The notes beneath the pieces were generated by a model. That model ran no database searches. It was not told where the DNA came from and was given only the letters and a program-made list of their open reading frames with translations. This document shows, piece by piece, positions 1-64,000 of a stretch of 64,000 bases of DNA. The position numbers were made by a program, and so were the translations under genes. Each line of letters opens with the position of its first letter. Positions within the stretch are counted from its first letter, which is position 1. The stretch is taken from positions 1 to 64,000 of the forward strand of contig NZ_JADFUA010000006.1 of assembly GCF_015223195.1 (NCBI RefSeq). Direction: 5' to 3'. This DNA is from Chitinilyticum piscinae (lineage in GTDB: Bacteria; Pseudomonadota; Gammaproteobacteria; Burkholderiales; Chitinibacteraceae).

Positions 1-70
1 GGACGGTGAAACGCCTCAGCGCCGATGATAGTGCAGATTGCCTGTGTGAAAGTAGGACATCGCCAGACTC
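1..70 (+). rRNA. rrf: 5S ribosomal RNA, 3' part (cut by window edge)
   Basis: The first 70 bases match the 3' half of a proteobacterial 5S rRNA: the segment with GTGAAACGCC, the GCGCCGATGATAGTG region and the closing GTAGGACATCGCCAG strand. The 5' part lies outside the window. It is followed within about 10 bases by a strong terminator, as expected for the end of an rRNA operon. The exact 3' end is uncertain by a few bases. Confidence 0.9.
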
Positions 71-78
71 CCCAAAGA

Positions 79-110
79 GAAAGCCCCGATCAGCAATGGT
101 CGGGGCTTTT
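79..110 (+). terminator. rRNA operon terminator
   Basis: AAGCCCCGA and TCGGGGCTT form a perfect stem around a 10-base loop and end in a T run. It lies directly behind the 5S gene. Confidence 0.85.
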
Positions 111-150
111 GCTTTATGCGCGGCGGATGGTTGAAATGCCTGAACCTTGC

Positions 151-179
151 TTGTGGTGCTGTCGTATTGCTCCCATAAT
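151..179 (+). promoter_or_regulatory. candidate sigma-70 promoter of the polyphosphate:AMP phosphotransferase gene
   Basis: TTGTGG at 151-156 and CATAAT at 174-179 are separated by 17 bases. They lie 32 bases upstream of the start codon, which has a strong AAGGGGG ribosome binding site. Confidence 0.5.
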
Positions 180-210
180 CAGTGAATACAATTTCCTGTA
201 AGGGGGCGTC

Positions 211-1707
211 ATGTTTGAATCGGCTGAACTGGGGCATTCGATCGACAAGCAGACCTATAAAGCAGAAGAGGGGCTGCTGCGTGAGGCGCTGCTGCGCGTG
301 CAGTACGAATTGAAAGAACGTGGCGATTTTCCTGTGGTCATCATTCTAGGCGGGGTTCCGACCGCGGGGCGTGGCGAAACAGCCAATCTCCTGACAGAGT
401 GGATGGATCCCCGTTACGTTCGTACAGATGCCTTTGGTATTCCCACGGATGAGGAGGCCGACCGGCCGCCCTTCTGGCGCTTCTGGCGAGTGCTTCCGCC
501 AAAGGGGCGGATCGGAGTCTTGTTTGGTGGCTGGTATGCCGAGCCGTTCTGGGCCTGGAATGGCGAGAAAGATGCAGCGAAATACGACCGCCGGATCGAG
601 CGAATCGTACGGCTGGAAAAGATGCTGGCTGATGAAGGCGTGCTGGTTCTCAAGTTCTGGCTGCATCTTTCGCAAGGACAATTGAAGGAACGGCTCAAAC
701 GACTCGAGGGTGACAAGAAAACAGCTTGGCGAGTGACGGAAAGTGATAAACAGTTCCTCAAGGATTATGGCAACCAGATCGAGTATTACCGCGATCTCCT
801 GATGCGCACGAATCTTGCCGATGCGCCATGGCGTGTGGTCGAGGCGGCTGATGGCAATTACCGTAACCTGTCTGTCGGCCGGCAGATCCTTGAAACCATG
901 CAGCATCAACTGGCACGTACCAGTGTCAAACAGCGGCGCGTCGATGCGCCACCACTGGTTTCATCGATTGACGGTATTCGCTTGCTGGATCGTCTGCCAC
1001 TTGATCATGAGCTCGATAAGGATCAATACAAGAAGGAACTGGAGGCGCTGCAGGGGCGTCTGAATGGCCTTTCACGCGATCCGCGCTTTGCGGATCTTGC
1101 CATTGTTGCCGTTTTCGAGGGTATGGATGCGGCGGGCAAGGGGGGGAGTATCCGTCGCATTACCGCGGCGCTTGATGCACGCCAATACCGGATAGTGCCG
1201 ATCGCGGCTCCAACCGAGGAAGAGCGTGCGCAACCCTATCTGTGGCGCTTTTGGCGGCACTTGCCACCGCATGGCCAACTGACAGTTTTTGATCGGTCAT
1301 GGTATGGGCGTGTGTTGGTCGAGCGCGTGGAGGGCTTTGCAGCGCCTGCCGAATGGATGCGCGCATATAACGAAATCAATGATTTTGAGGCGCAGCTGGA
1401 TGATGCAAACGTACTGGTGGTCAAATTCTGGCTGGCGATCAGTAACCAGGAGCAGTTGCGTCGCTTCGAGGAGCGCCAGCAGATCGAGTGGAAAAAGTTC
1501 AAGATCACGGAGGAGGACTGGCGCAACCGCGAAAAGTGGGAGGATTACATTCAGGCTGCCAGTGACATGATCGAGCGTACCAGTACGCCTTATGCGCCAT
1601 GGCATATGATCGGTGCCAATAACAAGTACCACGCGCGACTGCAGATTTTGCGACACCTGTGCGACGCCATTGAACAGCGCTATAAGCGCAAGGGCAAGAA
1701 AGGCTGA
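211..1707 (+). CDS. pap: polyphosphate:AMP phosphotransferase (tandem PPK2 domains)
   Basis: This 498-residue protein belongs to the two-domain PPK2 family (PAP), which transfers phosphate from polyphosphate to AMP to form ADP in the cytoplasm. Two homologous halves are visible. The N-terminal half carries an altered Walker A (GGVPTAGRGE, about residues 47-56). The C-terminal half carries an intact one (EGMDAAGKGG, about 303-312) and repeats the downstream signature: WRFWR followed by the GWY/SWYGR region. In the characterised enzymes the C-terminal half is catalytic, which fits the intact motif here. The start is supported by AAGGGGG seven bases upstream. It stands alone behind the rRNA operon terminator with its own promoter-like sequence. 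Confidence 0.92.
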   Translation: MFESAELGHSIDKQTYKAEEGLLREALLRVQYELKERGDFPVVIILGGVPTAGRGETANLLTEWMDPRYVRTDAFGIPTDEEADRPPFWRFWRVLPPKGRIGVLFGGWYAEPFWAWNGEKDAAKYDRRIERIVRLEKMLADEGVLVLKFWLHLSQGQLKERLKRLEGDKKTAWRVTESDKQFLKDYGNQIEYYRDLLMRTNLADAPWRVVEAADGNYRNLSVGRQILETMQHQLARTSVKQRRVDAPPLVSSIDGIRLLDRLPLDHELDKDQYKKELEALQGRLNGLSRDPRFADLAIVAVFEGMDAAGKGGSIRRITAALDARQYRIVPIAAPTEEERAQPYLWRFWRHLPPHGQLTVFDRSWYGRVLVERVEGFAAPAEWMRAYNEINDFEAQLDDANVLVVKFWLAISNQEQLRRFEERQQIEWKKFKITEEDWRNREKWEDYIQAASDMIERTSTPYAPWHMIGANNKYHARLQILRHLCDAIEQRYKRKGKKG

Positions 1708-1818
1708 GCATACAGCGCAGGATGCGAGGCTGCGCGCAGGCATGCTTCGCGTTACACTCCAGCCTGACAAAATGGCGTGGCCAGCTAGCAGAGACTGGCT
1801 GGAGCGAGGAAAAGAGGA

Positions 1819-2898
1819 ATGGCCGACTGGAGTATCTGGAATGCGCTGGAGGAATGGCGTAGCCGGCGACATGAACTGGATGCGGTGTTTGCCTATGCCG
1901 GCATCAATAACAATCTGGAAACACAGGTAAACCGCATCTGTGTCGATCTGAAACGTCAGCCGCCAACCCCTCCGTTGGTGACGGGAGATCCTTCACGGGA
2001 TGGCGTGGAACTGGCCCGCTACTATGAGGGCTATTATCGCCATTTCGACGACTCGCTGGAGAAGGCTGAAAGCCTCCTGCGCCAGCCTTGGGTGCCCGAG
2101 GCTGAGTCTCTTGCTCAGGTTATTCATGCCGAAATCAGTCGATTGCGCGCGAAACTGCGCAGTGAACCCGGGCGCAATCCCGGATTTGCCGAGCTTGAAC
2201 AACTGCTGCAGCACTACATCCGCCTGGACAGTCCGGGCCATCCGGTGGAGCAAGGCATCTTGCAGGACCGGCGTAATACTCTGATCGATACTGGCGGTTT
2301 TCCCTTGCTTGTCCAGCATTCACTGGCAAGCCCTTACAGCGAGCAGATTCCGCCATTGACCAGCGATGCATTCAAAGCCTTGCTAGCGGAAAAGGCCAAT
2401 ACCTATCTCGCTACGCCCTGGCTGCAGACCAGGTTGATAACCGGTTGGTACATCACCTTGGCACTTGATCAGGCGATCAGCCACAAGAAGCGGGATGCTC
2501 TGGATGATGCGCGGCTGCGCGCACACCTGAAACGTCGCTGGCCCAGCCTGTCCTTGCTGCTCCCGCATTTTGATCATGCCGATCAAATCTGGTATCTGGC
2601 CCTCGTGATCATGTCGCTGTTGGCATTTTTCTCCGAGCACTGGCTGATCGGTGGATTGCTGATGGGGTGGTTATATTTGTCGCTGCTGGCGCACCGCAGG
2701 GAGCGCATTTTCATTGAAACCCGCCGCGAGCATCTTGCCGAACGGGCCAAGGCGATGAAAAAAGTGCGGGATCGGTTTGTGCAATCGCAATTGCCCAATG
2801 ACAAGCTCAGTTTCCTGGTTCGGCAGTTTGACGAACATGGCGAGTATTTCGATCCTTCGATCTTCGAACTGATCAGGTTGTATCAGCTGGAAAGCTGA
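1819..2898 (+). CDS. hypothetical protein with one or two central-to-C-terminal membrane segments
   Basis: A 359-residue protein I do not recognise. The first 240 residues are soluble and helix-rich, with many charged residues and no signal peptide. One hydrophobic block at about residues 257-294 could hold two closely spaced membrane helices. It is followed by an Arg-rich, probably cytoplasmic tail of about 65 residues. The start has a good AGAGGA site immediately upstream. It lies in the same direction as pap, 110 bases behind it, with no strong terminator between, so co-transcription is possible. It converges with the amidotransferase gene, whose stop is only four bases away. Confidence 0.75.
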   Translation: MADWSIWNALEEWRSRRHELDAVFAYAGINNNLETQVNRICVDLKRQPPTPPLVTGDPSRDGVELARYYEGYYRHFDDSLEKAESLLRQPWVPEAESLAQVIHAEISRLRAKLRSEPGRNPGFAELEQLLQHYIRLDSPGHPVEQGILQDRRNTLIDTGGFPLLVQHSLASPYSEQIPPLTSDAFKALLAEKANTYLATPWLQTRLITGWYITLALDQAISHKKRDALDDARLRAHLKRRWPSLSLLLPHFDHADQIWYLALVIMSLLAFFSEHWLIGGLLMGWLYLSLLAHRRERIFIETRREHLAERAKAMKKVRDRFVQSQLPNDKLSFLVRQFDEHGEYFDPSIFELIRLYQLES

Positions 2899-2901
2899 TA
2901 C

Positions 2902-3663
2902 TCAGAGAACTCTGCTGCCATCCTCGAAACAGGCAACCTCGCCAGACTGAAATGCAGACCAGCATTCATTATCAGTTAGCGGTAGTGTGGCGATAATTGC
3001 CACACGGTCATCCGGGGTGGTGTGGCGGCTGAAGTCGATGCTGACATCGGCGTCTTTCAGGTGGGCTGTACTGAATGGCGCCTGGCGCACCAGATAATGC
3101 AGTTGCGTGCTGCAGTGCGTGTAGAGCTGTCGGCCGACTGCCAGCAGGCAGTTGAAGGTGCCATAAGTAGTAAGGCTGCCCGCAATTCGGGCAAACTCGT
3201 GCGCGAGCTCGCCATGTGCCGGCTTGGTCGGGAAGCGTTCTGCCAGTTGATCCAGCAACAGGCAGAATGCCTGCTCACTGTCGGTGTTGCCGATGGCCTG
3301 AAAGCGCGTGCCATGGTAAGTGAAATCGGCCAGGTTTCCATTGTGCGCGAAGAGCCATTCCTCTCCCCAAAGTTCGCGTCGAAAGGGGTGGGTATTAGCG
3401 AGACTGACCTTGCCTTGCGTCGCTTTGCGGATGTGGGCGACCACATTGTGGCTTTTGATCGGGTAGTTGCGGATGAACTCGGCAACGGGAGAGGTCGCCG
3501 AGGGCAGGTGGTCAAGGAAGACCCGCCAGCCATCATCCTCGAAAAAACCGATGCCCCAGCCATCGCCGTGCTGATCGGTCTGGCCGCCTCGCCGGCGGAA
3601 GCCCTCAAAGGAAAAGGCAATGTCCGTGGGGACATTGCAGTTCATCGCAAGCAACTGACACAT
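2902..3663 (-). CDS. yafJ: YafJ-like class II glutamine amidotransferase
   Basis: The 253-residue protein closely follows E. coli YafJ in length and in landmarks I recall: MCQLLAMNCNVPTDIAFSF at the N terminus, the GWGI region, THPF...LWG, HNG and the TDSE motif. The start was placed at 3663 because family members begin Met-Cys and expose Cys2 as the N-terminal nucleophile of an Ntn hydrolase. A longer frame exists upstream but would bury this Cys. GGAGAAGAG lies just upstream of this ATG. The substrate is unknown for the family. It lies 67 bases downstream of fabI, behind a terminator-like hairpin and a G11 tract, with no room for a full promoter after the hairpin. Confidence 0.9.
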   Translation of the reverse strand: MCQLLAMNCNVPTDIAFSFEGFRRRGGQTDQHGDGWGIGFFEDDGWRVFLDHLPSATSPVAEFIRNYPIKSHNVVAHIRKATQGKVSLANTHPFRRELWGEEWLFAHNGNLADFTYHGTRFQAIGNTDSEQAFCLLLDQLAERFPTKPAHGELAHEFARIAGSLTTYGTFNCLLAVGRQLYTHCSTQLHYLVRQAPFSTAHLKDADVSIDFSRHTTPDDRVAIIATLPLTDNECWSAFQSGEVACFEDGSRVL

Positions 3664-3681
3664 CGCTCTTCTCCGTGCAAT

Positions 3682-3707
3682 AAAAAACGCCCGCGGTGAA
3701 CGGGCGT
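3682..3707 (-). terminator. terminator or attenuator between fabI and yafJ
   Basis: On the minus strand ACGCCCG and CGGGCGT form a 7-bp stem followed by a run of T. It lies only 19 bases before the yafJ start codon, so it ends fabI transcripts but also stands in the leader of yafJ. Confidence 0.75.
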
Positions 3708-3710
3708 TTC

Positions 3711-3721
3711 GGGGGGGGGGG
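3711..3721. repeat. 11-base G homopolymer in the fabI-yafJ spacer
   Basis: Eleven consecutive G on the plus strand (C on the coding strand of both neighbours) sit 9 bases past the fabI stop and beside the hairpin. It is the longest homopolymer I noticed in the window. Such tracts are prone to slippage. Confidence 0.9.
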
Positions 3722-3730
3722 CTGTGGCGA

Positions 3731-4513
3731 TTACTCGGCCATGGCGCCGGCGCCTTGGCTAAAGCCCGCGTCGGCCATGATGACTTCACCGGTCATCGAG
3801 GAGGACAGCGGCGAGAGCAGGAAGGCTGCCACATTGCCGACTTCTTCAATGGTAACGTTGCGCTTCAGCGGTGTGCCTTCGGCCGCGCGCTTCAGCAGCT
3901 GGCTGAAGTTACCGATGCCGGCGGCAGCCAGCGTCTTGATCGGGCCGGCGGAAATGGCATTCACGCGAATCTGCTGACCGCCCAAGGCCGCAGCCATATA
4001 GCGCACATTGGCTTCCAGCGAAGCCTTGGCCAGGCCCATCACGTTGTAATTCGGAATCGCACGGGTGGCGCCAAGATAGGACAGTGCCACCAGCGATGCG
4101 CCTTCACGCAGCATCGGGCGGGCGGCTTTCGCCAGGCCGGCAAAACTGTAGGACGAAATGTCGTGAGCGATGCGGAACGCGTCGCGGCTGACGGCATCCA
4201 GATAGTCGCCCTTCAGTGCTTCGCGCGGAGCAAAGGCGATCGAGTGCACCAAGCCATCCAGGCCATCCCAGTGTTTGGCCAGCTCGGTGAAGACGGCCTC
4301 GATTTGTTCATCGCTGGCTACATCACACGGCAGCACCAGATCGGTGTCGAAACGCTTGGCCAGGTCGGTCACGCGCTGCTTGAGGTCCTCGTTGGCATAA
4401 GTGAATGCCAGCGTGGCGCCTTCGCGCTTGCAGGCTTCAGCAATGCCGTAGGCGATCGAGCGGTCGGACAAGAGACCGGTAATCAGGATTTTCTTGTCAG
4501 CGAGAAACCCCAT
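3731..4513 (-). CDS. fabI: enoyl-[acyl-carrier-protein] reductase (NADH), FabI
   Basis: The 260-residue protein is a short-chain dehydrogenase of the FabI type, performing the last reductive step of each fatty acid elongation cycle. Visible signs are the N-terminal GxxxxxSIAYGIA nucleotide-binding segment (about residues 13-25), the SIAFAP stretch (91-96), and the catalytic pair Tyr146/Tyr156 with Lys163 in [19 protein letters not shown]. Length matches the family. The start has AAGGA nine bases upstream. It is transcribed on the minus strand from a TATAAT promoter in the spacer to ygfZ. Confidence 0.96.
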
Positions 4514-4548
4514 GGGTGCAGATCCTTTGATAGTGATGTGAACGGGTG

Positions 4549-4578
4549 ATTATACGCAGCTCAGGGCTGGCTGGCTAA
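4549..4578 (-). promoter_or_regulatory. candidate fabI promoter
   Basis: Read on the minus strand: TTAGCC (4573-4578), 18-base spacer, and a perfect TATAAT (4549-4554), 36 bases before the fabI start. The -10 is convincing, the -35 is weak. Confidence 0.5.
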
Positions 4579-4586
4579 CGTGCTGA

Positions 4587-5615
4587 TTAATCGGGCGAGT
4601 ACGGTAGTGGCTGTTTGACGAGCAGTGGGCCGTCCATGCTGCCCAGGTGCAGCCCTTGCTCGATATGATCGATGCGCGCAACCACCAGTACTTCCCACTC
4701 CAGGTTGCCGCTTGGGGCTGCCAGCATGATGGTGCCGGCCGACTGATCGGGTAGTTCGGCGCTGTAGACATGTTGTCCAGCCAGTGGCTCGGTGCCCTTG
4801 ACGGTGCAGCGATACATTCGGCGCTTGGTTTTGCCCAGATACTGGGTACGCGCCACGATTTCCTGCCCGGGATAGCAGCCCTTGTTGAAGCTGACCCCGC
4901 CGACCAGCTCCAGATTGGCCATCTGAGGAACGAACTCTTCGTAGGTTGCCTTGCTTACCCAAGGGGTGCCGCTGCGAATCTGGCTGAGTGCCCAGGAATC
5001 CGTTCCTGCGGCGCGTGCGCCGGCGGCGGTCAGCTTTTGCCATTCTGTGGCGAGGAGCGCAAAAGGCATGAACAGATGGAAGACATGTTCGCTCAGGCGC
5101 AGTATCGATATACCACCTTGAGTATCTTCCTGTATTCCTTTTTCGATGCGAGCTTTCGGGCTATACGTACTGATGATGAGCTGTTCTGCCTGCGCCCCAA
5201 TCAGTGCCAGCCCGGCCAGTTCAGTGCTGGCATCGCTGGTGCGCGTCTTGCTGCGCAATATGAACATGCCCAGCCGCTTCTGGATGCTTTCTTGCAGATC
5301 GCCATACACCTGCAGCAGATAATCATTGTCGCGCCGAAACACGACAAAGCTGGCCTGCATTCGCCCCTTGGGGGTCGAATAACTGGAAAGCTGGCAATGT
5401 GTGCCATCCACTTCGCGGATGTCGCTGGATAACTGCCCCTGCAAGAAGCTTGCACTTTCCTCGCCACTGAAGCGGATAAGGCCGAGATGGGCGAGCGGAA
5501 TCAGCGCAGCCCCTTGTTCGAGCGGATCGGTCGGGGAGGCGGATTGTTGCGGAAATGTCAGCCGCCCTTCGTTGAGAGTGGCGCCGTGAGCATCAAGAAA
5601 AGACTGCCATGCCAT
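4587..5615 (-). CDS. ygfZ: YgfZ/CAF17-like folate-binding protein, Fe-S cluster assembly/repair
   Basis: A GcvT-like protein of 342 residues. The diagnostic COG0354/CAF17 signature KGCYPGQE lies at about residues 244-251 with the following TQYLGKTKRR segment. In E. coli YgfZ binds tetrahydrofolate and supports 4Fe-4S enzymes such as MiaB. The start was set at 5615 (MAWQSFLDAHG) because CAGGAAA lies at good distance upstream. The longer frame to 5732 would run into the AsmA-like gene, whose stop is at 5683. It sits between that gene and fabI on the same strand. Confidence 0.9.
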   Translation of the reverse strand: MAWQSFLDAHGATLNEGRLTFPQQSASPTDPLEQGAALIPLAHLGLIRFSGEESASFLQGQLSSDIREVDGTHCQLSSYSTPKGRMQASFVVFRRDNDYLLQVYGDLQESIQKRLGMFILRSKTRTSDASTELAGLALIGAQAEQLIISTYSPKARIEKGIQEDTQGGISILRLSEHVFHLFMPFALLATEWQKLTAAGARAAGTDSWALSQIRSGTPWVSKATYEEFVPQMANLELVGGVSFNKGCYPGQEIVARTQYLGKTKRRMYRCTVKGTEPLAGQHVYSAELPDQSAGTIMLAAPSGNLEWEVLVVARIDHIEQGLHLGSMDGPLLVKQPLPYSPD

Positions 5616-5657
5616 CGCTGGGTTTCCTGTGTGGGCAAAGTGAATGCCATCAAGTAT

Positions 5658-5679
5658 AACGCCCCGGATCGGGGCGTTG
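5658..5679 (-). terminator. hairpin between the AsmA-like gene and ygfZ
   Basis: AACGCCCC and GGGGCGTT pair around a short loop just past the stop of the AsmA-like gene. The following T content is low, so termination may be partial. Confidence 0.45.
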
Positions 5680-5682
5680 GGT

Positions 5683-6951
5683 TTACTGCGGAGCTTCTTC
5701 GCCGGGGCTTTGTTCCGGTTTTTCGCTGACACCCGGCCTGGCGGAGCCGCCGGTGCGCAATGATGGGGTGCTCAGGGTACCGCCGAGGCCAATTTGCCCG
5801 GAGAGCGCGACTGGCCCGCTGATCAACTGGGCACTCACCTGGCCGGAAAGTTGCTCTCCTTTGATGCTGGCATTGCCGCGAGCGCGGAATTTGCCAGAGT
5901 CCAGCCCGAGTGCGCTCAGTGTCATGACGTGGCTGCTGTAGGCGAAATTGCCGGTAAGGGTATTGAATGCGGTCTGGCCTCCATGCTGCAGGGTCATGTC
6001 CTGCTGGGCTTTCAACGGCGAAACAAGATCCAGATTGTGCAACTGGCCTTCGCTGATTCGGAAAACGCCTTGAGCGGAGGGAGTATCCATCAGTGCCAGC
6101 GCCTGATTGGCCGTCGCGCGGAAGGCGGCCTCCCCGTCGAGCTTGCCGCTGGCATGGGTTACCGGGCTGAACAGACTGAGCAAGGGTTTGGCATTGAGTT
6201 GCCGTGCCTGCAGTTGCCCGCTGACGGTCCAATTGCCTTCCCAGCTCAATCTGGCATTGCCGGTGAGGTTGCCGCCGTAGAGTGAAGCCTGGATCGCGTC
6301 AATATTGACGCCTTGCGCGTCGGTCTTGCCGGCCAGGCGCAGGCTATCGAAGGTCACCGGGTGACGGAGCGGCAAAGTCCAGGCTCTTGTCGTGAACTCA
6401 ACCAGAAACTGTCCTTGTTCTGCCGGAGCAATCCGCATCTGACTGCGCCCTTCATCGGCCGAGAGCTGGATTTCTGAAAGCCGGCCATCTTTATAGAACT
6501 GCACCTTGCCGTTGAGGGGGCCGATACTGCTTTTGTCGAGATAGACCGTGGTATTGCTGAAGGTAATGCCATCAACGGTCAGTGCGCTGCCTTCGCCGTG
6601 CAGTCGCTGTGGGAGCAGCCGGGCAAAATCGCTGGAAAGGTTGGCTGTTTCAATGCGCAATTCACGCAGGGATATGGATTCGTCCAGCAGCATGGCCGGA
6701 CTAAGCGGGATGGCCAGCGTCTCGATCATTGCCGTTTCGCGATTGTCGATGACGAGCTGCCCCAGAATAAGCTCCGGCATCGGCGCATAGCGGAAACCCA
6801 CATGCCCGATGGTCGCCTTGCCATGAACGAACCTGCTGACATGCCGTTCGATCTGCGGGGCAAAGAAATTCAAAGGAAGCAGCAAAGGTGCTGCGGCCAG
6901 TAGTGCAGCGAGAATGATGAGTGCAATCAGTGATTTGTTGATTATTTTCAT
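5683..6951 (-). CDS. AsmA family inner-membrane protein
   Basis: A 422-residue protein with an N-terminal membrane anchor (about residues 7-28), then a long beta-rich periplasmic domain of the AsmA/TamB kind. The pattern typical of the family is visible: VRHGKATIGHVGFRYAP near the N terminus, and near the C terminus LDGEAAFRATA, then QGVFRISEGQLHNLDL and a final alternating Gly-rich segment. AsmA-like proteins are linked to outer-membrane lipid transport or homeostasis; the exact role here is unknown. The tail from about residue 400 is Pro/Glu-rich and low complexity. It is the first gene of the minus-strand block that continues with ygfZ. Confidence 0.85.
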   Translation of the reverse strand: MKIINKSLIALIILAALLAAAPLLLPLNFFAPQIERHVSRFVHGKATIGHVGFRYAPMPELILGQLVIDNRETAMIETLAIPLSPAMLLDESISLRELRIETANLSSDFARLLPQRLHGEGSALTVDGITFSNTTVYLDKSSIGPLNGKVQFYKDGRLSEIQLSADEGRSQMRIAPAEQGQFLVEFTTRAWTLPLRHPVTFDSLRLAGKTDAQGVNIDAIQASLYGGNLTGNARLSWEGNWTVSGQLQARQLNAKPLLSLFSPVTHASGKLDGEAAFRATANQALALMDTPSAQGVFRISEGQLHNLDLVSPLKAQQDMTLQHGGQTAFNTLTGNFAYSSHVMTLSALGLDSGKFRARGNASIKGEQLSGQVSAQLISGPVALSGQIGLGGTLSTPSLRTGGSARPGVSEKPEQSPGEEAPQ

Positions 6952-6993
6952 TGCAGTTACGCGCTGTTCGCCAAAATTAATGCCGCTTTGGTG

Positions 6994-7022
6994 TTGACAG
7001 GAAAAAAACGGGTGACTATTAT
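6994..7022 (+). promoter_or_regulatory. promoter of the tRNA-Asn pair
   Basis: A perfect TTGACA at 6994-6999 and TATTAT at 7017-7022 with a 17-base spacer. The first tRNA begins 15 bases after the -10. This is among the best sigma-70 promoters in the window. Confidence 0.85.
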
Positions 7023-7037
7023 AGCGCCCATACCGAT

Positions 7038-7113
7038 TCCCCGATAGCTCAGTCGGTAGAGCAACGGACTGTTAATCCGTGTGTCCCTGGTTCGAGCCCA
7101 GGTCGGGGAGCCA
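7038..7113 (+). tRNA. tRNA-Asn (GTT), copy 1
   Basis: A complete 76-base cloverleaf with CCA encoded. The acceptor strands TCCCCGA/TCGGGGA pair. The D arm is GCTC..GAGC. The anticodon stem is CGGAC/GTCCG-like around CTGTTAATC, giving GTT. The T arm is CCTGG-TTCGAGC-CCAGG. Confidence 0.97.
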
Positions 7114-7121
7114 AAGAATAC

Positions 7122-7152
7122 AAGGGGCTGGCCCCTAAAGCCAGCCCTTTTT
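7122..7152 (+). terminator. hairpin with T run between the two tRNA-Asn genes
   Basis: GGGCTGGC and GCCAGCCC form an 8-bp stem followed by TTTTTATT. It ends two bases before the second tRNA, so that gene needs read-through or its own weak promoter. Confidence 0.7.
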
Positions 7153-7154
7153 AT

Positions 7155-7230
7155 TCCCCGATAGCTCAGTCGGTAGAGCAACGGACTGTTAATCCGTGTG
7201 TCCCTGGTTCGAGCCCAGGTCGGGGAGCCA
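7155..7230 (+). tRNA. tRNA-Asn (GTT), copy 2
   Basis: Identical in all 76 bases to the copy at 7038. The two copies are separated by 41 bases holding a terminator-like hairpin. Confidence 0.97.
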
Positions 7231-7235
7231 AATCC

Positions 7236-7267
7236 AAAGCCAGTTCAGCAATGAACTGGCTTTTTTG
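7236..7267 (+). terminator. terminator of the tRNA-Asn unit
   Basis: AAAGCCAGTTCA and TGAACTGGCTTT pair perfectly around a 4-base loop and run into T6. Confidence 0.9.
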
Positions 7268-7383
7268 TTTTGGCATTGCTGCGATTTAGCACACCACCTG
7301 TGGCTCGGCTATGCTGCAGCGTCGGGGCGGGCTATGCTGGTTTGCCACCCACGGCCTGGCCCTTTTCCGGTTTGGAGCAAGCA

Positions 7384-7968
7384 ATGTCCGAAAGCGAAGT
7401 GCACGAATCTTCTCCTGTCTCCTTTATGCAGCGTTACCGCTTGCACCTCATTGGCGGTGGGGCGTTCCTCCTGGTCATCATTGCCCTGCTTGCCGGTATC
7501 GCCGCAGGGATGGCCAAGCGCAATTTCGAGAAGCAGTTCTATCTGGATCAGATTGAAAAACTCAAGATTGCATTGGAGAAGTCTGGCGAGAAATACCATG
7601 AGCTGGATGCCGAGCTGGCGGAGACCAAGGTGCAGTTGCGCGCCAAGAAAGATCACGTCGAAGAGCTGGAATACAAGGTCGAGTCACTGGAAAAGCGTCT
7701 CAAGGGAGTCGGGACTGCTCCCGAGGCGGCCCGCGGCGTGGAATCATCTGGTGTCGCCGCTCCGGCGCCGGCGGTACAGGGGGCGGCACTGCCACGCCTG
7801 TCCGGTGATTGCACCGTGAAATCCGGCGGTGCCACAGGGTCCTCTGCCTTGCAGGATTGTCTGCGACCGGGGGCTAGCGGCAAAGCTGCGCCAGCAGAGC
7901 CTGCGCATGGGGCTGAGAAGGGGGTAGAGGCCGCCAAGCCGGCCGAAAAGCCAGCCAAGTCACATTGA
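7384..7968 (+). CDS. membrane-anchored coiled-coil protein, unknown function
   Basis: A 194-residue protein I do not recognise. It has a short cytoplasmic N terminus, one membrane helix at about residues 22-44 (LIGGGAFLLVIIALLAGIAAG), then a heptad-rich charged coiled coil at about 50-105. The C-terminal part is low-complexity Ala/Pro/Lys-rich with two Cys (SGDCTVKS and LQDCLRP). The topology suggests a periplasmic coiled coil. The start at 7384 has TGGAG at proper distance; an earlier in-frame ATG at 7270 would overlap the tRNA terminator region and lacks a site. Confidence 0.75.
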   Translation: MSESEVHESSPVSFMQRYRLHLIGGGAFLLVIIALLAGIAAGMAKRNFEKQFYLDQIEKLKIALEKSGEKYHELDAELAETKVQLRAKKDHVEELEYKVESLEKRLKGVGTAPEAARGVESSGVAAPAPAVQGAALPRLSGDCTVKSGGATGSSALQDCLRPGASGKAAPAEPAHGAEKGVEAAKPAEKPAKSH

Positions 7969-8178
7969 TTGATCCCCTGCGGGTTGCGGTCAATGCCGCG
8001 TGCATGCCGCAACCGCAATTCATTCGGCAACTCGGATTCGGTGCAGCCGTGTCAGTGCATGACGGGTATCAGCATATCCTGATTTTTTCGTAGTTGTTCC
8101 ATTGTGACTACATCCGCTTTATGATTGTGTGCCGCCTATCGGCCGGCATAAAAAACAATCAGGAAGATGGAGAGTATC

Positions 8179-9789
8179 GTGAGGAAAACAACGCGCATTA
8201 CGGCACTGCTGGTGTCTTTGCTGGTGAGCTCGGCACTCTGGGCCGCTGACTGGCAGGAAGGCTCTACCTACACAGCCGGCACGGTAGTCACTTATAGTGG
8301 CAAAACCTATCAGGCTCTGGTTACGCACACAGCCTATGTCGGAGCCAACTGGAATCCGGCAGCTACGCCGACCCTGTGGAAAGAAGTAACCGGAGGGGCC
8401 GCCACTCCGACGCCGACAGCGACGCCAGCCCCGACCGCGACCCCGGTACCGACGGCTACTCCGACACCGGTGGCCACCCCGACCGCCACGCCGACCCCGG
8501 TGAGCACAAGCTGCTACCAGGCCTGGAGTTCGTCAACCGCCTACAATGGCGGCGTCCGTGTCACGTTCAACGGCCGCAACTACGAATCCAAGTGGTGGAC
8601 TCAGGGTGATGATCCGACCAAGTCCGGCGAGTGGGGCGTATGGAAGGATCTGGGCGCTTGCGGTTCGGCAACCCCGACCCCGACGGCAACCCCGACTCCG
8701 ACGGCTACTCCGACTCCGACGGCAACCCCGACTCCGACGGCAACCCCGACTCCGACGGCAACCCCGACGGCTACTCCGACTCCGACGGCCACTCCGACTC
8801 CGACCGTTACGCCGACCCCGGTTGTTGGCGATCTGCCCAAGCATGCGCTGATCGGCTACTGGCACAACTTCACCAACCCGTCAGGCGATACCATCCGCCT
8901 GCGCGACGTATCGGATGACTGGGATGTCATCATGATCTCCTTTGCCGACGATGCCGGTAACGGTGCGGTTGCCTTCAACCTCGACAAGAATGCCGGTACC
9001 GAAGCCGAATTCATCGCCGATGTGGCCGCCAAGCGCGCCAAGGGCAAGAAGGTCGTGCTGTCGCTGGGCGGCCAGGAAGGCCGCATGACCCTGTCGACCA
9101 AGGAAAACGTCACCAACTTCGTCAACAGCCTGTACGCCATCATCACCAAGTACGGTTTTGACGGTATCGATCTGGATCTGGAAAGCGGAGCCGGCGTAAC
9201 GCTCGGCTCGAACATCATCCCGAACCTGGTTGATGCCGTGAAGCAGCTGAAAGCCAAGGTTGGCCCGACCTTCTACCTGTCGATGGCGCCGGAGCACCCG
9301 TATGTACAGGGTGGTTATGTTGCGTACTCCGGCATCTGGGGTGCCTATCTGCCGATCATTGATGGCCTGCGCAACGATCTGAACGTGATCCACGTGCAGT
9401 ACTACAACAACGGCGGCCTCTACAGCCCGTATTCCAACAGCGCGCTGAACGAAGGCACTGTGGATGGTCTGGTTGGCGGTTCGCTGATGCTGATCGAAGG
9501 CTTCAAGACCGTTGGCGGCACTGGCTGGGAATTCAAGGGTCTGCGTCCTGACCAGGTGGCATTCGGTGTGCCGAGTGGTTCGAAGTCGGCCAATACCGGC
9601 TTTGTGACCAGTACCACGGTCAATAATGCGCTGACTTGCCTGACCCAGCTGAAGAACTGCGGCACCGTGAAGCCCTCGCAGGCCTATCCGACCTACCGCG
9701 GCGTGATGACCTGGTCGATCAACTGGGATCGTTACGACGGCTACAACTTCTCCAAGCCTGCCAAGGCTTCGTTGAACGCCCTGCCGTAA
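8179..9789 (+). CDS. secreted family 18 chitinase with two chitin-binding modules
   Basis: A modular extracellular enzyme of about 536 residues for hydrolysis of chitin. Order: signal peptide (about 1-22, ending ALWA-ADW), a CBM5/12-like chitin-binding module (23-70, aromatic-rich with YTAGTVVTYSGKTYQAL), a Thr-Pro linker, a second CBM5-like module (about 113-163, ending WGVWKDLGAC), a longer Thr-Pro linker, and the GH18 catalytic barrel (about 220-536). The catalytic motif DGIDLDLE is at about 328-335 with Glu335 as acid/base, and the SLGG motif lies upstream. I prefer the GTG at 8179, which has GGAG six bases upstream, over the ATG at 8167, which abuts AGGAAG with no spacing. It is monocistronic, with a terminator behind it. 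Confidence 0.93.
   Translation: MRKTTRITALLVSLLVSSALWAADWQEGSTYTAGTVVTYSGKTYQALVTHTAYVGANWNPAATPTLWKEVTGGAATPTPTATPAPTATPVPTATPTPVATPTATPTPVSTSCYQAWSSSTAYNGGVRVTFNGRNYESKWWTQGDDPTKSGEWGVWKDLGACGSATPTPTATPTPTATPTPTATPTPTATPTPTATPTATPTPTATPTPTVTPTPVVGDLPKHALIGYWHNFTNPSGDTIRLRDVSDDWDVIMISFADDAGNGAVAFNLDKNAGTEAEFIADVAAKRAKGKKVVLSLGGQEGRMTLSTKENVTNFVNSLYAIITKYGFDGIDLDLESGAGVTLGSNIIPNLVDAVKQLKAKVGPTFYLSMAPEHPYVQGGYVAYSGIWGAYLPIIDGLRNDLNVIHVQYYNNGGLYSPYSNSALNEGTVDGLVGGSLMLIEGFKTVGGTGWEFKGLRPDQVAFGVPSGSKSANTGFVTSTTVNNALTCLTQLKNCGTVKPSQAYPTYRGVMTWSINWDRYDGYNFSKPAKASLNALP
8398..8508 (+). repeat. first Thr-Pro linker repeat of the chitinase
   Basis: Imperfect 6-base and 18-base tandem units encode TPTPTATP-type sequence between the two chitin-binding modules. 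Confidence 0.8.
8668..8820 (+). repeat. second Thr-Pro linker, tandem 18-base units
   Basis: Near-perfect repetition of an 18-base unit around CCGACTCCGACGGCAAC encodes TPTPTA repeats before the catalytic domain. The number of units could vary between strains. Confidence 0.9.
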
Positions 9790-9805
9790 CCCGGCGACGC
9801 TCCAG

Positions 9806-9836
9806 CAAAAAGCCCGCGCTTGTCGCGGGTTTTTTG
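9806..9836 (+). terminator. terminator of the chitinase gene
   Basis: CCCGCG and CGCGGG pair around a short loop and are followed by T6, 17 bases after the stop codon. Confidence 0.9.
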
Positions 9837-9966
9837 TTGCATGACAAACCGTTTACACGCTGAAACGGCCGGTGCTGCTGCATAGGGTGGCAACGTGCTA
9901 GACTTCGCAACTGATTTTGACCTCGGCAGGGCGCTGCTCTGCCTTTCAAACCGGATGGAGCACAGG

Positions 9967-11169
9967 ATGACTGCCTCGATTTTTGCCGCCGTGGAAATGG
10001 CGCCGCGCGACCCGATCCTGGGTCTGAATGAAGCCTATAACGCCGATACCCGCACAACCAAAGTGAACCTGGGTGTTGGCGTTTATTACAACGACGAAGG
10101 CAAGATTCCGCTGCTGGCCGCCGTGAAAGCGGCCGAACAAGCTCGTCTGGCTGCTCAGCCGCCGCGCGGCTACCAGGCCATCGAAGGCAACCCGGCGTAC
10201 AACAGCGGCGTACAGAACCTGCTGTTCGGTGCGGGCAGCGACATCATCGCGGAAGGCCGCGTGATCACCGCCCAGGCACTGGGTGGTACCGGTGCGCTGA
10301 AGATCGGTGCCGATTTCCTGCAGCGCCTGAATCCGAACGCCACCGTTTACATCAGCAACCCGAGCTGGGAAAACCACCGTGCGCTGTTCGAAGCCGCCGG
10401 CTTCAAGGTGGAAGATTATCCCTACTACGACGCATCCACTCGCGGCGTTGATTTTGCTTCTATGCGCGCCAAGCTGCTGAGCCTGCAACCGGGTTCCGTC
10501 ATCGTGCTGCACGCCTGCTGTCACAACCCGACCGGCGCCGACATGACGGATGCGCAGTGGGGCGAAGTGGTTGAAGCCTGCCGCGAGCGCGGTCTGGTGC
10601 CGTTCCTCGACATGGCGTACCAGGGCTTTGCCGACGGCATCGCCGAAGACTCGGTGGCTGTGAATGCCTTTGCCGCTTCCGGTCTGCAGTTCTTCATTTC
10701 CAGCTCCTTCTCCAAGAGCTTCTCGCTGTATGGCGAACGAGTGGGTGCACTGTCCATCATCACTGCCAGCAAGGAAGAATCCGGCCGCGTGCTGTCGCAA
10801 CTGAAGCGCGTGATCCGCACCAACTACTCCAACCCGCCGATTCACGGTGGTGCCGTGGTTGCGGCAGTGCTGGGCAGCGCCGAGTTGCGCGCACAGTGGG
10901 AAGACGAACTGGCCGGCATGCGCGTGCGCATCCGCGAAATGCGTTCTGGTCTGGTGGCCAAGCTGCAAGAGCGTGGCGTGGCGCAGGATTTCAGCTTCGT
11001 GATCCAGCAACGCGGCATGTTCTCCTACACCGGCCTGACCGCCGAGCAGGTGGAAAAGCTGCGCGCCGAGTATGGCATCTATGCCGTCTCGACCGGTCGT
11101 ATCTGCCTGGCTGCCCTGAACAGCAAGAACATCGACTACGTCGCTGATTCGATTGCCAAGGTGCTGTAA
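9967..11169 (+). CDS. aspartate/aromatic amino acid aminotransferase (class I, TyrB/AspC type)
   Basis: A 400-residue PLP-dependent aminotransferase of subgroup I-alpha. The PLP-binding lysine is Lys250 in SSSFSKSFSLYGERVG. Other family marks are KVNLGVGVYYNDEGKIP near residue 35, HACCHNPTG, FLDMAYQGF, and the substrate-binding Arg in TGRICLAALN near the C terminus. It moves amino groups between aspartate or aromatic amino acids and 2-oxoglutarate; specificity between AspC and TyrB cannot be decided by eye. The start at 9967 has GGAG ten bases upstream; the longer frame to 9895 does not resemble the family. A strong bidirectional terminator follows. Confidence 0.93.
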   Translation: MTASIFAAVEMAPRDPILGLNEAYNADTRTTKVNLGVGVYYNDEGKIPLLAAVKAAEQARLAAQPPRGYQAIEGNPAYNSGVQNLLFGAGSDIIAEGRVITAQALGGTGALKIGADFLQRLNPNATVYISNPSWENHRALFEAAGFKVEDYPYYDASTRGVDFASMRAKLLSLQPGSVIVLHACCHNPTGADMTDAQWGEVVEACRERGLVPFLDMAYQGFADGIAEDSVAVNAFAASGLQFFISSSFSKSFSLYGERVGALSIITASKEESGRVLSQLKRVIRTNYSNPPIHGGAVVAAVLGSAELRAQWEDELAGMRVRIREMRSGLVAKLQERGVAQDFSFVIQQRGMFSYTGLTAEQVEKLRAEYGIYAVSTGRICLAALNSKNIDYVADSIAKVL

Positions 11170-11188
11170 TCGCCGGGCATCCGCCTGA

Positions 11189-11222
11189 CAGCAAAAAGCC
11201 CCGCATCGCGGGGCTTTTTGCT
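11189..11222. terminator. bidirectional terminator
   Basis: AAAAAGCCCCGC and GCGGGGCTTTTT are perfectly symmetrical around a 3-base loop. It serves the aminotransferase gene and the converging carbonic anhydrase gene. Confidence 0.92.
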
Positions 11223-11271
11223 GGGTATTGCCATGTAGCCTATTCATGTAAAGGGCTGTGGCTGTATACCC
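11223..11271. repeat. intergenic 49-bp repeat, copy A
   Basis: GGGTAT at 11223 and ATACCC at 11266-11271, exactly 43 bases apart start to start. It shares TGCCATGTAG with the reverse complement of copy C. It abuts the terminator on one side and the carbonic anhydrase stop codon on the other. See the finding on the repeat family. Confidence 0.75.
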
Positions 11272-11994
11272 TTATTTCGATGCCTTGACTTCGCGATCGT
11301 TCAGCGGCTGCACCGGACGGGCGTTCATCGGGAAAATCTTCTTGAAGGCATTCAGCTGCGCACGCGACAGCGTCACCGGCTCTTTCAGCACCTGCCAGCG
11401 TACCCCTTCGGTACATGGCGGGGTGGTCAGCGAGCCACTGAAGGCGTAATAACCGAAGTTTTCCGGCAGCAGGTCGAAGGCGTTGAACTGCAGATCCAGC
11501 TCCTGCTTGCCCTCCTTGCGCGGCAGATCCTTCCAGAACGACTTCAGCGCGGCATTTTCGGCGCCCACCTTGAACAGTACTGCCACGACGGCGAGCTGTC
11601 CCTGGTCATTCTTGTGCACCAGATGCGCGACCATGTCGGCGGGTTTGCCATTGATCTGCTCTTCGCTGGGGGTGTGGAAGTGGAACTGCAGCAGTTCATA
11701 CACATCCTCGCCGATGCGGATGCGGCTGCCCGGGGCAATGTTCAGCTGCACGGTGTGGCCGTTGTTGACCAGTTGCACGCCTGAGGGCTGGTACTGGAAA
11801 GTCAGTGCCGGCAGATCGGCCGGCGTTGCCGCAGCGGTACGGATATTGATCGGCGATTGCGCCTTGCCCATCTGGCATTCACCTTCCCAGTGTTTCGGGC
11901 CATGCTGGCCGTGATAGCCCCAGTGGGCGCCTTCGGCCAAGGCACCTCCGGCCAGCAGCAGGGCAACGAGGGGCAGGGTATGCACTATTTTCAT
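11272..11994 (-). CDS. periplasmic alpha-carbonic anhydrase
   Basis: A 240-residue secreted protein with a signal peptide (about 1-20, GGALA-EG). It interconverts carbon dioxide and bicarbonate. Family marks are HWGYHGQHGPKHW at the mature N terminus, QSPINI, the zinc histidines in QFHFHTPSEE and in MVAHLVH, and the SGSLTTPPCTEGV stretch. Cys residues in GECQMG and TPPCTE can form the conserved disulfide. Length is normal. It is flanked on both sides by copies of the 49-bp repeat and appears monocistronic. Confidence 0.95.
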   Translation of the reverse strand: MKIVHTLPLVALLLAGGALAEGAHWGYHGQHGPKHWEGECQMGKAQSPINIRTAAATPADLPALTFQYQPSGVQLVNNGHTVQLNIAPGSRIRIGEDVYELLQFHFHTPSEEQINGKPADMVAHLVHKNDQGQLAVVAVLFKVGAENAALKSFWKDLPRKEGKQELDLQFNAFDLLPENFGYYAFSGSLTTPPCTEGVRWQVLKEPVTLSRAQLNAFKKIFPMNARPVQPLNDREVKASK

Positions 11995-12062
11995 CGCTTG
12001 ACTCCTTGTTGTTGTGACCGGGTAGCCTAATCACGTTCAGCGAAAGGGCGGTGGTTTTTTAT

Positions 12063-12111
12063 GGGTATCTTGTTGCAGATCAATTGTTACATGGCTTGTG
12101 GTTGTATACCC
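12063..12111. repeat. intergenic 49-bp repeat, copy B
   Basis: GGGTAT at 12063 and ATACCC at 12106-12111. The distal 17 bases nearly match copy A (TGTGGnTGTATACCC). It lies between the carbonic anhydrase start and the MscS stop. Confidence 0.75.
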
Positions 12112-12115
12112 GTGG

Positions 12116-13747
12116 TTATGCCTCTGGCTTGGCCGGTGCTGGCGCACGCAGGGGTTCGGGAACGATCTTTTCCTGCTCCGGATCGGCGATGTAGTGCGGC
12201 GACATGATCTGCACGCCGTAATGGTTGAAGGTATCCTGCACCTTGCCATTCAGTTCATTGATGATTTCGAACTTGCGGCGTGGTTCATCGACCGCAATCC
12301 GCAGCTGGTATTCGACATACCAGTCCGACAGAGCAGTCTGGTACACCACCGGACGCGGTGTGCGGCGGATGCCCCGGGTGGCATGGGCGGCTTCCAGCAG
12401 CATGGCTTCGACCTGGCGCCACGGCGTGTCGTAGCCGATGGTGACGCTGATGGTGGTAATTACACCGCCACCCGAGGCCAGCCGGGAGAAATTCTTCACG
12501 TTCTGTCCCACCAGGCCGGCATTGGGAATGCTGATTTCCTCGCGCAGGTTGGTGTGGATTTTGGTGGCAAACAGGCCGATCTGCACGACCGTTCCCTCGA
12601 CCTCGCCGATCTGCACGTATTCACCGACCTTCAGTGCGCGCGAGTAGATGATGATCATGCCCGAGGCAAACTGCCCGACGATCCCGGATGCTCCCAGCGA
12701 CACCATCAGACCGACCATTACGGATAGCCCCTTGAAGGCTTCGGTGTCGGCGCCGGGCAGGTAGGGGTAGATCATTGCAAAGGCAAACAGCCATACCACG
12801 AATGACAGCAGCCGGCGGGTTGTGGATGCCGTATCGCGGTCGAACATGCCCAGATGGAGTTCGCCCCGCTCGACCCTACCGAAGACGAAATGGATGAAGC
12901 GGGAAATGTAACGCGCAACCAGCAGAATAAAGCACGCGATCAGCAGATTCGGAATGGCATTGAGCATCGCCATCAGTGCGTGTTCGAGGAAGCCGAACAG
13001 GGCGCTGTTGAGCTCCTCGCTCCACGCCCGGGTGTAGGGAATTTCGTACAGCACCACCGACAGCCAGCTATGCAGCCCGACCAGCCCGATCAGGGTGACA
13101 ATGCTGTTGACCACCATCCGCAGCATGGTGGCTAGCGAGCGCACGTTGGTGCCGGTGTATTTGCCGGTACTGCGGGCGATCGGCCGGGCGATATAGCGGC
13201 GGGTGCGCACCAGCGTCCAGCGGCGAGCCTTGCTCAGCCCCTTCAGCAGCAGGACAAACACGAGTGTGGCAAGCAGGCTGATCGCGATGGAGCGTGCCAG
13301 TTCTTTCGGGTCGCTCAGTGCCAGTTGGTCCTGGCGGATTTCTTCCAGTGCGGCCAGTGCATCCTTGGTGCGTTGCTCCAGGGTTTCATTGGCCAGGGTG
13401 TCAACGTCCGCATCGCGCAGATAAAAAGCCAGCTTGCCATCCAGCTTGATGGCAATGCCCAGCTCGCTCGGTTCGCTGGTGAACTTGCCATGCGGGCGTT
13501 CGGCCAGCAGGCGCTGGATGCGCAGCTCGGCGGAATTGGCGCGGTCCTGGGCCGTATAGCCGCCGATACCGGTGCGGAATGTGGTGACCACGCGATTGAA
13601 GACTTTGGCTGCATGGGCCTCCTCGCTGGCCGAGGCTGTGGCCGAAGCCGCCGCGGCGTTCGCGCCGCCCGCGTCCGTGGTTGCAGCCTGGGCTAGGCCA
13701 CAGCCCAGCAGGAAGAAAAAAACAATTTGGGTGAGTGTTTGTTTCAT
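12116..13747 (-). CDS. MscS family mechanosensitive channel with large N-terminal extension
   Basis: A 543-residue inner-membrane protein. It has a signal peptide (about 1-22, GLAQA), a periplasmic alpha-helical region, at least four membrane helices, then the MscS pore helix and beta domain (GLSVMVGLMVSLGASGIVGQFASGMIIIYSRALKVGEYVQIGEVEGTVVQIGLF, about residues 335-390 read in parts). The conserved Gly/Ala pore pattern and the IPNA motif of the vestibule are present. It should release solutes on hypo-osmotic shock, though long MscS relatives can have other roles. The start at 13747 has GGAG seven bases upstream. It is divergent from dnaQ. Confidence 0.9.
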   Translation of the reverse strand: MKQTLTQIVFFFLLGCGLAQAATTDAGGANAAAASATASASEEAHAAKVFNRVVTTFRTGIGGYTAQDRANSAELRIQRLLAERPHGKFTSEPSELGIAIKLDGKLAFYLRDADVDTLANETLEQRTKDALAALEEIRQDQLALSDPKELARSIAISLLATLVFVLLLKGLSKARRWTLVRTRRYIARPIARSTGKYTGTNVRSLATMLRMVVNSIVTLIGLVGLHSWLSVVLYEIPYTRAWSEELNSALFGFLEHALMAMLNAIPNLLIACFILLVARYISRFIHFVFGRVERGELHLGMFDRDTASTTRRLLSFVVWLFAFAMIYPYLPGADTEAFKGLSVMVGLMVSLGASGIVGQFASGMIIIYSRALKVGEYVQIGEVEGTVVQIGLFATKIHTNLREEISIPNAGLVGQNVKNFSRLASGGGVITTISVTIGYDTPWRQVEAMLLEAAHATRGIRRTPRPVVYQTALSDWYVEYQLRIAVDEPRRKFEIINELNGKVQDTFNHYGVQIMSPHYIADPEQEKIVPEPLRAPAPAKPEA

Positions 13748-13856
13748 GCAAGAACTCCGCCGGGATTCACGCAATCATAGCGCAAGACAGTGGCGGCGCG
13801 GTGTGGCAGTCGGCAAGGTATAATCATGGCTTGCTCATATCAGCTCAGGAAGTACG

Positions 13857-14594
13857 ATGCGGCAGATTCTGCTGGATACCGAAACAACCGGTCTGCGCGT
13901 GGAAGACGGCAACCGCATTCTGGAAATTGCGGCGGTCGAGATGATCAACCGCAAGCTCTCCGCCCCCGAGCGGCATTTCCACATGTACATCAATCCGGAG
14001 CGCGACTCGGAAGAGGGCGCGCTGAACGTGCACGGGCTGACGACCGAATTTCTGGCCGACAAGCCGAAATTTGCCGATATCGCCCGGCAGTTCCTCGATT
14101 TTGTCGCCGGTGCCGAGATCATCATCCACAACGCGCCCTTTGACGTAGGCTACCTCGATATGGAGCTTGGCCGGCTGGGGCTGGGCAAATTCCGTGATCA
14201 CGTCGCCAATGTGATCGACACGCTGGCGATGGCCAAGGAATTCTTCCCCGGCAAGCGCAACAACCTCGATGCACTGTGTGACCGTTATGAAATCGACCGC
14301 AGCAACCGGGTGCTGCACGGCGCGCTGATCGACTGCGAGCTGCTGGCTGAAGTCTATCTGGCGATGACGCGCGGGCAGGACAGCCTGCTGATCGACTTTG
14401 CCGGTGGCGATGATGCCGCCGGCGGTGCTGGCGGGCGCCGCCAGCGCAGCGGCAGCCTGCGCATTGATGCGCCTTCTGCGGAGGAGCTTGCCGCGCATCA
14501 GGCCTATCTCGACGAGCTGGACAAGATCGTCAAGGGCAGTTGCCTGTGGCGGACGCTGGAGCCGAAATCGGACACCGTAGAGTCCGCCGCATGA
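13857..14594 (+). CDS. dnaQ: DNA polymerase III epsilon subunit (3'-5' proofreading exonuclease)
   Basis: A 245-residue DnaQ. The Exo I motif is DTETTG (residues 7-12). Exo II is in HNAPFDVGYLDMEL. Exo III-epsilon is HGALIDCELLAEVY with the catalytic His. A C-terminal tail after a Gly-rich linker (about residues 180-200) is expected to contact the polymerase alpha subunit. TATAAT lies at 13819-13824, without a clear -35. It is the first gene of a run of overlapping genes, and its stop overlaps the next start (ATGA). Confidence 0.96.
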   Translation: MRQILLDTETTGLRVEDGNRILEIAAVEMINRKLSAPERHFHMYINPERDSEEGALNVHGLTTEFLADKPKFADIARQFLDFVAGAEIIIHNAPFDVGYLDMELGRLGLGKFRDHVANVIDTLAMAKEFFPGKRNNLDALCDRYEIDRSNRVLHGALIDCELLAEVYLAMTRGQDSLLIDFAGGDDAAGGAGGRRQRSGSLRIDAPSAEELAAHQAYLDELDKIVKGSCLWRTLEPKSDTVESAA

Positions 14595-15484
14595 GCGCCG
14601 CCGAGCTGATCGCCGCTGCCCATGAGGCCTGGAATGCGGGGCAGTACGCTGAGACCGAACGTTGTTTTTTGGCGGCGCTGGCGTTGGCGCCCGATGTGAC
14701 GACCACCCATTTCGATCTCGGCTTGTTTTACAAATACGAAGCCCGCTGGGCGGATTCGTTGCGGCATAGCCTGCGGGCCGCCGAGCTGGATGCCGGGAAT
14801 GAGGGGGCCTGGTGGAATGCCGGAATTGCGGCTACCGCCCTGCAGGATTGGTCCACTGCGGCTCGTGCCTGGCAGGCGTTCGGGATTGCCATGCCCCTGG
14901 ATACGCTACCACCGGATCTGCAGCTGGGCCTGGTGCCAATCCGGATTACCATCGGCGAGCGGGCCGAAGTGGTCTGGGCGCAGCGCCTTGACCCGGCGCG
15001 GGCGCGCATCATCAATATCCCTTTTCCAGAAAGCCACGCGCACTTTGCCGACATCGTGTTGCATGACGGTGCTCCGAATGGCTACCGCGAACTGGATGGG
15101 CAGCAAGTGCCCGTCTTTGACGCGCTGGCAGTGTGGGAGGAATCCGGGCTCAGAACCTTTGTGCTCGACTGTCTTGCCGACAGTCCTGCGCCCTTGCAGA
15201 TGCTGGGGCAGCTGGCGCATGAGCGCGGCCGGCGTGCGCAGGACTGGACGCAAAGCGTACGTTACCTGTGCAAGGCGTGTGATGAAGGCACCCCGCACGA
15301 ACACCACGATCAAAATCTGGATCCCGGCTGGCAGCAGGAGCGCGAAGTGGCCGTGGCGGCTCGTGATGCCGCCGAACTTAACCAGTTGCTGGACGCGTGG
15401 CAGGCGGCATGTCCTGCCGTGGTCGTGCGCGATATTTATGAAGCCGTGGCGGAAGACGCTGCCGAAGGGGAGCAAACCCGATGA
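14591..15484 (+). CDS. TPR-repeat protein, paralogue 1
   Basis: A 297-residue protein of unknown function. The first 100 residues are TPR-like helices (AHEAWNAGQYAETERCFLAAL and the following two units). The remainder is a separate domain beginning near residue 115 with ERAEVVWAQRLDPARARI. It is clearly homologous over its full length to the next gene: shared AWWNxGIAATALxDW, RLDPAR and DAWxAACP segments. The start at 14591 makes a 4-base ATGA overlap with dnaQ, which suggests translational coupling. A role in replication or isoprenoid synthesis cannot be inferred from position alone. Confidence 0.8.
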   Translation: MSAAELIAAAHEAWNAGQYAETERCFLAALALAPDVTTTHFDLGLFYKYEARWADSLRHSLRAAELDAGNEGAWWNAGIAATALQDWSTAARAWQAFGIAMPLDTLPPDLQLGLVPIRITIGERAEVVWAQRLDPARARIINIPFPESHAHFADIVLHDGAPNGYRELDGQQVPVFDALAVWEESGLRTFVLDCLADSPAPLQMLGQLAHERGRRAQDWTQSVRYLCKACDEGTPHEHHDQNLDPGWQQEREVAVAARDAAELNQLLDAWQAACPAVVVRDIYEAVAEDAAEGEQTR

Positions 15485-16362
15485 GTGTGTGTATGAATAC
15501 CTCCGAGCTTAAAACTGCCGCGCATGCCGCGTGGGACGAGGACAACGAGCAGGACGCCGAGGCGCTGTTCAAGCAGGCGCTGGCCATTGACGGCCAGGAC
15601 CCGCAGACGCTGTTCGATTTGGCGCTGCTGTACAAATTCCAGGATCGCTGGGCCGAGGCGCTCGATTTCAACCGCAAGGTCGTTGCGATCAAGCCCGACG
15701 ACACGGCCGCGTGGTGGAATCTCGGCATCGCCGCGACGGCACTGTCCGACTGGACCAGTGCCGCCCAGGCCTGGCAGGTCTTTGACATCACGCTGCCGCT
15801 GGAAAGTCTGCCGCCGGCCCTGCCGGCCGCAGCGGCGGCAGTACGGGTGCGCAACGGCAAGCAGATCGACGTCCTGCTGGGCGAACGCCTTGATCCGGCG
15901 CGCGTGCGCGTGACGCAGGTGCCTCTGCCCGATTGCGGCGTACGCTACGGCGATATCCTGCTTAACGACGGACTGGGCAACGGGGTGGTGACCCATCAGG
16001 GCATCGAGTTGCCGGTGCGCGAAGTGCTGAGCACCTGGGCGGTGTCAAACCATGCCACCTATGTGCTGGAAGCGGTTGTTGAATCGAAGGCGCAGCTTGA
16101 TACCCTGGTCGAGCTGGCTGCAAGGGCTGGCCTGCCGCTGCAGGACTGGGGAGGCAAGGTGCGCTATGTGCTGCCCACCGAAGGCAAGCACGCACCGGCG
16201 GAGCCCGAGTGGCAGAAGGTGCGCGAAATCGGCATCGCCGCGGAGGACGACCAGCCGGTGGCCGATCTGCTGGATGCCTGGCTGGCTGCCTGCCCCGAGG
16301 TCGACATTCGCGAGGTCTATGTGGCGCTGACGCCGGATGACGCCGGCGAGGCCCACGCATGA
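15481..16362 (+). CDS. TPR-repeat protein, paralogue 2
   Basis: A 293-residue homologue of the preceding gene, with the same layout: N-terminal TPR-like helices (AAHAAWDEDNEQDAEALFKQAL), AWWNLGIAATAL, then a C-terminal domain with GERLDPARVRV and ending DAWLAACPEVDIREVYVAL. It begins in an ATGA overlap with paralogue 1 and ends in an ATGA overlap with ispD. The two genes appear to be a tandem duplication that has diverged considerably. I do not recognise the C-terminal domain. Confidence 0.8.
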   Translation: MSVCMNTSELKTAAHAAWDEDNEQDAEALFKQALAIDGQDPQTLFDLALLYKFQDRWAEALDFNRKVVAIKPDDTAAWWNLGIAATALSDWTSAAQAWQVFDITLPLESLPPALPAAAAAVRVRNGKQIDVLLGERLDPARVRVTQVPLPDCGVRYGDILLNDGLGNGVVTHQGIELPVREVLSTWAVSNHATYVLEAVVESKAQLDTLVELAARAGLPLQDWGGKVRYVLPTEGKHAPAEPEWQKVREIGIAAEDDQPVADLLDAWLAACPEVDIREVYVALTPDDAGEAHA

Positions 16363-17066
16363 GGGCGCTGGCGCTGCTGCCGGCTGCCGGTTCCGGCAGC
16401 CGCATGAATTCGGCCACACCCAAGCAGTATCTGGATCTGAATGGCCAGCCGCTGATCTGGCATACGCTGGCGGCGCTGCACGCCGTTCCCGAGCTGGATC
16501 GCATCGTGGTGGTGATTTCCCGCGAGGACGAGTGGTGGGATGGGTCCGACTGGTCGGCGTTCACGCGCCTGACCGTGCTGCGCTGTGGTGGTGCGAGCCG
16601 TGCGCTGTCGGTGCTCAACGGGCTGCTGGCGCTGCACGATGCGGGCGAGCCGGCTGACGACTGGGTGCTGGTGCACGATGCCGCACGACCCTGCCTGGAC
16701 CCGGCATTGGTGTCGGACATGATTGCCAGGCTGGGGGATCACCCGGTCGGCGGGATTCTGGCGGTGCCTGTGGCTGATACCCTCAAGCTGGCTGGCGAAA
16801 AGCAGGCGATTGCCCGGACCCACCCGCGCGACGGCCTGTGGCAGGCGCAAACTCCCCAGATGTTCCGTCTGGGGCCGCTGGCAGATTGCCTGCGCGCCGG
16901 CATGGGGCCGGACATTACCGACGAGGCGAGTGCGCTGGAAAAGGCTGGCTATACGCCGCAACTGGTGATGGGCAGCCCGTGGAATCTGAAAGTGACCTAC
17001 CCGCAAGACCTGCAGCTTGCCAGCCTGATTCTGGCGGCGCATGCCGAACGGAGCGCGCATGGCTGA
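16359..17066 (+). CDS. ispD: 2-C-methyl-D-erythritol 4-phosphate cytidylyltransferase
   Basis: A 235-residue IspD, third enzyme of the MEP isoprenoid pathway, forming CDP-methylerythritol. It shows the nucleotide-binding PAAGSGSRM (residues 8-16) and the KQY motif, then VHDAARPCL and the late TDEASALE and NLKVTYPQDL motifs. Length is normal. It sits in an ATGA overlap with the TPR paralogue upstream and overlaps the next gene by 8 bases. ispD and ispF are close but separated by the methionine sulfoxide reductase gene. Confidence 0.95.
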   Translation: MRALALLPAAGSGSRMNSATPKQYLDLNGQPLIWHTLAALHAVPELDRIVVVISREDEWWDGSDWSAFTRLTVLRCGGASRALSVLNGLLALHDAGEPADDWVLVHDAARPCLDPALVSDMIARLGDHPVGGILAVPVADTLKLAGEKQAIARTHPRDGLWQAQTPQMFRLGPLADCLRAGMGPDITDEASALEKAGYTPQLVMGSPWNLKVTYPQDLQLASLILAAHAERSAHG

Positions 17067-17541
17067 GGTGCTGGCGCTGCCCGAAGGCAGCAAGGCCGAG
17101 CGCTATGCCGCGTTGCTGCCGCAACTCGCGAGCCTTCTGGCGGGCGAGCGCGATCTGATTGCCTGCATGGCCAATGCCGCATCGGTGCTGGCGACAACCT
17201 TTGGCTGGCACTGGGTCGGTTTCTATCGCGTGGCCGGGGATGAACTTATTCTTGGCCCCTTCGCCGGCCCGCTGGCGTGCACGCGCATTGCCTTCGGGCG
17301 CGGGGTCTGCGGTAGCGCCTGGGCGCAAAACGCCACGCAGCGGGTGTCCGATGTCGATGCCTTTCCCGGTCACATTGCCTGTTCCAGCCTGAGCCGCAGC
17401 GAAATCGTCGTTCCCGTGCGCAATGCGGCCGGCGAGGTGATCGCGGTGCTGGATGTCGATGCCAGTGAACTGGCGGCGTTTGATGAGATTGATCAACAGT
17501 ATCTGGAGCAGCTGGCCGGGCTGTTCAGCAACAAGGAGTAA
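17059..17541 (+). CDS. msrC: GAF-domain free methionine-(R)-sulfoxide reductase
   Basis: A 160-residue single GAF-domain protein. It reduces free L-methionine-R-sulfoxide. The three conserved cysteines of the fRMsr family are in ACTRI, GVCGSAW and HIACSS, with the flanking FGRGVCG and SEIVVPV motifs. It begins inside the ispD 3' end (8-base overlap), and ispF starts three bases after its stop. Insertion of this gene between ispD and ispF is unusual but the reading frame is clear. Confidence 0.9.
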   Translation: MAEVLALPEGSKAERYAALLPQLASLLAGERDLIACMANAASVLATTFGWHWVGFYRVAGDELILGPFAGPLACTRIAFGRGVCGSAWAQNATQRVSDVDAFPGHIACSSLSRSEIVVPVRNAAGEVIAVLDVDASELAAFDEIDQQYLEQLAGLFSNKE

Positions 17542-17544
17542 GGC

Positions 17545-18018
17545 ATGCGTATCGGACAAGGCTGGGACGTACACCGCATGGTGGCAGACCGCCCGCTGAT
17601 TCTCGGCGGGGTGACGATTCCGTTTGAAAAAGGTTTGCTCGGGCATTCGGATGCCGATGCGCTGCTGCACGCGATTACCGATGCCATTCTCGGTGCGGCT
17701 GGGCTGGGCGACATTGGCCGGCATTTCCCGGATACCGCCGAAGAATTCCGGGGGGCCGACAGTCGCGTGTTGCTGCGCGAAGCGCTGCGCCGCGTGCAGG
17801 CCGCTGGCTGGCGCGTGGGCAATGTCGACGCCAGCATCCTGATCCAGCGCCCGAAAATGGCGCCGCACATTCCGGTCATGGTCGAGAATATTGCTGCTGA
17901 TCTGCAGGTGACCGCCGCGCAGGTGAACGTGAAGGCCAAGACCTATGAAAAGCTCGGCCCCGTGGGCGCGAGCGAAGCGGTCGAAGCGCAGGCTGTGGCG
18001 CTGTTGCTGCCGTGCTGA
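17545..18018 (+). CDS. ispF: 2-C-methyl-D-erythritol 2,4-cyclodiphosphate synthase
   Basis: A 157-residue IspF, fifth enzyme of the MEP pathway. It has the metal-binding GQGWDVHRM near residues 4-12, [26 protein letters not shown], and the C-terminal [22 protein letters not shown]. Length and motifs are typical of the trimeric enzyme. Its 3' end overlaps the next gene by 7 bases. Confidence 0.96.
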
Positions 18019-18437
18019 TCCGATATGTGCTGGCGCTGGCTGCGTTCGGAATGCTGGCCGGCTGCAGTACGATGGCATCGTTCACGGTGATTAACCGCAG
18101 CAGCGCGCCGCTCACGCTGATATTCAGCTGGCGGGATGGCGCGCAGATACCCAAGCAGTGCCAGTTGCGCGTCATTACGGCGGACAAGGCCGTAGAGGAC
18201 AGGCCGGTCCGTTGCGAAGGCCGGCAGATGACGCTGACGCTGGCACCCGGTGAGCGTAGTCTCGCCACTATCCGCATGCACAATTCTGGCCCGCTGCCAG
18301 AGCTGCCGCTGGATTCCTTGCAGTTGCAGGGGGAGCAGGGGGAGCAAACCCTGCAGGGCGAGGCGTTGCTTGGACACTTCGTGCAGCGTGCGCATGCCTA
18401 TGAGCTTATCTATACCGGGGTAAAGGCAGAAGAATGA
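18012..18437 (+). CDS. small predicted lipoprotein
   Basis: A 141-residue protein starting with GTG inside the ispF 3' end. It has a lipoprotein signal ([10 protein letters not shown], lipobox LAGC with Cys18). The mature part is beta-rich with no domain I recognise. It contains two further Cys (PKQCQL and VRCEG) that could pair in the periplasm. It overlaps the next gene by 4 bases (ATGA). Confidence 0.7.
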
Positions 18438-18700
18438 AGTCAGTACTGTTAATGATCGCTTTGGTGCTGACGATACCAGCGCACGCCGAGCCTGTTCGTG
18501 CCTGTGTTCCTGCTTATGGCGAAGCGCGCTATCAGGATGCCGATGGGAATGGTGACTTATTTGCTGGCCAGCGTTTTGTGGTGAGGCAGTCTAAAACCGG
18601 CAAGGTGCTTTACCGCGGGCGAATTGATGCCAGCGGTGTTGCCCGCTGGACGGCAGGATGCAAGGGCGAGAAGCTAACCATTCAGCTCGTGCAGGACTAA
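18434..18700 (+). CDS. small secreted protein, unknown
   Basis: An 88-residue protein with a signal peptide (about 1-18, PAHA-EPVRAC). The mature domain of about 70 residues has two Cys (RACVP and AGCKG) likely to form a disulfide. It is the last gene of the dnaQ-initiated run and overlaps the lipoprotein gene by ATGA. The two may act together in the periplasm; that is inference from position only. Confidence 0.65.
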   Translation: MKSVLLMIALVLTIPAHAEPVRACVPAYGEARYQDADGNGDLFAGQRFVVRQSKTGKVLYRGRIDASGVARWTAGCKGEKLTIQLVQD

Positions 18701-18718
18701 GCAAGGATCAGGCAAGGC

Positions 18719-19621
18719 TTAGTCGAGATCCGGCAATCTGGCGGCCGGCGGGGTGACGTCAAACCACTGCCATTCGCGGGCCAGCTTGACGGCGGTGTCG
18801 CGCACCAGCTCGTAGGCGGCCTGCCGGTCGGTGTCGCCATTGATCAGCTGGGCGACAGCGGCGAAATCATCCGGTAGTGCGGCATCGTGCCAGCCGTTGG
18901 CCAGGTGGCGTGCCAGCGAGTTGGCAACCAGTACGGTGCGCACGCGGGGTTCGTCACGGAAAGATTCGTCCATCAGATGGGTGATCAGCTTGGGGAAATG
19001 CCAGGCATGAGCGAGCGCCATCTGCATGTCCAGTACCGTGGTGCCGAAAATCTGTCGCTGGGCATCACGGCTGCGCAGCCCGGGGTTTTTCTGCTGCAGG
19101 AGCATGACTTGCGCGGCCAGCTGCGGGGCTTCGTACCAGACCAGAATTTCTGCCGAGTCGTGCAGCAGTGCTGCGGTCATGACTTCGGCCGGGTCGATGT
19201 CATGACGCTGGCTACAGATTGCTTCGGCGTACTTGCTGGCCGCGTAGGCACGGTAGCAGGCCGAGTGGCAGCCATACAGCGCCGGCGGAATCCGCTCGAG
19301 CTGCTGCTCGACCGTATTGCCGCTGGAGAGTGCACCGAGAAAGCCCTTGATTCCCAGCATCATCAGCGTACGCTCCAGCGTGGTCACGTCGGTGATCTGC
19401 GCATTGTGGCGATGCGCCTGCAGATAGCGCAGGACCTTCAGTGACAGCAGCGGATCATGGCGAATCAATGCCGCGATTTCGCGCACGCTGACTTCTTCCA
19501 TGCGGCCGGATAATTCCCGCAGTGCTTTAAGCGTGTACTGCAGTAGCGGTATTTCCTGGTGGCTGAAGTAGTCGACCCAGCCGGCGAGGGTTTCGAAACG
19601 TTGTTTCAGCATGGCTGCCAT
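18719..19621 (-). CDS. HDOD domain signalling protein
   Basis: A 300-residue protein of the HDOD class (HD-related output domain), usually regulatory rather than enzymatic. Recognisable are PLLQYTLKALRELSG, AALIRHDPLLSLKVLRYL, LERTLMMLGIKGFL and AALLHDSAEILVW. There is no EAL or GGDEF domain. It converges with the dnaQ run (18 bases between stops) and is divergent from the secretin-like gene. No clear ribosome binding site precedes this start. Confidence 0.85.
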   Translation of the reverse strand: MAAMLKQRFETLAGWVDYFSHQEIPLLQYTLKALRELSGRMEEVSVREIAALIRHDPLLSLKVLRYLQAHRHNAQITDVTTLERTLMMLGIKGFLGALSSGNTVEQQLERIPPALYGCHSACYRAYAASKYAEAICSQRHDIDPAEVMTAALLHDSAEILVWYEAPQLAAQVMLLQQKNPGLRSRDAQRQIFGTTVLDMQMALAHAWHFPKLITHLMDESFRDEPRVRTVLVANSLARHLANGWHDAALPDDFAAVAQLINGDTDRQAAYELVRDTAVKLAREWQWFDVTPPAARLPDLD

Positions 19622-19723
19622 CGTGCAGGGAAGGTACTAGCATTATGGCACGCGTGTTGAGAATGGTAGTGATTGCATGGTGTAAGCAGGCGAAAGTGTC
19701 GTGCTTTGACCTGAGGAGAAAAC

Positions 19724-20494
19724 ATGCCTAGACAGGGATTGCTGGCCTTGTGCTTGCTGGCTGCCAGTGTGCAGGCCGACGAGGTGGTGACGCTGTCGCC
19801 ACAACACCGCAGTGCTCAGGAGCTGGCCAGCGCCTTGCAGCGGACGTTTCCGGAGGCTGCCTTCACACCGTTTTACCAGCAGTTGCTGGTGCGAGCCCCC
19901 GATGCTGCAACCCTGGCACGGATTCGTGAAGTGCTGGCCACGCTGGATCAGGCAGCCCGCAATCTGACGCTGACGGTCGAGCAGCGCCAGGTCGATGATC
20001 TGGACGCCTGGGAAGCTGCGGTGCGCGGCAAGGTACTGATCGGCAGCGAGGGCAGCAGCGCGGTCCTCGCGCTGCGGCTGGCGCAGCTCCACGAAGCGAC
20101 GCGGCTGGTGAATCGTTCGGTGGTGACGACGCAGGATGGCGGGCAGGCATGGATCCAGCTCGGGCAAAGCCGTTATTACCCGGTCTGGAGCTGGTGGCCG
20201 GGCTCGGCCTTGCCGGTGCGTGGTGGCCAATGGGTGAGTACAGGTAGCGGTTTCTATGCCCGCCCCCAGCAGCAGGGGGCGCAAATCCGCGTACTGCTTT
20301 CGCCGCAGGCCGGGCGTTTCCGTCCCGACGGCAGCATCAGCAGCGCCGGCTCCGAGGCCGAAGTGCTGGTGAGTCCGGGGCAATGGCAGCTGATCGGGGA
20401 ATCCCGTCAGGAGGGTAGTACCAGCAGCAGCGGCATGACCAGCGGCAATCGCACGCAGCTGCGCAGCTATCAGGTCTGGCTAAAGGTGGATTGA
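19724..20494 (+). CDS. orphan secreted protein with a secretin N-domain-like fold
   Basis: A 256-residue protein with a short signal peptide (about 1-18, SVQA-DE). The next 70 residues resemble a secretin N1/NolW subdomain: VVTLSPQHRSAQELASALQ followed by LLVRAPDAATLARIREVLATLDQAARNLTLTVEQ, the pattern of ring-building repeats in GspD/PilQ. The rest is beta-rich with a Ser/Gly-rich loop near residue 225. It lacks the secretin beta-barrel, so it is not a secretin itself. GAGGAG precedes the start. No type II or pilus gene adjoins it. Confidence 0.7.
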   Translation: MPRQGLLALCLLAASVQADEVVTLSPQHRSAQELASALQRTFPEAAFTPFYQQLLVRAPDAATLARIREVLATLDQAARNLTLTVEQRQVDDLDAWEAAVRGKVLIGSEGSSAVLALRLAQLHEATRLVNRSVVTTQDGGQAWIQLGQSRYYPVWSWWPGSALPVRGGQWVSTGSGFYARPQQQGAQIRVLLSPQAGRFRPDGSISSAGSEAEVLVSPGQWQLIGESRQEGSTSSSGMTSGNRTQLRSYQVWLKVD

Positions 20495-20496
20495 TT

Positions 20497-20545
20497 GGGT
20501 ATGGCCCTGCAGGCTTTTCTGTTATTGGCCTACATGGCGATACCT
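20497..20545. repeat. intergenic 49-bp repeat, copy C
   Basis: GGGTAT at 20497 and ATACCT at 20540-20545. The reverse complement shares GCCATGTAG with copy A. It fills the space between two converging genes. Confidence 0.75.
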
Positions 20546-20551
20546 TGATGA

Positions 20552-21436
20552 TTATTTCTGCTTTTCGGCCAGCTTGCGCTTCAGCTCCGGCATCAGTGCC
20601 AGCATGGCTTTTTCCCCTTCCAGAATCGCGACATTCTTCTGGTCGAAGTCCGCAGCCCCGATCTTGCCGACCTTGGGGCGTACCACCAGATCGGCGCGGG
20701 TCATTTCCTGTTCACCCAGCTTTTGCCCCATGATGATGATGGCCTGGTTCACGTTGCCGACCATGCTGTTGGGCTTGCCGTTGGCCGCTTTGCTGGAAAT
20801 GTCGACGGCAATCACCAGATCGGCACCGAGCTGGCGTGCCGCATCGACCGGCACCGGGCTGACCACGCCACCGTCGATGTAGCGTTTGCCGGCAATCGTG
20901 ACCGGCTCGAATACCCCTGGAATGCTGCTGGAGGCGCGCACGGCCTGCCCGGTGTTGCCGCTGCCGAAGACCATGCGTTCGCCGGTATCGAGGTTGGTGG
21001 CGACGGCGGCAAACGGCTTGGGGAATTTCTCCATGGTCTGGTTTTTCACCAGCGTATTGACGTAATCCTGCAGCTTCTGACCTTTGACCAGTCCGCCCGA
21101 TAGGAGGCTCACGTCGCGAATCTGGCTTTCATCCAGTGCAAAGGCTTTTTCCTGCAGCTCGAAGCCATTGATGCCGCTGGCGTACAGCGCACCGACGACG
21201 CTGCCCGCGCTGGTGCCGGTAACGACGTCGACCTTGATGCCATTGGCTTCCAGCATCTTGATCACGCCAATGTGGGCAAAGCCCTTGGCCGCGCCGCCGC
21301 CCAGCGCCAGCCCGATGCGGATTTTTTTCGGCTGGGGCACCGTCGCGGGCTTGGATGGTTCGGGGGCCTCGGTCGTGGCGCAGCCCAGCAGCAGGGCTGT
21401 ACCAAACAGCAGGGAAAGGAGTGTGCGGCGTTTCAT
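20552..21436 (-). CDS. patatin-like phospholipase lipoprotein
   Basis: A 294-residue patatin-family protein (RssA/YchK type). It has a lipoprotein signal with lipobox LLGC (Cys19), then the oxyanion GGGAAKGFAHIGV, the nucleophile Ser in GTSAG, and the catalytic Asp in DGGVVSPVPV. It is expected to hydrolyse acyl esters of phospholipids. The start at 21436 makes an ATGA overlap with trmO upstream; the longer frame to 21484 would overlap trmO heavily. Confidence 0.9.
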   Translation of the reverse strand: MKRRTLLSLLFGTALLLGCATTEAPEPSKPATVPQPKKIRIGLALGGGAAKGFAHIGVIKMLEANGIKVDVVTGTSAGSVVGALYASGINGFELQEKAFALDESQIRDVSLLSGGLVKGQKLQDYVNTLVKNQTMEKFPKPFAAVATNLDTGERMVFGSGNTGQAVRASSSIPGVFEPVTIAGKRYIDGGVVSPVPVDAARQLGADLVIAVDISSKAANGKPNSMVGNVNQAIIIMGQKLGEQEMTRADLVVRPKVGKIGAADFDQKNVAILEGEKAMLALMPELKRKLAEKQK

Positions 21437-22131
21437 GCGGGAATGATCTCTTCGACTAGGGCGCCCTGTTCGGTGCAGCGCCATTTCACATCCAGGGTAT
21501 ACAGCCGCACGCCATACTGGCGTTGGGCATCATCGGCATACGCAGGCCTCGGATCCTGGGCCAGCACTTCGCGGATCAGCTCGCGCAGCTCGGGATGGCG
21601 GCTGTGCAGCGTTGCCAGGGTCAGCTCGGCTGCTGGGGCAAAGATCACCGGCAGCTCGGCTGGCGGGCCGTCGACAAAGCCGCCGCGAGCCTGCGGCTGG
21701 CTTTCCACGAAGGGAATATAGGGTTTGATGTCCAGAATCGGTGTGCCATCGACCAGATCGATCCCGCCGAAAGTCAGAGCCACGCCATCGCGGGTGTCGA
21801 TATCGAGCAGCTCGACCAGCGACAGTCCCAGCGGATTGGGGCGAAACGGGCTGCGGCTGGCAAAGACGCCGACCCGCTGGTTGCCGCCCAGCCGCGGCGG
21901 GCGCACCGTCGGACTCCACTGGCCGGCCGTCTGGTGAAACACCCAGCTGAGCCAGACGTGCGAGAACGCGTCCAGTCCCCGTACGGCCTCAGGCCTGGCA
22001 TAGGGCGCATCCAGGCGCAGAATGCCGCGGGCGTGGGGGGCCAGCCGCGGCTGGCGCGGGATGCCGAACTTGTCCGGAAATGGCGTGCTGATGTGGCCGA
22101 TGGGCGTGAGGGTGAAAGCGGTACTGGTCAT
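21433..22131 (-). CDS. trmO: tRNA (t6A37)-N6-methyltransferase TrmO
   Basis: A 232-residue protein of the TsaA/YaeB family, which methylates t6A37 of threonine tRNA. Motifs include PIGHISTPFPDKFGIPRQPRL, GLDAFSHVWLSWVFHQT, RVGVFASRSPFRPNPLGLS, the DIKPYIPF segment and the C-terminal YTLDVKW. I set the start at 22131 because family members begin about ten residues before the GxIxSP segment; an ATG at 22158 is also possible. No convincing ribosome binding site is seen for either. Confidence 0.92.
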   Translation of the reverse strand: MTSTAFTLTPIGHISTPFPDKFGIPRQPRLAPHARGILRLDAPYARPEAVRGLDAFSHVWLSWVFHQTAGQWSPTVRPPRLGGNQRVGVFASRSPFRPNPLGLSLVELLDIDTRDGVALTFGGIDLVDGTPILDIKPYIPFVESQPQARGGFVDGPPAELPVIFAPAAELTLATLHSRHPELRELIREVLAQDPRPAYADDAQRQYGVRLYTLDVKWRCTEQGALVEEIIPA

Positions 22132-22204
22132 GGCTGGTGCAGGGAATGTCGCAGGCATTGTGCCAAAGCCGCATTCGGGGCGCTTGTGAATTTCTCACAG
22201 CCGA

Positions 22205-22235
22205 ATGTGAAACAGGCCACCCGGAGGTGACCTGT
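22205..22235 (-). terminator. terminator behind the sodium-dependent transporter
   Basis: On the minus strand ACAGGTCACC and GGTGGCCTGT pair over 10 bp (one T-G wobble) and are followed by TTCACATT, a weak T tract. Confidence 0.6.
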
Positions 22236-22254
22236 CAGTATCTGTGGTGCTGTT

Positions 22255-23574
22255 TTACAGTCCGTGAATCCAGATGTAGCCAAGCACCAGCGGGGCGATA
22301 AAGCCGCATACGATGCGGAGCGCCGGCAGTACCGCGGCAGCCCCTTCTGCCTGCAGCTCCTGGCGGACCCGCGGCCAGATGGCCCAGCCGACAAAGATGG
22401 CTGCCAGCAGGCCACCGGCCGGCATCAGCACGTTGGAGGCAATGTAATCCATCAGGTCAAACGGCGTCTTGCCGAAAATCAGCGTCTTTTCCAGCACGCC
22501 GAACGACAGCGCCGCCGGGATCGACAGCACGAAGGCACCAAGGGTTATGGCGATTGCTGCCGGCTTGCGCTCCCAGCCGAATTCGTCCATCAGGAAGGCA
22601 ACAATCGGCTCCAGAATCGAGACCGACGACGTCAGGGCCGCGAACAGCAGCAGGCAGAAGAACGCAACGGCAAACAGCTGGCCAAACGGCATCTTGGCAA
22701 AAATCGCCGGCATGGTGATGAAGGTGAGCCCGGGGCCGGCGGCCGGATCGACATCAAAGGCAAATACCGCCGGCAGCACCATCAGGCCAGCCAGCAGGCA
22801 GGCCAGTGTGGCGAGTACGGAAACCCAGACGGTAGCGCCGACCAGTTTGGTATCCGGCGAGAGGTAGGAACCGTAGGCGATGATCATGCCGCCGCCGATG
22901 GACAACGAAAAGATCGCCAGCCCCATGGCGTCGAGCAGCATGGTCGCGTCCACCTTGCTCCAGTCCGGAGTGAGGAAGTAGGCGACGCCTTCCATTGCAC
23001 CAGGCAGTGTCAGAGCCCGCGCGATCAGCACCAGCATCAGGAAGAAGAGCGCAGGCATCAGGATTTTGCTCATGCGCTCGATGCCGGCCTGCACGCCGCC
23101 CAGCACGATGGCCATGGTAATGCCGAAGAAGGCTGCGCAGTAGAGGATGGCGTCCAGCGGGTCGGCGATGAAGGTGCCGAAGGCCGATTTCAGCGCGGCC
23201 GTATCGGCGGTAATGGCTTCCCCGCTGATCGAACGCAGGATATAGGCGATGGTCCAGCCGCCGACCACGCTGTAATAGGACAGGATGATGAAGACACACA
23301 GCACCGAGAGTCGCCCGGCCCAGGCCCAGGCCTTGTTCTTCAGCTCGCGGTAGGCCGTGGTGGCCGATTTGCGGGCAGCCCGGCCGATGAGCATTTCGGC
23401 AAGCAGCATGCCCACGCCCAGCGTGAAAACGCACACCAGATAGGCAATCAGGAACGCTCCGCCCCCATTTTTACCGGCGATGTAGGGAAATTTCCAGATG
23501 GCGCCCAAGCCGACAGCCGAGCCGGCTGCGGCGAGGATGAAGCCCAGTTTCGAGCCCCAGTTGGCACGGGACAT
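22255..23574 (-). CDS. sodium-dependent transporter (NSS/SNF family)
   Basis: A 439-residue polytopic protein with 11-12 membrane segments. The N terminus NWGSKLGFILAAAGSAVGLGAIWKFPY is the sodium and substrate site of helix 1 of the LeuT/NSS fold, followed by NGGGAFLIAY. Helix 6-8 motifs (DAMGLAIFSLSIGGGMIIAYGSY and FAALTSSVSILEP) are present. It should import an amino acid or related solute with sodium; the substrate is not predictable here. GGAG lies five bases before the ATG at 23574. It is monocistronic, with a hairpin behind. Confidence 0.93.
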   Translation of the reverse strand: MSRANWGSKLGFILAAAGSAVGLGAIWKFPYIAGKNGGGAFLIAYLVCVFTLGVGMLLAEMLIGRAARKSATTAYRELKNKAWAWAGRLSVLCVFIILSYYSVVGGWTIAYILRSISGEAITADTAALKSAFGTFIADPLDAILYCAAFFGITMAIVLGGVQAGIERMSKILMPALFFLMLVLIARALTLPGAMEGVAYFLTPDWSKVDATMLLDAMGLAIFSLSIGGGMIIAYGSYLSPDTKLVGATVWVSVLATLACLLAGLMVLPAVFAFDVDPAAGPGLTFITMPAIFAKMPFGQLFAVAFFCLLLFAALTSSVSILEPIVAFLMDEFGWERKPAAIAITLGAFVLSIPAALSFGVLEKTLIFGKTPFDLMDYIASNVLMPAGGLLAAIFVGWAIWPRVRQELQAEGAAAVLPALRIVCGFIAPLVLGYIWIHGL

Positions 23575-23649
23575 GATCACTCCGCTAACAGTTGGACAGC
23601 GATCAGTGTGCCCAACTGTAAGGGAGTGGCCAATTGGCGATAGCCCCGA

Positions 23650-25782
23650 TCAGCGGGTTTCGGCCAGCTTCTTCAGCGTGACGTAGTCGGTCTTGCCGGT
23701 GCCAAGCAGCGGTATGGCTTCCAGTACGCGGATTTCGCGCGGGATTGCCAGCTCGGTCTGGCCGGTCTGGCGCGCGGCTTCGGCGAGTTGCTCGCGCTTG
23801 AGTTCGCGGTCGGTGGTAAACAGCACGATGGCTTCGCCCTTGCTTGCATCCGGCCGACTGCTGGTGGCGTGGCTGTGATCGGGGCTGGCGGTGAGCGCCA
23901 GCTTTTCCGAGACTTCCAGCGAAACCATCTCGCCGGCAATCTTGGCGAAGCGCTTGACGCGGCCGACGATGCGCACGAAGCGGTCTTCGTCGAAATCGAT
24001 CACGTCGCCGGTGCTGTACCAGCCATGCCCGCTTTCGCCGTCGGGGAATTCGAGTACGCCCGGACGCTCGTAGCGCAGATAGCCCAGCATCAGGTTGGGG
24101 CCGCGTACTTCCAGCAGCCCGCCCTGTTCAAGGCCGGGTACCGGAATCAGGCGGTGTTCGATCCCTGGCAGCAACTGTCCGACGGTGCCGCTATGGCAGG
24201 CCATCGGCGTGTTGACTGCGATTACCGGTGCGCATTCGGTTACGCCGTAGCCCTCCAGAATGCGGATGCCGAATTTCTCCATCCAGACGCGGCGGGTCTC
24301 TTCGCCGAGTTTTTCCGCACCGGCCACGACGTAGCGCAGGCGGCCGAAGTCGTAGGGATGTGCGTATTTGGCGTAGTTGGCGAGGAAGGTGCTGGTGCCG
24401 AACATCACGGTGCAGTTGCGGTCGTAGATCAGCTCGGGAATCAGGCGGTAGTGCAGCGGGTTGGGGTAGAAGAACACCTTGCAGCCCGTCAGGACCGGCA
24501 GCAGTGCCCCAGCCGTCAGTCCGAAGGAATGGAACAGCGGCAGAGCCACCATGAATTTGTCCAGCGGCGTGAAATCGCCGACTGCGCGGATCTGTGCCAC
24601 ATTGGCCAGCAGACTGTCGTGGCTGTGAACGACGCCCTTGGGCTTGCCCTCCGAGCCGGAAGTAAACAGGATCACCGCCGGGTCGTTGGGCTGCTGGTCG
24701 ACCACACCCATGGCTCGCGGGAAGGTTCGGGCAAACAGGATGCCGAGCTTGTCGAGCAGGGTGATTTCACCGCGCAGGTCTTCCAGATGCTGCACGCGGA
24801 TGCCGGGTAGATCGGCAATCAGGTCGTCGAGTTTACCCTTGGCGATGAAGCTGCGCGAGGTAAGGATAGTCTTGACCTGGGCGGCCGTACATGCTGCGAT
24901 AATGCCGTCGCGGCCTGCTGTGTAGTTGAGCATGGCCGGTACGCGACCGCGGGCGGAGAGCCCCAGTACCAGTGCCACGCTACCGACGGCGTTGGGCATC
25001 AGCACGCCGACATGTTCACGCGGGCTGGTGTGGCGCTCGGTCAGGCGTGCCAGCGCGGCGATCTTGGTGGTCAGGCTGCCATAGGTCTCTTCGACCATGT
25101 TGATGTCTTCGGCCAGGCGGAATTTGCGTCCGAAGCTGTCGCGAGCATCGCAAAATGCCTGATACAGCGTGCGGCGCGGGCGGGTTTGCACCAGCATGTT
25201 TTGCAGCAACTGGCGCATGGCTTCGCCGGCACGGCGCCGGCGCGCCTTGGCATTCGGCCCTTCCGGCATGGGCAGCGCGGTGGGGGCCAGCACATGCAGG
25301 CTGATCTTGGGCAGCATGTGCAGCGGGTAGAGTCCCGAGAGGCGGCCGAAATAGCTGTGCGCGGCACCGCTGATGCGTACGGGCACGATGCGTGCGCCGG
25401 TTTTTGCGGCAACGAAGGCCGCGCCGTCGTAGACCTTCATCAGCGAACCGGTGTCGGTGAGGCGGCCTTCGGGGAAGATGACCACGTTTTCGCCCTTTTC
25501 CAGCAGGCGGATCACGGCCTTCATCGCCAGCGGATTGGCGGGTTCAACCACCAGATGCGGCACATTGGCCAGCGCCAGGCGGAACCAGCGGTTTTTCATG
25601 ACCTGCGCGTGCACGACAAAGGTGGCGCGTACCGGCAGAAACAGCCCCAGCAGCAGGCCGTCGAGAAAGGACTCGTGGTTGGCGACAATCAGTGTCTTGG
25701 GCGGGCCGAACACGGACTGGTCTCCGCGCACTTCGACGCGGAACAGAAAATGCATCAGCAGACGCAGAACGAACTTGAACAT
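23650..25782 (-). CDS. aas: Aas-like bifunctional lysophospholipid acyltransferase / acyl-ACP synthetase
   Basis: A 710-residue fusion. The N-terminal 200 residues are a PlsC-type acyltransferase with NHESFLDG and FPEGRLTDTG motifs. The remainder is an AMP-binding acyl-acid ligase with TSGSEGKPKGVVHSH, the GYGVTECAP segment and the YSTGDVIDFDEDRFVRIVGR hinge. In E. coli Aas re-acylates lysophosphatidylethanolamine using acyl-ACP it makes itself. Length (719 in E. coli) and domain order match. The N-terminal region has a hydrophobic stretch for membrane association. It is monocistronic by spacing. Confidence 0.92.
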   Translation of the reverse strand: MFKFVLRLLMHFLFRVEVRGDQSVFGPPKTLIVANHESFLDGLLLGLFLPVRATFVVHAQVMKNRWFRLALANVPHLVVEPANPLAMKAVIRLLEKGENVVIFPEGRLTDTGSLMKVYDGAAFVAAKTGARIVPVRISGAAHSYFGRLSGLYPLHMLPKISLHVLAPTALPMPEGPNAKARRRRAGEAMRQLLQNMLVQTRPRRTLYQAFCDARDSFGRKFRLAEDINMVEETYGSLTTKIAALARLTERHTSPREHVGVLMPNAVGSVALVLGLSARGRVPAMLNYTAGRDGIIAACTAAQVKTILTSRSFIAKGKLDDLIADLPGIRVQHLEDLRGEITLLDKLGILFARTFPRAMGVVDQQPNDPAVILFTSGSEGKPKGVVHSHDSLLANVAQIRAVGDFTPLDKFMVALPLFHSFGLTAGALLPVLTGCKVFFYPNPLHYRLIPELIYDRNCTVMFGTSTFLANYAKYAHPYDFGRLRYVVAGAEKLGEETRRVWMEKFGIRILEGYGVTECAPVIAVNTPMACHSGTVGQLLPGIEHRLIPVPGLEQGGLLEVRGPNLMLGYLRYERPGVLEFPDGESGHGWYSTGDVIDFDEDRFVRIVGRVKRFAKIAGEMVSLEVSEKLALTASPDHSHATSSRPDASKGEAIVLFTTDRELKREQLAEAARQTGQTELAIPREIRVLEAIPLLGTGKTDYVTLKKLAETR

Positions 25783-25922
25783 GGGCGTTACCCGGAATGA
25801 TGACCACAGCGGTCAGTGATTCTAGTCTGCATGAAAGGAGGGTGGTATGGAAATGACATGCGCTGTTGGTCAGAATCTGCACCCATGCGGGGCAGATTCT
25901 GCCGTGCGAGAAGAGCTTTTCT

Positions 25923-25981
25923 GGGTATACTTCTGAGTGCTAATCCCTAAATAAATTTCAGGCGCATACATTGATGGGTAT
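25923..25981. repeat. intergenic 59-bp repeat, copy D
   Basis: GGGTAT at 25923, ATACAT at 25966-25971 and a second GGGTAT at 25976-25981, the same three positions as copies F, J and L. It lies past the 3' end of the HHPHGDHDD-tailed gene. Confidence 0.75.
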
Positions 25982-25985
25982 GTGA

Positions 25986-26384
25986 CTAGAGATAGCGCCG
26001 TAGTTCTTCCGGCGTGTCATCGTGGTCGCCATGCGGGTGGTGTTCCCAGACCTTGACGTAAACATCACGGGTTTTGATGTTGTGCTCGGGGATGTCGAGG
26101 TTGTCGCGCTGTACATCCTCGCAGTAGTGCGCGAGTGCCCGCCTGATCTTCTGCATGATGCTGCCGTCCAGATGGAAGCCGGCAGCCAGCAGGCCATTTT
26201 CCAGACTCTCCAGTGTGTGCTCGGTAATCTGGTAGCTGACGGTGATGCTGTGTTTTTCCGGATGAGCCTGAGCGATCACGCCCGGCAGTCGCCCTAGATA
26301 GCGGGCGGCCTGAACGGCCTGATCGGTGGGCAGGTGATAGAACACGATTTCGCGCTGCTTGAGCAGTTCGCCAGACGGTTTCAT
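25986..26384 (-). CDS. small hypothetical protein with ferredoxin-like repeats
   Basis: A 132-residue protein I do not recognise. Residues 10-65 (REIVFYHLPTDQAVQAARYLGRLPGVIAQAHPEKHSITVSY) have the beta-alpha-beta spacing of a heavy-metal-associated or similar ferredoxin-like fold, but without a CxxC motif. The C-terminal tail is His/Asp-rich (HHPHGDHDD) and could bind metal. GGAGG lies upstream of the start at 26384; an earlier in-frame ATG lacks support. The upstream region holds a perfect 7-bp inverted repeat at 26470-26490. Confidence 0.7.
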   Translation of the reverse strand: MKPSGELLKQREIVFYHLPTDQAVQAARYLGRLPGVIAQAHPEKHSITVSYQITEHTLESLENGLLAAGFHLDGSIMQKIRRALAHYCEDVQRDNLDIPEHNIKTRDVYVKVWEHHPHGDHDDTPEELRRYL

Positions 26385-26469
26385 GATGCCTCCTTGGTCG
26401 CAGCCCCTTGCGGCCTCTGACTCAATGTAGGCTTTGCCACCGGAAAAAGCACGCTGCAATGCAATAAGC

Positions 26470-26490
26470 CTTATCGTTTTTGCCGATAAG
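26470..26490. promoter_or_regulatory. perfect 7-bp inverted repeat upstream of the 25986 gene
   Basis: CTTATCG and CGATAAG flank a 7-base loop. It lies 86 bases before the start codon, between two divergent features, and could be an operator or a short hairpin. Confidence 0.35.
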
Positions 26491-26498
26491 CTGTCGCC

Positions 26499-26530
26499 GC
26501 AAAGCACAACGCCCCCGAAGGGGCGTTGTT
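26499..26530 (-). terminator. terminator of the gpmI-envC-ctpA unit
   Basis: CAACGCCCC and GGGGCGTTG form a 9-bp stem with a 4-base loop (TTCG on the minus strand) 22 bases past the ctpA stop. The T tract is poor. Confidence 0.65.
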
Positions 26531-26549
26531 TGCTGCCTGATGGCAGAGA

Positions 26550-28037
26550 TCATTTTTTGATGGCGGGAGCCGAAGCGGCCTTCTGCATGAGCAGTTGTTG
26601 CACCTTCAGTACGCTGATGGCCTGTTGCAGCTGGTAGTCGTTCTTCGAGGCCAGCTCGCGGGTGGCAATGAAGTCATCTTCGCTGGTTTCGCTGGCCTTC
26701 AGTCGCGGCTGTTTTGCTGGCGCTGGTGCCGGAGTTGCCGTGGCGGCCGGTTTGCTGCCATTTTTCTTGCCGGCTTCACTGTCGGTCGGGTTGTCCAGAT
26801 GGCCCGCGAGGTCGGCCTCGGTCAGGCGCCAGCCTGCGGCGTCATCACCCTTGCTGTTCAGCGTGGCTTCCTTGACCTCGATGTCCGGTGTGATCCCCTT
26901 GGCCTGAATCGAGCGGCCTGCCGGCGTGAAGTACTTGGCGGTGGTCAGCTTCAACGCGGTCTTGCTGTCGATCGGCAGGATGGTCTGTACCGAGCCCTTG
27001 CCAAAGGATTGCGTGCCGACAATTAGGGCGCGCTTGTGATCCTGCAGTGCGCCAGCGACGATTTCCGATGCCGAAGCCGAACCGCCGTTGATCAGTACGA
27101 CCAGCGGTACCGATTTCAGCTCTGGCGGCAGACCGGCCAGCTCATCCTTGCCGCCGCGGCTGTAGTAATCCTTGCTGGCGTAGAGCTTCATTTTGGCGTC
27201 CGGGGTGCGGCCGTCGGTGTAGACCACTAGGGCATCCTTGGGCAGGAAGGCCGCGGAGACGCCAACTGCGCCATTGAGCAGGCCGCCCGGGTCGTTGCGC
27301 AGATCCAGCACCAGCCCTTTCAGCGGAGCCTTGTTTTCCTTGTACAGATTGCTCAGTGCTTCACCGAGCATCTTGGTGGTGTGTTCCTGGAATTGGGTCA
27401 CCCGCACGTAGCCGATTCCCGGCTCGGCCAGCTTGGACTTCACCGAAACCACCTTGATGATGGCGCGCTTGAGGGTGAAGGTCAGCGGTTTGCTTTCGCC
27501 CTTGCGCATCACGGTCAGGGTGACCTGGGTACCCGGCTTGCCGCGCATCTTGCTCACGGCTTCATTCAGTGCCAGGCCCTGTACCTGGGTGTCGTCGATC
27601 TTGACGATGTAGTCGCCCGCTTTCACACCGGCACGGAAAGCCGGCGTGTCTTCGATCGGGCTGACCACGCGGACCAGACCGTCTTCCATGTTCACTTCCA
27701 GGCCGAGGCCGCCGAACTCACCCTGCGTGCTTTCCTGCAGATCCTTGAAGGCTTCGGCGTCGAGATAGCTGGAGTGGGGGTCAAGCCCGGAGACCATACC
27801 CTTGATCGCTTCGTTGATCAGCTTCTTGTCTTCGACCGGTTCGACATAGCTTTGCTTGATCAGGCCGAATACCGTGGAGAAGGCGCGCAGTTCGTCGACG
27901 GGCAGCGAAGTGCCGGTTTCCTTGTCCGCAATCGCGGTGAAGGACAGGCTCAGTACCGTGCCCAAGCCGGCGCCGGCCAGCAGCAGGGCAATCTTGCCGA
28001 AGCGGTTGCGGGAAGCAGGGGTAGTGCTAGATGGCAT
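26550..28037 (-). CDS. ctpA: C-terminal processing peptidase (S41 family, Ctp)
   Basis: A 495-residue periplasmic protease anchored by an N-terminal hydrophobic segment (about residues 17-38). Order: helical N-terminal region, PDZ domain (about 85-165, EFGGLGLEV..), and the S41 tail-specific protease core. The catalytic Ser is in GGSASASEI near residue 320 and the Lys in SFGKGSVQT about 25 residues on. A low-complexity Pro/Ala/Lys stretch and a C-terminal helix follow. The start at 28037 has AGGA seven bases upstream. It is third in gpmI-envC-ctpA; Ctp proteases and EnvC-type activators both act in cell-wall remodelling. Confidence 0.93.
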   Translation of the reverse strand: MPSSTTPASRNRFGKIALLLAGAGLGTVLSLSFTAIADKETGTSLPVDELRAFSTVFGLIKQSYVEPVEDKKLINEAIKGMVSGLDPHSSYLDAEAFKDLQESTQGEFGGLGLEVNMEDGLVRVVSPIEDTPAFRAGVKAGDYIVKIDDTQVQGLALNEAVSKMRGKPGTQVTLTVMRKGESKPLTFTLKRAIIKVVSVKSKLAEPGIGYVRVTQFQEHTTKMLGEALSNLYKENKAPLKGLVLDLRNDPGGLLNGAVGVSAAFLPKDALVVYTDGRTPDAKMKLYASKDYYSRGGKDELAGLPPELKSVPLVVLINGGSASASEIVAGALQDHKRALIVGTQSFGKGSVQTILPIDSKTALKLTTAKYFTPAGRSIQAKGITPDIEVKEATLNSKGDDAAGWRLTEADLAGHLDNPTDSEAGKKNGSKPAATATPAPAPAKQPRLKASETSEDDFIATRELASKNDYQLQQAISVLKVQQLLMQKAASAPAIKK

Positions 28038-28054
28038 CTGTTTTTCCTGAGGGA

Positions 28055-29353
28055 TCAACCAGCCCAGCTCATCGGGTCTAATGGCCGGCCATTTTGTCTG
28101 ATTTCGAAATATACACCCGTTTCGCCCATTCCACCGCTATTGCCGCTGGTGGCGATGGCATCGCCGGCGCTGACAGGGTCACCCACCTGCTTGAGCAGGC
28201 TTTCATTGGCACCATACAGGCTCATGTAGCCGCCACCATGGTCGACGATGATCAGGTTGCCAAAGCCGCGCAGCCATTCGGCAAACACGACCCGGCCGGT
28301 GGCCACGGCGTGGACCGGCACACCCCCCGCGGTCTGGATGAACACGCCTTTCCAGCTGCCACCTTCGCCGCGGCTGCTGCCAAAGCGCCCGGTGATGCTG
28401 CCCTTGGCCGGCAGACGTAGTTTGCCCTTGAGGGCCGCAAAGCGGGCGGCGGCCTGGCTGCTGTCGGGGAGTTCGTCGACTTGCTGCGGCTGCACGGCGG
28501 GGCGTGGCGGTACCGGTTTGCCGCTCTGGCGGGCTTTCTGCTCCGCCAGCGCCTGCTCGCGGGCACGTTTTTCTGCTTCCGCTTTCCGGCGGGCCGCTTC
28601 ACGAACCCGGTCGGCTTCCTGCTTTTTGAGCAGTGCATTGAGCCGGTCAACCAGTGCGGTCAGGCGCTTTTCATCGGCCTGCAGTTTCTCCAGCTGGTTG
28701 CGCTGGCTGTCGATGCGCTGCGAAAGCTGGCGCAGCAATGCCTGCTTGCGGGCTTGCTGCTCCAGTAGCGAGGTTTTCTGGAGGGCTTGTTCACGGGCCA
28801 GTTGCTGCAGAGCTTCGTTGCGCAGGCGGATTTCTTCTGCCAGCGCGTTGAGTTCGTCGAGCTGTTGTGCCAGACGCTCTGCCAGTTGCTGCTGTGCCAG
28901 GGAGAGGTAGCGCAGGTAGCCGAGATTGCGGCTGACCTGGTTGGGGTCCTGCTGGTCGAGCAGCAGGCGCCATGCTTCGACATTCCCGGCCTTGTAGCGG
29001 GTGCGCAGCAGCTCGGCCAGCCGCTGCCGGCTGCGGTCGATGCTTTGACGGGTGCGGCTGATGTCGCTATTGAGGCGGGCCAGCTCCTGTTCGCTCAGCT
29101 GGCGCTCGCTGGCCAGATTGCCCAGCACACGGTTGGCTTCGGAAATGGCGCTTTCGGATTCCTTGAGCGCATCGGCTGCTTCGGCACGATTGGCTTCCGT
29201 GCTGGCCAGTTCCTTGCGGATTTGTGTCATCTGGCCGCGCAGGTCTTTCAGCTCGTCCTGTCGGGCTGCCGTTTCCTGCTTGGTAACGGCAAACACCGCC
29301 GGGCTGCCAAGCAGCGCGGCGGTGCAGGAGAGTGCGAGAAAATGCAGGCGCAC
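28055..29353 (-). CDS. envC: EnvC-like murein hydrolase activator (LytM domain)
   Basis: A 432-residue periplasmic protein: signal peptide (about 1-22), a very long coiled coil (about 25-265), a Pro-rich hinge, and a C-terminal LytM/M23 domain (about 315-432). The M23 domain lacks a full set of zinc ligands (for example GVFIQTAGG where HxGxD is expected), as in EnvC, which activates amidases instead of cutting itself. The start is GTG at 29353, only three bases after the gpmI stop. Coupled translation with gpmI is likely. Confidence 0.92.
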   Translation of the reverse strand: MRLHFLALSCTAALLGSPAVFAVTKQETAARQDELKDLRGQMTQIRKELASTEANRAEAADALKESESAISEANRVLGNLASERQLSEQELARLNSDISRTRQSIDRSRQRLAELLRTRYKAGNVEAWRLLLDQQDPNQVSRNLGYLRYLSLAQQQLAERLAQQLDELNALAEEIRLRNEALQQLAREQALQKTSLLEQQARKQALLRQLSQRIDSQRNQLEKLQADEKRLTALVDRLNALLKKQEADRVREAARRKAEAEKRAREQALAEQKARQSGKPVPPRPAVQPQQVDELPDSSQAAARFAALKGKLRLPAKGSITGRFGSSRGEGGSWKGVFIQTAGGVPVHAVATGRVVFAEWLRGFGNLIIVDHGGGYMSLYGANESLLKQVGDPVSAGDAIATSGNSGGMGETGVYFEIRQNGRPLDPMSWAG

Positions 29354-29356
29354 GTC

Positions 29357-30889
29357 TTACAGGAAGTGAATCAGCGAACGGCCGTTCATTTCTTCAGGTT
29401 GGGGCAGGCCCATCATGGCCAGCAGCGACGGGGCGATGTCCTTCAATGCGCCGCCCGGAGCCAGGCGGGCAGGGCGGCCGACGTAGCAGAACGGCACCAG
29501 ATCGGTGGTGTGCTGGGTGTGTGCCTGGCCAGAGCTCGGGTCGTACATCATTTCGCAGTTGCCGTGGTCAGCGGTAATCAGCACTTCACCACCGGCGGCC
29601 AGCATGGCATCCACGACGCGGCCGACGCAGGAGTCCAGCGTTTCGACAGCCTTGATGGCCGCCGGCAGGATGCCGGTGTGGCCAACCATGTCGCCATTGG
29701 CGAAATTGCAGAAGATGGCGTCGTACTGCTTGCTCTGGATCGCTTCGATCAGCTTGTCGGCTACTTCGTTGGCGGACATTTCCGGCTGCAGGTCATAGGT
29801 GGCGACCTTGGGACTGGGCACCAGTACACGGTCTTCGCCCGGGAATTCCTTTTCTTCGCCACCGGAGAAGAAGTAGGTCACGTGCGGGTACTTTTCGGTT
29901 TCGGCAATACGCATCTGCTTGAGGCCCAGATTGCCGAGGTATTCGCCGATGCTGTTCTTCACCTTGGCCTTGGTGTAGGCCACCGGATGGTTGTAGGCCG
30001 AGCCGTAATCGGTGGCAGTACAGAAGTAGCTGAAGGCCACGCGGCGCTGGGCATGCTCGAAATCGCTGAAGCTGGCATCGGTCAGTGCTGTGGTGATCTG
30101 GCGGGCGCGGTCGGCGCGGAAGTTCATGAAGATTACGGCATCGCCGTCTTCCATGCGCACCGGTTCACCCACAACGGTAGCGGAAACGAACTCGTCGTTT
30201 TCGTCACGCTCGTAGGCGGCCTTCAGGCCGTCAATTGCCGTGGCGGCGCTATACAGGCCAACGCCGTCGACAATCAGGCGGTAGGCCGGTTCGACGCGCT
30301 CCCAGCGCTTGTCGCGATCCATCACCCAGTAGCGGCCAACGATGCCGGCGATCTTGGCGTTATTGGCATCACAAACTGCCTGCAGGCGGTTCAGATAGAG
30401 TTCGGCACTGCGCGGCGGGGTGTCGCGGCCGTCCAGGAAGGCGTGCACGATGATGTTCTTCACGCCGGCGGCGGCGGCGGCTTCGATCATGCCGTGGATG
30501 TGGTTTTCGTGGCTGTGGACGCCGCCGTCTGACATCAGGCCCATGATGTGGAGTGCCTTGCCGTTGGCCAGTACGGTGTCAACCGCGGCCTTCAGGACCG
30601 CGTTCTGCCCCAGGGTCTTGTCGGCGACATCGCAGTCGATGCGGCTGATGTCCTGCTGTACGATCCGGCCGGCGCCAATGTTCAGGTGGCCCACTTCGGA
30701 GTTGCCGAACTGGCCTGCCGGCAGGCCGACATGCTGCTCGGAGGCGTTGATGGTGGTGAGCGGGTACTGGCTGAACAGGCGGTCGAAATGGTGCTTGCGG
30801 GCGAGCAGAATCGCGTTGTCGTCGCCGCCGGTGCGGTAACCGAAGCCGTCAAGAATCAGAAGCAGAACGGGAGTAACTTGCTGGGCCAT
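29357..30889 (-). CDS. gpmI: 2,3-bisphosphoglycerate-independent phosphoglycerate mutase
   Basis: A 510-residue alkaline-phosphatase-superfamily enzyme interconverting 3- and 2-phosphoglycerate. The metal/nucleophile motifs are LILDGFGYR (residues 11-19), Ser64 in GNSEVGHLNIG, HSHENHIHGM with DGRDTPP, and the late NFANGDMVGHTG and TADHGNCE metal motifs. Length is typical. It is the promoter-proximal gene of gpmI-envC-ctpA, an order seen in other betaproteobacteria. Confidence 0.96.
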   Translation of the reverse strand: MAQQVTPVLLLILDGFGYRTGGDDNAILLARKHHFDRLFSQYPLTTINASEQHVGLPAGQFGNSEVGHLNIGAGRIVQQDISRIDCDVADKTLGQNAVLKAAVDTVLANGKALHIMGLMSDGGVHSHENHIHGMIEAAAAAGVKNIIVHAFLDGRDTPPRSAELYLNRLQAVCDANNAKIAGIVGRYWVMDRDKRWERVEPAYRLIVDGVGLYSAATAIDGLKAAYERDENDEFVSATVVGEPVRMEDGDAVIFMNFRADRARQITTALTDASFSDFEHAQRRVAFSYFCTATDYGSAYNHPVAYTKAKVKNSIGEYLGNLGLKQMRIAETEKYPHVTYFFSGGEEKEFPGEDRVLVPSPKVATYDLQPEMSANEVADKLIEAIQSKQYDAIFCNFANGDMVGHTGILPAAIKAVETLDSCVGRVVDAMLAAGGEVLITADHGNCEMMYDPSSGQAHTQHTTDLVPFCYVGRPARLAPGGALKDIAPSLLAMMGLPQPEEMNGRSLIHFL

Positions 30890-30987
30890 TGATTTTTATC
30901 CGAAGTTGGGGCAAATAACTGACAACCGGTCGCGCCGCTGGCGCCGTAAGGTTGCGAGCCGATTTCAAACACGGGTAGTATTCTAGC

Positions 30988-31009
30988 GCATTGTCCGGAT
31001 TGACAATGC
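30988..31009. promoter_or_regulatory. perfect 8-6-8 inverted repeat over the gpmI/arsR-type divergent promoters
   Basis: GCATTGTC and GACAATGC flank 6 bases. It contains TTGACA on the plus strand (31000-31005) and TTGTCA on the minus strand, both -35-like; TAGAAT lies nearby on the minus strand. It is a plausible operator for the redox ArsR-type regulator encoded 97 bases downstream, or for another regulator. Confidence 0.5.
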
Positions 31010-31105
31010 GGTTTGCGCAGTATTGCTGATCTGGCTCAGACCTGAATTCGGCGGTGACTGGCTCTGCCCGTGCAGCCTGATGGACAAATTAGAAAGATAA
31101 ACACC

Positions 31106-31411
31106 ATGAACTCGCTGATTGATATCCAGGACGATGCGCTCATCGAACAGACCTCCCGCGCCATGAAGGCCATGTCGCACCCGCTGCGCCTGAAAATCGT
31201 CTGCGTGCTGGGCGACAAGGAAGTCAGTGTGCAGGATATTGTCGAACAGGTTGGCACCACCCAGTCCAATATCTCCCAGCATCTGGCGCTGATGCGCGAG
31301 AAGGGCGTACTGCGCACCCGCAAGGACGCCAATCGTGTCTACTACCGTGTTGGTGATCTGCGTACGCTGGAAGTGATCGGCATGCTGCGCGACGTCTTCT
31401 GCGGCTTCTAG
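31106..31411 (+). CDS. ArsR-family transcriptional regulator, probable thiol-redox (BigR/SqrR-like) type
   Basis: A 101-residue winged-helix regulator. The recognition helix region is VGTTQSNISQHLALMREKGVL followed by the wing RKDANRVYYRV. It lacks the CxCxxC metal site of ArsR/SmtB. Its only two cysteines, Cys33 in LKIVCVLGD and Cys99 in RDVFCGF, fall where BigR, SqrR and YgaV carry the pair that forms a persulfide- or disulfide-sensing bridge. That supports a sulfur or redox sensor rather than a metal sensor. It is divergent from gpmI and converges with the TlpA/DsbD genes. The start at 31106 was preferred for family length. Confidence 0.82.
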   Translation: MNSLIDIQDDALIEQTSRAMKAMSHPLRLKIVCVLGDKEVSVQDIVEQVGTTQSNISQHLALMREKGVLRTRKDANRVYYRVGDLRTLEVIGMLRDVFCGF

Positions 31412-31458
31412 ATTTATCGGCCAGGCGCTTGCGCCGCATGGCCCGAGTTTTGCTGCCC

Positions 31459-31947
31459 TTATTTCCCGAGCGCCTTGTCCAGCTCCGGTGCCAGCGCTGC
31501 AGCGCTGACCGGCCCCTGCTGGCTGAACAGGAGTCGGCCCTCGCCGTCATACAATGCCGTGTAGGGTATACCTTTGCTTGTATTCCCCTGGGAATGCATG
31601 ATTTTGCCGATTTCAAGGCTATCCCCTGTGATTACCGGGTAGTTCAGCGGAATCCGTTGCATGAAAGTGCGGATGGCGGCGGGCTGATCCAGTGCAACCC
31701 CGACGAACTGGATCTGCTGGCCATAGCGCTGATGCAAGCGGTTGAGTGCTGGGATTTCCTCGCGACACGGGGCGCACCAGCTGGCCCAGTAGTTAACAAG
31801 CAGCGGGCGTGCCGGGAGCTGGCGCGCCAATGGCTGTCCAGACAGGGTTCTGGCGCCCGCCTGCTGCAATTCCGCCAGCGGATCCTGCGTGCGGCTGCAG
31901 GCCGCCAGCAGGATGGTTGCCAGCACGGGGATCAGTGCATGTTTCAT
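31459..31947 (-). CDS. TlpA/ResA-like thioredoxin-fold lipoprotein
   Basis: A 162-residue periplasmic thiol oxidoreductase. It has a lipoprotein signal with lipobox LAAC (Cys17) and the active site WCAPC in NYWASWCAPCREE, then the thioredoxin-fold cis-Pro in KGIPYTALYD. Such proteins receive electrons from DsbD to reduce apocytochrome c or other substrates. It overlaps dsbD by 4 bases (ATGA), which supports DsbD as its partner. Confidence 0.9.
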   Translation of the reverse strand: MKHALIPVLATILLAACSRTQDPLAELQQAGARTLSGQPLARQLPARPLLVNYWASWCAPCREEIPALNRLHQRYGQQIQFVGVALDQPAAIRTFMQRIPLNYPVITGDSLEIGKIMHSQGNTSKGIPYTALYDGEGRLLFSQQGPVSAAALAPELDKALGK

Positions 31948-33500
31948 GGCTCGGGAGTTCCGGGCAGGGCGGCGATAAACCCGTCGGGTGGCAGAAAGCC
32001 GATCAGGCGCTTGTCCTGTTGCTGACCATCCCGCGTGATGAATAGGATCGCCGGAGGCCCGAACAGGCCATAGCGCTGCAGCAGCTCGCGTGCAGCGGCA
32101 TCGTTGCCGGTAACGTCCACCCGCAGCAGTCGGTAGGGCTGCAGGGCCTGTTGAACTTGCGGGTCGGGGAAGGTGTTGCGCTCCATCTCGATGCAGCTGA
32201 TGCACCAGTCGGCATAGAAATCGATCAGAAGTGGCTGGCCCTTGGAGGCTGCGATTTCGCTGTCGAGCTGCTGTGGTGTCGTGACGGTGACAAAGCGCCC
32301 GGCGCTGGCCGTGCTGTGCGGTGCGGGCAGATAGCGCAGCCAGAGGGGTTGCGATACCCAGAGCGCCACGCCCAGCAGAATCACGCCAAAGACTTTGCGG
32401 ATGCCGTTCATCATGCGGCCGGACAGGCGTGGCAGGATAGTGCCGCCAAAAAAGCCGATCAGCAGCAGCGGCGCGCCCATGCCCAGAGCGAGGCTGTACA
32501 GGCTCAGCCCCCCTTGCAACAGGTTCCCGCTCTGCCCGATGTAGGCGAGGGCCGCTGCCAGTGGTGGCGCCATGCAGGGACCGACCAGTAGCGCCGAGAG
32601 TACCCCCATCAGAAATACCGAACCGAAGTGTCCTCCCGGAAGGCGCTGGCTGAGCGACTGAATGCGCGATTGCAGGCTGGAAGGCAGCTGCAGTTCGAAG
32701 GCGCCGAACATCGCCAGCGCCATCACGACAAAGAAGCCGGCGAACACGGCAATGACCCACGGCTGCTGGAAGGCCACGACCAGAAGCGTGCCACTGGCGG
32801 CGGCCAGCAGGCCGGCGGCTGTGTAGCTCAATGCCATGCCCTGTATGTAGCTGAATGTCAGTGCTGTGGCGCGCCAGCGGGATATACCCTGTTGACCGAG
32901 AATGATGGCAGAAATGATGGGGATGAGCGGGTAGAGGCAGGCGGTCAGCGATAGCCCGAGTCCTGCGAGGAAAAATAGCCCCAGTGTGAGCCAGAGTTCG
33001 TCACGGACAAACGTGCTCTCGGTGGCGCTGCCCGCTGGGCGTGCCCCCAGCAGTCGGCCGAGTTTGCTGCCATCGCTGCCATCCAGTGTCAGGGTGGCGC
33101 TTTGCGGCGGGTAGCAGACTCCGGCATCGGCGCAGCCCTGGAAATTCACCGTGATCCGGTCTTGCGGTGTCAGGCTGGCAGGGCTGCTGGCCGTCAGTGC
33201 CAGCTGATGACTGTAGGTGGTGGTGCGGCCAAAGTAGGGGTCGTCCTTGACCTTGCCGGGCGGAAACTCGGCAGCAAGGGTTTGGCCATTGTGCTGGATG
33301 CTGATGCGGTCGCGATACAGGTAATACCCGTCCGCTATCTGCCATTGCACGGTGATGTGCCGGGCATCGATAAGCCGGGCGCTGGGAATGAAGGCTTCTT
33401 CGGGTGGAAGCAGGTTGCTGCCGCTCGTGCTGGCGTACGCGCCGGCAGCGAGCAGCAGCATCAGCAGCGCGCTGCGGCAGAATAGAATCAGGGTTTGCAT
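31944..33500 (-). CDS. dsbD: thiol:disulfide interchange protein DsbD
   Basis: A 518-residue DsbD: signal peptide (about 1-23), nDsbD immunoglobulin-like domain with the paired Cys in QGCADAGVCYPP, an eight-helix membrane domain with the two redox Cys in SLTACLYPLIPI and LVGPCMAPPLAA, and a C-terminal thioredoxin domain with WCISC (YADWCISCIEME). The middle residues differ from the usual WCVAC. It carries electrons from cytoplasmic thioredoxin to periplasmic acceptors such as the co-encoded TlpA-like lipoprotein. It overlaps cutA by 13 bases. Confidence 0.94.
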   Translation of the reverse strand: MQTLILFCRSALLMLLLAAGAYASTSGSNLLPPEEAFIPSARLIDARHITVQWQIADGYYLYRDRISIQHNGQTLAAEFPPGKVKDDPYFGRTTTYSHQLALTASSPASLTPQDRITVNFQGCADAGVCYPPQSATLTLDGSDGSKLGRLLGARPAGSATESTFVRDELWLTLGLFFLAGLGLSLTACLYPLIPIISAIILGQQGISRWRATALTFSYIQGMALSYTAAGLLAAASGTLLVVAFQQPWVIAVFAGFFVVMALAMFGAFELQLPSSLQSRIQSLSQRLPGGHFGSVFLMGVLSALLVGPCMAPPLAAALAYIGQSGNLLQGGLSLYSLALGMGAPLLLIGFFGGTILPRLSGRMMNGIRKVFGVILLGVALWVSQPLWLRYLPAPHSTASAGRFVTVTTPQQLDSEIAASKGQPLLIDFYADWCISCIEMERNTFPDPQVQQALQPYRLLRVDVTGNDAAARELLQRYGLFGPPAILFITRDGQQQDKRLIGFLPPDGFIAALPGTPEP

Positions 33501-33814
33501 GTATGAACCCAGTCCAGATAAGCGGGTAGGCCCGCACTCAGGGGGATGGCAATGATTTCGGGCACTTCGTAAGGGTGCAGTTCGTGCAGGCGGGCTTGCA
33601 GCTCCGGGTAGCGCGCCGCAGTGGTTTTGATCAGGAGCGGTATTTCCCGGCTGCTTTCAATGGCATCCTGCCAGCGGTAGATGGACTCGCATGCGGGCAA
33701 CAGGTTCACGCAGGCGGCGAGATGTTCAGAAATTACCGTTTGCGCCAGTTGCTTCGCTAGCGTTTCATCGGGACAATTGCACAGCACCAGCCAGACTGTT
33801 TCAGGGGAATGCAT
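33488..33814 (-). CDS. cutA: CutA1 divalent-cation tolerance protein
   Basis: A 108-residue trimeric CutA with the family pattern VLCNCPDETLAKQLAQTVISEHLAACVNLLP, YRWQDAIESSREIPLLIKT and ELHPYEVPEIIAIPL. Length is typical. Its ATG at 33812-33814 overlaps by two bases the ATG of the divergent fxsA gene. The next codons downstream offer no better start. It precedes dsbD, as is often seen in betaproteobacteria. Confidence 0.94.
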   Translation of the reverse strand: MHSPETVWLVLCNCPDETLAKQLAQTVISEHLAACVNLLPACESIYRWQDAIESSREIPLLIKTTAARYPELQARLHELHPYEVPEIIAIPLSAGLPAYLDWVHTCKP

Positions 33815-34232
33815 GCCGTATCTGATCCTTTTTCTGTTGATTATTTATCCGGTGGCCGAAATCGCCCTGATGTCGGCGGCTGTTGATGCCATTGGCTGGG
33901 GCTGGGTGCTGACCGGTATTGTCGGCTCGTTCGTACTGGGCGTCACCATGATCCGCCAGTATCGTCTGGCTTTTGCGCTGACGTTGATGAAAGATCTGCG
34001 CAGCGGTCAGGTCGGGCCGGGTACCCTGTTTGCACTCGCCCGCTATTATATTGCAGCCGTGCTGCTGATTCTGCCCGGGCTAGGTGGGGACGTGCTGGGG
34101 CTGTTGCTCTTGTTGCCCTGGCGCTGGAAAACCCCAGCTGCGCCGCAGCGCCCCGTACCGGATGATGTGCTCGAGGGTGAATACCGCGAAGTGCGTGATG
34201 GGCGTCAGTCGCTGGAAGACCGGCGCGACTGA
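33813..34232 (+). CDS. fxsA: FxsA family membrane protein
   Basis: A 139-residue inner-membrane protein of the FxsA family (in E. coli overproduction relieves exclusion of phage T7 by F). It has an N-terminal helix (MPYLILFLLIIYPVAEIALMS), a GxVLTGIVGSFVLGVTMIRQ helix, and a third hydrophobic block with LILPGLGGDVLGLLLLLP. AGGGGA lies upstream of the ATG, inside the cutA coding region. A polar tail of about 40 residues follows. Confidence 0.9.
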   Translation: MPYLILFLLIIYPVAEIALMSAAVDAIGWGWVLTGIVGSFVLGVTMIRQYRLAFALTLMKDLRSGQVGPGTLFALARYYIAAVLLILPGLGGDVLGLLLLLPWRWKTPAAPQRPVPDDVLEGEYREVRDGRQSLEDRRD

Positions 34233-34239
34233 GCCTTGC

Positions 34240-34533
34240 TTATGGGGTGAGAAGTGTCTGCGGGGCGATCTTGCTGCCGTGGATGGCAACGCGCTTCTGG
34301 CGCGAGCCCGCTCCACTGAGCAATTCGACCTGACGCAGGGGCACTGCGAAATGCTCGGCAAGCCAGGCCAGCAGGCTCTGGTTGGCCTTGCCGTCAACCG
34401 GGGGCGCGGCAAGGCGGATTTTCAGGGCCTCCCCATGCAGTCCGGCGACCGCGGTCTGTTTCGCGCCAGGCTGGATGTGTAGTTGCAATGTGATGCACTC
34501 CCCCTGCAGCCGGTACCAGTGAACCGTGCTCAT
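34240..34533 (-). CDS. yggU: DUF167 (YggU) family protein
   Basis: A 97-residue protein with the DUF167 pattern QLHIQPGAKQTAVAGLHGEALKIRLAAPPVDGKANQSLLAWLAEHF followed by VELLSGAGSRQKRVAI. Function is unknown for the family. Its start overlaps the yggT stop by one base (TGATG), so the two are likely coupled, in the common order yggS-proC-yggT-yggU. Confidence 0.92.
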   Translation of the reverse strand: MSTVHWYRLQGECITLQLHIQPGAKQTAVAGLHGEALKIRLAAPPVDGKANQSLLAWLAEHFAVPLRQVELLSGAGSRQKRVAIHGSKIAPQTLLTP

Positions 34534-35129
34534 CAGCTGGGCAGGCGAACCTGATAGAGCAGGTATTTCTCGAAATCGGCGACAAACACGTTGAGAAACA
34601 GCTGGATCAGCAGGATCAGAATCAGCGGGGTGATGTCTACACCGCTGATCGGTGGGATGATGCGGCGCAGCGGGCGCAGGAATGGGGCGGTCAGCCCGTT
34701 GAAAACCGGCATCATCGGATGATACGGCGTAACCCATGACAGGATGGCCTGCCCGACGGCTGCGGCAAACAGCAGGTACAGCGACATCTTGAAGAGTTCG
34801 AGCAGGGCTGCTGCCAGCAGTGCCAGTTGCGAAAACACATCGGCGAACAGATAGGGCCACGGCGACAGCCATAGCAGGCTGAAGTGCATAAGGTATGCCG
34901 TCAAGGCAGCGATTAGAAGCGAGCTGCTGTCATATACCCCTATGGGTTTTATGATGCGCCGCGCCGGCAGGACAATCCAGTTGGTCAGTGCCAGTACGAA
35001 CTGCCCGATCGGCTGCTTGAACGGGATGCGCGCAGCCTGCAGGTAGAAACGTGCCAGCAGCAGCAGGACCAGAAAGTCGCCCAGCGTGTGGAGCAGAAAA
35101 GAGAGCGTTTCACGCAACAGCTGAGGCAT
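34533..35129 (-). CDS. yggT: YggT family membrane protein
   Basis: A 198-residue protein with two YggT repeats: N-terminal helices around LVLLLLARFYLQAARIPFKQPIGQFVLALTNWIVLPARRIIKP, then a second half with AILSWVTPYHPM and NGLTAPFLRPLRRIIPPISGVDITPLILILLIQ. Family role is thought to involve the membrane or osmotic and cell-shape functions but is not settled. It lies between proC and yggU. A match to the window's 49-bp repeat (34891-34939) lies inside its coding sequence without breaking the frame. Confidence 0.92.
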   Translation of the reverse strand: MPQLLRETLSFLLHTLGDFLVLLLLARFYLQAARIPFKQPIGQFVLALTNWIVLPARRIIKPIGVYDSSSLLIAALTAYLMHFSLLWLSPWPYLFADVFSQLALLAAALLELFKMSLYLLFAAAVGQAILSWVTPYHPMMPVFNGLTAPFLRPLRRIIPPISGVDITPLILILLIQLFLNVFVADFEKYLLYQVRLPS

Positions 35130-35135
35130 CGTGGC

Positions 35136-35954
35136 TTACTCCTGCGGGTCGCGCCCGAGCTCTTCACCCAGTTCGCGCGAGCGTGCGGCGGCGGCGGAGG
35201 CGGCGGCAATGATGGTGGCACGAACCTGGCTGGTTTCCAGTGCATTGATGGCCCGTTCGGTTGTGCCCCCCTTGGAGGTCACCTTGTGTCTCAGGGTTTC
35301 GGCATCGTCGCTGCTATTCATTGCCAGTTTGATGGCCCCGGCAAAGGTCTGGTATGCCAGCTTGCGGGCGGTGTCCTGATTGAAGCCTTGGGCGCGTGCT
35401 GCTGCCTGCAGTGCTTCGATGAAATAGAAGACATAGGCCGGACCACTGCCGGAGATGGCGGTGATGCCGTCTAGTTCACTTTCTTTGTCGACCCAGACTA
35501 CGTCACCGATTGCCGCCAGAATCGCTTCGGCCTGCCGGCGGTCAGCATCCGTGGCGCCGGCGCTGGCCAGCGCGCCCGAAATCCCAGCCTGCACCAGCGC
35601 GGGGGTGTTGGGCATGACGCGCACCAGACGGCCGTGACCGCCCAGCCAGCGGCCGAGTGTTTCGAGCTTGATGCCGGCCGCAATCGAGATGACCAGTGCG
35701 CTGCCGATCTGGGGGGCCAGCGCTTCAGCCACACCGCGCATTTGCTGCGGCTTGACAGCCAGTACAATGATGTCGCTGGCGGGGATGGCTGTTCCAGGTT
35801 CCGCGACATTGACCTGCCAGTCCTGCTGCAGTTGCTGGCGCTTGTCAGCATCAGGTTCTATGACCAGAACGTCCTGGCCACGGTAGCCGCGCTGCATCAG
35901 GCCGCCGAGAATGGCGATGGCCATGTTGCCGCCGCCGATAAATGTCAGCTTCAT
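35136..35954 (-). CDS. proC: pyrroline-5-carboxylate reductase
   Basis: A 272-residue ProC, last step of proline synthesis, reducing pyrroline-5-carboxylate with NAD(P)H. It has the Rossmann GGGNMAIAILGGL (residues 7-19), VMPNTPA, and the C-terminal signature AISGSGPAYVFYFIEAL and TSKGGTTERAINALE. The start at 35954 directly precedes the Rossmann motif; the longer frame has unrelated residues. yggS ends eight bases upstream. Confidence 0.96.
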   Translation of the reverse strand: MKLTFIGGGNMAIAILGGLMQRGYRGQDVLVIEPDADKRQQLQQDWQVNVAEPGTAIPASDIIVLAVKPQQMRGVAEALAPQIGSALVISIAAGIKLETLGRWLGGHGRLVRVMPNTPALVQAGISGALASAGATDADRRQAEAILAAIGDVVWVDKESELDGITAISGSGPAYVFYFIEALQAAARAQGFNQDTARKLAYQTFAGAIKLAMNSSDDAETLRHKVTSKGGTTERAINALETSQVRATIIAAASAAAARSRELGEELGRDPQE

Positions 35955-35961
35955 TGTTTTC

Positions 35962-36660
35962 TTATCCCTTGGCGGTGCGAGCGCCAAAAATCGCGGTTCC
36001 AATACGAACCATGGTTGAGCCTTCGCGGATGGCCAGTTCCAGGTCACCGGACATCCCCATGGACAAGGTATCCAGTGGCAGAGCATCCGTTGCGCGGAGC
36101 TGCTCCTGCAGCTGCCGCAGCAGGGCAAATTGTTGCGATAGTGCTTCTTGTCCGGCGTCCGGATCGGGGATGCACATCATTCCGCGTAACTGCAGATTCG
36201 GCAAGCGGGAAATTGCCCTTGCCAGTGCGGGAGCCTCTGCAGGGCGGACCCCCGATTTGCTCTGTTCGCCCGATACATTCACCTGCAGGCAGACCTGCAG
36301 CGGGGCGAGATGTTCCGGGCGCTGCTGTGAGAGGCGCTCGGCGATCTTCAGTCGGTCAACCGAATGCACCCAGTCTGCCGTTTCGGCAACGATCCTGGTT
36401 TTATTGCTTTGCAAAGGGCCGATGAAGTGCCATACCAGATCAGGGCAGTCAGAAAGTGCCGCAGCTTTCTCTTGCAGCTCCTGTACGTAATTTTCGCCAA
36501 AGTGCCGCTGGCCGAATTCATAGAGTTCACGCACGGCACTGGCGGGGAAGGTCTTGCTGACTGCGAGCAAGGTGATGGCATCAGGCTGGCGGGCACAAGC
36601 CGTTGCGGCAATCCCGATGCGGCTCTGCACGCCTTGCCATGCTGTAAAAATCGTTGTCAT
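35962..36660 (-). CDS. yggS: YggS/PLPBP family pyridoxal-phosphate homeostasis protein
   Basis: A 232-residue PLP-binding TIM-barrel protein without known catalysis, involved in vitamin B6 and amino acid homeostasis. The PLP lysine is Lys36 in LLAVSKTFP. Other marks are FGENYVQELQEK, WHFIGPLQSNK, VNVSGEQSKSG and SMGMSGDLELAIREGSTMVRIGTAIFG. It heads the yggS-proC-yggT-yggU unit and is divergent from pilT with 80 bases between starts. Confidence 0.95.
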   Translation of the reverse strand: MTTIFTAWQGVQSRIGIAATACARQPDAITLLAVSKTFPASAVRELYEFGQRHFGENYVQELQEKAAALSDCPDLVWHFIGPLQSNKTRIVAETADWVHSVDRLKIAERLSQQRPEHLAPLQVCLQVNVSGEQSKSGVRPAEAPALARAISRLPNLQLRGMMCIPDPDAGQEALSQQFALLRQLQEQLRATDALPLDTLSMGMSGDLELAIREGSTMVRIGTAIFGARTAKG

Positions 36661-36740
36661 AATGCGTCAGACTGCATCCTGCTTGACCGTCAGCCGGTCA
36701 GGTTTCGCGCCAGATGGGCGCAACGAGGAAGAGATTATAA

Positions 36741-37784
36741 ATGGATATTTCCGAACTCTTAGCGTTTTCCGTCAAGAACAAGGCTTCCGACTTGCACCTG
36801 TCCGCCGGTTTGCCGCCGATGATCCGCGTTCATGGTGACGTGCGCCGGATCAATCTGCCGCCGATGGAGCACAAGGAAGTGCACGACATGGTGTATGACA
36901 TCATGAACGACGGTCAGCGCAAAACTTACGAAGACACGCTCGAGTGTGACTTCTCGTTCGAAATCCCGAATCTGGCGCGTTTCCGGGTCAATGCCTTTGT
37001 GCAGAACCGCGGTGCCGGTGCGGTATTCCGGACCATTCCCTCCAAGGTGCTGACCCTGGAAGAGTTGAACTGCCCGCGGGTCTTCCAGGATATCGCGATG
37101 AATCCGCGCGGTCTGGTGCTGGTAACAGGCCCAACCGGTTCCGGGAAGTCGACGACGCTGGCCGCGATGATCAACTACGTGAATGAAAACGAATACGGTC
37201 ACATTCTGACGGTCGAAGACCCGATCGAATTCGTTCATCAGTCGAAAAAGTGCCTGATCAATCAGCGGGAGGTCGGCCCGCACACCCTGTCGTTCTCCAA
37301 TGCGCTGCGCTCGGCCTTGCGTGAGGATCCGGACGTGATTCTGGTGGGTGAAATGCGTGATCTCGAGACCATCCGGCTGGCGCTGACCGCAGCGGAAACC
37401 GGACACTTGGTGTTCGGGACCCTGCATACCTCGTCTGCGGCCAAAACCATCGACCGGGTGGTTGACGTTTTTCCGGCCGCCGAAAAGGAAATGGTTCGCT
37501 CGATGCTGTCCGAATCGCTGCGCGCCGTGATTTCCCAGACGCTGCTCAAGACCAAGGACGGTTCGGGGCGTGTTGCTGCGCATGAAATCATGATCGGCAT
37601 TCCTGCGATCCGGAATCTGATCCGCGAAAACAAGGTTGCCCAGATGTATTCCTCCATCCAGACCGGCCAGCAGTATGGCATGCAGACACTTGATCAGTGT
37701 TTGCAGACACTGGTGCAGCGCAATGTCGTCTCGATTGCCGATGCGCGAACCAAGGCCGCTGTGCCGGACAATTTCAAGGGGTAA
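36741..37784 (+). CDS. pilT: PilT twitching motility retraction ATPase
   Basis: A 347-residue hexameric ATPase that depolymerises type IV pili. Walker A is GPTGSGKST (about 130-138). The Asp box (VEDPIEFVH), Walker B (DVILVGEMRD) and His box (TGHLVFGTLHT) are present. The C-terminal AIRNLIRE motif, needed for retraction in PilT, is intact. Length is typical. It is followed nine bases later by pilU. Confidence 0.97.
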   Translation: MDISELLAFSVKNKASDLHLSAGLPPMIRVHGDVRRINLPPMEHKEVHDMVYDIMNDGQRKTYEDTLECDFSFEIPNLARFRVNAFVQNRGAGAVFRTIPSKVLTLEELNCPRVFQDIAMNPRGLVLVTGPTGSGKSTTLAAMINYVNENEYGHILTVEDPIEFVHQSKKCLINQREVGPHTLSFSNALRSALREDPDVILVGEMRDLETIRLALTAAETGHLVFGTLHTSSAAKTIDRVVDVFPAAEKEMVRSMLSESLRAVISQTLLKTKDGSGRVAAHEIMIGIPAIRNLIRENKVAQMYSSIQTGQQYGMQTLDQCLQTLVQRNVVSIADARTKAAVPDNFKG

Positions 37785-37793
37785 GGTGGCGCA

Positions 37794-38933
37794 ATGGAAA
37801 AGGAACAAGCGGCGAAATTCATGCATGACTTGCTGCGCCACATGCGCAGCAAGAATGCGTCTGACCTGTTCATTACCGCGGATTTTCCTCCCGCGATGAA
37901 AATTGACGGCAAGGTCACGCCGGTGTCGAATCAGGTGCTGACCGCACAGCACGCCAAGGAGCTGGCGCGCTCCATCATGAATGACCGTCAGGCAGAAGAT
38001 TTCGAAGCGACCAAGGAATGCAACTTCGCGATCAGTCCCGGCAATCTGGGGCGCTTCCGGGTCAATACTTTCATGCAGCAAGGCCGTGTCGGTATGGTGC
38101 TGCGGACCATCAATTCCGAGATTCCCAAGCTCGAAGAGCTTGGCCTGCCGCCGGTCTTGGAAGATATCGCGATGACCAAGCGTGGCCTGGTCATTTTTGT
38201 CGGTGGTACCGGTTCGGGCAAGTCGACCTCGCTGGCTGCGATGATCGGGCATCGCAACGACAATGCCTACGATCACATCATTACGATTGAAGACCCGATC
38301 GAATACGTGCACGAGCATAAAAAGTCGATCATTACCCAGCGCGAGGTCGGTGTGGATACCGATAGCTGGATGAATGCGCTGAAAAATACGCTGCGTCAGG
38401 CGCCGGACGTGATTCTGATCGGTGAAATCCGCGATCGAGAGACCATGGACTACGCGATTGCTTTCGCGGAAACCGGCCACCTCTGTATGGCGACCCTGCA
38501 TGCCAACTCGTCCAATCAGGCGCTGGACCGGATCATCAACTTTTTCCCGGAAGAACGCCGTTCGCAGTTGCTGATGGACCTGTCTTTGAACCTGCGGGCG
38601 TTTGTATCCCAGCGCCTGGTTCCGCATCGTTCGGGTAAGGGGCGGGTGGCTGCAGTAGAGGTGATGCTGAATTCCCCGCTTATTTCCGAGCTGATCTTCG
38701 ATGGCAAGGTGCACGAGATCAAGGAAATCATGAAGCGTTCGCGCGAGATCGGCATGCAGACCTTTGACCAGTCCCTGTTTGATCTGCATGAAGCCGGCAA
38801 GATCAGCTATGAAGATGCCCTGCGCAATGCCGACTCGGTGAATGATCTGCGACTGCAGATTAAACTGCATGGAAGTGATGCCAAAAATCGCGATATGCTC
38901 GGATCGGGGCTCGAGCATCTGGATATTGTCTGA
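37794..38933 (+). CDS. pilU: PilU accessory pilus retraction ATPase
   Basis: A 379-residue PilT paralogue with Walker A GGTGSGKST, IEDPIEYVHEH, DVILIGEIRD and TGHLCMATLHA. In place of PilT's AIRNLIRE it has PLISELIFDGKVHE, as in PilU, and it carries the extra C-terminal tail. PilU works with PilT to boost retraction force. pilT-pilU is the usual order in beta- and gammaproteobacteria. Confidence 0.95.
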   Translation: MEKEQAAKFMHDLLRHMRSKNASDLFITADFPPAMKIDGKVTPVSNQVLTAQHAKELARSIMNDRQAEDFEATKECNFAISPGNLGRFRVNTFMQQGRVGMVLRTINSEIPKLEELGLPPVLEDIAMTKRGLVIFVGGTGSGKSTSLAAMIGHRNDNAYDHIITIEDPIEYVHEHKKSIITQREVGVDTDSWMNALKNTLRQAPDVILIGEIRDRETMDYAIAFAETGHLCMATLHANSSNQALDRIINFFPEERRSQLLMDLSLNLRAFVSQRLVPHRSGKGRVAAVEVMLNSPLISELIFDGKVHEIKEIMKRSREIGMQTFDQSLFDLHEAGKISYEDALRNADSVNDLRLQIKLHGSDAKNRDMLGSGLEHLDIV

Positions 38934-38986
38934 TCCCGGTTTGTCTGTGGGTCCTGCATTCTGTTAACTAGATTAAGAAGATCAAT

Positions 38987-41074
38987 TTGTTCAGCTGGCG
39001 CAATTCAGTCGCAGTTCTCGTTGCCTTGGGGGTGGGAAGTCCCCTAGCCAGTTCCGCAACGCTCGGCGATATCCGGGTGCTCTCGGCGCTCGGGGATCGT
39101 TTTTCGGCTCAAATCCAGATCAATACTGCGCCAGGTGAGGAGCTGAGTGCTTCTTGCTTCAGGCTGGTCCGGCCCGTTGTCTCCTCTGACGAGCCAATGA
39201 CTGTATTGGGTTCAGCCAGTTTGCGCCTGTTGCAATTGAATGACTCGACTTCGATCTTGCAGGTGCGTGGTGCGGATGCGGTGCAGGATCCTCTGCTGCG
39301 TCTGGCAATCCGCTACCGTTGTCCTGGCAGTGAAAGCCAGGATTTCCAGCGCGAATATCATGTCCTGCTGGATCCGCGCGACTATGCCAGTTATGTTGTG
39401 TCCGATGCCTTGCCGCAAGCGCGAGGCACTGCACGTACCGCAGACGGAAGTGCTCCGCGTCGCGCGCTTCCTGCGCGCGGGGGCACCTGGTTGACGCGTA
39501 GCGGCGATACCGTCAACAGCATCGCGCGCAGCTATACCTCTTCCGATGGCCGAGCTCGGCAGGACTTCATCCAGCGTCTCTACGATCTTAATCCCGACTT
39601 GCCTCAGTCACCAAACGCCAGGCTTGAGGCTGAGATTGCTGTTCGCATTCCTGATGCACAGCAGGCAAGCCCGATGAGCTTGCCTACCCTCAAGCCTATC
39701 CCTGTGCCGGCTGATCCGGAGGCTCGGCCAAGTTTGTCACTCGGCGCCGCTCCTGTGCTTGCAGATGCGCCGGTGCAAAAGATTGATTCGGGCCAGTATT
39801 CCCTGCAATTGTCTGCCCCTGTACTCGGCCCTGCCGGCAGTAAACTGACCCCGGAGCAGACCCTGGAGTTGCGCCAGCGTTTACTGAATCTGGATGCCGA
39901 TGATCAGGCTGCAGCGACCTTGCAATTGAAATATCAGATCAGCCAACTGCAAAAGCAGTTAAACGATCTGCGGCAGCAACAGGCGGCGACTGGGCAGCCC
40001 GTGGCGGCGAATGCGGCGTCAGCCGGGTTTGCCTGGTACTGGGTACTGCTCCCGCTGTTGGTGCTATTTGGCTTGCCGGTCATTTTCCTGATTTGGCGCA
40101 GGCGCCAGATCAGGACGGATGCGGCGAAAGAAGTCTTTACCACGGCGACCATCGCCTCCTCGATGTCGCGTCTGCCGCCGCGAGAAGCCGCGCGCGGGGA
40201 GATGAATAGCCAGTTGCCTGACTATGCCGCGTCTACGGGTTTTGATATCAGCGAAATTGCTGTTCCTGTGCATCGCGGTGCCGGAGGTGCGTGGGATGAT
40301 GCTGGCGATTCACAGATGGATGTCATCCAGCCCGGAAACGTGGCGGAAGAGGCGCAGCTGCTGCTTGATCACGGCTTGAGCCAGCAGGCCATCAATCTCC
40401 TTCTGCATGAAATCCAGAGCTATCCAGCAGCATTGGCGCTGTGGATGAAACTCTTCGGAGTATATGTGCAGCTAGGAATGAAAGATGCGTTCCAGGAGCG
40501 TGCCGTTGCCTTCCGTTTGCAATTCTCCAGTGATAGCTTGTGGCAGCAGGTGCAGGAGCTCGGGCGGGATCTTGAGCCGGAAAACCCCTTGTATCGTTCG
40601 CTGGATGCGCAGCATGAGCAGCAGTTCAACGTCATGCATCCTCCTCCTGTCAACGCAGGCGATACTGCCGGTGCAATGGGCGATGCGGCCCTCTTTGCCT
40701 CGCTCATGCATGATCAGGCGGGGTTGCCCCCCCCAGAGATGAGAGTTGGAGTTGATCCCGAAAGTAAAGACAAGTCTCACCATTTGGATCACGCTCTGGA
40801 ATTTTCGCTGGACGAGGAGCTCACTGCGACCGCACCTCCTGATGCCGAGCTGGAACTGCCGCCAATGATGCCGCAGGCTGTTTCCCGTCTACCGGTTTTT
40901 GTCAGCGATGATCCGGCAATGCAGGATATTGCCCGAATGCTTGAAGCCGGTCAGCAGGATGAAGCGATGGGTAAACTGGAACTGATGCTCTACAAGGGGT
41001 CGCTGGATCAGAAGCTCCAGGCTGCCAAATGGGTTGATCTGATTGCCCCCCATCTGCCGCCCGGCCGCCTCTGA
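38987..41074 (+). CDS. fimV: FimV-like protein (short form)
   Basis: A 695-residue protein of the FimV/TspA type. It begins with a signal peptide and the FimV N-terminal domain (ATLGDIRVLSALGDRFSAQIQI, the LGxIxVxSxLGxPLxAxI pattern), a LysM-like domain (about 165-215, GGTWLTRSGDTVNSIARSY), a coiled-coil segment (about 315-335), one membrane helix (about 345-367), and a cytoplasmic region with TPR-like helices and the C-terminal FimV domain (DIARMLEAGQQDEAMGKLELML). The initiation codon appears to be TTG, preceded by AAGAAG. FimV links peptidoglycan, polarity and pilus function, which fits its place behind pilT-pilU. It converges with uvrA. Confidence 0.85.
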   Translation: MFSWRNSVAVLVALGVGSPLASSATLGDIRVLSALGDRFSAQIQINTAPGEELSASCFRLVRPVVSSDEPMTVLGSASLRLLQLNDSTSILQVRGADAVQDPLLRLAIRYRCPGSESQDFQREYHVLLDPRDYASYVVSDALPQARGTARTADGSAPRRALPARGGTWLTRSGDTVNSIARSYTSSDGRARQDFIQRLYDLNPDLPQSPNARLEAEIAVRIPDAQQASPMSLPTLKPIPVPADPEARPSLSLGAAPVLADAPVQKIDSGQYSLQLSAPVLGPAGSKLTPEQTLELRQRLLNLDADDQAAATLQLKYQISQLQKQLNDLRQQQAATGQPVAANAASAGFAWYWVLLPLLVLFGLPVIFLIWRRRQIRTDAAKEVFTTATIASSMSRLPPREAARGEMNSQLPDYAASTGFDISEIAVPVHRGAGGAWDDAGDSQMDVIQPGNVAEEAQLLLDHGLSQQAINLLLHEIQSYPAALALWMKLFGVYVQLGMKDAFQERAVAFRLQFSSDSLWQQVQELGRDLEPENPLYRSLDAQHEQQFNVMHPPPVNAGDTAGAMGDAALFASLMHDQAGLPPPEMRVGVDPESKDKSHHLDHALEFSLDEELTATAPPDAELELPPMMPQAVSRLPVFVSDDPAMQDIARMLEAGQQDEAMGKLELMLYKGSLDQKLQAAKWVDLIAPHLPPGRL

Positions 41075-41089
41075 TCAAGTAAGTGCTTT

Positions 41090-43954
41090 TCAGGTGACTG
41101 GCTGTGTTTCCAGTACCTTGGCAAGATAATGTCCTGTGTGGCTGCTTGGTTTGCGCGCCACCTGTTCCGGTGTGCCGCAGGCAATGATCTGTCCGCCACC
41201 GGCGCCTCCTTCCGGGCCGAGGTCGATGATCCAGTCCGCTGTTTTGATCACGTCCAGATTGTGCTCGATCACCACCACGGTATTGCCATGAGCGGTTAGG
41301 CGTTGGATCACCGAAAGCAGTAGGTCGATGTCGTGGAAGTGTAACCCGGTGGTCGGCTCGTCGAGAATGTACAGGGTGCGGCCGGTGTCGCGTTTGGATA
41401 GCTCCAGCGCCAGCTTGACCCGTTGCGCTTCGCCACCCGAGAGCGTGGTTGCGCTCTGGCCCAGCTTGATGTAGCCCAGCCCCACATCCATCAGCGTTTG
41501 CAGCTTGCGTGCCACACTGGGCACGGCGCCGAAGAATTCCAGCGCCACTTCGACCGTCATGTCCAGTACTTCGGTGATGTTCTTGCCCTTGTAGTGCACT
41601 TCCAGTGTTTCGCGGTTGTAGCGTTTGCCGTGGCAGACGTCGCAGGGAACGTAGACGTCCGGCAGAAAGTGCATTTCCACCTTCAGCACGCCATCTCCCT
41701 GGCATGCTTCGCAGCGCCCGCCTTTCACGTTGAACGAGAAGCGGCCCGGCCCATAGCCGCGCTCCCGGCTGGCGGGTACGCCAGCAAACAGTTCGCGGAT
41801 GGGGGTGAACAGGCCGGTGTAGGTCGCGGGATTTGAGCGGGGAGTGCGGCCGATTGGTGACTGGTCGACGTTGATTACCTTGTCAAAATGCTCCAGCCCG
41901 TGAATGTCGCGGTAGGGCGCCGGTTCGCAGGAGGCGCCATTGAGTTCGCGGGCAGCGATGTTGTGCAGCGTATCGTTGATCAGCGTCGATTTGCCGGATC
42001 CGGATACCCCGGTCACGCAGACCAGCAGGCCAACCGGCAGCAACAGATCCACATCCTTCAGATTGTTGCCCGAGGCGCCTTCCAGTTTGAGCCATTTCTC
42101 GGGGTTGGGCGCTCGCCGTTCGGCGGGGGTGTGGATCCGGCGAGCGCCACTGAGGTACTGTCCGGTAATCGAGCGGGGTTCGGCCATGATGTCGTCCGGA
42201 TGGCCGGCGGCAATCACTTCGCCGCCGTGCACGCCGGCGCCGGGGCCGATATCGACAAGGAAATCGGCAGCACGGATGGCATCTTCATCGTGCTCGACCA
42301 CGATCACGCTGTTGTCGAGATCGCGCAGGCGCATCAGTGTGGCCAGCAGCCGGTCATTGTCGCGCTGGTGCAGTCCGATGGAGGGTTCATCCAGTACATA
42401 CATCACGCCGGTCAGTCCCGAGCCGATCTGGCTGGCCAGGCGAATGCGCTGCGCCTCGCCGCCGGACAAGGTGTCTGCACTACGCTCAAGGCTCAGATAG
42501 TCGAGTCCGACATTGACGAGAAAGCCCAGCCGTTCACGGATTTCCTTGATGATCTTCTCGGCAATCTGTGCTTTCGCCCCTTCCAGTTGCAGGGTATCAA
42601 AGAACAAAGCGGCATTTTTCAAGGACTGTACGTTGATACCGTGCAGGGTTTCTTCGCCCACCCGGACATGGCGTGCCTCGCGGCGCAGGCGCGATCCTTC
42701 GCAACTCGGGCAGGATGAGTTGTTCTGGTATTTCGCCAGCTCCTCGCGCACCGTCGCCGAATCAGTTTCGCGGTAGCGGCGCTCCAGATTGTGGATGATG
42801 CCTTCAAAGGTGTGCAGCCGCTCGAAGCGGCTGCCGCGCTCGTTGAGGTAGACGAAGCGGATTTCGTCGCGACCCGAGCCATACAGCACGACTTGCCGGA
42901 TATGTTCCGGCAGCTCGCACCAGGCCGTGTTGATGTCAAAGCCGTAATGCTCGGCCAGATTCAGCAGCAGCTGGAAGTAAAACTGGTTGCGTTTGTCCCA
43001 GCCCTTGACTGCACCAGCAGCCAGGCTCAGTTCCGGGTGCGCGACGACCCGCTTGGGGTCGAAAAAGGTGATCTGTCCCAGCCCGTCACACTTCGGGCAG
43101 GCCCCCATCGGGTTATTGAAGGAAAACAGGCGTGGCTCCAGCTCAGGCAGGCTGTAGCTGCACACCGGACAGGCGAATTTGGCCGAGAACCAGTGCTCCT
43201 TGCCCGAGTCCATCTCCACGGCAATGGCGCGGCCGTCGGCATGGCGCAGGGCGGTTTCGAAGCTCTCGGCCAGTCGCTGCTGCAAATCTGCACGCACTTT
43301 CAGGCGATCAATGACCACATCGATGCTGTGTTTCTTGTTTTTGTCGAGTTTGGGGACCGCATCCAGCTCGTGAACTTCGCCATCGATGCGCACCCGCACG
43401 AAGCCCTGTGCGCGCAGCTCGTCGAACAGGTCGAGATTCTCGCCTTTCTTGCCCACAATCACTGGTGCCAGAATCATCAGCTTGGTGTCATCCGGCAGGG
43501 CCAGTGCATGATCGACCATCTGGCTAACGGTTTGTGATGCCAGTGGCTGATTGTGATCGGGGCAATAGGGGGTGCCAACGCGGGCAAACAGCAGTCGCAG
43601 GTAGTCGTGGATTTCGGTGACGGTCCCGACGGTCGAGCGCGGGTTGTGGCTGGTGGCTTTTTGCTCGATGGAAATGGCCGGCGACAGGCCTTCGATCAGG
43701 TCCACATCAGGCTTTTCCATCAGCTGCAGAAATTGCCGTGCATACGCGGAAAGTGATTCGACATAGCGGCGCTGGCCTTCGGCGTACAGGGTGTCGAAGG
43801 CCAGCGACGATTTGCCAGAGCCTGATAGCCCGGTAATCACCACCAGCTTGCCGCGCGGAATGTCGAGATTCACGTTTTTCAGGTTGTGCGTGCGTGCTCC
43901 GCGGATGCGGATCAGCGGCTGGTCGCTCGGGCAGGCAGAAGCAGGACGGTACAT
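41090..43954 (-). CDS. uvrA: excinuclease ABC subunit A
   Basis: A 954-residue UvrA, the damage-recognition ATPase of nucleotide excision repair. Two ABC cassettes are visible: Walker [13 protein letters not shown] near residue 45 and [10 protein letters not shown] in the second half, with LSGGEAQR in each. Zinc sites are CPVC...CPKC and CEAC...CDVC. The start at 43954 is chosen because the family's [11 protein letters not shown] follows about 18 residues on; the longer frame upstream is unrelated in sequence. No E. coli-type LexA box is clear upstream. Confidence 0.97.
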
Positions 43955-43988
43955 GGCAAAGCAATTCCGGCGCGTTGGTGAACCCGTG

Positions 43989-44018
43989 ATTGTACCGCCC
44001 GGCGCGTGGCCGTGATAA
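43989..44018 (-). promoter_or_regulatory. candidate uvrA promoter
   Basis: Minus strand TTATCA (44013-44018) and TACAAT (43989-43994) with an 18-base spacer, 35 bases before the start codon. Confidence 0.5.
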
Positions 44019-44094
44019 GAAATTGATTGCGCTGGGAAAAATCCCGGGTTTGGGGGCGCCGTGTCATCAAGGGGAAAAAAAGTCCTCGCAGCAG

Positions 44095-44123
44095 TTGACG
44101 CGAGGGTGTTCTGCATTCATAAT
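44095..44123 (+). promoter_or_regulatory. promoter of the Gly-Cys-Leu tRNA array
   Basis: TTGACG at 44095-44100 and CATAAT at 44118-44123 with a 17-base spacer, 37 bases before the first tRNA. A GCGCCTC discriminator-like GC stretch follows the -10, typical of stable RNA promoters. Confidence 0.8.
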
Positions 44124-44160
44124 GCGCCTCCTCTGATGCTTTAGCAGTTTTGAAGCAAGT

Positions 44161-44236
44161 GCGGGATTAGCTCAGTTGGTAGAGCGATACCTTGCCAAGG
44201 TATAGGTCGAGAGTTCGAGCCTCTTATCCCGCTCCA
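44161..44236 (+). tRNA. tRNA-Gly (GCC), copy 1
   Basis: 76-base cloverleaf with CCA-like TCCA end. Acceptor GCGGGAT/ATCCCGC pair; the anticodon loop is CTTGCCAAG with GCC; the T arm is GAGAG-TTCGAGC-CTCTT. Confidence 0.97.
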
Positions 44237-44258
44237 GAGAAAACGAATTTGCCCAAGC

Positions 44259-44334
44259 GCGGGATTAGCTCAGTTGGTAGAGCGATACCTTGCCAAGGTA
44301 TAGGTCGAGAGTTCGAGCCTCTTATCCCGCTCCA
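44259..44334 (+). tRNA. tRNA-Gly (GCC), copy 2
   Basis: Identical to copy 1 in all 76 bases. The 22-base spacer differs. Confidence 0.97.
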
Positions 44335-44365
44335 CAGCAAATTCGCTTAGTTTTGTGCCCTGCGT

Positions 44366-44441
44366 GCGGGATTAGCTCAGTTGGTAGAGCGATACCTTGC
44401 CAAGGTATAGGTCGAGAGTTCGAGCCTCTTATCCCGCTCCA
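44366..44441 (+). tRNA. tRNA-Gly (GCC), copy 3
   Basis: Identical to copy 1. Separated from copy 2 by 31 bases. Confidence 0.97.
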
Positions 44442-44468
44442 CTTTCGCAGAGTACAGAACACCGATTT

Positions 44469-44544
44469 GCGGGATTAGCTCAGTTGGTAGAGCGATACCT
44501 TGCCAAGGTATAGGTCGAGAGTTCGAGCCTCTTATCCCGCTCCA
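44469..44544 (+). tRNA. tRNA-Gly (GCC), copy 4
   Basis: Identical to copy 1. Separated from copy 3 by 27 bases. Confidence 0.97.
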
Positions 44545-44574
44545 GTTTCCAAAGAAAAGCAGCAGCTTTTCTCT

Positions 44575-44648
44575 GGCGCGATAGCAAAGCGGTTATGCAC
44601 CGGATTGCAAATCCGTGTAGGTCGGTTCGACTCCGGCTCGCGCCTCCA
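44575..44648 (+). tRNA. tRNA-Cys (GCA)
   Basis: 74-base cloverleaf: acceptor GGCGCGA/CTCGCGCC, anticodon stem CGGAT/ATCCG around TGCAA giving GCA, T loop TTCGACT, encoded CCA. It follows the four Gly genes. Confidence 0.95.
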
Positions 44649-44654
44649 GTTTTG

Positions 44655-44682
44655 AAAAAGCCGCTCAAGCAGCGGCTTTTTT
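44655..44682 (+). terminator. terminator after tRNA-Cys
   Basis: AAAAAGCCGCT and AGCGGCTTTTTT pair around a 5-base loop. It separates the Gly-Cys unit from tRNA-Leu. Confidence 0.9.
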
Positions 44683-44720
44683 CGCATCCATCCCCCGGTT
44701 ATGCCGACCGGGTGCCTGAT

Positions 44721-44805
44721 GCCGCCATGGTGAAATTGGTAGACACAAGGGACTTAAAATCCCTCGCCTTTTGGTGTGCCGGTTCGACCCCGGCTGGCGG
44801 CACCA
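44721..44805 (+). tRNA. tRNA-Leu (TAA)
   Basis: 85-base class II tRNA with long variable arm. Acceptor GCCGCCA/TGGCGGC pair, anticodon loop CTTAAAA between GGGA and TCCC gives TAA, CCA is encoded. I see no clear promoter between it and the upstream terminator. Confidence 0.95.
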
Positions 44806-44852
44806 ACCTTCGCGGTTCTGGTCTTTCGCAAGGCTGGGCTCCCGTCGTTACA

Positions 44853-45386
44853 TTACATTCCCATCTGGTCGATTCGCGCGCATGCAATGCGCGCCCCCGA
44901 ATTTCCAGCGGGTTGGCTCTTGTAGTCATCCGGATTGGCATGAACGATGAATCCTCGTCCAATAACGCCATTTTCACTGCCGTGCAATGTCAGGCCATGT
45001 GCCATGATGTGCTGGTCGACATTGCCCCTGGCATCTGCCACCAGGTTCGGCAGATCACCTGCATGATGTTCTCCTGCGTGGCTGCCATGCTTGCTGCTGG
45101 CAGGATTGAAGTGACCGCCGGCACTGGTGAAGTCCGCCTTGCTGCAATCGCCCTTTTCATGGACATGGAAGCCGTGTTCGGAGTCGGGCTTAAGGCCGGC
45201 AAGCATCACATGCAGCATTAGCTGACCATCTTTTTCATGCAGCATTACCTTGCCGGAGATGGTTTGTCCTGTGGCCGGTTGCAATTGCGCGATGGCCATC
45301 TCCTTGTTGCCGTGGCTGTTTGGATCATTGGCGCAAGCCCCAAGTGTCAGTGGCAGGAGGAGCATGCAGAGTCGAGTGGGTTTCAT
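44853..45386 (-). CDS. sodC: periplasmic Cu/Zn superoxide dismutase (lipoprotein)
   Basis: A 177-residue SodC with a lipoprotein signal (lipobox LGAC, Cys18). The Cu/Zn ligands lie in HGFHVHEKGDCS, GGHFNP, the His-rich HGSHAGEHHAGDLPNL loop, and HIMAHGLTLH. The conserved disulfide Cys are in KGDCSK and RIACARI. It dismutates superoxide in the periplasm. It converges with tRNA-Leu and appears monocistronic. Confidence 0.95.
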   Translation of the reverse strand: MKPTRLCMLLLPLTLGACANDPNSHGNKEMAIAQLQPATGQTISGKVMLHEKDGQLMLHVMLAGLKPDSEHGFHVHEKGDCSKADFTSAGGHFNPASSKHGSHAGEHHAGDLPNLVADARGNVDQHIMAHGLTLHGSENGVIGRGFIVHANPDDYKSQPAGNSGARIACARIDQMGM

Positions 45387-45564
45387 CAGGGAACTCCAAA
45401 CTAGGGCTGAACGTTAACCTTAGCTGATCTATGGCATTCTTCTAACTATTGATGGTTGTGCTGTGGATGCCTGTTCTTTCGTTGAGACGTCGCAAAACTA
45501 ACTGCTGGCGTCCTTTTCTTACCCTGGAAACCTGATCACTTTCGCACGCTTTTTCACAGCGCAG

Positions 45565-45771
45565 ATGCGCAAGCATGTCAAAGCCATCAGCGATGGCTAT
45601 CAGGCATGGCTGGATCTGTTGCCGCGTGTGCGTAGGGCGGTAGGCAACGGGGATGCGGGTCAACTGAACAAACTCAAGGCCGAGATGAATTCGGTGGAAG
45701 AGGACGTCCGGACTGCGGAGAAGGGTATTTTCGAATTTGCCAGAATCAAGGGCTACAAGGTCGAACAATAA
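45565..45771 (+). CDS. possible small helical protein
   Basis: A 68-residue frame, Lys/Glu-rich and predicted helical (AWLDLLPRVRRAV and GQLNKLKAEMNSVEEDVRTAEKG). The composition looks protein-like, but no convincing ribosome binding site precedes the ATG and I do not recognise it. It may be a real small gene or the remnant of a longer one. A frame on the opposite strand covers the same bases and looks less like protein. Confidence 0.4.
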   Translation: MRKHVKAISDGYQAWLDLLPRVRRAVGNGDAGQLNKLKAEMNSVEEDVRTAEKGIFEFARIKGYKVEQ

Positions 45772-45807
45772 TGGCCAGCAGCCGGGGGGGGCGCTGATCG
45801 GCTTTAT

Positions 45808-45866
45808 ATACTGGTTAGTGTATGGGTTTGTGGAATCCGTTTACAAAAGGCTGCATCCATATACCC
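45808..45866. repeat. intergenic 59-bp repeat, copy E (inverted)
   Basis: Read on the minus strand: GGGTAT ends at 45866, ATACAC at positions 44-49, CAGTAT at 54-59. Its first 22 bases agree with copy K at 18 positions. It directly abuts the inverted-repeat terminator of the alcohol dehydrogenase gene. Confidence 0.75.
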
Positions 45867-45899
45867 ATGACAAAGCCCCGCATTGCGGGGCTTTGTCAT
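45867..45899. terminator. long perfect inverted repeat, terminator of the alcohol dehydrogenase gene
   Basis: ATGACAAAGCCCCGC and GCGGGGCTTTGTCAT pair over 15 bases around a 3-base loop, 12 bases past the stop. The T tract is short. Confidence 0.75.
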
Positions 45900-45911
45900 G
45901 GATGGTGCAAT

Positions 45912-47063
45912 TTACAGCGCCGCGGCAAAAATCGCGCTGATTTCCTCCGCAGTCGCCTGTTTCGGGTTGGTGAAGCCGCAGGCATCTTTCAGTGCGTTTT
46001 CGGTCAGCGTCGGGATGTCTTCGGCCTTGGCGCCCAGTTGCGCCACGCCAGACGGGATGCCGATGTCGGCAGACAGCTTGCGGATGGCCGCAAGGCAGAC
46101 GTCGGCAGCGGCATCATCGCTCAGGCCGTCGACCTTCTCGCCCATCGCCCGGGCCACGTCGCCGAGGCGCTTGGCGGCAACCTGCTTGTTGTAGGCCTGC
46201 ACGTGCGGCAGCAGGATGGCGTTGCACACACCGTGCGGCAGGTCGTAGAAGCCGCCCAACTGATGCGCCATCGCATGCACATACCCCAGCGAGGCGTTAT
46301 TGAAGGCCATCCCGGCGAGGAACTGGGCGTAGGCCATCTGCTCGCGGGCTTCGATGTCGCTGCCATCGGCAACGGCGCGGCGCAGTGACTGGCTGATGAT
46401 TTCAACCGCCTTCAGGGCGCAGGCATCGGTGATCGGTGTGGCAATGGTCGATACATAGGCTTCGACGGCGTGGGTGAGGGCGTCCATGCCGGTGGCGGCC
46501 GTCAATGCGGCGGGTTTTTTCAGCATCAGCTCCGGATCGTTGACCGACAGGATCGGCGTGGTGTGCTTGTCCACAATGGCCATTTTCACGTGACGGCTTT
46601 CATCGGTGATGATGCAGAAGCGGGTCATTTCGCTGGCGGTGCCGGCGGTGGTGTTGATGGCCACCAGCGGCAGCTGCGGCTTGGCGGATTTGTCGACGCC
46701 TTCGTAATCCTTGATGTGGCCACCATTCACGGCGACGAGCGCGATGCCCTTGGCGCAGTCGTGCGGCGAGCCGCCGCCCAGTGAAATCACGAAATCACAG
46801 CCGTTATCCTGCAGCAGTTTGAGGCCTTCGGCCACATTGCCCGTGGTCGGATTGGGCTGAACGCCGTCAAACACGACTGTGCCAACGCCGTACTGGGCCA
46901 GCAGCTCGCTGACTTTCTGCACGATGCCCAGTTGCGCCAGAGGCTTGTCGGTGACGATCAGGGCTTTCTTGAAGCCGTAGGATTGCACTGCTTTGGCGGC
47001 GTCGGTCAGACAGCCGGCACCCATCAGGTTCACGCAGGGGATAAAGAATGCGCTGGTACTCAT
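45912..47063 (-). CDS. iron-containing alcohol dehydrogenase
   Basis: A 383-residue group III alcohol dehydrogenase. It has the NAD-binding [26 protein letters not shown], the iron ligands in [15 protein letters not shown] and in [27 protein letters not shown]. It is close in pattern to AdhB/YiaY enzymes and should oxidise ethanol or a short-chain alcohol with NAD+. It is monocistronic, with 158 bases upstream to the next gene. Confidence 0.94.
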
Positions 47064-47221
47064 GGCCTAGCTCCTTGCTTGGGACGGTAAAAAACCAGAA
47101 GCAGGCACGCTACGCCGGGAAGGGTTGTAAGAAATTGATCTGGGTCAGTCGCGCACTCTGGCCCAGTCTGGCCGCGGGATGAAGGGGTTTTTCCTGGGCG
47201 CAAGGCGCTGATTTTCCTTGT

Positions 47222-47872
47222 TTATTTCTTTCTAGGGTCTTTCCCGTAGAGAGGGCGGCTACAGGTCATGACTGCGACAAGGCTGCCCAGGGTGGCCAGC
47301 AGCATGTCCTTGTGCGCATCCCACAGATCGCCTTGCTGGCCGTTGTAGCCTTCGGCTTCGGCAGGAGACAGGGTCAGTGCGATACCCCATTCGAACCACT
47401 CGTAAAACAGACTGCTGACCATGATCCACAGCACGGCCTGCAGCAGGCTGTCCCGCTGGGTACGCCCGCGCTGGCGGAAGAATTCGGCCAGCGGCAGGGT
47501 AAAGCACAGGCCGTAGGCCAGGTGCACCAGCCGGTCGTAGTGATTGCGTGTCCAGCCGAACAGGTGTCGGGTGTCGGTTTGGCAGCAGGCCTGCAGCCAG
47601 CGGTCATAGGGCACATTTGAATAGAGCCAGCGGGCGCCGAAGATGTGCAGCAGCAGGAAGGCCGCGATCAGCAGCGTGCTGCTGCGGCTGAATGCGTACC
47701 GCTTCTGCAGGCCGGCCCAGCTGGCGAGAAATACCGCCGTGAGGATATGCTGCAGCAGTAGTTCATCCGGCCACGGCGCCGCAATGCAGGAAGCGAGCAT
47801 CGCCAGGACCAGCAAGGCAAGCAGGGCACGGAAAGAGCGTGGGCTGAATGAGGTCGTCATGTACGGCAGCAT
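47222..47872 (-). CDS. DUF2238 (YjdF-like) membrane protein
   Basis: A 216-residue protein with six or so membrane helices. The family pattern is visible: HIFGARWLYSNVPYDRW, TRNHYDRLVHLAYGLCFTLP, SSLFYEWFEWGIAL and the QGDLWDAHKDMLLATLGSLVA segment. Function is unknown. Two starts are possible (47872 or 47860); neither has a good ribosome binding site. Confidence 0.85.
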   Translation of the reverse strand: MLPYMTTSFSPRSFRALLALLVLAMLASCIAAPWPDELLLQHILTAVFLASWAGLQKRYAFSRSSTLLIAAFLLLHIFGARWLYSNVPYDRWLQACCQTDTRHLFGWTRNHYDRLVHLAYGLCFTLPLAEFFRQRGRTQRDSLLQAVLWIMVSSLFYEWFEWGIALTLSPAEAEGYNGQQGDLWDAHKDMLLATLGSLVAVMTCSRPLYGKDPRKK

Positions 47873-47942
47873 AAAACGGCGGCGTTCATCCGCCTGTAAG
47901 TACCGGTAGCGCCCGGTAACGGGGTGGCGGCAGAGGTGGGGT

Positions 47943-48296
47943 TTATTGCCCGGGTTCCGCAGCCGGCAGCTGGAAGCTCTGCGGACTGAGGATGTGCACC
48001 AGCTGATTGACGGCGAGAGTGCCGAGCCAGCTCAAGGCCAGCAGGGCCAGCGCCAGCAGCAGCCAGAGGTGGGTCCAGCGAAACAGGCCGATCAGCGTGC
48101 AGATGACAAAGCCCGCGAGCGGCAGCAGGCTGCAGACGAGCGAGCTCCAGCCATACCAGGCAGGCAGGCGGGTATTCATATGCCCCACGCCGATCACGAA
48201 CAGCGTGATGGTCGTGATAAACCAGCCGCCGAACAGGATCAGGATCGTGAGCAGAATGCGTGGCAGCGGAGGCTTTACCAAGGGTTCGGTAGTCAT
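47943..48296 (-). CDS. small membrane protein, unknown
   Basis: A 117-residue protein with three hydrophobic helices (ILLTILILFGGWFITTITLFVIGVG, WSSLVCSLLPLAGFVICTLIGLF and LWLLLALALLALSWLGTLAV). I do not recognise it. The start at 48296 was chosen because the frame continues upstream only as antisense to the helicase gene. It lies 70 bases behind the DUF2238 gene in the opposite order and is divergent from the helicase. Confidence 0.65.
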   Translation of the reverse strand: MTTEPLVKPPLPRILLTILILFGGWFITTITLFVIGVGHMNTRLPAWYGWSSLVCSLLPLAGFVICTLIGLFRWTHLWLLLALALLALSWLGTLAVNQLVHILSPQSFQLPAAEPGQ

Positions 48297-48392
48297 CAGG
48301 TCAGCCTGCAGAAAGATGGTGAGCATACCCAAGCCTGTTGCAGGTCGCCAGCCGCCTCGGGTGAGCAGGGCCACACTGTTGCCACTACCCAT

Positions 48393-48451
48393 GGGTATAT
48401 TGCTGAGATTGAGTTCAAGCAAAGGCTGTATGTCATTACATATAGGTGTAT
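48393..48451. repeat. intergenic 59-bp repeat, copy F
   Basis: GGGTAT at 48393, TTACAT at 48436-48441, GTGTAT at 48446-48451. It lies between the divergent small membrane protein and helicase genes. Confidence 0.7.
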
Positions 48452-48512
48452 CTATGGCGGCACATTCCCGCGGCCGGCTTGCTACAATCGCGGCTGACTT
48501 GTGGATGCCCCG

Positions 48513-50474
48513 ATGACGCTGGACGAGATTTTTGCCGACAATGGCCCCTTTGCCGATGCCTTTCCCGGCTACAAGCTGCGCCAGCCGCAGCTGGAAATGG
48601 CCCAGGCGGTGGCTGACACCATCGAGGAGCGCGGCATCCTGATCGCCGAGGCCGGCACCGGCACCGGCAAGACCTTTGCCTATCTGGTGCCCGCGCTGAT
48701 GTCGGGCGACAAAGTAATTGTTTCCACCGGCACCAAGACGCTGCAGGACCAGCTGTTCGCCCGCGATCTCCCTGCCGTGCGCGATCTGTTGCGCGTGCCG
48801 GTGACCGTGGCGCTGCTGAAGGGGCGCAGCAATTACATCTGTCACTATCATCTGGCGCGCGTGGAAACCGAGGGGCGTTTCCTGCGCCGTGAGGACGCGG
48901 TCGATCTGCAGAAAATCAAGCGCTACGCCAAGCTCAGCAATAGCGGTGACAAGGCCGGCTGTCCCGGCGTCGATGAGAATTCGACCGTCTGGGCGCAGGT
49001 CACCAGCACCCGCGACAACTGTTTGGGTCAGGACTGCCCCAACCACAGCGAGTGTTTCGTCCTCAAGGCCCGCAAGGAGGCGCAGGAAGCCGATGTGGTG
49101 GTGGTCAACCACCATCTGTTTTTTGCCGATGTGTGGCTCAAGGATGAAGGTGCCGGCGAACTGCTGCCGGCGTGCAATACCATCATTTTCGATGAGGCGC
49201 ACCAGCTGCCCGACGTGGCCAGCCTGTTCTTCGGCGAGTCGCTTGCGTCCGGGCAGATCGTCGAGCTGGCGCGCGATGCGCGTGCCGAGGCGATTGTCGT
49301 GGCCAAGGATTTTGTCGCGCTGCCCAGCGCCGCCGAGGAGCTGGAAAAAGCCGTGCGTGACTTGCGGCTGGTGTTCAAGGAACAAACCCGCCAGCCCCAG
49401 CATCAGCTCGACAAGGTCGAGGGTTTTGCCGCCGGGCTGGACAGCTTGCTTGGCAAGCTGGAAGACCTGCACGAATTGCTGGCCAAACAGGCCGAGCGAT
49501 CTGAGTCGCTGCAGAAATGCCAGGAGCGGGCATTCGAGCAGATCCAGCTGATCCGCAACTGGCAGAAAACCGACCGTGACGATTACGTGCACTGGATCGA
49601 TGTCAGCACGCACGGTTTCATGCTGCATGCCACACCACTGAATATTGCCGACCTCTTCAACAAGCAGCTGAAACTCCATCCGCGAGCCTGGATCTTTGCC
49701 TCGGCGACGCTGGCGGTGAACGGGCGCTTCGAGCATTTCAAGCACGAGCTGGGCTTGTGGGATGCACGCGAGGCATGCTGGGACAGCCCGTTTGATTACA
49801 AGCAGCAGGCCGTGCTGTACGTGCCACGCGACATGCCCGAGCCGAATACCCCGGGTTTCACCCCCAAGGTCATCGATAAGGCGTGGCCCTTGCTCAAGCT
49901 TACGCAGGGGCATGCCTTCCTGCTGTTTACTTCCCTGCGTGCGATGCGCGAAGCCCACGATCTGGTCGAGGCGCGCCTGAAGGACGAGGGGCTGGACTGG
50001 CCGCTGCTGCTGCAGGGCAATGGTTCGCGCAGCGAACTGCTGGATACATTCCGCCGCTCGCCGAACGCCATCCTGGTTGCCAGCCAGACTTTCTGGGAAG
50101 GCATCGATGTGAAGGGCGAGCAGCTGTCGCTGGTGGTGATCGACAAGCTGCCCTTTGCCAGCCCCGATGATCCGGTGCTGTCGGCCCGCATCGACAAGGT
50201 GAATGCCAGTGGCCGCAGTGCCTTCATGGATCTGCAGCTGCCACACGCCACGATCACGCTCAAGCAGGGTGCCGGGCGCCTGATACGTGATGAAACCGAC
50301 AACGGCATTCTGATGATTGCGGATAACCGCCTGGTTGATAAACAGTACGGCAAACTGATCTGGAAGAGCCTGCCGCCGATGTATCGCTCGCGCGAGCTGG
50401 ACAATGTACAACGCTTTTTCGAGGTGAAACGCCAGCATGGCCGCCCGCAATCCGAACAAACCCAGGACGAGTAA
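48513..50474 (+). CDS. yoaA: YoaA/DinG-type ATP-dependent DNA helicase with Fe-S cluster
   Basis: A 653-residue superfamily 2, XPD-like helicase. Motif I is EAGTGTGKTFAYL, motif II DEAH (IIFDEAHQLP), late motifs TFWEGIDVKGEQL and QGAGRLIRDETDNG. Cys residues in NYICHYH, AGCPG, DNCLGQDCPNHSEC form the expected 4Fe-4S domain. The N terminus and motif spacing resemble YoaA more than DinG. A GTG at 48501 is an alternative start. It overlaps mltG by 38 bases. Confidence 0.92.
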   Translation: MTLDEIFADNGPFADAFPGYKLRQPQLEMAQAVADTIEERGILIAEAGTGTGKTFAYLVPALMSGDKVIVSTGTKTLQDQLFARDLPAVRDLLRVPVTVALLKGRSNYICHYHLARVETEGRFLRREDAVDLQKIKRYAKLSNSGDKAGCPGVDENSTVWAQVTSTRDNCLGQDCPNHSECFVLKARKEAQEADVVVVNHHLFFADVWLKDEGAGELLPACNTIIFDEAHQLPDVASLFFGESLASGQIVELARDARAEAIVVAKDFVALPSAAEELEKAVRDLRLVFKEQTRQPQHQLDKVEGFAAGLDSLLGKLEDLHELLAKQAERSESLQKCQERAFEQIQLIRNWQKTDRDDYVHWIDVSTHGFMLHATPLNIADLFNKQLKLHPRAWIFASATLAVNGRFEHFKHELGLWDAREACWDSPFDYKQQAVLYVPRDMPEPNTPGFTPKVIDKAWPLLKLTQGHAFLLFTSLRAMREAHDLVEARLKDEGLDWPLLLQGNGSRSELLDTFRRSPNAILVASQTFWEGIDVKGEQLSLVVIDKLPFASPDDPVLSARIDKVNASGRSAFMDLQLPHATITLKQGAGRLIRDETDNGILMIADNRLVDKQYGKLIWKSLPPMYRSRELDNVQRFFEVKRQHGRPQSEQTQDE

Positions 50475-51501
50475 GCCGCGCAGTGCGGCCCCGCCTGCCC
50501 GTGTGCATCCCCTGAGCCGGCTGATGGCGATTGTGCTGGTGGTTTTGCTGCTGGCTGTGGTGGTCGGCGGCGCCGCGTTCTATGCCTGGGCGCAGCGCCC
50601 GCTGACGGTGGCAATTCCGAAGGATTTCGTGCTGCAGCCGGGCAGCCTCAAGAGCGTGGCCGGGCAGCTGGAAGCCCAGCAGGTCATCGACCAACCCGAA
50701 CTTTTCGTCCTGCTCGCACGCCTCACGGGGCAGGCCGGCAGCCTCAAGGCCGGCAGCTATCATCTGTCGCTGGCTCCCAGTCCGCTGGAGCTGCTGGAGA
50801 AAATCGGCAAGGGCGATACCAGCATGGTGCGTGTGGCGCTGGTCGAGGGGCGTAACTGGCGCGAACTGCGCCGGCAGCTTGAAGGCAACCGCGAGCTGAA
50901 ATCCGATATTCGCGGCATGAGCGATGCCGAGATTGCCAAGGCACTGGCTATCGATGCGCCCAGCCTGGAAGGCCAATTTTTCCCCGACACCTATCAGGTC
51001 GACAAGGGCAGCTCGACGCTGGAATTGCTGCGCCGCGCCCATGTGCTGCTGCAGGAAAAGCTCGATGCCGCCTGGGGGGCGCGTGCGCCCGGCCTGCCGC
51101 TGAAGAGTGCGCAGGAAGCCCTGATTCTGGCCTCGCTGATCGAAAAGGAAACTGGCAAGGCCGAAGATCGCCCACTGATCGCCGGTGTGTTCATCAACCG
51201 CCTGAAAACCGGCATGCGTCTGCAGACCGACCCCAGCGTGATCTATGGCGTGGGCGAAGCGTTTGACGGCGACCTGAAGAAAATCCACCTGCAGACCGAT
51301 ACGCCGTGGAACACCTACACCCGTGGCGGCCTGCCACCCACGCCGATTGCCATGGTCGGCGACGCGGCACTGCTGGCTGCCACGCAGCCGGCGCAGACCA
51401 AAGCCTTCTATTTTGTCGCGCGCGGTGACGGCAGCTCGGAATTTTCCGCGACACTGGATGAGCACAATGCGGCGGTGCGGAAATACATTCTGAAGCAGTA
51501 G
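50437..51501 (+). CDS. mltG: endolytic murein transglycosylase MltG
   Basis: A 354-residue inner-membrane lytic transglycosylase. It has a Lys/Arg-rich cytoplasmic N terminus, one membrane helix (about 30-52), a LysM-like subdomain (VLQPGSLKSVAGQLEAQQVI) and the YceG domain with LEGQFFPDTYQV, ASLIEKETGKAEDRPLIAGVFINRL with the catalytic Glu near residue 237, and NTYTRGGLPPTPI. It cuts nascent glycan chains. It overlaps the helicase gene; tmk and holB, frequent followers of mltG, are not here. Confidence 0.94.
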   Translation: MAARNPNKPRTSKPRSAAPPARVHPLSRLMAIVLVVLLLAVVVGGAAFYAWAQRPLTVAIPKDFVLQPGSLKSVAGQLEAQQVIDQPELFVLLARLTGQAGSLKAGSYHLSLAPSPLELLEKIGKGDTSMVRVALVEGRNWRELRRQLEGNRELKSDIRGMSDAEIAKALAIDAPSLEGQFFPDTYQVDKGSSTLELLRRAHVLLQEKLDAAWGARAPGLPLKSAQEALILASLIEKETGKAEDRPLIAGVFINRLKTGMRLQTDPSVIYGVGEAFDGDLKKIHLQTDTPWNTYTRGGLPPTPIAMVGDAALLAATQPAQTKAFYFVARGDGSSEFSATLDEHNAAVRKYILKQ

Positions 51502-51520
51502 TGCTTGCAGGGGGACGGAA

Positions 51521-51871
51521 ATGCCTTTTTTGATCTATCAGACGTTTGCGCTACTGCTGTGTTCTGCCGGACTCAGTTATTGCCGCCAGACGCGTGGCTG
51601 GCTTGCCTACGTGCTGCTGTGCGTGCTTTCGGTGCCGCTGATTTTCGGTGTGGCGATCATGTTTCGCATCAGCACCGTGCTGTATAACTATGGCCCTGAG
51701 TGGGCACGCTGGGTGAGCCCGATCGGCACGCTTTTGGCGCTGCCCTTGATATTCCTGATTTTCAGCGTGCGCAGCCGCCAAGGCGTGGTGCGGGTAATCC
51801 AGCATGGTCTGGCGCTAGGCGTGATCGCTGCTGGTACATGGGTGTGCCGGATCTCCGGGGCCGTAAGTTAG
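51521..51871 (+). CDS. small membrane protein, unknown
   Basis: A 116-residue protein with three or four hydrophobic segments (LIYQTFALLLCSAGLSY, LAYVLLCVLSVPLIFGVAIMF, PIGTLLALPLIFLIFSV and HGLALGVIAAGTWVC). I do not recognise it. GGGGACGG lies upstream. It starts 20 bases after mltG and probably shares its transcript. Confidence 0.65.
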   Translation: MPFLIYQTFALLLCSAGLSYCRQTRGWLAYVLLCVLSVPLIFGVAIMFRISTVLYNYGPEWARWVSPIGTLLALPLIFLIFSVRSRQGVVRVIQHGLALGVIAAGTWVCRISGAVS

Positions 51872-51879
51872 GCCAGCAG

Positions 51880-51916
51880 CACAAACAAAATCGCCACACC
51901 CTGCCGAGGTGTGGCG
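51880..51916 (-). terminator. strong minus-strand terminator in a gene-free region
   Basis: On the minus strand CGCCACACC and GGTGTGGCG form a perfect 9-bp stem with a 7-base loop, followed by ATTTTGTTTG. No minus-strand coding gene ends nearby; the nearest, at 52391, is 475 bases upstream. Confidence 0.75.
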
Positions 51917-52244
51917 CGAAGGAGGAATGATGAAGCTCTTGCAAAAAACGGTACTGCCAACTCCCTGACCAACTGCCTGGGCGGCCGGTCTGACGCGAGG
52001 GTCCCGCCTCGCGCATCGCTGGCTCTGATCCGGATCTGACAGATCATCCCGGAGCGCCCGAGCCGGGGAAGGTGATGCTCTCCCTTGGCGAGCGCTGCTC
52101 GCTCTAGCCTGATTCGGCCGGGGCGTGGTGTCCGGTGCAGCGATGGACGTACTGTAGGTATTCTTCGCTCGCGAACATATACGGCGTTCACCCTAAGGTT
52201 TTAGCTGCGCCACAGCAATGTCATTGGCATTCTGACATTTTCTA
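51917..52244 (-). ncRNA. candidate structured RNA or long 3' UTR ending at the 51880 terminator
   Basis: No credible protein frame exists on either strand across the 519-base space 51872-52390. The minus strand is rich in short hairpins: GCGAGG/CCTCGC, GATCTG/AGATC within a longer CCGG...CCGG stem, and GCGAGC/GCTCGC. It ends in the strong terminator at 51880-51916. This could be an independent RNA or the tail of the long transcript that includes the YnbD-like gene. I compared it from memory with 6S, tmRNA, 4.5S and RNase P RNA and found no match. On the plus strand GGAGG precedes a 12-codon frame (51930-51968) that is probably meaningless. Confidence 0.35.
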
Positions 52245-52303
52245 GGGTATTGCTATGAAGTCACCGATTTAATTGAGTTTTGATTGCATACGTATTGGTG
52301 TAT
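52245..52303. repeat. intergenic 59-bp repeat, copy L
   Basis: GGGTAT at 52245, ATACGT at 52288-52293, GTGTAT at 52298-52303 (same last motif as copy F). It lies in the same gene-free region as the candidate RNA. Confidence 0.7.
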
Positions 52304-52390
52304 ATACGGTGCCGGGTGTAAGTTTTTGCGTCATGCTGCGGTGGCAGGCCGATGAGCGGTTTGCTTTCGGGCGATTTTCGATTTTTTTCG

Positions 52391-52813
52391 CTATTTGAAC
52401 AGCGCCTGCAGCGCATGCAGTGGCAGCAGCAGGGCGGCCAGCCAGCAGGCCAGAGTCAGGGCCGCATAGCGGCGCAGCAGTGCGCGGGTGCCGCCGATTC
52501 GCTCGGCCAGGCTGCGCGGCACGGCAGGGGGCGTACGTCCGAAGACGTGATGCAGGTGCTCATCCAGCCCTGCCAGCGTCACGGCATCCTGCGCAAGCAG
52601 GCGGAAATAGCCGGCATCCAGCCACAGGCGCCAGCCGTGCACCAGCTGCGCCAGGGCAAGCGGCAGCAGCATGAGCCAGCTCCAGCGCGGGGCACCGTCG
52701 GCCAGCAGTCCGGCGCTACACAGCAGCAGCGGGGTAAGCAGCGTGAGCGGGCGAACACTCTCCAGCAGGGCTGCCATCAGCGCGGCGGCTTCGCGCGCAT
52801 TGCGCTCAATCAT
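52391..52813 (-). CDS. small membrane protein behind the YnbD-like gene
   Basis: A 140-residue protein with three or four hydrophobic segments (LTLLTPLLLCSAGLLADG, WSWLMLLPLALAQLVHG, and LTLACWLAALLLPLHALQ at the C terminus). The middle has a soluble helical stretch. I do not recognise it. It overlaps the phosphatase gene by 4 bases (ATGA), so the two products probably work together. It is the last gene of the minus-strand cluster. Confidence 0.7.
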   Translation of the reverse strand: MIERNAREAAALMAALLESVRPLTLLTPLLLCSAGLLADGAPRWSWLMLLPLALAQLVHGWRLWLDAGYFRLLAQDAVTLAGLDEHLHHVFGRTPPAVPRSLAERIGGTRALLRRYAALTLACWLAALLLPLHALQALFK

Positions 52814-54138
52814 GGCTGCTCTCCGCGGGCGGGCAGGGAGGCCAGCTCCTGCAGATGATGCTCGCGCAGCGTGACACGCTGGCGGCGTTCGCGCAGCAGG
52901 GCCAGTGCGGCTGGCGCGTCTTCGACGTGGCGGTAGTGGATCAGCCAGGCGGCAACGATCGCGGCGCTGCGTGACATCCCCAGCGCGCAATGTACCAGCA
53001 GCGGCTGGCCGGGATGGCGCAGGCGCAGCTCTTCCAGCAACTGCGCGCCGTGCAGCAGCTCGGCGGGCGTGGGCGGCAGCAGATCCAGCAGTGGCAGGCT
53101 GCGGTAGTCGGCGGCGGGGTGTGCCAGCGCGTTGTATTCGGCGGTGAGGTCCAGTACGCCGGCAAAACGCACTTCCCGCGCGGCGGTAATCGGCCCGAGC
53201 CAGACGCCGGGAACGACCTCTTCCGCGCCGGGTAGTGCTTGCAGGAAATAGCGTCGCACCAGCTTGGCGCCCCAGCGGTACGGTGCGGTGAGCCAGCTGG
53301 CGGCGATGCGCAGCCGGCCGCCGGTTTTCTGGAACACCGCCGGGCCGGCCACGGCATAACCGAATGCGACAACGGCCAGTGCGGCTGCCGGCCACAGCAA
53401 CAGCCAGCCCCAGCCTTGCCACCATCCTGCCAGCATCGCACAGCTGGCACTGCCCAGCAGGTAGCGCAGTGCCAGACTGCGAGCCCGCGCTGGCGCTGCG
53501 GTATGCCAGCGCTGCCAGCGCACTGGCGCAAGCGGCAGCAGCCAGCACACCAGCACGCCCATGGCGATGCCGGTGGGAATGTCGAGCAGATGGTGCTGCC
53601 AGGTAGTGAGCACGGATAGCCCGATCAGCACGCACCACAGGTGCAGCAGCGGCAGCCAGCGTGCCGGCAGATGCGCTGCAAAGCGCAGCCAGATGATGAA
53701 CAGCAGGCTGATGTGCAGCGACGGCGCCTGGTTGAACGGCTTGTCGAACAATCCCAGTGCCGCAAACATCTGCCCGAACAATCCGCCGACTTCGGGGCGG
53801 TCCCAGCCAAAGCGCAGCGGCCAGAGTACGAAGCACAGCGAGGACAGCGCGGTCGCCAGCAGCAGCCGGCAGGCCTGCGTACGGATCTCGCTGCGGGCGG
53901 TGCAGATCAGGATCGAAATTCCGTACATCAGATCGATCGACCAATAGGGCAGGATGGTCCACGGCCAGAAGGGAATCCATTGCCGCTCCCACGCAAACGC
54001 AATATTGCCGACCGCGCTGGCCGGCAGGGTTGAGGCGTAGTGGTTGGCCTGCCCGTAAAACAGGAAAAAGCCGGGCGCGGCGATCAGCAGCCACAGCAGG
54101 GCGTAGCCCAAGGGATGCGCGTGCGTGCGTGTCTTCAT
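52810..54138 (-). CDS. YnbD-like PAP2 / dual-specificity phosphatase membrane protein
   Basis: A 442-residue fusion. The N-terminal half is polytopic with PAP2-type motifs (NQAPSLHISLLF and TTWQHHLLDIPTGIAMG). The C-terminal part is a dual-specificity phosphatase with the HCxxGxSRS site at about 382-391 (HCALGMSRSAA) and an upstream general-acid region LLDLLPPTP. E. coli YnbD has the same architecture and lies next to YnbC. The family is tied to phospholipid metabolism by its neighbours, but the substrate is unknown. The start at 54138 lies one base past the upstream stop. Here it is separated from the YnbC-like gene by the WG cluster. Confidence 0.87.
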   Translation of the reverse strand: MKTRTHAHPLGYALLWLLIAAPGFFLFYGQANHYASTLPASAVGNIAFAWERQWIPFWPWTILPYWSIDLMYGISILICTARSEIRTQACRLLLATALSSLCFVLWPLRFGWDRPEVGGLFGQMFAALGLFDKPFNQAPSLHISLLFIIWLRFAAHLPARWLPLLHLWCVLIGLSVLTTWQHHLLDIPTGIAMGVLVCWLLPLAPVRWQRWHTAAPARARSLALRYLLGSASCAMLAGWWQGWGWLLLWPAAALAVVAFGYAVAGPAVFQKTGGRLRIAASWLTAPYRWGAKLVRRYFLQALPGAEEVVPGVWLGPITAAREVRFAGVLDLTAEYNALAHPAADYRSLPLLDLLPPTPAELLHGAQLLEELRLRHPGQPLLVHCALGMSRSAAIVAAWLIHYRHVEDAPAALALLRERRQRVTLREHHLQELASLPARGEQP

Positions 54139-54139
54139 G

Positions 54140-55261
54140 TCAGGGCTTGCCAAAGTGGGCGGGCGCATCGGTTCGGCGGAAACGCGCAAGGCTGGCGTAG
54201 GGCAGGGTGATGTCGAGTCCGCAGGCTTGGTCAACGTGCGCATAGTCGAGGCTGATGATTACGCCCTTGCCATCGATGCCGTTCAGCCGCAACCAGGGGT
54301 AATCCGTACCGGCCGGGTCTGCGAGAAAGCCGGCATAGCAGTCGTCGCCGCGTTCTTCCTTGTTCAGCTCCCGTTTGAGCACCGTGGCGACGAACTGGCG
54401 GAACGCCGCCTGCCGTGGCCCGTCAATCTGATACACCTGCGTGCCCAGATCGATCTCCTGGCCGCTCTGGCGATCATAAACGCTGCTGCTGTATCCTGCG
54501 TTCGGATGGGCACCGCCACAGTTGTATTCTGTTTGCGTGCGCACATTCAGGTAACGGGCGCTGGAATGAGTGATCGTGCTTTCCTGCTGGAAGTCCTGAA
54601 AATCCCCCGCCGCGGCCGAACAGTGTTCCGCGTCGACAATATTCCCTTGCAGCCGCAAGCGCAGTGCCGCATTGATCGAGGCATCACCGGACTCCGCTGG
54701 CTCAGCCAGCTGCACGCTGCTGGCTGCCAGTGCTTCGCCGCGTTGCCAGCGCAAGGGGGTGATGCGCAGGCCTGCCTGGCTCTGTGTTTTACCGGTGCGA
54801 ATGGCCAGTGCCGGGCTTTGCGCCAGCAGCAGGTTGAAGGGGTCCGGGCGCAAGCTGGGCTGAATGGTTTGCCCCAGGGCCTGCGTCGTTTCTTCGGGCA
54901 AGACCGCAGGTTCGAGGCGCAGCGGCAGGCCGCTTGCCCCCGGCTGTTTCAGCCACTGTCCCTCCCAGCCCCGGCCGGCGCGCCGCAATGACCAGTAACC
55001 GCTCACCACGTCGTCGCCGGGAGATTTGACACGGTATTCTTCCAGCAGGCCGGCGCGCTCGCTTTTGCGCAGCAGCAGTACCCGCCCTTGCGACAGATAG
55101 CCATACTGCCCGCCATCCAGCTTGCCCTTCTGATCGGTGGTGAGCTCGACCACCACCGGCTTGCCGCCCAGCGTGCCGGTGAAGGTATCAGCCAGCGCGC
55201 CAGCCCCGAGCATGAGCTGCAGGCCGGTCAGGATGGCGATGGGTATGCGTCTACAGCTCAT
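54140..55261 (-). CDS. secreted protein with DUF3298-like region
   Basis: A 373-residue protein with a signal peptide (about 1-24, GALA-DT). The C-terminal half contains YNCGGAHPNAGYSSSVYDRQSGQEIDLG, a pattern I associate with the DUF3298 region of RsiV/PdaC-like proteins, and pairs of Cys. The N-terminal half is beta-rich (FTGTLGGKPVVVELTTDQKGKLDGGQYGY). The start codon and the first nine codons lie inside repeat copy H, and I see no ribosome binding site. It directly precedes the phosphatase gene, so it may act with it at the envelope. Confidence 0.65.
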   Translation of the reverse strand: MSCRRIPIAILTGLQLMLGAGALADTFTGTLGGKPVVVELTTDQKGKLDGGQYGYLSQGRVLLLRKSERAGLLEEYRVKSPGDDVVSGYWSLRRAGRGWEGQWLKQPGASGLPLRLEPAVLPEETTQALGQTIQPSLRPDPFNLLLAQSPALAIRTGKTQSQAGLRITPLRWQRGEALAASSVQLAEPAESGDASINAALRLRLQGNIVDAEHCSAAAGDFQDFQQESTITHSSARYLNVRTQTEYNCGGAHPNAGYSSSVYDRQSGQEIDLGTQVYQIDGPRQAAFRQFVATVLKRELNKEERGDDCYAGFLADPAGTDYPWLRLNGIDGKGVIISLDYAHVDQACGLDITLPYASLARFRRTDAPAHFGKP

Positions 55262-55289
55262 GGTTTTTATTGGTTGTGTCGTTATGGGG
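55241..55289. repeat. 59-bp family repeat, copy H, overlapping a gene start
   Basis: GGGTAT at 55241, ATGGGG at 55284-55289, then ATGTAT at 55294-55299 in the third position. It covers the start codon and signal-peptide codons of the 54140 gene and the spacer before it. Confidence 0.65.
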
Positions 55290-55303
55290 TGGTATGTATT
55301 CGG

Positions 55304-55792
55304 TCAGCGGCCGCACACCTCGGCGCGCAGCTGCAACTCGTTGCACAGCATCAGGTACTGGGTAATTTCGCTGCTGCGCACCAGCACGCATTGCCACGGT
55401 TCTTCGGCGCTCACCGGCTTGCCGAAACTGGCCAGCGCAAATTGAGGGCCGAGATCCTGCTGGATCAGTTTCAGCGCCTTGTCGGTTTTCAGGCCGGAAA
55501 GCTCGTCCGGATCGAGCTCCAGCCCGTCGTCAAAGCTTTCCCAGATCTGCGCATACAGATCGTCGAGCTGCGGTGCACAGAACAGCAGGTCCGGCGGCAG
55601 CAGATGGATCAGCACCCATTGCCACAGCGGCATACCGGATTCCTCCGTGTAGCCGTACACATCGTATTTGGCCTGATAGTCGGCCGGATTCTCGCGCGCG
55701 GCGTCCACGGCGGCGACAATCGGTCGGGCATCGTCGGCGTCCATGAAGCCGCCGGAAATCAGGTTGATCAGTTCGGAAATGCTTGCGCTCAT
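55304..55792 (-). CDS. small acidic protein, WG-cluster small-protein paralogue 2
   Basis: A 162-residue soluble acidic protein. It is homologous to the product of 59766-60266: both share MPLWQWVL, a central D..Y..I...FDDG/GEGELDL helix region, KLxxxxLxPxxxLxxFxxPxxA, and VLVRSSxxxxFLxLCxEL. I do not know its function. It follows the WGR-domain gene, with 36 bases between. Being paired with a WG-repeat gene, as paralogue 1 is, suggests a partner or immunity-like role, which is inference only. Confidence 0.75.
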   Translation of the reverse strand: MSASISELINLISGGFMDADDARPIVAAVDAARENPADYQAKYDVYGYTEESGMPLWQWVLIHLLPPDLLFCAPQLDDLYAQIWESFDDGLELDPDELSGLKTDKALKLIQQDLGPQFALASFGKPVSAEEPWQCVLVRSSEITQYLMLCNELQLRAEVCGR

Positions 55793-55828
55793 GCGGGGGC
55801 CTGTATGGAAAGGGGTGAGGAGGGCATG

Positions 55829-56587
55829 CTAGCCGAGTTTGGCCGGATCGGGGTAGCGGGCGACGAGGCCGAGGCCAAGCGAAAAATTGGCGATGCTGTC
55901 GTAATCGTCGTCATGCCCGATCCAGCCCAGATAGGCGTCGTCACCGGTATCCCAGTGCCACAGCGCATAATCCCGCTGCTGCAGCTGTTCGTGCGCGAGC
56001 AGCATGATCTGGCCGACCTCCAGCTCGTCTTCCGGATTGTCGCAACCCCAGTCGAACTCGATGTCGATGTTCAGATTGCTGCACAGTGTTGCCAGCACGT
56101 CGAGCATCGATTCGCTGTCTTTCCAGTCGACAAAGAACAGCAGCTCCCAGTCGGCGGCCTCTTTGAAGCCGGTGGCGATCAGTTCGTCCTCCTGCTCCTC
56201 GTATTCTTCTTTGTTGTCTGCGTCCTCGATGAAGGCCTTGAATTCGGCGCTGCAGCGTTGCGCGAGCGCCGTATTGCCATTGCTGATCAGCGCGTACAGC
56301 TCGCGCGCGCAGCGCAGGATGCGCTGGTGGCGCGTTTCCTGCGCGGCGGTTTCGCCCGGCGTGGCCGGCTGGTAGCCCTTGTTGAGCTTCTCGGCAGTGG
56401 TCTTGTCGGCGACTTTCAGCATGGCTTCGATGCTGTCGAAGTGCTGTGTCTTGCTCTGGCCATTGGCGCCGATGCGGCCATAGCGGCTGATCAGCGTGCC
56501 ATCGTCGTTGAGCGTCAGCTCGTAAAATTTGTGCTCGCCGGTCTCTGCGCTGGAAAGCTCGAAATAGCGTTTCTGCAGGATGCTCAT
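55829..56587 (-). CDS. WGR-domain protein with DUF6630-like C-terminal domain
   Basis: A 252-residue protein. Residues 1-70 are a WGR domain (KRYFELSS..GEHKFYELTLNDDGTLISRYGRIGANGQS). The rest, with LLFFVDWKD and ALWHWDTGDDAYLGWIGHDDD near the end, resembles DUF6630 as I remember it, without certainty. Two acidic stretches lie between. The start at 56587 is immediately next to the ATACCC end of repeat copy I, and its leader lies in the repeat. WGR domains occur in DNA-repair and regulatory proteins, so a nucleic-acid role is possible. Confidence 0.7.
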   Translation of the reverse strand: MSILQKRYFELSSAETGEHKFYELTLNDDGTLISRYGRIGANGQSKTQHFDSIEAMLKVADKTTAEKLNKGYQPATPGETAAQETRHQRILRCARELYALISNGNTALAQRCSAEFKAFIEDADNKEEYEEQEDELIATGFKEAADWELLFFVDWKDSESMLDVLATLCSNLNIDIEFDWGCDNPEDELEVGQIMLLAHEQLQQRDYALWHWDTGDDAYLGWIGHDDDYDSIANFSLGLGLVARYPDPAKLG

Positions 56588-56646
56588 GGGTATGTCTCTG
56601 TTGCTTTTTATTTGCAATGGTCTTGGTGTTATGGGGTGTTGGGTAT
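56588..56646. repeat. 59-bp repeat, copy I
   Basis: GGGTAT at 56588, ATGGGG at 56631-56636, GGGTAT at 56641-56646. It matches copy K at 36 of 49 positions. It fills the space between the WGR gene start and the large WG/Sel1 gene stop. Confidence 0.85.
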
Positions 56647-56647
56647 G

Positions 56648-59600
56648 TTATTTCCCGCCCAGCCAGCCCTTGATCTTTCTGATGAGGCCGCCTTGCTCTG
56701 GCGGGGGCGGATTCAGCTCGTCCCAGCGCTGGCGCCACGGTGCGCCGGCCGGATCATCCGGCGGGTAAAAGCGCGTGGCGAGTGTGCGGATCGCATCTTC
56801 ATCCTCGGCTTCGGCGGCTTGTGTCAGCCAGCTTTCGATGTCATATCGTGATGCCTCGACGTAACCATCGAGTGCCAGTTGAGCCAGTTCGCCGCCAACC
56901 CATTCCGGCGCGTCGCCCTGCTGCCAGCAGTAGCGCAAATGTGCGGCCGCTTTGCGAAAGAGCGTGCTGTCATTGCTGGCGCGGGCATGCAGCACCTGCG
57001 TGTAGCCAAGCGATGCCTGCGCATTGGGGAAATTTGCGCGCATGGCCTGGTCGAAGTAGCGGATGGCGCGTTCCAGATCGACCTGGCCGGCCGCACCATT
57101 ACGCCAGTTCACACCTGCGTTGTAGCTGGCGCGCGGGTTGCCCAGCGCCGCTGCGCGTTCGTAATACTGCGTGCCCAGTACGGCGTCCGCTTCGATTCCC
57201 ATGCCATGTTCGATCATGTAACCGGCGTTGTTCAGTGCACGGCTTTTGTCATCGGCGTGACGGTCACCGATCAGCTCGCCGGCCTCGCGCAGCAAGGCCA
57301 GCGTGGCGGCCGGATTGCTGCTTTCTTCCAGGCTGTCGATGCCGACCCAGGCTAGACTGTTCAGCGCACGACCGCGCCAGGAATCCGGATCGCTTGCTGG
57401 TGCACGCTCAGAAAGCTCGCGCCACAGTGCGCGGGCGAGGTCCGCATTCTGCGCCACGCCTGCCTTGCCGTATTCCACTGCCTCGGCCAGCTCGAAACCG
57501 GCCGCCCAGTCGCCGGCGGTAAAGCGCTGGCGCAGGTGGTCGGCGTAACTTTGCGTGCTGCCGTCGGCAAACAGGTATTCCACGCGGTTGTGTCGAGCAT
57601 TCCACGCTTGTGCGCCAGCGCCCTTGCGCCACAGCGCCTCGATCTCCTCGGCAATCGTGTCGCCGAGCTCTGCGATGCTATAGGTCTTGCCGATCCAGGC
57701 GTAATCCTCGGCGAACAGCGCGCTGCCGTCAGCACGCAGAATACCCATGCGCTGGTCCTGCCCCTGGCCGGGCTCGTCGGGATGAGCCGGGCGCTCGCAG
57801 ATGAACACTGGCTCGGTGTTCATGCCCGCAGCAAAAATCGGCGCGATGGCGCTGTACTGGCAGGGCAGCAGCTGGCTGGCGCTATCCAGCAGCCAGACGC
57901 CGTAGCGTTCCTCGGCGCGCGCTTTACGCTTTTTCTGTGCGGTTTTTTGACCCACCTGCAGCAGCCCGCGCCAGCGCGGGTGCTGGCGGATGGTTTTGCG
58001 CCAGGGCGACAGCAGTTCGATGCTGGAAAACTCCGCCGGCAATTTTGCCACGCCATCCAGCGTCAGCAGATTGGCGACGCCGTCGCGAGTCACATTGAGC
58101 AGGCGTTCGCCCAGCACATCCGCCTGCAGTGGCGTGATGTCTTCATACTGGCAAGGCAGTAGCGTCTCGCCACGAACATCGCTGACCCCGTAGCCGTGTT
58201 TGCCACGGCGCAGAATCAGCTGGCGTCCACCCGGCAGATGATCAAACAGCGTGCCGTGCACCTCTCCCTCGGAAGGCTGCATGACAATGCAGCCATCGGC
58301 ATGCATCAGGCTGAAGAGTTCAATGCCCTCGGCATCGGTCTGGCTGAGCTGCCACAGCCGACGATCTTCATCCCAGCTGATGCTGTTGTAAACGCAGGGC
58401 AGCAGCTCGCTGCCGTCTGCCGCCAGCAGGCCCCAGCCATTTTCATTCTGTACGCGGCGCTGGTCACGGACCGGTTTTTCGTCTGAGCGCAGCATGTCCA
58501 GATAGCGATGCGGCACGACCAAAGCGCCGTTGTGGTCGATCAGCCCCCAGCGATCATTCTGCAAGGCGCCAATCAGCTTGCCGTCGTAATTGCCCAGTTC
58601 CTGATACTCAAGCGGGACAACGATTTGCCCAAGGCTGTTGATGAGTCCTTCGAGGTCATCGCGGCGCACGGCGGCATGCCCGTTGGCTGCGAAATACCAC
58701 ATCTCGTCGAATGCGGCGGCGGTGAGCCGTTGCGCCGGGGTGCTGCGGCTATCGGCCAGCCCCCACAGGCCGTTTTCCTGGTAGGCAAACAGGTGTTCGA
58801 ATTTGCCACCGGCTTCGTCCAGGCGACCAATGTTCTCGAACTCCGCTGCCATGACGAGGGGCGCATCGGCATCTTGCCCGCGGCGCAGGCCGTAGTGTTC
58901 GCCATCCTGAAAGCGCCAGCAATCGGCTGTGATGTGATCCTCGTCGCTTTCCGCTTCGTCTTCGTCTTCGTTTTCGTCTTCGTTTTCGTCTTCGTCGTAG
59001 TCGCCATCGCCATCTATCAGACCGGTGTATTCAACACCGTCGTCCGGATCGGCAGAGAAGAAGGGATGATCAAGACCGCCCAGGCCGAATACCCACAGCC
59101 AGGATTGCCATTCCAGCCAAGCCGCCGGGGTCATCCAGTCGCCGGTGAGCGCGACGTCAAACCGGGCATGCTGGCCATCGCGTAGCGCTTGCAGTGCCTG
59201 CTGCCAGCTCAGATTGATTTTCTCCATTTCGCTCGCCGCCCAGGCCGGAACGGCGGTCTCGAAATAGCTGTAATCACCCGGCTCGTAGTCGTCCGGGTCG
59301 TAGCCGCTGCTACTTAGGTGAAACAGCTCGTCAATGTCGGCACTCAGCTCGGCCTCGTCGCCATAGCGTTCCTGCAGGTCAGCCAGAAACTGCCGCGCGG
59401 CGTCGAAAAAGCGCGGTAGCTGCGGCAGGCTGGCCACTGCCGGATGCCGCTGCAGAAAATCGAAAACCAGCTCGGCGCGGGTGCGCGCCGCAAGCAGCGG
59501 CACGACCAGATTGTCACTGCCGCAATCAGTGAACACGCGCTGGATGTCGATAGCCGGCCCGGTATAGGCCTCGGCCAGCAGCACTTTCCACAGCGCCGGA

Positions 59601-59674
59601 ATGCCGTTTTTGGCTTCGGCGATCTGTTCCTGTCCATCGTCGTTCTGGATGTAGAGATAAATGCGGTGACCCAT
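56648..59674 (-). CDS. large WG-repeat protein with Sel1/TPR-like C-terminal region (paralogue 2)
   Basis: A 1008-residue protein with no signal peptide. Order: N-terminal domain (about 1-230) shared with the 60329 gene; an acidic low-complexity tract (about 223-250); WG-type repeats (about 255-650, recurring xGxWGLxDxxGxxVxPxxYxxI units, for example ENGLWGLADSRS and NDRWGLIDHNGALVVPHRY); a segment shared with the paralogue (YAWIGK, WNARHNRVEYLFADGS); and Sel1/TPR-like helices (about 735-960, for example GIEADAVLGTQYYERAAALGNPRASYNAG). The start at 59674 has GGAAG upstream. Function is unknown. Confidence 0.8.
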   Translation of the reverse strand: MGHRIYLYIQNDDGQEQIAEAKNGIPALWKVLLAEAYTGPAIDIQRVFTDCGSDNLVVPLLAARTRAELVFDFLQRHPAVASLPQLPRFFDAARQFLADLQERYGDEAELSADIDELFHLSSSGYDPDDYEPGDYSYFETAVPAWAASEMEKINLSWQQALQALRDGQHARFDVALTGDWMTPAAWLEWQSWLWVFGLGGLDHPFFSADPDDGVEYTGLIDGDGDYDEDENEDENEDEDEAESDEDHITADCWRFQDGEHYGLRRGQDADAPLVMAAEFENIGRLDEAGGKFEHLFAYQENGLWGLADSRSTPAQRLTAAAFDEMWYFAANGHAAVRRDDLEGLINSLGQIVVPLEYQELGNYDGKLIGALQNDRWGLIDHNGALVVPHRYLDMLRSDEKPVRDQRRVQNENGWGLLAADGSELLPCVYNSISWDEDRRLWQLSQTDAEGIELFSLMHADGCIVMQPSEGEVHGTLFDHLPGGRQLILRRGKHGYGVSDVRGETLLPCQYEDITPLQADVLGERLLNVTRDGVANLLTLDGVAKLPAEFSSIELLSPWRKTIRQHPRWRGLLQVGQKTAQKKRKARAEERYGVWLLDSASQLLPCQYSAIAPIFAAGMNTEPVFICERPAHPDEPGQGQDQRMGILRADGSALFAEDYAWIGKTYSIAELGDTIAEEIEALWRKGAGAQAWNARHNRVEYLFADGSTQSYADHLRQRFTAGDWAAGFELAEAVEYGKAGVAQNADLARALWRELSERAPASDPDSWRGRALNSLAWVGIDSLEESSNPAATLALLREAGELIGDRHADDKSRALNNAGYMIEHGMGIEADAVLGTQYYERAAALGNPRASYNAGVNWRNGAAGQVDLERAIRYFDQAMRANFPNAQASLGYTQVLHARASNDSTLFRKAAAHLRYCWQQGDAPEWVGGELAQLALDGYVEASRYDIESWLTQAAEAEDEDAIRTLATRFYPPDDPAGAPWRQRWDELNPPPPEQGGLIRKIKGWLGGK
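58954..59003. repeat. tandem repeat encoding the acidic tract of the WG/Sel1 protein
   Basis: Reiterated TCTTCG/TTTTCG units (12-base period) encode an Asp/Glu/Asn run. Unit number could vary. Confidence 0.85.
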
Positions 59675-59695
59675 GCTGGCTTCCGGATTTTGAAT

Positions 59696-59754
59696 GGGTA
59701 TATAAATACAGCCATTGAAAATCAATGGCTGTAATCAGATACATTGACGAGTAT
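59696..59754. repeat. 59-bp repeat, copy J
   Basis: GGGTAT at 59696, ATACAT at 59739-59744, GAGTAT at 59749-59754. It also contains an internal palindrome (CAGCCATTGA/TCAATGGCTG). It lies between the WG/Sel1 gene start and the next stop. Confidence 0.8.
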
Positions 59755-59765
59755 TTTTGGGTGTG

Positions 59766-60266
59766 TCAGAGAGCCGGGCTGATGGGCAGGTTCAGCTCGC
59801 GGCAAACCGCAAGGAAACTTTCCAGCTTGGTGCTGCGCACCAGCACCATCTGACGGCGGGCGTCGATGGGCTGGGCAAAATTGACCAGCGTGTAGGCCGG
59901 GGCCAGCTCCTCCAGCACGAGCTTGAGGGCGGCGTCTTCATTATGGCCAGCCAGTGTCTCAGCTGCGAGATCGAGCTCGCCCTCGCCGAAGGCGTCGAGA
60001 ATGTCATCGTACAGCTCGGCGATGCGGTTGCCCCGGAACACCATGCCGCCTTCCAGCTGTTCCAGCAGCACCCACTGCCACAGCGGCATGGCCGCATCGC
60101 CCTGCTGTGCCTGGAAGGCTGGATAGCCGCTGGCGCTGTCCGCGGCCAGATAGGCGTCGGCATCGGCGGCGGCCTTGCCGACTTCGGCAGTCAGTGCATC
60201 AAGGTCGGCGGCATCCAGCCCGCCATCGGCGAGGATTTCAAAAAGTTCATGGATCTGTTTCTGCAT
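59766..60266 (-). CDS. small acidic protein, WG-cluster small-protein paralogue 1
   Basis: A 166-residue soluble acidic protein homologous to the product of 55304-55792 (shared MPLWQWVLLEQL, DDILDAFGEGELDL, and VLVRSTKLESFLAVCREL). AGGAAA lies eight bases before the start. It follows the WG gene at 60329 by 62 bases. I do not recognise its function. Confidence 0.75.
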   Translation of the reverse strand: MQKQIHELFEILADGGLDAADLDALTAEVGKAAADADAYLAADSASGYPAFQAQQGDAAMPLWQWVLLEQLEGGMVFRGNRIAELYDDILDAFGEGELDLAAETLAGHNEDAALKLVLEELAPAYTLVNFAQPIDARRQMVLVRSTKLESFLAVCRELNLPISPAL

Positions 60267-60328
60267 GGGGTGTGTTTCCTGTTCGTAATCGAGTTCGTAA
60301 TACTGGGGCGTTGGCCAGAGGGCGCAGC

Positions 60329-62263
60329 TTACGCGCTTTCGCGCCGGCCGTCGGCATAGAGACGTTCCCGCTGGCCACTGCCGGCGTTGAGCGCATTGAC
60401 GGCTTCGGCTTTGCCCCAGTATTCCTTGAGTTTCATCACCAGGCGGGCCAGTTCGCGCGCCGTGCCGCTGGCCTCGTTGTCCAGCCAGGCGTAGTCATCG
60501 GGAAACAGCCTGCTGCCATCGGCGTGGTAGAGCGCAAATCGCTGCGGGTGTTGCGTTCCATCTTCGTCGGGCTGGCACGGCCGCACCGAGAGAAAGAACA
60601 GACACGTGGGCTCGTCCAGCAGCACCGGCTGGATGGCGGTATGGTTGCAGGCAATGCGCGGCGCGGGTTCAGCAACATGCCAGATGCCTTCCAGCTTGCC
60701 GCGCAGCCGGTCCTGGCCTTTTTCATTGACGCGCAGCAGGCCACGCCAGTCCGGATGGCTGCGAATGATGTTGTATTCGGTCAGTAGCGAAATCTGGCGG
60801 AAGCGCTCCGGCAGCAAGGGCTGTGCCGCGCTGTCCAGCAGCATCCAGCCGTTCTTGTTTTTGACCAGCAAGGTAGGTTCGCCAGTTGGCGGGAAATCAC
60901 AGCGCTCGATTTGCTCATGGATGCAGGGCACCAGTAGCTGGCCATCCGGCGTCATCAGTCCCACGCGGTTGTCGGCAGTCACGCTGAGCAGCACGTCTTC
61001 AATCAGCCAGTCGCCCGGATCATGGCGGCTCGCGGGCAGCCACGGCGTGCCGTCCGGGCGGTAGAGTGCAAACTGCTCATCCTTGCTGGTTTTCCACGCG
61101 TAGAGGCTGCGGCTCCACTCAATTTCGTCAAATGCGCAGGGCAGGATTTCCCGGCCGCTGGCGTCCAGCAGTCCGAGCCCGGCATCGCTCGTGGCCAGAA
61201 AAAACGGCGGCAGCAGTTGCTCGTTCACCCAGATATGCTGATCGAGCAATTCGAGCGAGGCATAGCGCGGGGCACACAGCTCGCGGCCATCACGATGGCG
61301 CAATCCCCAGCGTTCGTTCAGTTCGACGGGATAGAGGCCATCGCGGCCTTCGCCAATGTAGTCATAGATGGGTGGAATGATCTGCCGGCCCTGCAGATCA
61401 AGCAGGCCTTCTTGCTCGCCGATCCGCATGATGGCCAGTCCATCCTCGTAGGCCCACAGCTCATCGATGCAGGCATCGACCAGGATGCTGGCCGGGGCCT
61501 GGCGGCAATCGGCAATGCCCCAGCGACCATTTTGCCGGAAGGAGACCAGATGCAGCGCTGCATCATCGTCCCGGCCCATGCTGCTGATTTTCTCAAAATG
61601 CGCAGGCAGCAGCGGCACGGTATCCGTACCCGTGCCGCGTTGCACCCCGAAGCCTGCGTCGCTGCGGGTGCGCCACAGGCCACCGCCCAGATGCTGCTCA
61701 TCCGGATGCTGGCTGTGTTCGCGGTGTGCGTGCTTGTAGCTGAGATAATCACCGGCGAAATCCGCATTCGCCGGCCAGAAAAACGGGTGATTGGCGGCCC
61801 GCTGGCCGATTACGTTTTCCCAGAACACCGCTTTTTCCGGATCTACAACCCCTGCCACGTCGCAGAACACCTCGTAGTCACCGCTGGCTATTGCCGCACT
61901 GAGGGCCTGCCAATCGTCCCGCAATTCCTGCGCGGTCAGCTCTGCGTCGTCATCTTCGGCTGCGACGGAAATCCAGCCCTGCTCGCCATGGCGGTTCAGT
62001 ACATCGGCCAGCCATTGCCGCATGCCTAGCGTATAGCGTGTCAGCACCGAATCCCCGGCAACCCTCGGGTGCTGGCTAATGAAGGCGAGCACCAGTTCGG
62101 CACGCCGGCAGGCGGCTGGCAATGACGCGCGCAGCTCGTCCTCTTCTGTTGGTACGGCATCGGCTAGCAGCACGCGGAAGAACGCGGGATAGCGGTGACT
62201 GGCCTCGGCGAGTGCTTCGCCGCCGTTCGGGTTTTCAACACCGAGTTCTAGTAATTCCGGCAT
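60329..62263 (-). CDS. WG-repeat protein (paralogue 1)
   Basis: A 644-residue protein collinear with the first two thirds of the 56648 gene product. It has the same N-terminal domain (FFRVLLADA.., RRAELVLAFISQHPRV, GMRQWLADVLNRHG) and WG-type repeats (about 215-500, for example NGRWGIADCRQ, NERWGLRHRDGRELCAPRYASLE, DAGLGLLDASGREILPCAFDEIEW). A shared distal part has HPDWRGLLRV and YAWLDNEASG, ending soon after RLYADG. It lacks the acidic tract and the Sel1 region. The leader is formed by repeat copy K; only a weak GAGAAAC precedes the start. Confidence 0.8.
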   Translation of the reverse strand: MPELLELGVENPNGGEALAEASHRYPAFFRVLLADAVPTEEDELRASLPAACRRAELVLAFISQHPRVAGDSVLTRYTLGMRQWLADVLNRHGEQGWISVAAEDDDAELTAQELRDDWQALSAAIASGDYEVFCDVAGVVDPEKAVFWENVIGQRAANHPFFWPANADFAGDYLSYKHAHREHSQHPDEQHLGGGLWRTRSDAGFGVQRGTGTDTVPLLPAHFEKISSMGRDDDAALHLVSFRQNGRWGIADCRQAPASILVDACIDELWAYEDGLAIMRIGEQEGLLDLQGRQIIPPIYDYIGEGRDGLYPVELNERWGLRHRDGRELCAPRYASLELLDQHIWVNEQLLPPFFLATSDAGLGLLDASGREILPCAFDEIEWSRSLYAWKTSKDEQFALYRPDGTPWLPASRHDPGDWLIEDVLLSVTADNRVGLMTPDGQLLVPCIHEQIERCDFPPTGEPTLLVKNKNGWMLLDSAAQPLLPERFRQISLLTEYNIIRSHPDWRGLLRVNEKGQDRLRGKLEGIWHVAEPAPRIACNHTAIQPVLLDEPTCLFFLSVRPCQPDEDGTQHPQRFALYHADGSRLFPDDYAWLDNEASGTARELARLVMKLKEYWGKAEAVNALNAGSGQRERLYADGRRESA

Positions 62264-62275
62264 GGGCTGTTTCTC

Positions 62276-62334
62276 GGGTATATCCGTGCGGCCTTTTACT
62301 TGTAATGGTTATGCGCTTATGGGGTTTCGGGTAT
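62276..62334. repeat. 59-bp repeat, copy K, overlapping the 3' end of the YnbC-like gene
   Basis: GGGTAT at 62276, ATGGGG at 62319-62324, GGGTAT at 62329-62334. It supplies the last eight codons and stop of the YnbC-like gene (DTRNPISA) and most of the spacer to the WG gene. Confidence 0.85.
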
Positions 62335-64000
62335 CCGAATCGGCGGCGCTGTCTGTGCTGGCGTTGACCGCAGCAGGGGCGCTAAGGCGGCGGCGTGCCA
62401 GCGACACTGTGAACACACCCCATTCATCAATGCGCTGCTCCAGCTTTTCAAAGCCGGCGGCTTCGACGAGCTGATCCATTTCCTGCTGCGTGCGCCGGCG
62501 CATCACCCAGGCTTTGCCGTCCTTGTGGCTGGTGAGCGTGCGTGCGATGAGTTCGATCTGCGGGTGCCAGGGCTGGTTGGTGTAGACCAGATAGCCGCCT
62601 TCCGGCACTGCATCGGCAAGCCCTGCCAGCGAGTCGCGGATCGGCCCGTTTTCAGGGAATAGTTCGTACAGGCCGGAGACCACCGCCAGCGTGGGTCTGG
62701 GTTCCAGCGTGGCCAGGCTCTCGTGATCGAAGGCGTTGCCCTTGGCGAAGCGGGCGATGTGCTGCATGCCGCGGTCGATGATCATCTGCTGGCCTGCCTG
62801 CACATTGATGTCGCTGTAGTCGCGCAGCAGGATGCTGGTGACGGGCAGGCGGTTTTTGGTGATGGCATCCATGATGTAGCGGCCATGGCCGGCGGCAATG
62901 TCGACGATGCGGATCTCGCGGCCTGCTTCGTCGAGCTTGCGGATGGCCTTCGCGATCAGTTCTTCCAGATTGATTTTGCGCTGGCGGATGCCTTTCCAGC
63001 CGACGCTATCCAGATACGCCCGGTCACCGAGCTTGCCCAAGAGCGTCGTGCCCCGGGCTTCGTTGCGGTACACGTAATCCAGTGTGCTGCCCGAATCGAA
63101 GCCGGTCGTGAGTCCCAGTTTCACGCCTTCGGAGAGCTGGCCGAGGGTGGCGAGGGAGCGGCGGCTGATGCCGAACTGCCAGCGCTTGGGGCTGGTGATG
63201 GGAAGTGGCTGTTGCAGGGCGGCATACTCCGCGTGGGTGTAGCCGCCTTCATCGGCATGCAACAGGTCCGTCTGTGGTACGCCGGCTTCGGCGCGGGCAA
63301 TGAAGTCACGGATGTGCGCGAACGCTTTCTCGCGCTCCAGCTCGCCCAGCGTGTCATGGTAGAAGCCCGGCAGCACGTGCTTTTCCTTTACGCTGCTACC
63401 CAGTCGCTCGAAAAACTGGTGTTGCGGCTCGTGGTGGACGACCCAGTCGTCACCGGAAATCAGTACTTGCGTCGGGACAGTAATCGCGCCGGCATCCGCG
63501 ATGATGCGCTCGGCGGTGTCGTAGAGTGCCAGCAGGATGTTGACCGAAATGGGGCGGGTAATCAGCGGATCGGTGTTGTAGCTGGCGATGCGCTCGGGAT
63601 CGTGGGTGAGGTATTTGGCCTTCACATAGGAATTGACGAAGAAATTGCCACGCAGCTTTTCCAGCAGCTTCAGCCCCGGGCGGGCAGCCGGCACATACAG
63701 CTTGACCTTGAAGGCCGGCGAGGCGAGCACCAGCGCACGGATTTTGGGCGCGTAATCGTGCACCCAGGCGGCGGCCAGCACCGCGCCGACGCTTTGCGCG
63801 ATGACGATGATGTCTTCCGGACGATAGCCGTATTCGAGGCCGATGTGCTGGATGAAGCAATCCAGATCGCGGATGGTCGTGCCCATGCTCGGCGAGAAAC
63901 CACGCGGGCCGTCATTGCGGCCATGGCCGCGGCAATCCCAGGCGAAGCAGGGCGTATCGGCGTAGCCCAGCTCGTCGACAATGTGCTGCAGCCGGCCCGA
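62309..64000 (-). CDS. YnbC-like bifunctional alpha/beta hydrolase / SAM-dependent methyltransferase (5' end outside window)
   Basis: At least 563 residues; the frame is open to the window edge. The N-terminal part is an alpha/beta hydrolase: DCRGHGRNDGPRGFSP, nucleophile Ser in IAQSVGAV, Asp in SGDDWVVHHEPQ, His in GFYHDTLGE. The C-terminal part is a class I methyltransferase with motif I IVDIAAGHGRYIM and SILLRDYSDINVQ. The same fusion is E. coli YnbC, part of ynbABCD with a CDP-alcohol transferase, a CDP-diglyceride synthase-like protein and the phosphatase YnbD. Those partners would lie upstream, outside the window. The C-terminal tail is encoded by repeat copy K. Confidence 0.88.
   Translation of the reverse strand, partial: SGRLQHIVDELGYADTPCFAWDCRGHGRNDGPRGFSPSMGTTIRDLDCFIQHIGLEYGYRPEDIIVIAQSVGAVLAAAWVHDYAPKIRALVLASPAFKVKLYVPAARPGLKLLEKLRGNFFVNSYVKAKYLTHDPERIASYNTDPLITRPISVNILLALYDTAERIIADAGAITVPTQVLISGDDWVVHHEPQHQFFERLGSSVKEKHVLPGFYHDTLGELEREKAFAHIRDFIARAEAGVPQTDLLHADEGGYTHAEYAALQQPLPITSPKRWQFGISRRSLATLGQLSEGVKLGLTTGFDSGSTLDYVYRNEARGTTLLGKLGDRAYLDSVGWKGIRQRKINLEELIAKAIRKLDEAGREIRIVDIAAGHGRYIMDAITKNRLPVTSILLRDYSDINVQAGQQMIIDRGMQHIARFAKGNAFDHESLATLEPRPTLAVVSGLYELFPENGPIRDSLAGLADAVPEGGYLVYTNQPWHPQIELIARTLTSHKDGKAWVMRRRTQQEMDQLVEAAGFEKLEQRIDEWGVFTVSLARRRLSAPAAVNASTDSAADSDTRNPISA

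What the first reader, a model, noticed from the sequence alone, without database searches (positions are those of the whole stretch)
52391..64000. Uncharacterised WG/WGR gene cluster set between YnbC-like and YnbD-like genes
In E. coli ynbC (hydrolase/methyltransferase) and ynbD (PAP2/dual-specificity phosphatase) are adjacent and tied to phospholipid head-group genes ynbA and ynbB. Here the same two fusions lie at 62309-64000 and 52810-54138 on one strand, with six genes between: two WG-repeat proteins, two small acidic paralogues, a WGR protein and a secreted protein, all in the same direction. Either an inserted module uses this operon, or the inserted genes form a larger system with the lipid-modifying enzymes. 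WG, WGR and Sel1 proteins are common in poorly understood accessory loci, so a toxin-immunity, defence or envelope-sensing role is possible but unproven.
Basis: partly seen in the sequence, partly recalled or inferred. Interest (0 to 1): 0.8.

Follow-up and report, generated by a model that had tools for sequence, protein, structure and literature searches.

The report
Enlarged ynb lipid operon in Chitinilyticum
A chitin-degrading bacterium carries a known but poorly understood lipid-making gene set into which extra genes were added step by step between two genes that normally sit side by side, and the enlarged block was later swapped between species.

Summary
On the minus strand of a Chitinilyticum chromosome six genes (WG, small acidic, WG-Sel1-like, WGR-DUF6630, small acidic, secreted) lie between homologues of E. 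coli ynbC and ynbD. Beyond the window the operon adds ynbA- and ynbB-like genes and an acyltransferase. The two ynb genes are neighbours in E. coli K-12, in 9 of 19 family genomes that have both (own genome counted) and in 5 of 5 class genomes outside the family that have both, so the site was once empty. The insert is not one module: relatives carry one small acidic gene there, or two plus the secreted gene; WG and WGR genes are there only in this genus, and relatives of the WG, WGR and acidic genes stand alone elsewhere. Between two Chitinilyticum species, a tract of about 10.6 kb has synonymous divergence of 0.06-0.15 in six genes, against a median of 0.81 for 81 neighbouring ORFs: the block was exchanged. 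The secreted protein's model resembles RsiV/DUF3298 and lysozyme-inhibitor folds. Best guess: accessory envelope functions recruited to a lipid operon. Toxin-immunity or defence found no support. The evolutionary part is firm; the function is inferred.

The parts
62309..64000 (-). YnbC-like alpha/beta hydrolase + Methyltransf_20 fusion (621 aa; continues to contig position 64174, outside the window)
   Evidence: Pfam Methyltransf_20 474 bits, Hydrolase_4 165 bits; 59% to E. coli YnbC; full length on L002
60329..62263 (-). WG-repeat protein 1 (WG1, 644 aa, pI 4.9)
   Evidence: PF14903 47.6 bits; at this junction only in the two genomes of this genus among 43 family genomes
59766..60266 (-). small acidic protein P7 (166 aa, pI 4.1), no Pfam family
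   Evidence: homologues after ynbC in three further genera
56648..59674 (-). WG-repeat + Sel1-like protein 2 (WG2, 1008 aa; ORF opens at 59725)
   Evidence: PF14903 59.7 bits, Sel1 30.5 bits against a cut-off of 30.7; paralogue of WG1 (33%)
55829..56587 (-). WGR + DUF6630 protein (252 aa; ORF opens at 56617)
   Evidence: PF05406 62.2 bits, PF20335 87.3 bits; stand-alone relative at 82% in G007
55304..55792 (-). small acidic protein P4 (162 aa, pI 4.1), paralogue of P7 (35%)
   Evidence: 82% to the copy in G015
54140..55261 (-). secreted protein (373 aa, signal-like N-terminus by reading); in the model an N-terminal barrel like MliC/PliC and a C-terminal DUF3298/RsiV-like fold
   Evidence: found in g1 and g6 only, 4 of 43 family genomes
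52810..54138 (-). YnbD-like PAP2 + dual-specificity phosphatase fusion (442 aa)
   Evidence: PF00782 48.6 bits, PF01569 30.3 bits; 39% to E. coli YnbD
52391..52813 (-). small hydrophobic protein overlapping the end of the ynbD-like gene
   Evidence: a match follows ynbD in 17 of the 19 family genomes with both ynb genes, own genome counted
52401..63000 (.). tract shared with the other Chitinilyticum species: 38 of 53 bins of 200 bases at 93-100% identity, the other 15 at 74-92.5%; outside, 45 of 47 bins at 56-89%

Best explanation
This is a ynbABCD-type lipid operon (CDP-alcohol phosphatidyltransferase, CDP-diacylglycerol synthase, acyltransferase, hydrolase/methyltransferase, PAP2/dual-specificity phosphatase, small membrane protein) enlarged by accretion in the family Chitinibacteraceae. 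SHOWN: the ynbC-ynbD junction is empty in E. coli and in the more distant genomes examined; relatives within the family hold none, one or three extra genes there; the WG1, WG2 and WGR-DUF6630 genes sit there only in Chitinilyticum, at two separate places; a tract of about 10.6 kb covering the inserted genes and ynbD was exchanged between two Chitinilyticum species. INFERRED: the enzymes make and trim an unusual phospho- or glycolipid in the inner membrane; the secreted protein works in the periplasm as a binder or inhibitor of a wall-degrading (lysozyme-like) enzyme, or as a sensor of one; the small acidic proteins and the WG/WGR proteins are cytoplasmic adaptors that adjust the lipid enzymes or couple them to envelope stress. 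One promoter before the ynbA-like gene would serve all.
For: Gene order and domains. E. coli homology and 13-base ynbC-ynbD gap; the ynbC-ynbD stretch is covered to at least 80% in 4550 of 4566 E. coli genomes with a match, of 5426 (pieces up to about 1 kb apart are joined, so a small insert would not show). Junction states in the 19 family genomes with both genes: adjacent 9, non-coding 2, one acidic gene 4, two acidic plus secreted 2, full set 2. Outside the family 5 of 5 genomes with both genes have them adjacent. The full set needs one change on the tree (100/100). dS 0.06-0.15 in six genes against a median of 0.81 (5-95%: 0.36-1.45, minimum 0.25) in 81 neighbouring ORFs, with sharp identity edges. 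Secreted protein: RsiV-lysozyme complex 5jen Z 10.2 over 189 residues, DUF3298 structures Z 10.3-11.3; N-terminal part PhiA Z 9.0, PliC 8.9, MliC-lysozyme 8.6. Tight spacing. YnbB overproduction raises the glycolipid MPIase in E. coli (PMC6362211, passages).
Against: No experiment or transcript was seen, and the promoter scan found no promoter-like site before the ynbA-like gene. The searches found no lipid product for the operon; in E. coli a ynbB deletion grew normally with MPIase not significantly changed (passages). The secreted protein has no Pfam match at E up to 10, its model is mediocre (pLDDT 62, three sequences), and Rv1980c, discussed in the RsiV paper as carrying the same two domains, did not bind lysozyme (PMC5014341, passages). 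The extra genes are missing in g9, g3 and (as genes) g5 while the lipid genes persist, so they are not needed for the core pathway. Relatives of the WG, WGR and acidic genes stand alone elsewhere.
Confidence: 0.45

Rival explanations
1. Passengers: the ynbC-ynbD junction merely tolerates insertions, and the extra genes ride on the operon's promoter with functions unrelated to lipids or the envelope.
For: Relatives of WG2 (G144), WGR-DUF6630 (G007) and the acidic proteins (G019, G023, G244, G302, G589) stand alone in varied neighbourhoods; two g5 genomes hold only repeat-rich non-coding DNA at the junction; the junction content differs between genera.
Against: The same small acidic family sits at this junction in four genera and is under purifying selection; in the family the secreted gene was found only here (4 of 43 genomes; not sought further afield).
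Confidence: 0.35
2. Ancient larger operon with losses: a WG + small acidic pair was duplicated as a block early on (WG1-P7, WG2-P4) and sister genera lost the WG genes.
For: The alternating order WG1-P7-WG2-WGR-P4 and similar divergence within each pair (WG1/WG2 33%, P7/P4 35%).
Against: WG genes at this junction in 2 of 19 genomes only; the stand-alone WG2-like gene of G144 has no small acidic neighbour; five genomes outside the family have an empty junction.
Confidence: 0.12
3. Toxin-immunity or anti-phage defence locus inserted in the operon.
For: Small acidic tandem paralogues and WG/WGR/Sel1 proteins occur in such loci (recalled); recombination between species.
Against: No toxin domain among the Pfam matches over cut-off (PF22785, a polymorphic-toxin phosphatase model, scored 19.5 against 27 on the YnbD-like protein); PADLOC gave one weak WGR-only match, 16.1 bits; no small acidic relative in the plasmid collection or in viral contigs.
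Confidence: 0.06

Closest known systems
E. coli K-12 ynbABCD (b1408-b1411)
   Same: Homologues of all four genes: 45, 51, 59 and 39% identity; order A-B-C-D
   Different: Six genes between C and D, an acyltransferase gene between B and C, a small membrane protein after D
ynb operons of other Chitinibacteraceae (Chitinibacter sp. GC72, Jeongeupia naejangsanensis, Chitinolyticbacter albus)
   Same: Same lipid genes; small acidic gene(s) and, in Chitinolyticbacter, the secreted gene at the same junction
   Different: No WG1, WG2 or WGR-DUF6630 gene there; GC72 (G009) has no ynbD match
RsiV / DUF3298 proteins (5jen, 3s5t, 4e72)
   Same: C-terminal half of the secreted protein's model, Z 10.2-11.3 over 187-193 residues
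   Different: No Pfam match even at E 10; no sigma-factor gene in the operon
MliC/PliC/PhiA periplasmic proteins (3f6z, 4mir, 4mis, 7dsg, 7dpy)
   Same: N-terminal barrel of the model, Z 8.6-9.0, 78-83 residues, rmsd 2.6-3.0
   Different: 5-11% identity; the barrel is a common fold; lysozyme-binding loops not tested
Stand-alone WGR-DUF6630 gene of G007 and WG-Sel1 gene of G144
   Same: 82% and 27% identity; same Pfam domains
   Different: Not in a ynb operon; the G144 protein also has a weak DUF7822 match

Membership tests
ynbABCD-type operon | YnbA-, YnbB-, YnbC- and YnbD-like genes in one direction and order | tested here: met
ynbABCD-type operon | ynbC directly followed by ynbD | tested here: not met
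   8.2 kb with six genes between them; hence a variant, not the standard form
ynbABCD-type operon | lipid product | not testable with these tools
   only YnbB overproduction and MPIase seen in print (passages)
WG-repeat proteins (PF14903) | Pfam score over cut-off (25.6 bits) | tested here: met
   WG1 47.6, WG2 59.7 bits
Sel1-repeat proteins (PF08238) | Pfam score over cut-off (30.7 bits) | tested here: not met
   WG2 30.5 bits, one stretch; Sel1-like only
WGR (PF05406) and DUF6630 (PF20335) | Pfam score over both cut-offs (22 and 27 bits) | tested here: met
   62.2 and 87.3 bits
DUF6630, for the small acidic proteins | profile-profile similarity | tested here: not met
   hhalign probability 0.4%, E 0.14; in 13 members scanned Pfam gave PF12236 in 3 (best E 0.0045) and PF21124 in 1 (E 0.057), not DUF6630
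DUF3298 (PF11738, number recalled), for the secreted protein | Pfam match | tested here: not met
   no match at E up to 10 in any of 3 members
DUF3298/RsiV fold, for the secreted protein | structural match over the C-terminal half | tested here: met
   Z 10.2-12.1, 187-197 residues; Foldseek 4e72 E 5.6e-4; model pLDDT 62
MliC/PliC lysozyme inhibitors | barrel fold plus lysozyme-binding loops | tested here: inconclusive
   fold Z 8.6-9.0; loops not tested
known anti-phage defence systems | PADLOC model match over most of the model | tested here: not met
   one match, WGR_XIII 16.1 bits over 51 of 973 positions, in 9 proteins scanned

The most novel reading that the evidence does not exclude
The accreted genes form a working envelope-guard circuit: the secreted two-domain protein captures lysozyme-like enzymes in the periplasm, and a cytoplasmic WG/WGR/acidic-protein assembly tunes the ynb enzymes so that a special lipid is made under wall attack; the circuit spreads between species as one recombining block. 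The small acidic proteins would be a new protein family, of a fold not matched in the searches made here.
Probability: 0.12. Interest if true: 0.7.

Novelty: new variant of a known kind. Interest (0 to 1): 0.42.

Why it matters
ynbABCD is a little-studied lipid operon of E. coli and other Gram-negative bacteria. A lineage that hangs a periplasmic protein of lysozyme-binding-like fold and possible cytoplasmic adaptors onto the same operon gives a handle on what the operon is for. It also shows an operon growing gene by gene, with intermediate stages still found in sister genera, and an enlarged version then moving between species by recombination.

Tried and rejected
Homology of the small acidic proteins to DUF6630: rejected on sequence. 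Known fold for P7: Foldseek best E 0.44 in PDB, VIA best Z 4.1, BFVD best E 0.12; a missing match does not prove a new fold. Profiles of the secreted and acidic proteins against PDB sequences: best E 0.2 and 0.022, taken as chance. Recent transfer of WGR between G007 and Chitinilyticum: rejected, dS 1.56; the high identity is constraint. Plasmid or phage vehicle: WG1 gives 5 plasmid records, partial matches of 23.0-35.4% identity; P7 none in plasmids, the acidic profile none in viral contigs. Compositional island: GC 0.60-0.65 over the inserted genes, up to 0.70 over ynbD, 0.54-0.64 in the 8 kb before; no clear island. PHROGs gave only weak or domain-level matches. Internal promoters or terminators: 1 and 14 found against 3.5 and 12.2 in shuffles, no excess. 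In print: DUF6630 in 0 papers; for WG repeats the listings gave no function, only a putative WG-repeat lipoprotein gene named in PMC8855297 (passages; listings); ynb searches gave only the YnbB work as relevant (listings).
Full report
WHERE IT IS. The window is part of contig C21 of a 3.65 Mb genome. The other held genome of the genus, G001, has the contig length and gene position of Chitinilyticum aquatile DSM 21506 (NZ_KE387259.1). The window therefore comes from another Chitinilyticum species (family Chitinibacteraceae); C. litopenaei or C. piscinae is my inference (one search lists the species).

THE GENES. Minus strand, in transcription order: outside the window a CDP-alcohol phosphatidyltransferase, a CTP_transf_1 (CdsA-like) protein and an acyltransferase; then the YnbC-like fusion, WG1, P7, WG2, WGR-DUF6630, P4, a secreted protein, the YnbD-like fusion and a small membrane protein. 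The gaps from ynbC onward are 45, 62, 91, 60, 36, 42, 1 and -4 bases. Against E. coli K-12 the four lipid genes are 45, 51, 59 and 39% identical to YnbA, YnbB, YnbC and YnbD, and there ynbC and ynbD are 13 bases apart.

THE EMPTY SITE. I scanned the 43 family genomes that the tool gave (200 asked for). A strong YnbC match was found in 20; five further matches were weak and partial (G002, G039-G042) and are left out. YnbD was found in 19 of these 20 (not in G009). Reading the 19 junctions, own genome counted: adjacent in 9 (7 of genus g9, 2 of g3); repeat-rich non-coding DNA in 2 (g5); one small acidic gene in 4 (three of g4, Chitinibacter; one of g10, Jeongeupia); P7, P4 and the secreted gene in 2 (g6, Chitinolyticbacter); the full set of six in 2 (g1). 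G009 has ynbC and a small acidic gene. Outside the family, 9 of 368 class genomes had a YnbC match at E 1e-60 or better (own genome taken off); in the stretches fetched, 5 of these 9 also had YnbD, in all 5 within about 120 bases of ynbC; 4 had no YnbD match, one of them on a contig with only 1.9 kb after ynbC. In E. coli the joined stretch is covered to at least 80% in 4550 of 4566 genomes with a match, of 5426. So the junction was empty before this family. The acidic gene probably came first; on the tree of YnbC+YnbD+CdsA the empty junction of g9, which groups with g1 and g4 at 100/99 (order among the three unresolved), is better read as a loss. P4 and the secreted gene are in g1 and g6 but not in g4 or g10, which needs losses or transfers. 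The root rests on one long E. coli branch, so this ordering is moderate evidence.

NOT ONE MODULE. WG1-like sequence at the junction occurs in 2 of 43 family genomes. In 300 order genomes the WG profile found 13 genomes; apart from the genus only G144 matched over the full length, with a 997-aa WG-Sel1 gene standing alone. Full WGR-DUF6630 genes are in 3 of 43 family genomes; the one in G007 lies alone beside a ychF-like gene (name recalled) and is 82% identical, with dS 1.56: old and strongly constrained, not a recent transfer. The acidic family was found outside ynb in G019, G023, G244, G302 (8 of 399 order genomes matched in all) and G589 (2 of 369 class genomes, own one included); their neighbourhoods, judged by ORF starts, differ. 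The secreted gene was found only in g1 and g6, always before ynbD (4 of 43); it was not sought outside the family. Thus the cluster was probably assembled from separate genes. A rival, that a WG-plus-acidic pair was duplicated as a block and WG was lost elsewhere, is not excluded.

EXCHANGED BETWEEN SPECIES. Between the two Chitinilyticum genomes dS is 0.06-0.15 for WG1, P7, WG2, WGR, P4 and ynbD, 0.31 for the secreted gene, 0.44 for ynbC, 0.42-0.56 for the acyltransferase and CdsA-like genes, 0.93 for the YnbA-like gene and 0.73 for the gene before the operon (the value for the small membrane protein there came from a wrong frame and is dropped). In 81 neighbouring ORFs (mechanical calls, some perhaps spurious; only those with at least 60% identity over half their length) the median is 0.81, 5-95% 0.36-1.45, minimum 0.25. 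In bins of 200 bases from 63000 (inside ynbC) to 52401, 38 of 53 are at 93-100% identity; the other 15 (74-92.5%) lie at the ynbC-WG1 junction, in WG1, P7 and WG2, above all the Sel1 end, and in the secreted gene. Outside, 45 of 47 bins are at 56-89%; two bins in mltG (name recalled) reach 98 and 94%. This is a mosaic recombination tract. It also means that sharing of the cluster by both species is not evidence of long vertical maintenance.

WHAT THE PARTS MAY DO. P7's model is good (pLDDT 90) but has no convincing match in PDB or BFVD. The secreted protein's model is mediocre (pLDDT 62), yet its C-terminal half matches DUF3298 structures and RsiV (Z 10.2-12.1) and its N-terminal barrel matches PhiA, PliC and MliC (Z 8.6-9.0). 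Some of these bind lysozyme (titles of 5jen and 3f6z), but a shared fold shows no function, and the RsiV paper reports that Rv1980c did not bind lysozyme (PMC5014341, passages). No Pfam family matched, so I call it RsiV/DUF3298-like, not a member. For the core enzymes the one relevant paper found shows that YnbB overproduction raises the glycolipid MPIase while a ynbB deletion alone has little effect (PMC6362211, passages).

VERDICT. The evolutionary reading (empty site, stepwise growth, exchange) is well supported. The functional reading (accessory envelope functions on a lipid operon) is inference; passengers are nearly as likely. Toxin-immunity and defence have no positive evidence beyond resemblance.

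Noticed in passing
L002:5767-6408 (contig C21:65767-66408): The YnbA-like gene is only 53% identical between the two Chitinilyticum species, while the genes on either side are 88-92% identical: another replaced allele in the same operon.
   Followed up: partly
L064:7939-8580 and L063:6759-7275: In two g5 genomes the ynbC-ynbD junction holds non-coding, repeat-rich DNA, perhaps the remains of an earlier insert.
   Followed up: no
window 59707-59733: A 12-pair hairpin followed by a T-rich stretch lies between P7 and the likely start of the WG2 gene; possible attenuator.
   Followed up: no
L084:9168-9698 and L085:9140-9670: In two genomes of another family a distant small acidic relative directly follows a tex-like gene, 2-3 bases apart (name recalled).
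   Followed up: no
L051:7036-9361: Chitinibacter sp. GC72 (G009) keeps ynbC and the acidic gene but has no ynbD match.
   Followed up: partly
window 44161-44805: Cluster of four tRNA-Gly(GCC) genes with tRNA-Cys and tRNA-Leu.
   Followed up: no
L137-L145: All nine held genomes of g9 match the DUF6630 part of the WGR protein in a short ORF, away from the ynb operon.
   Followed up: no
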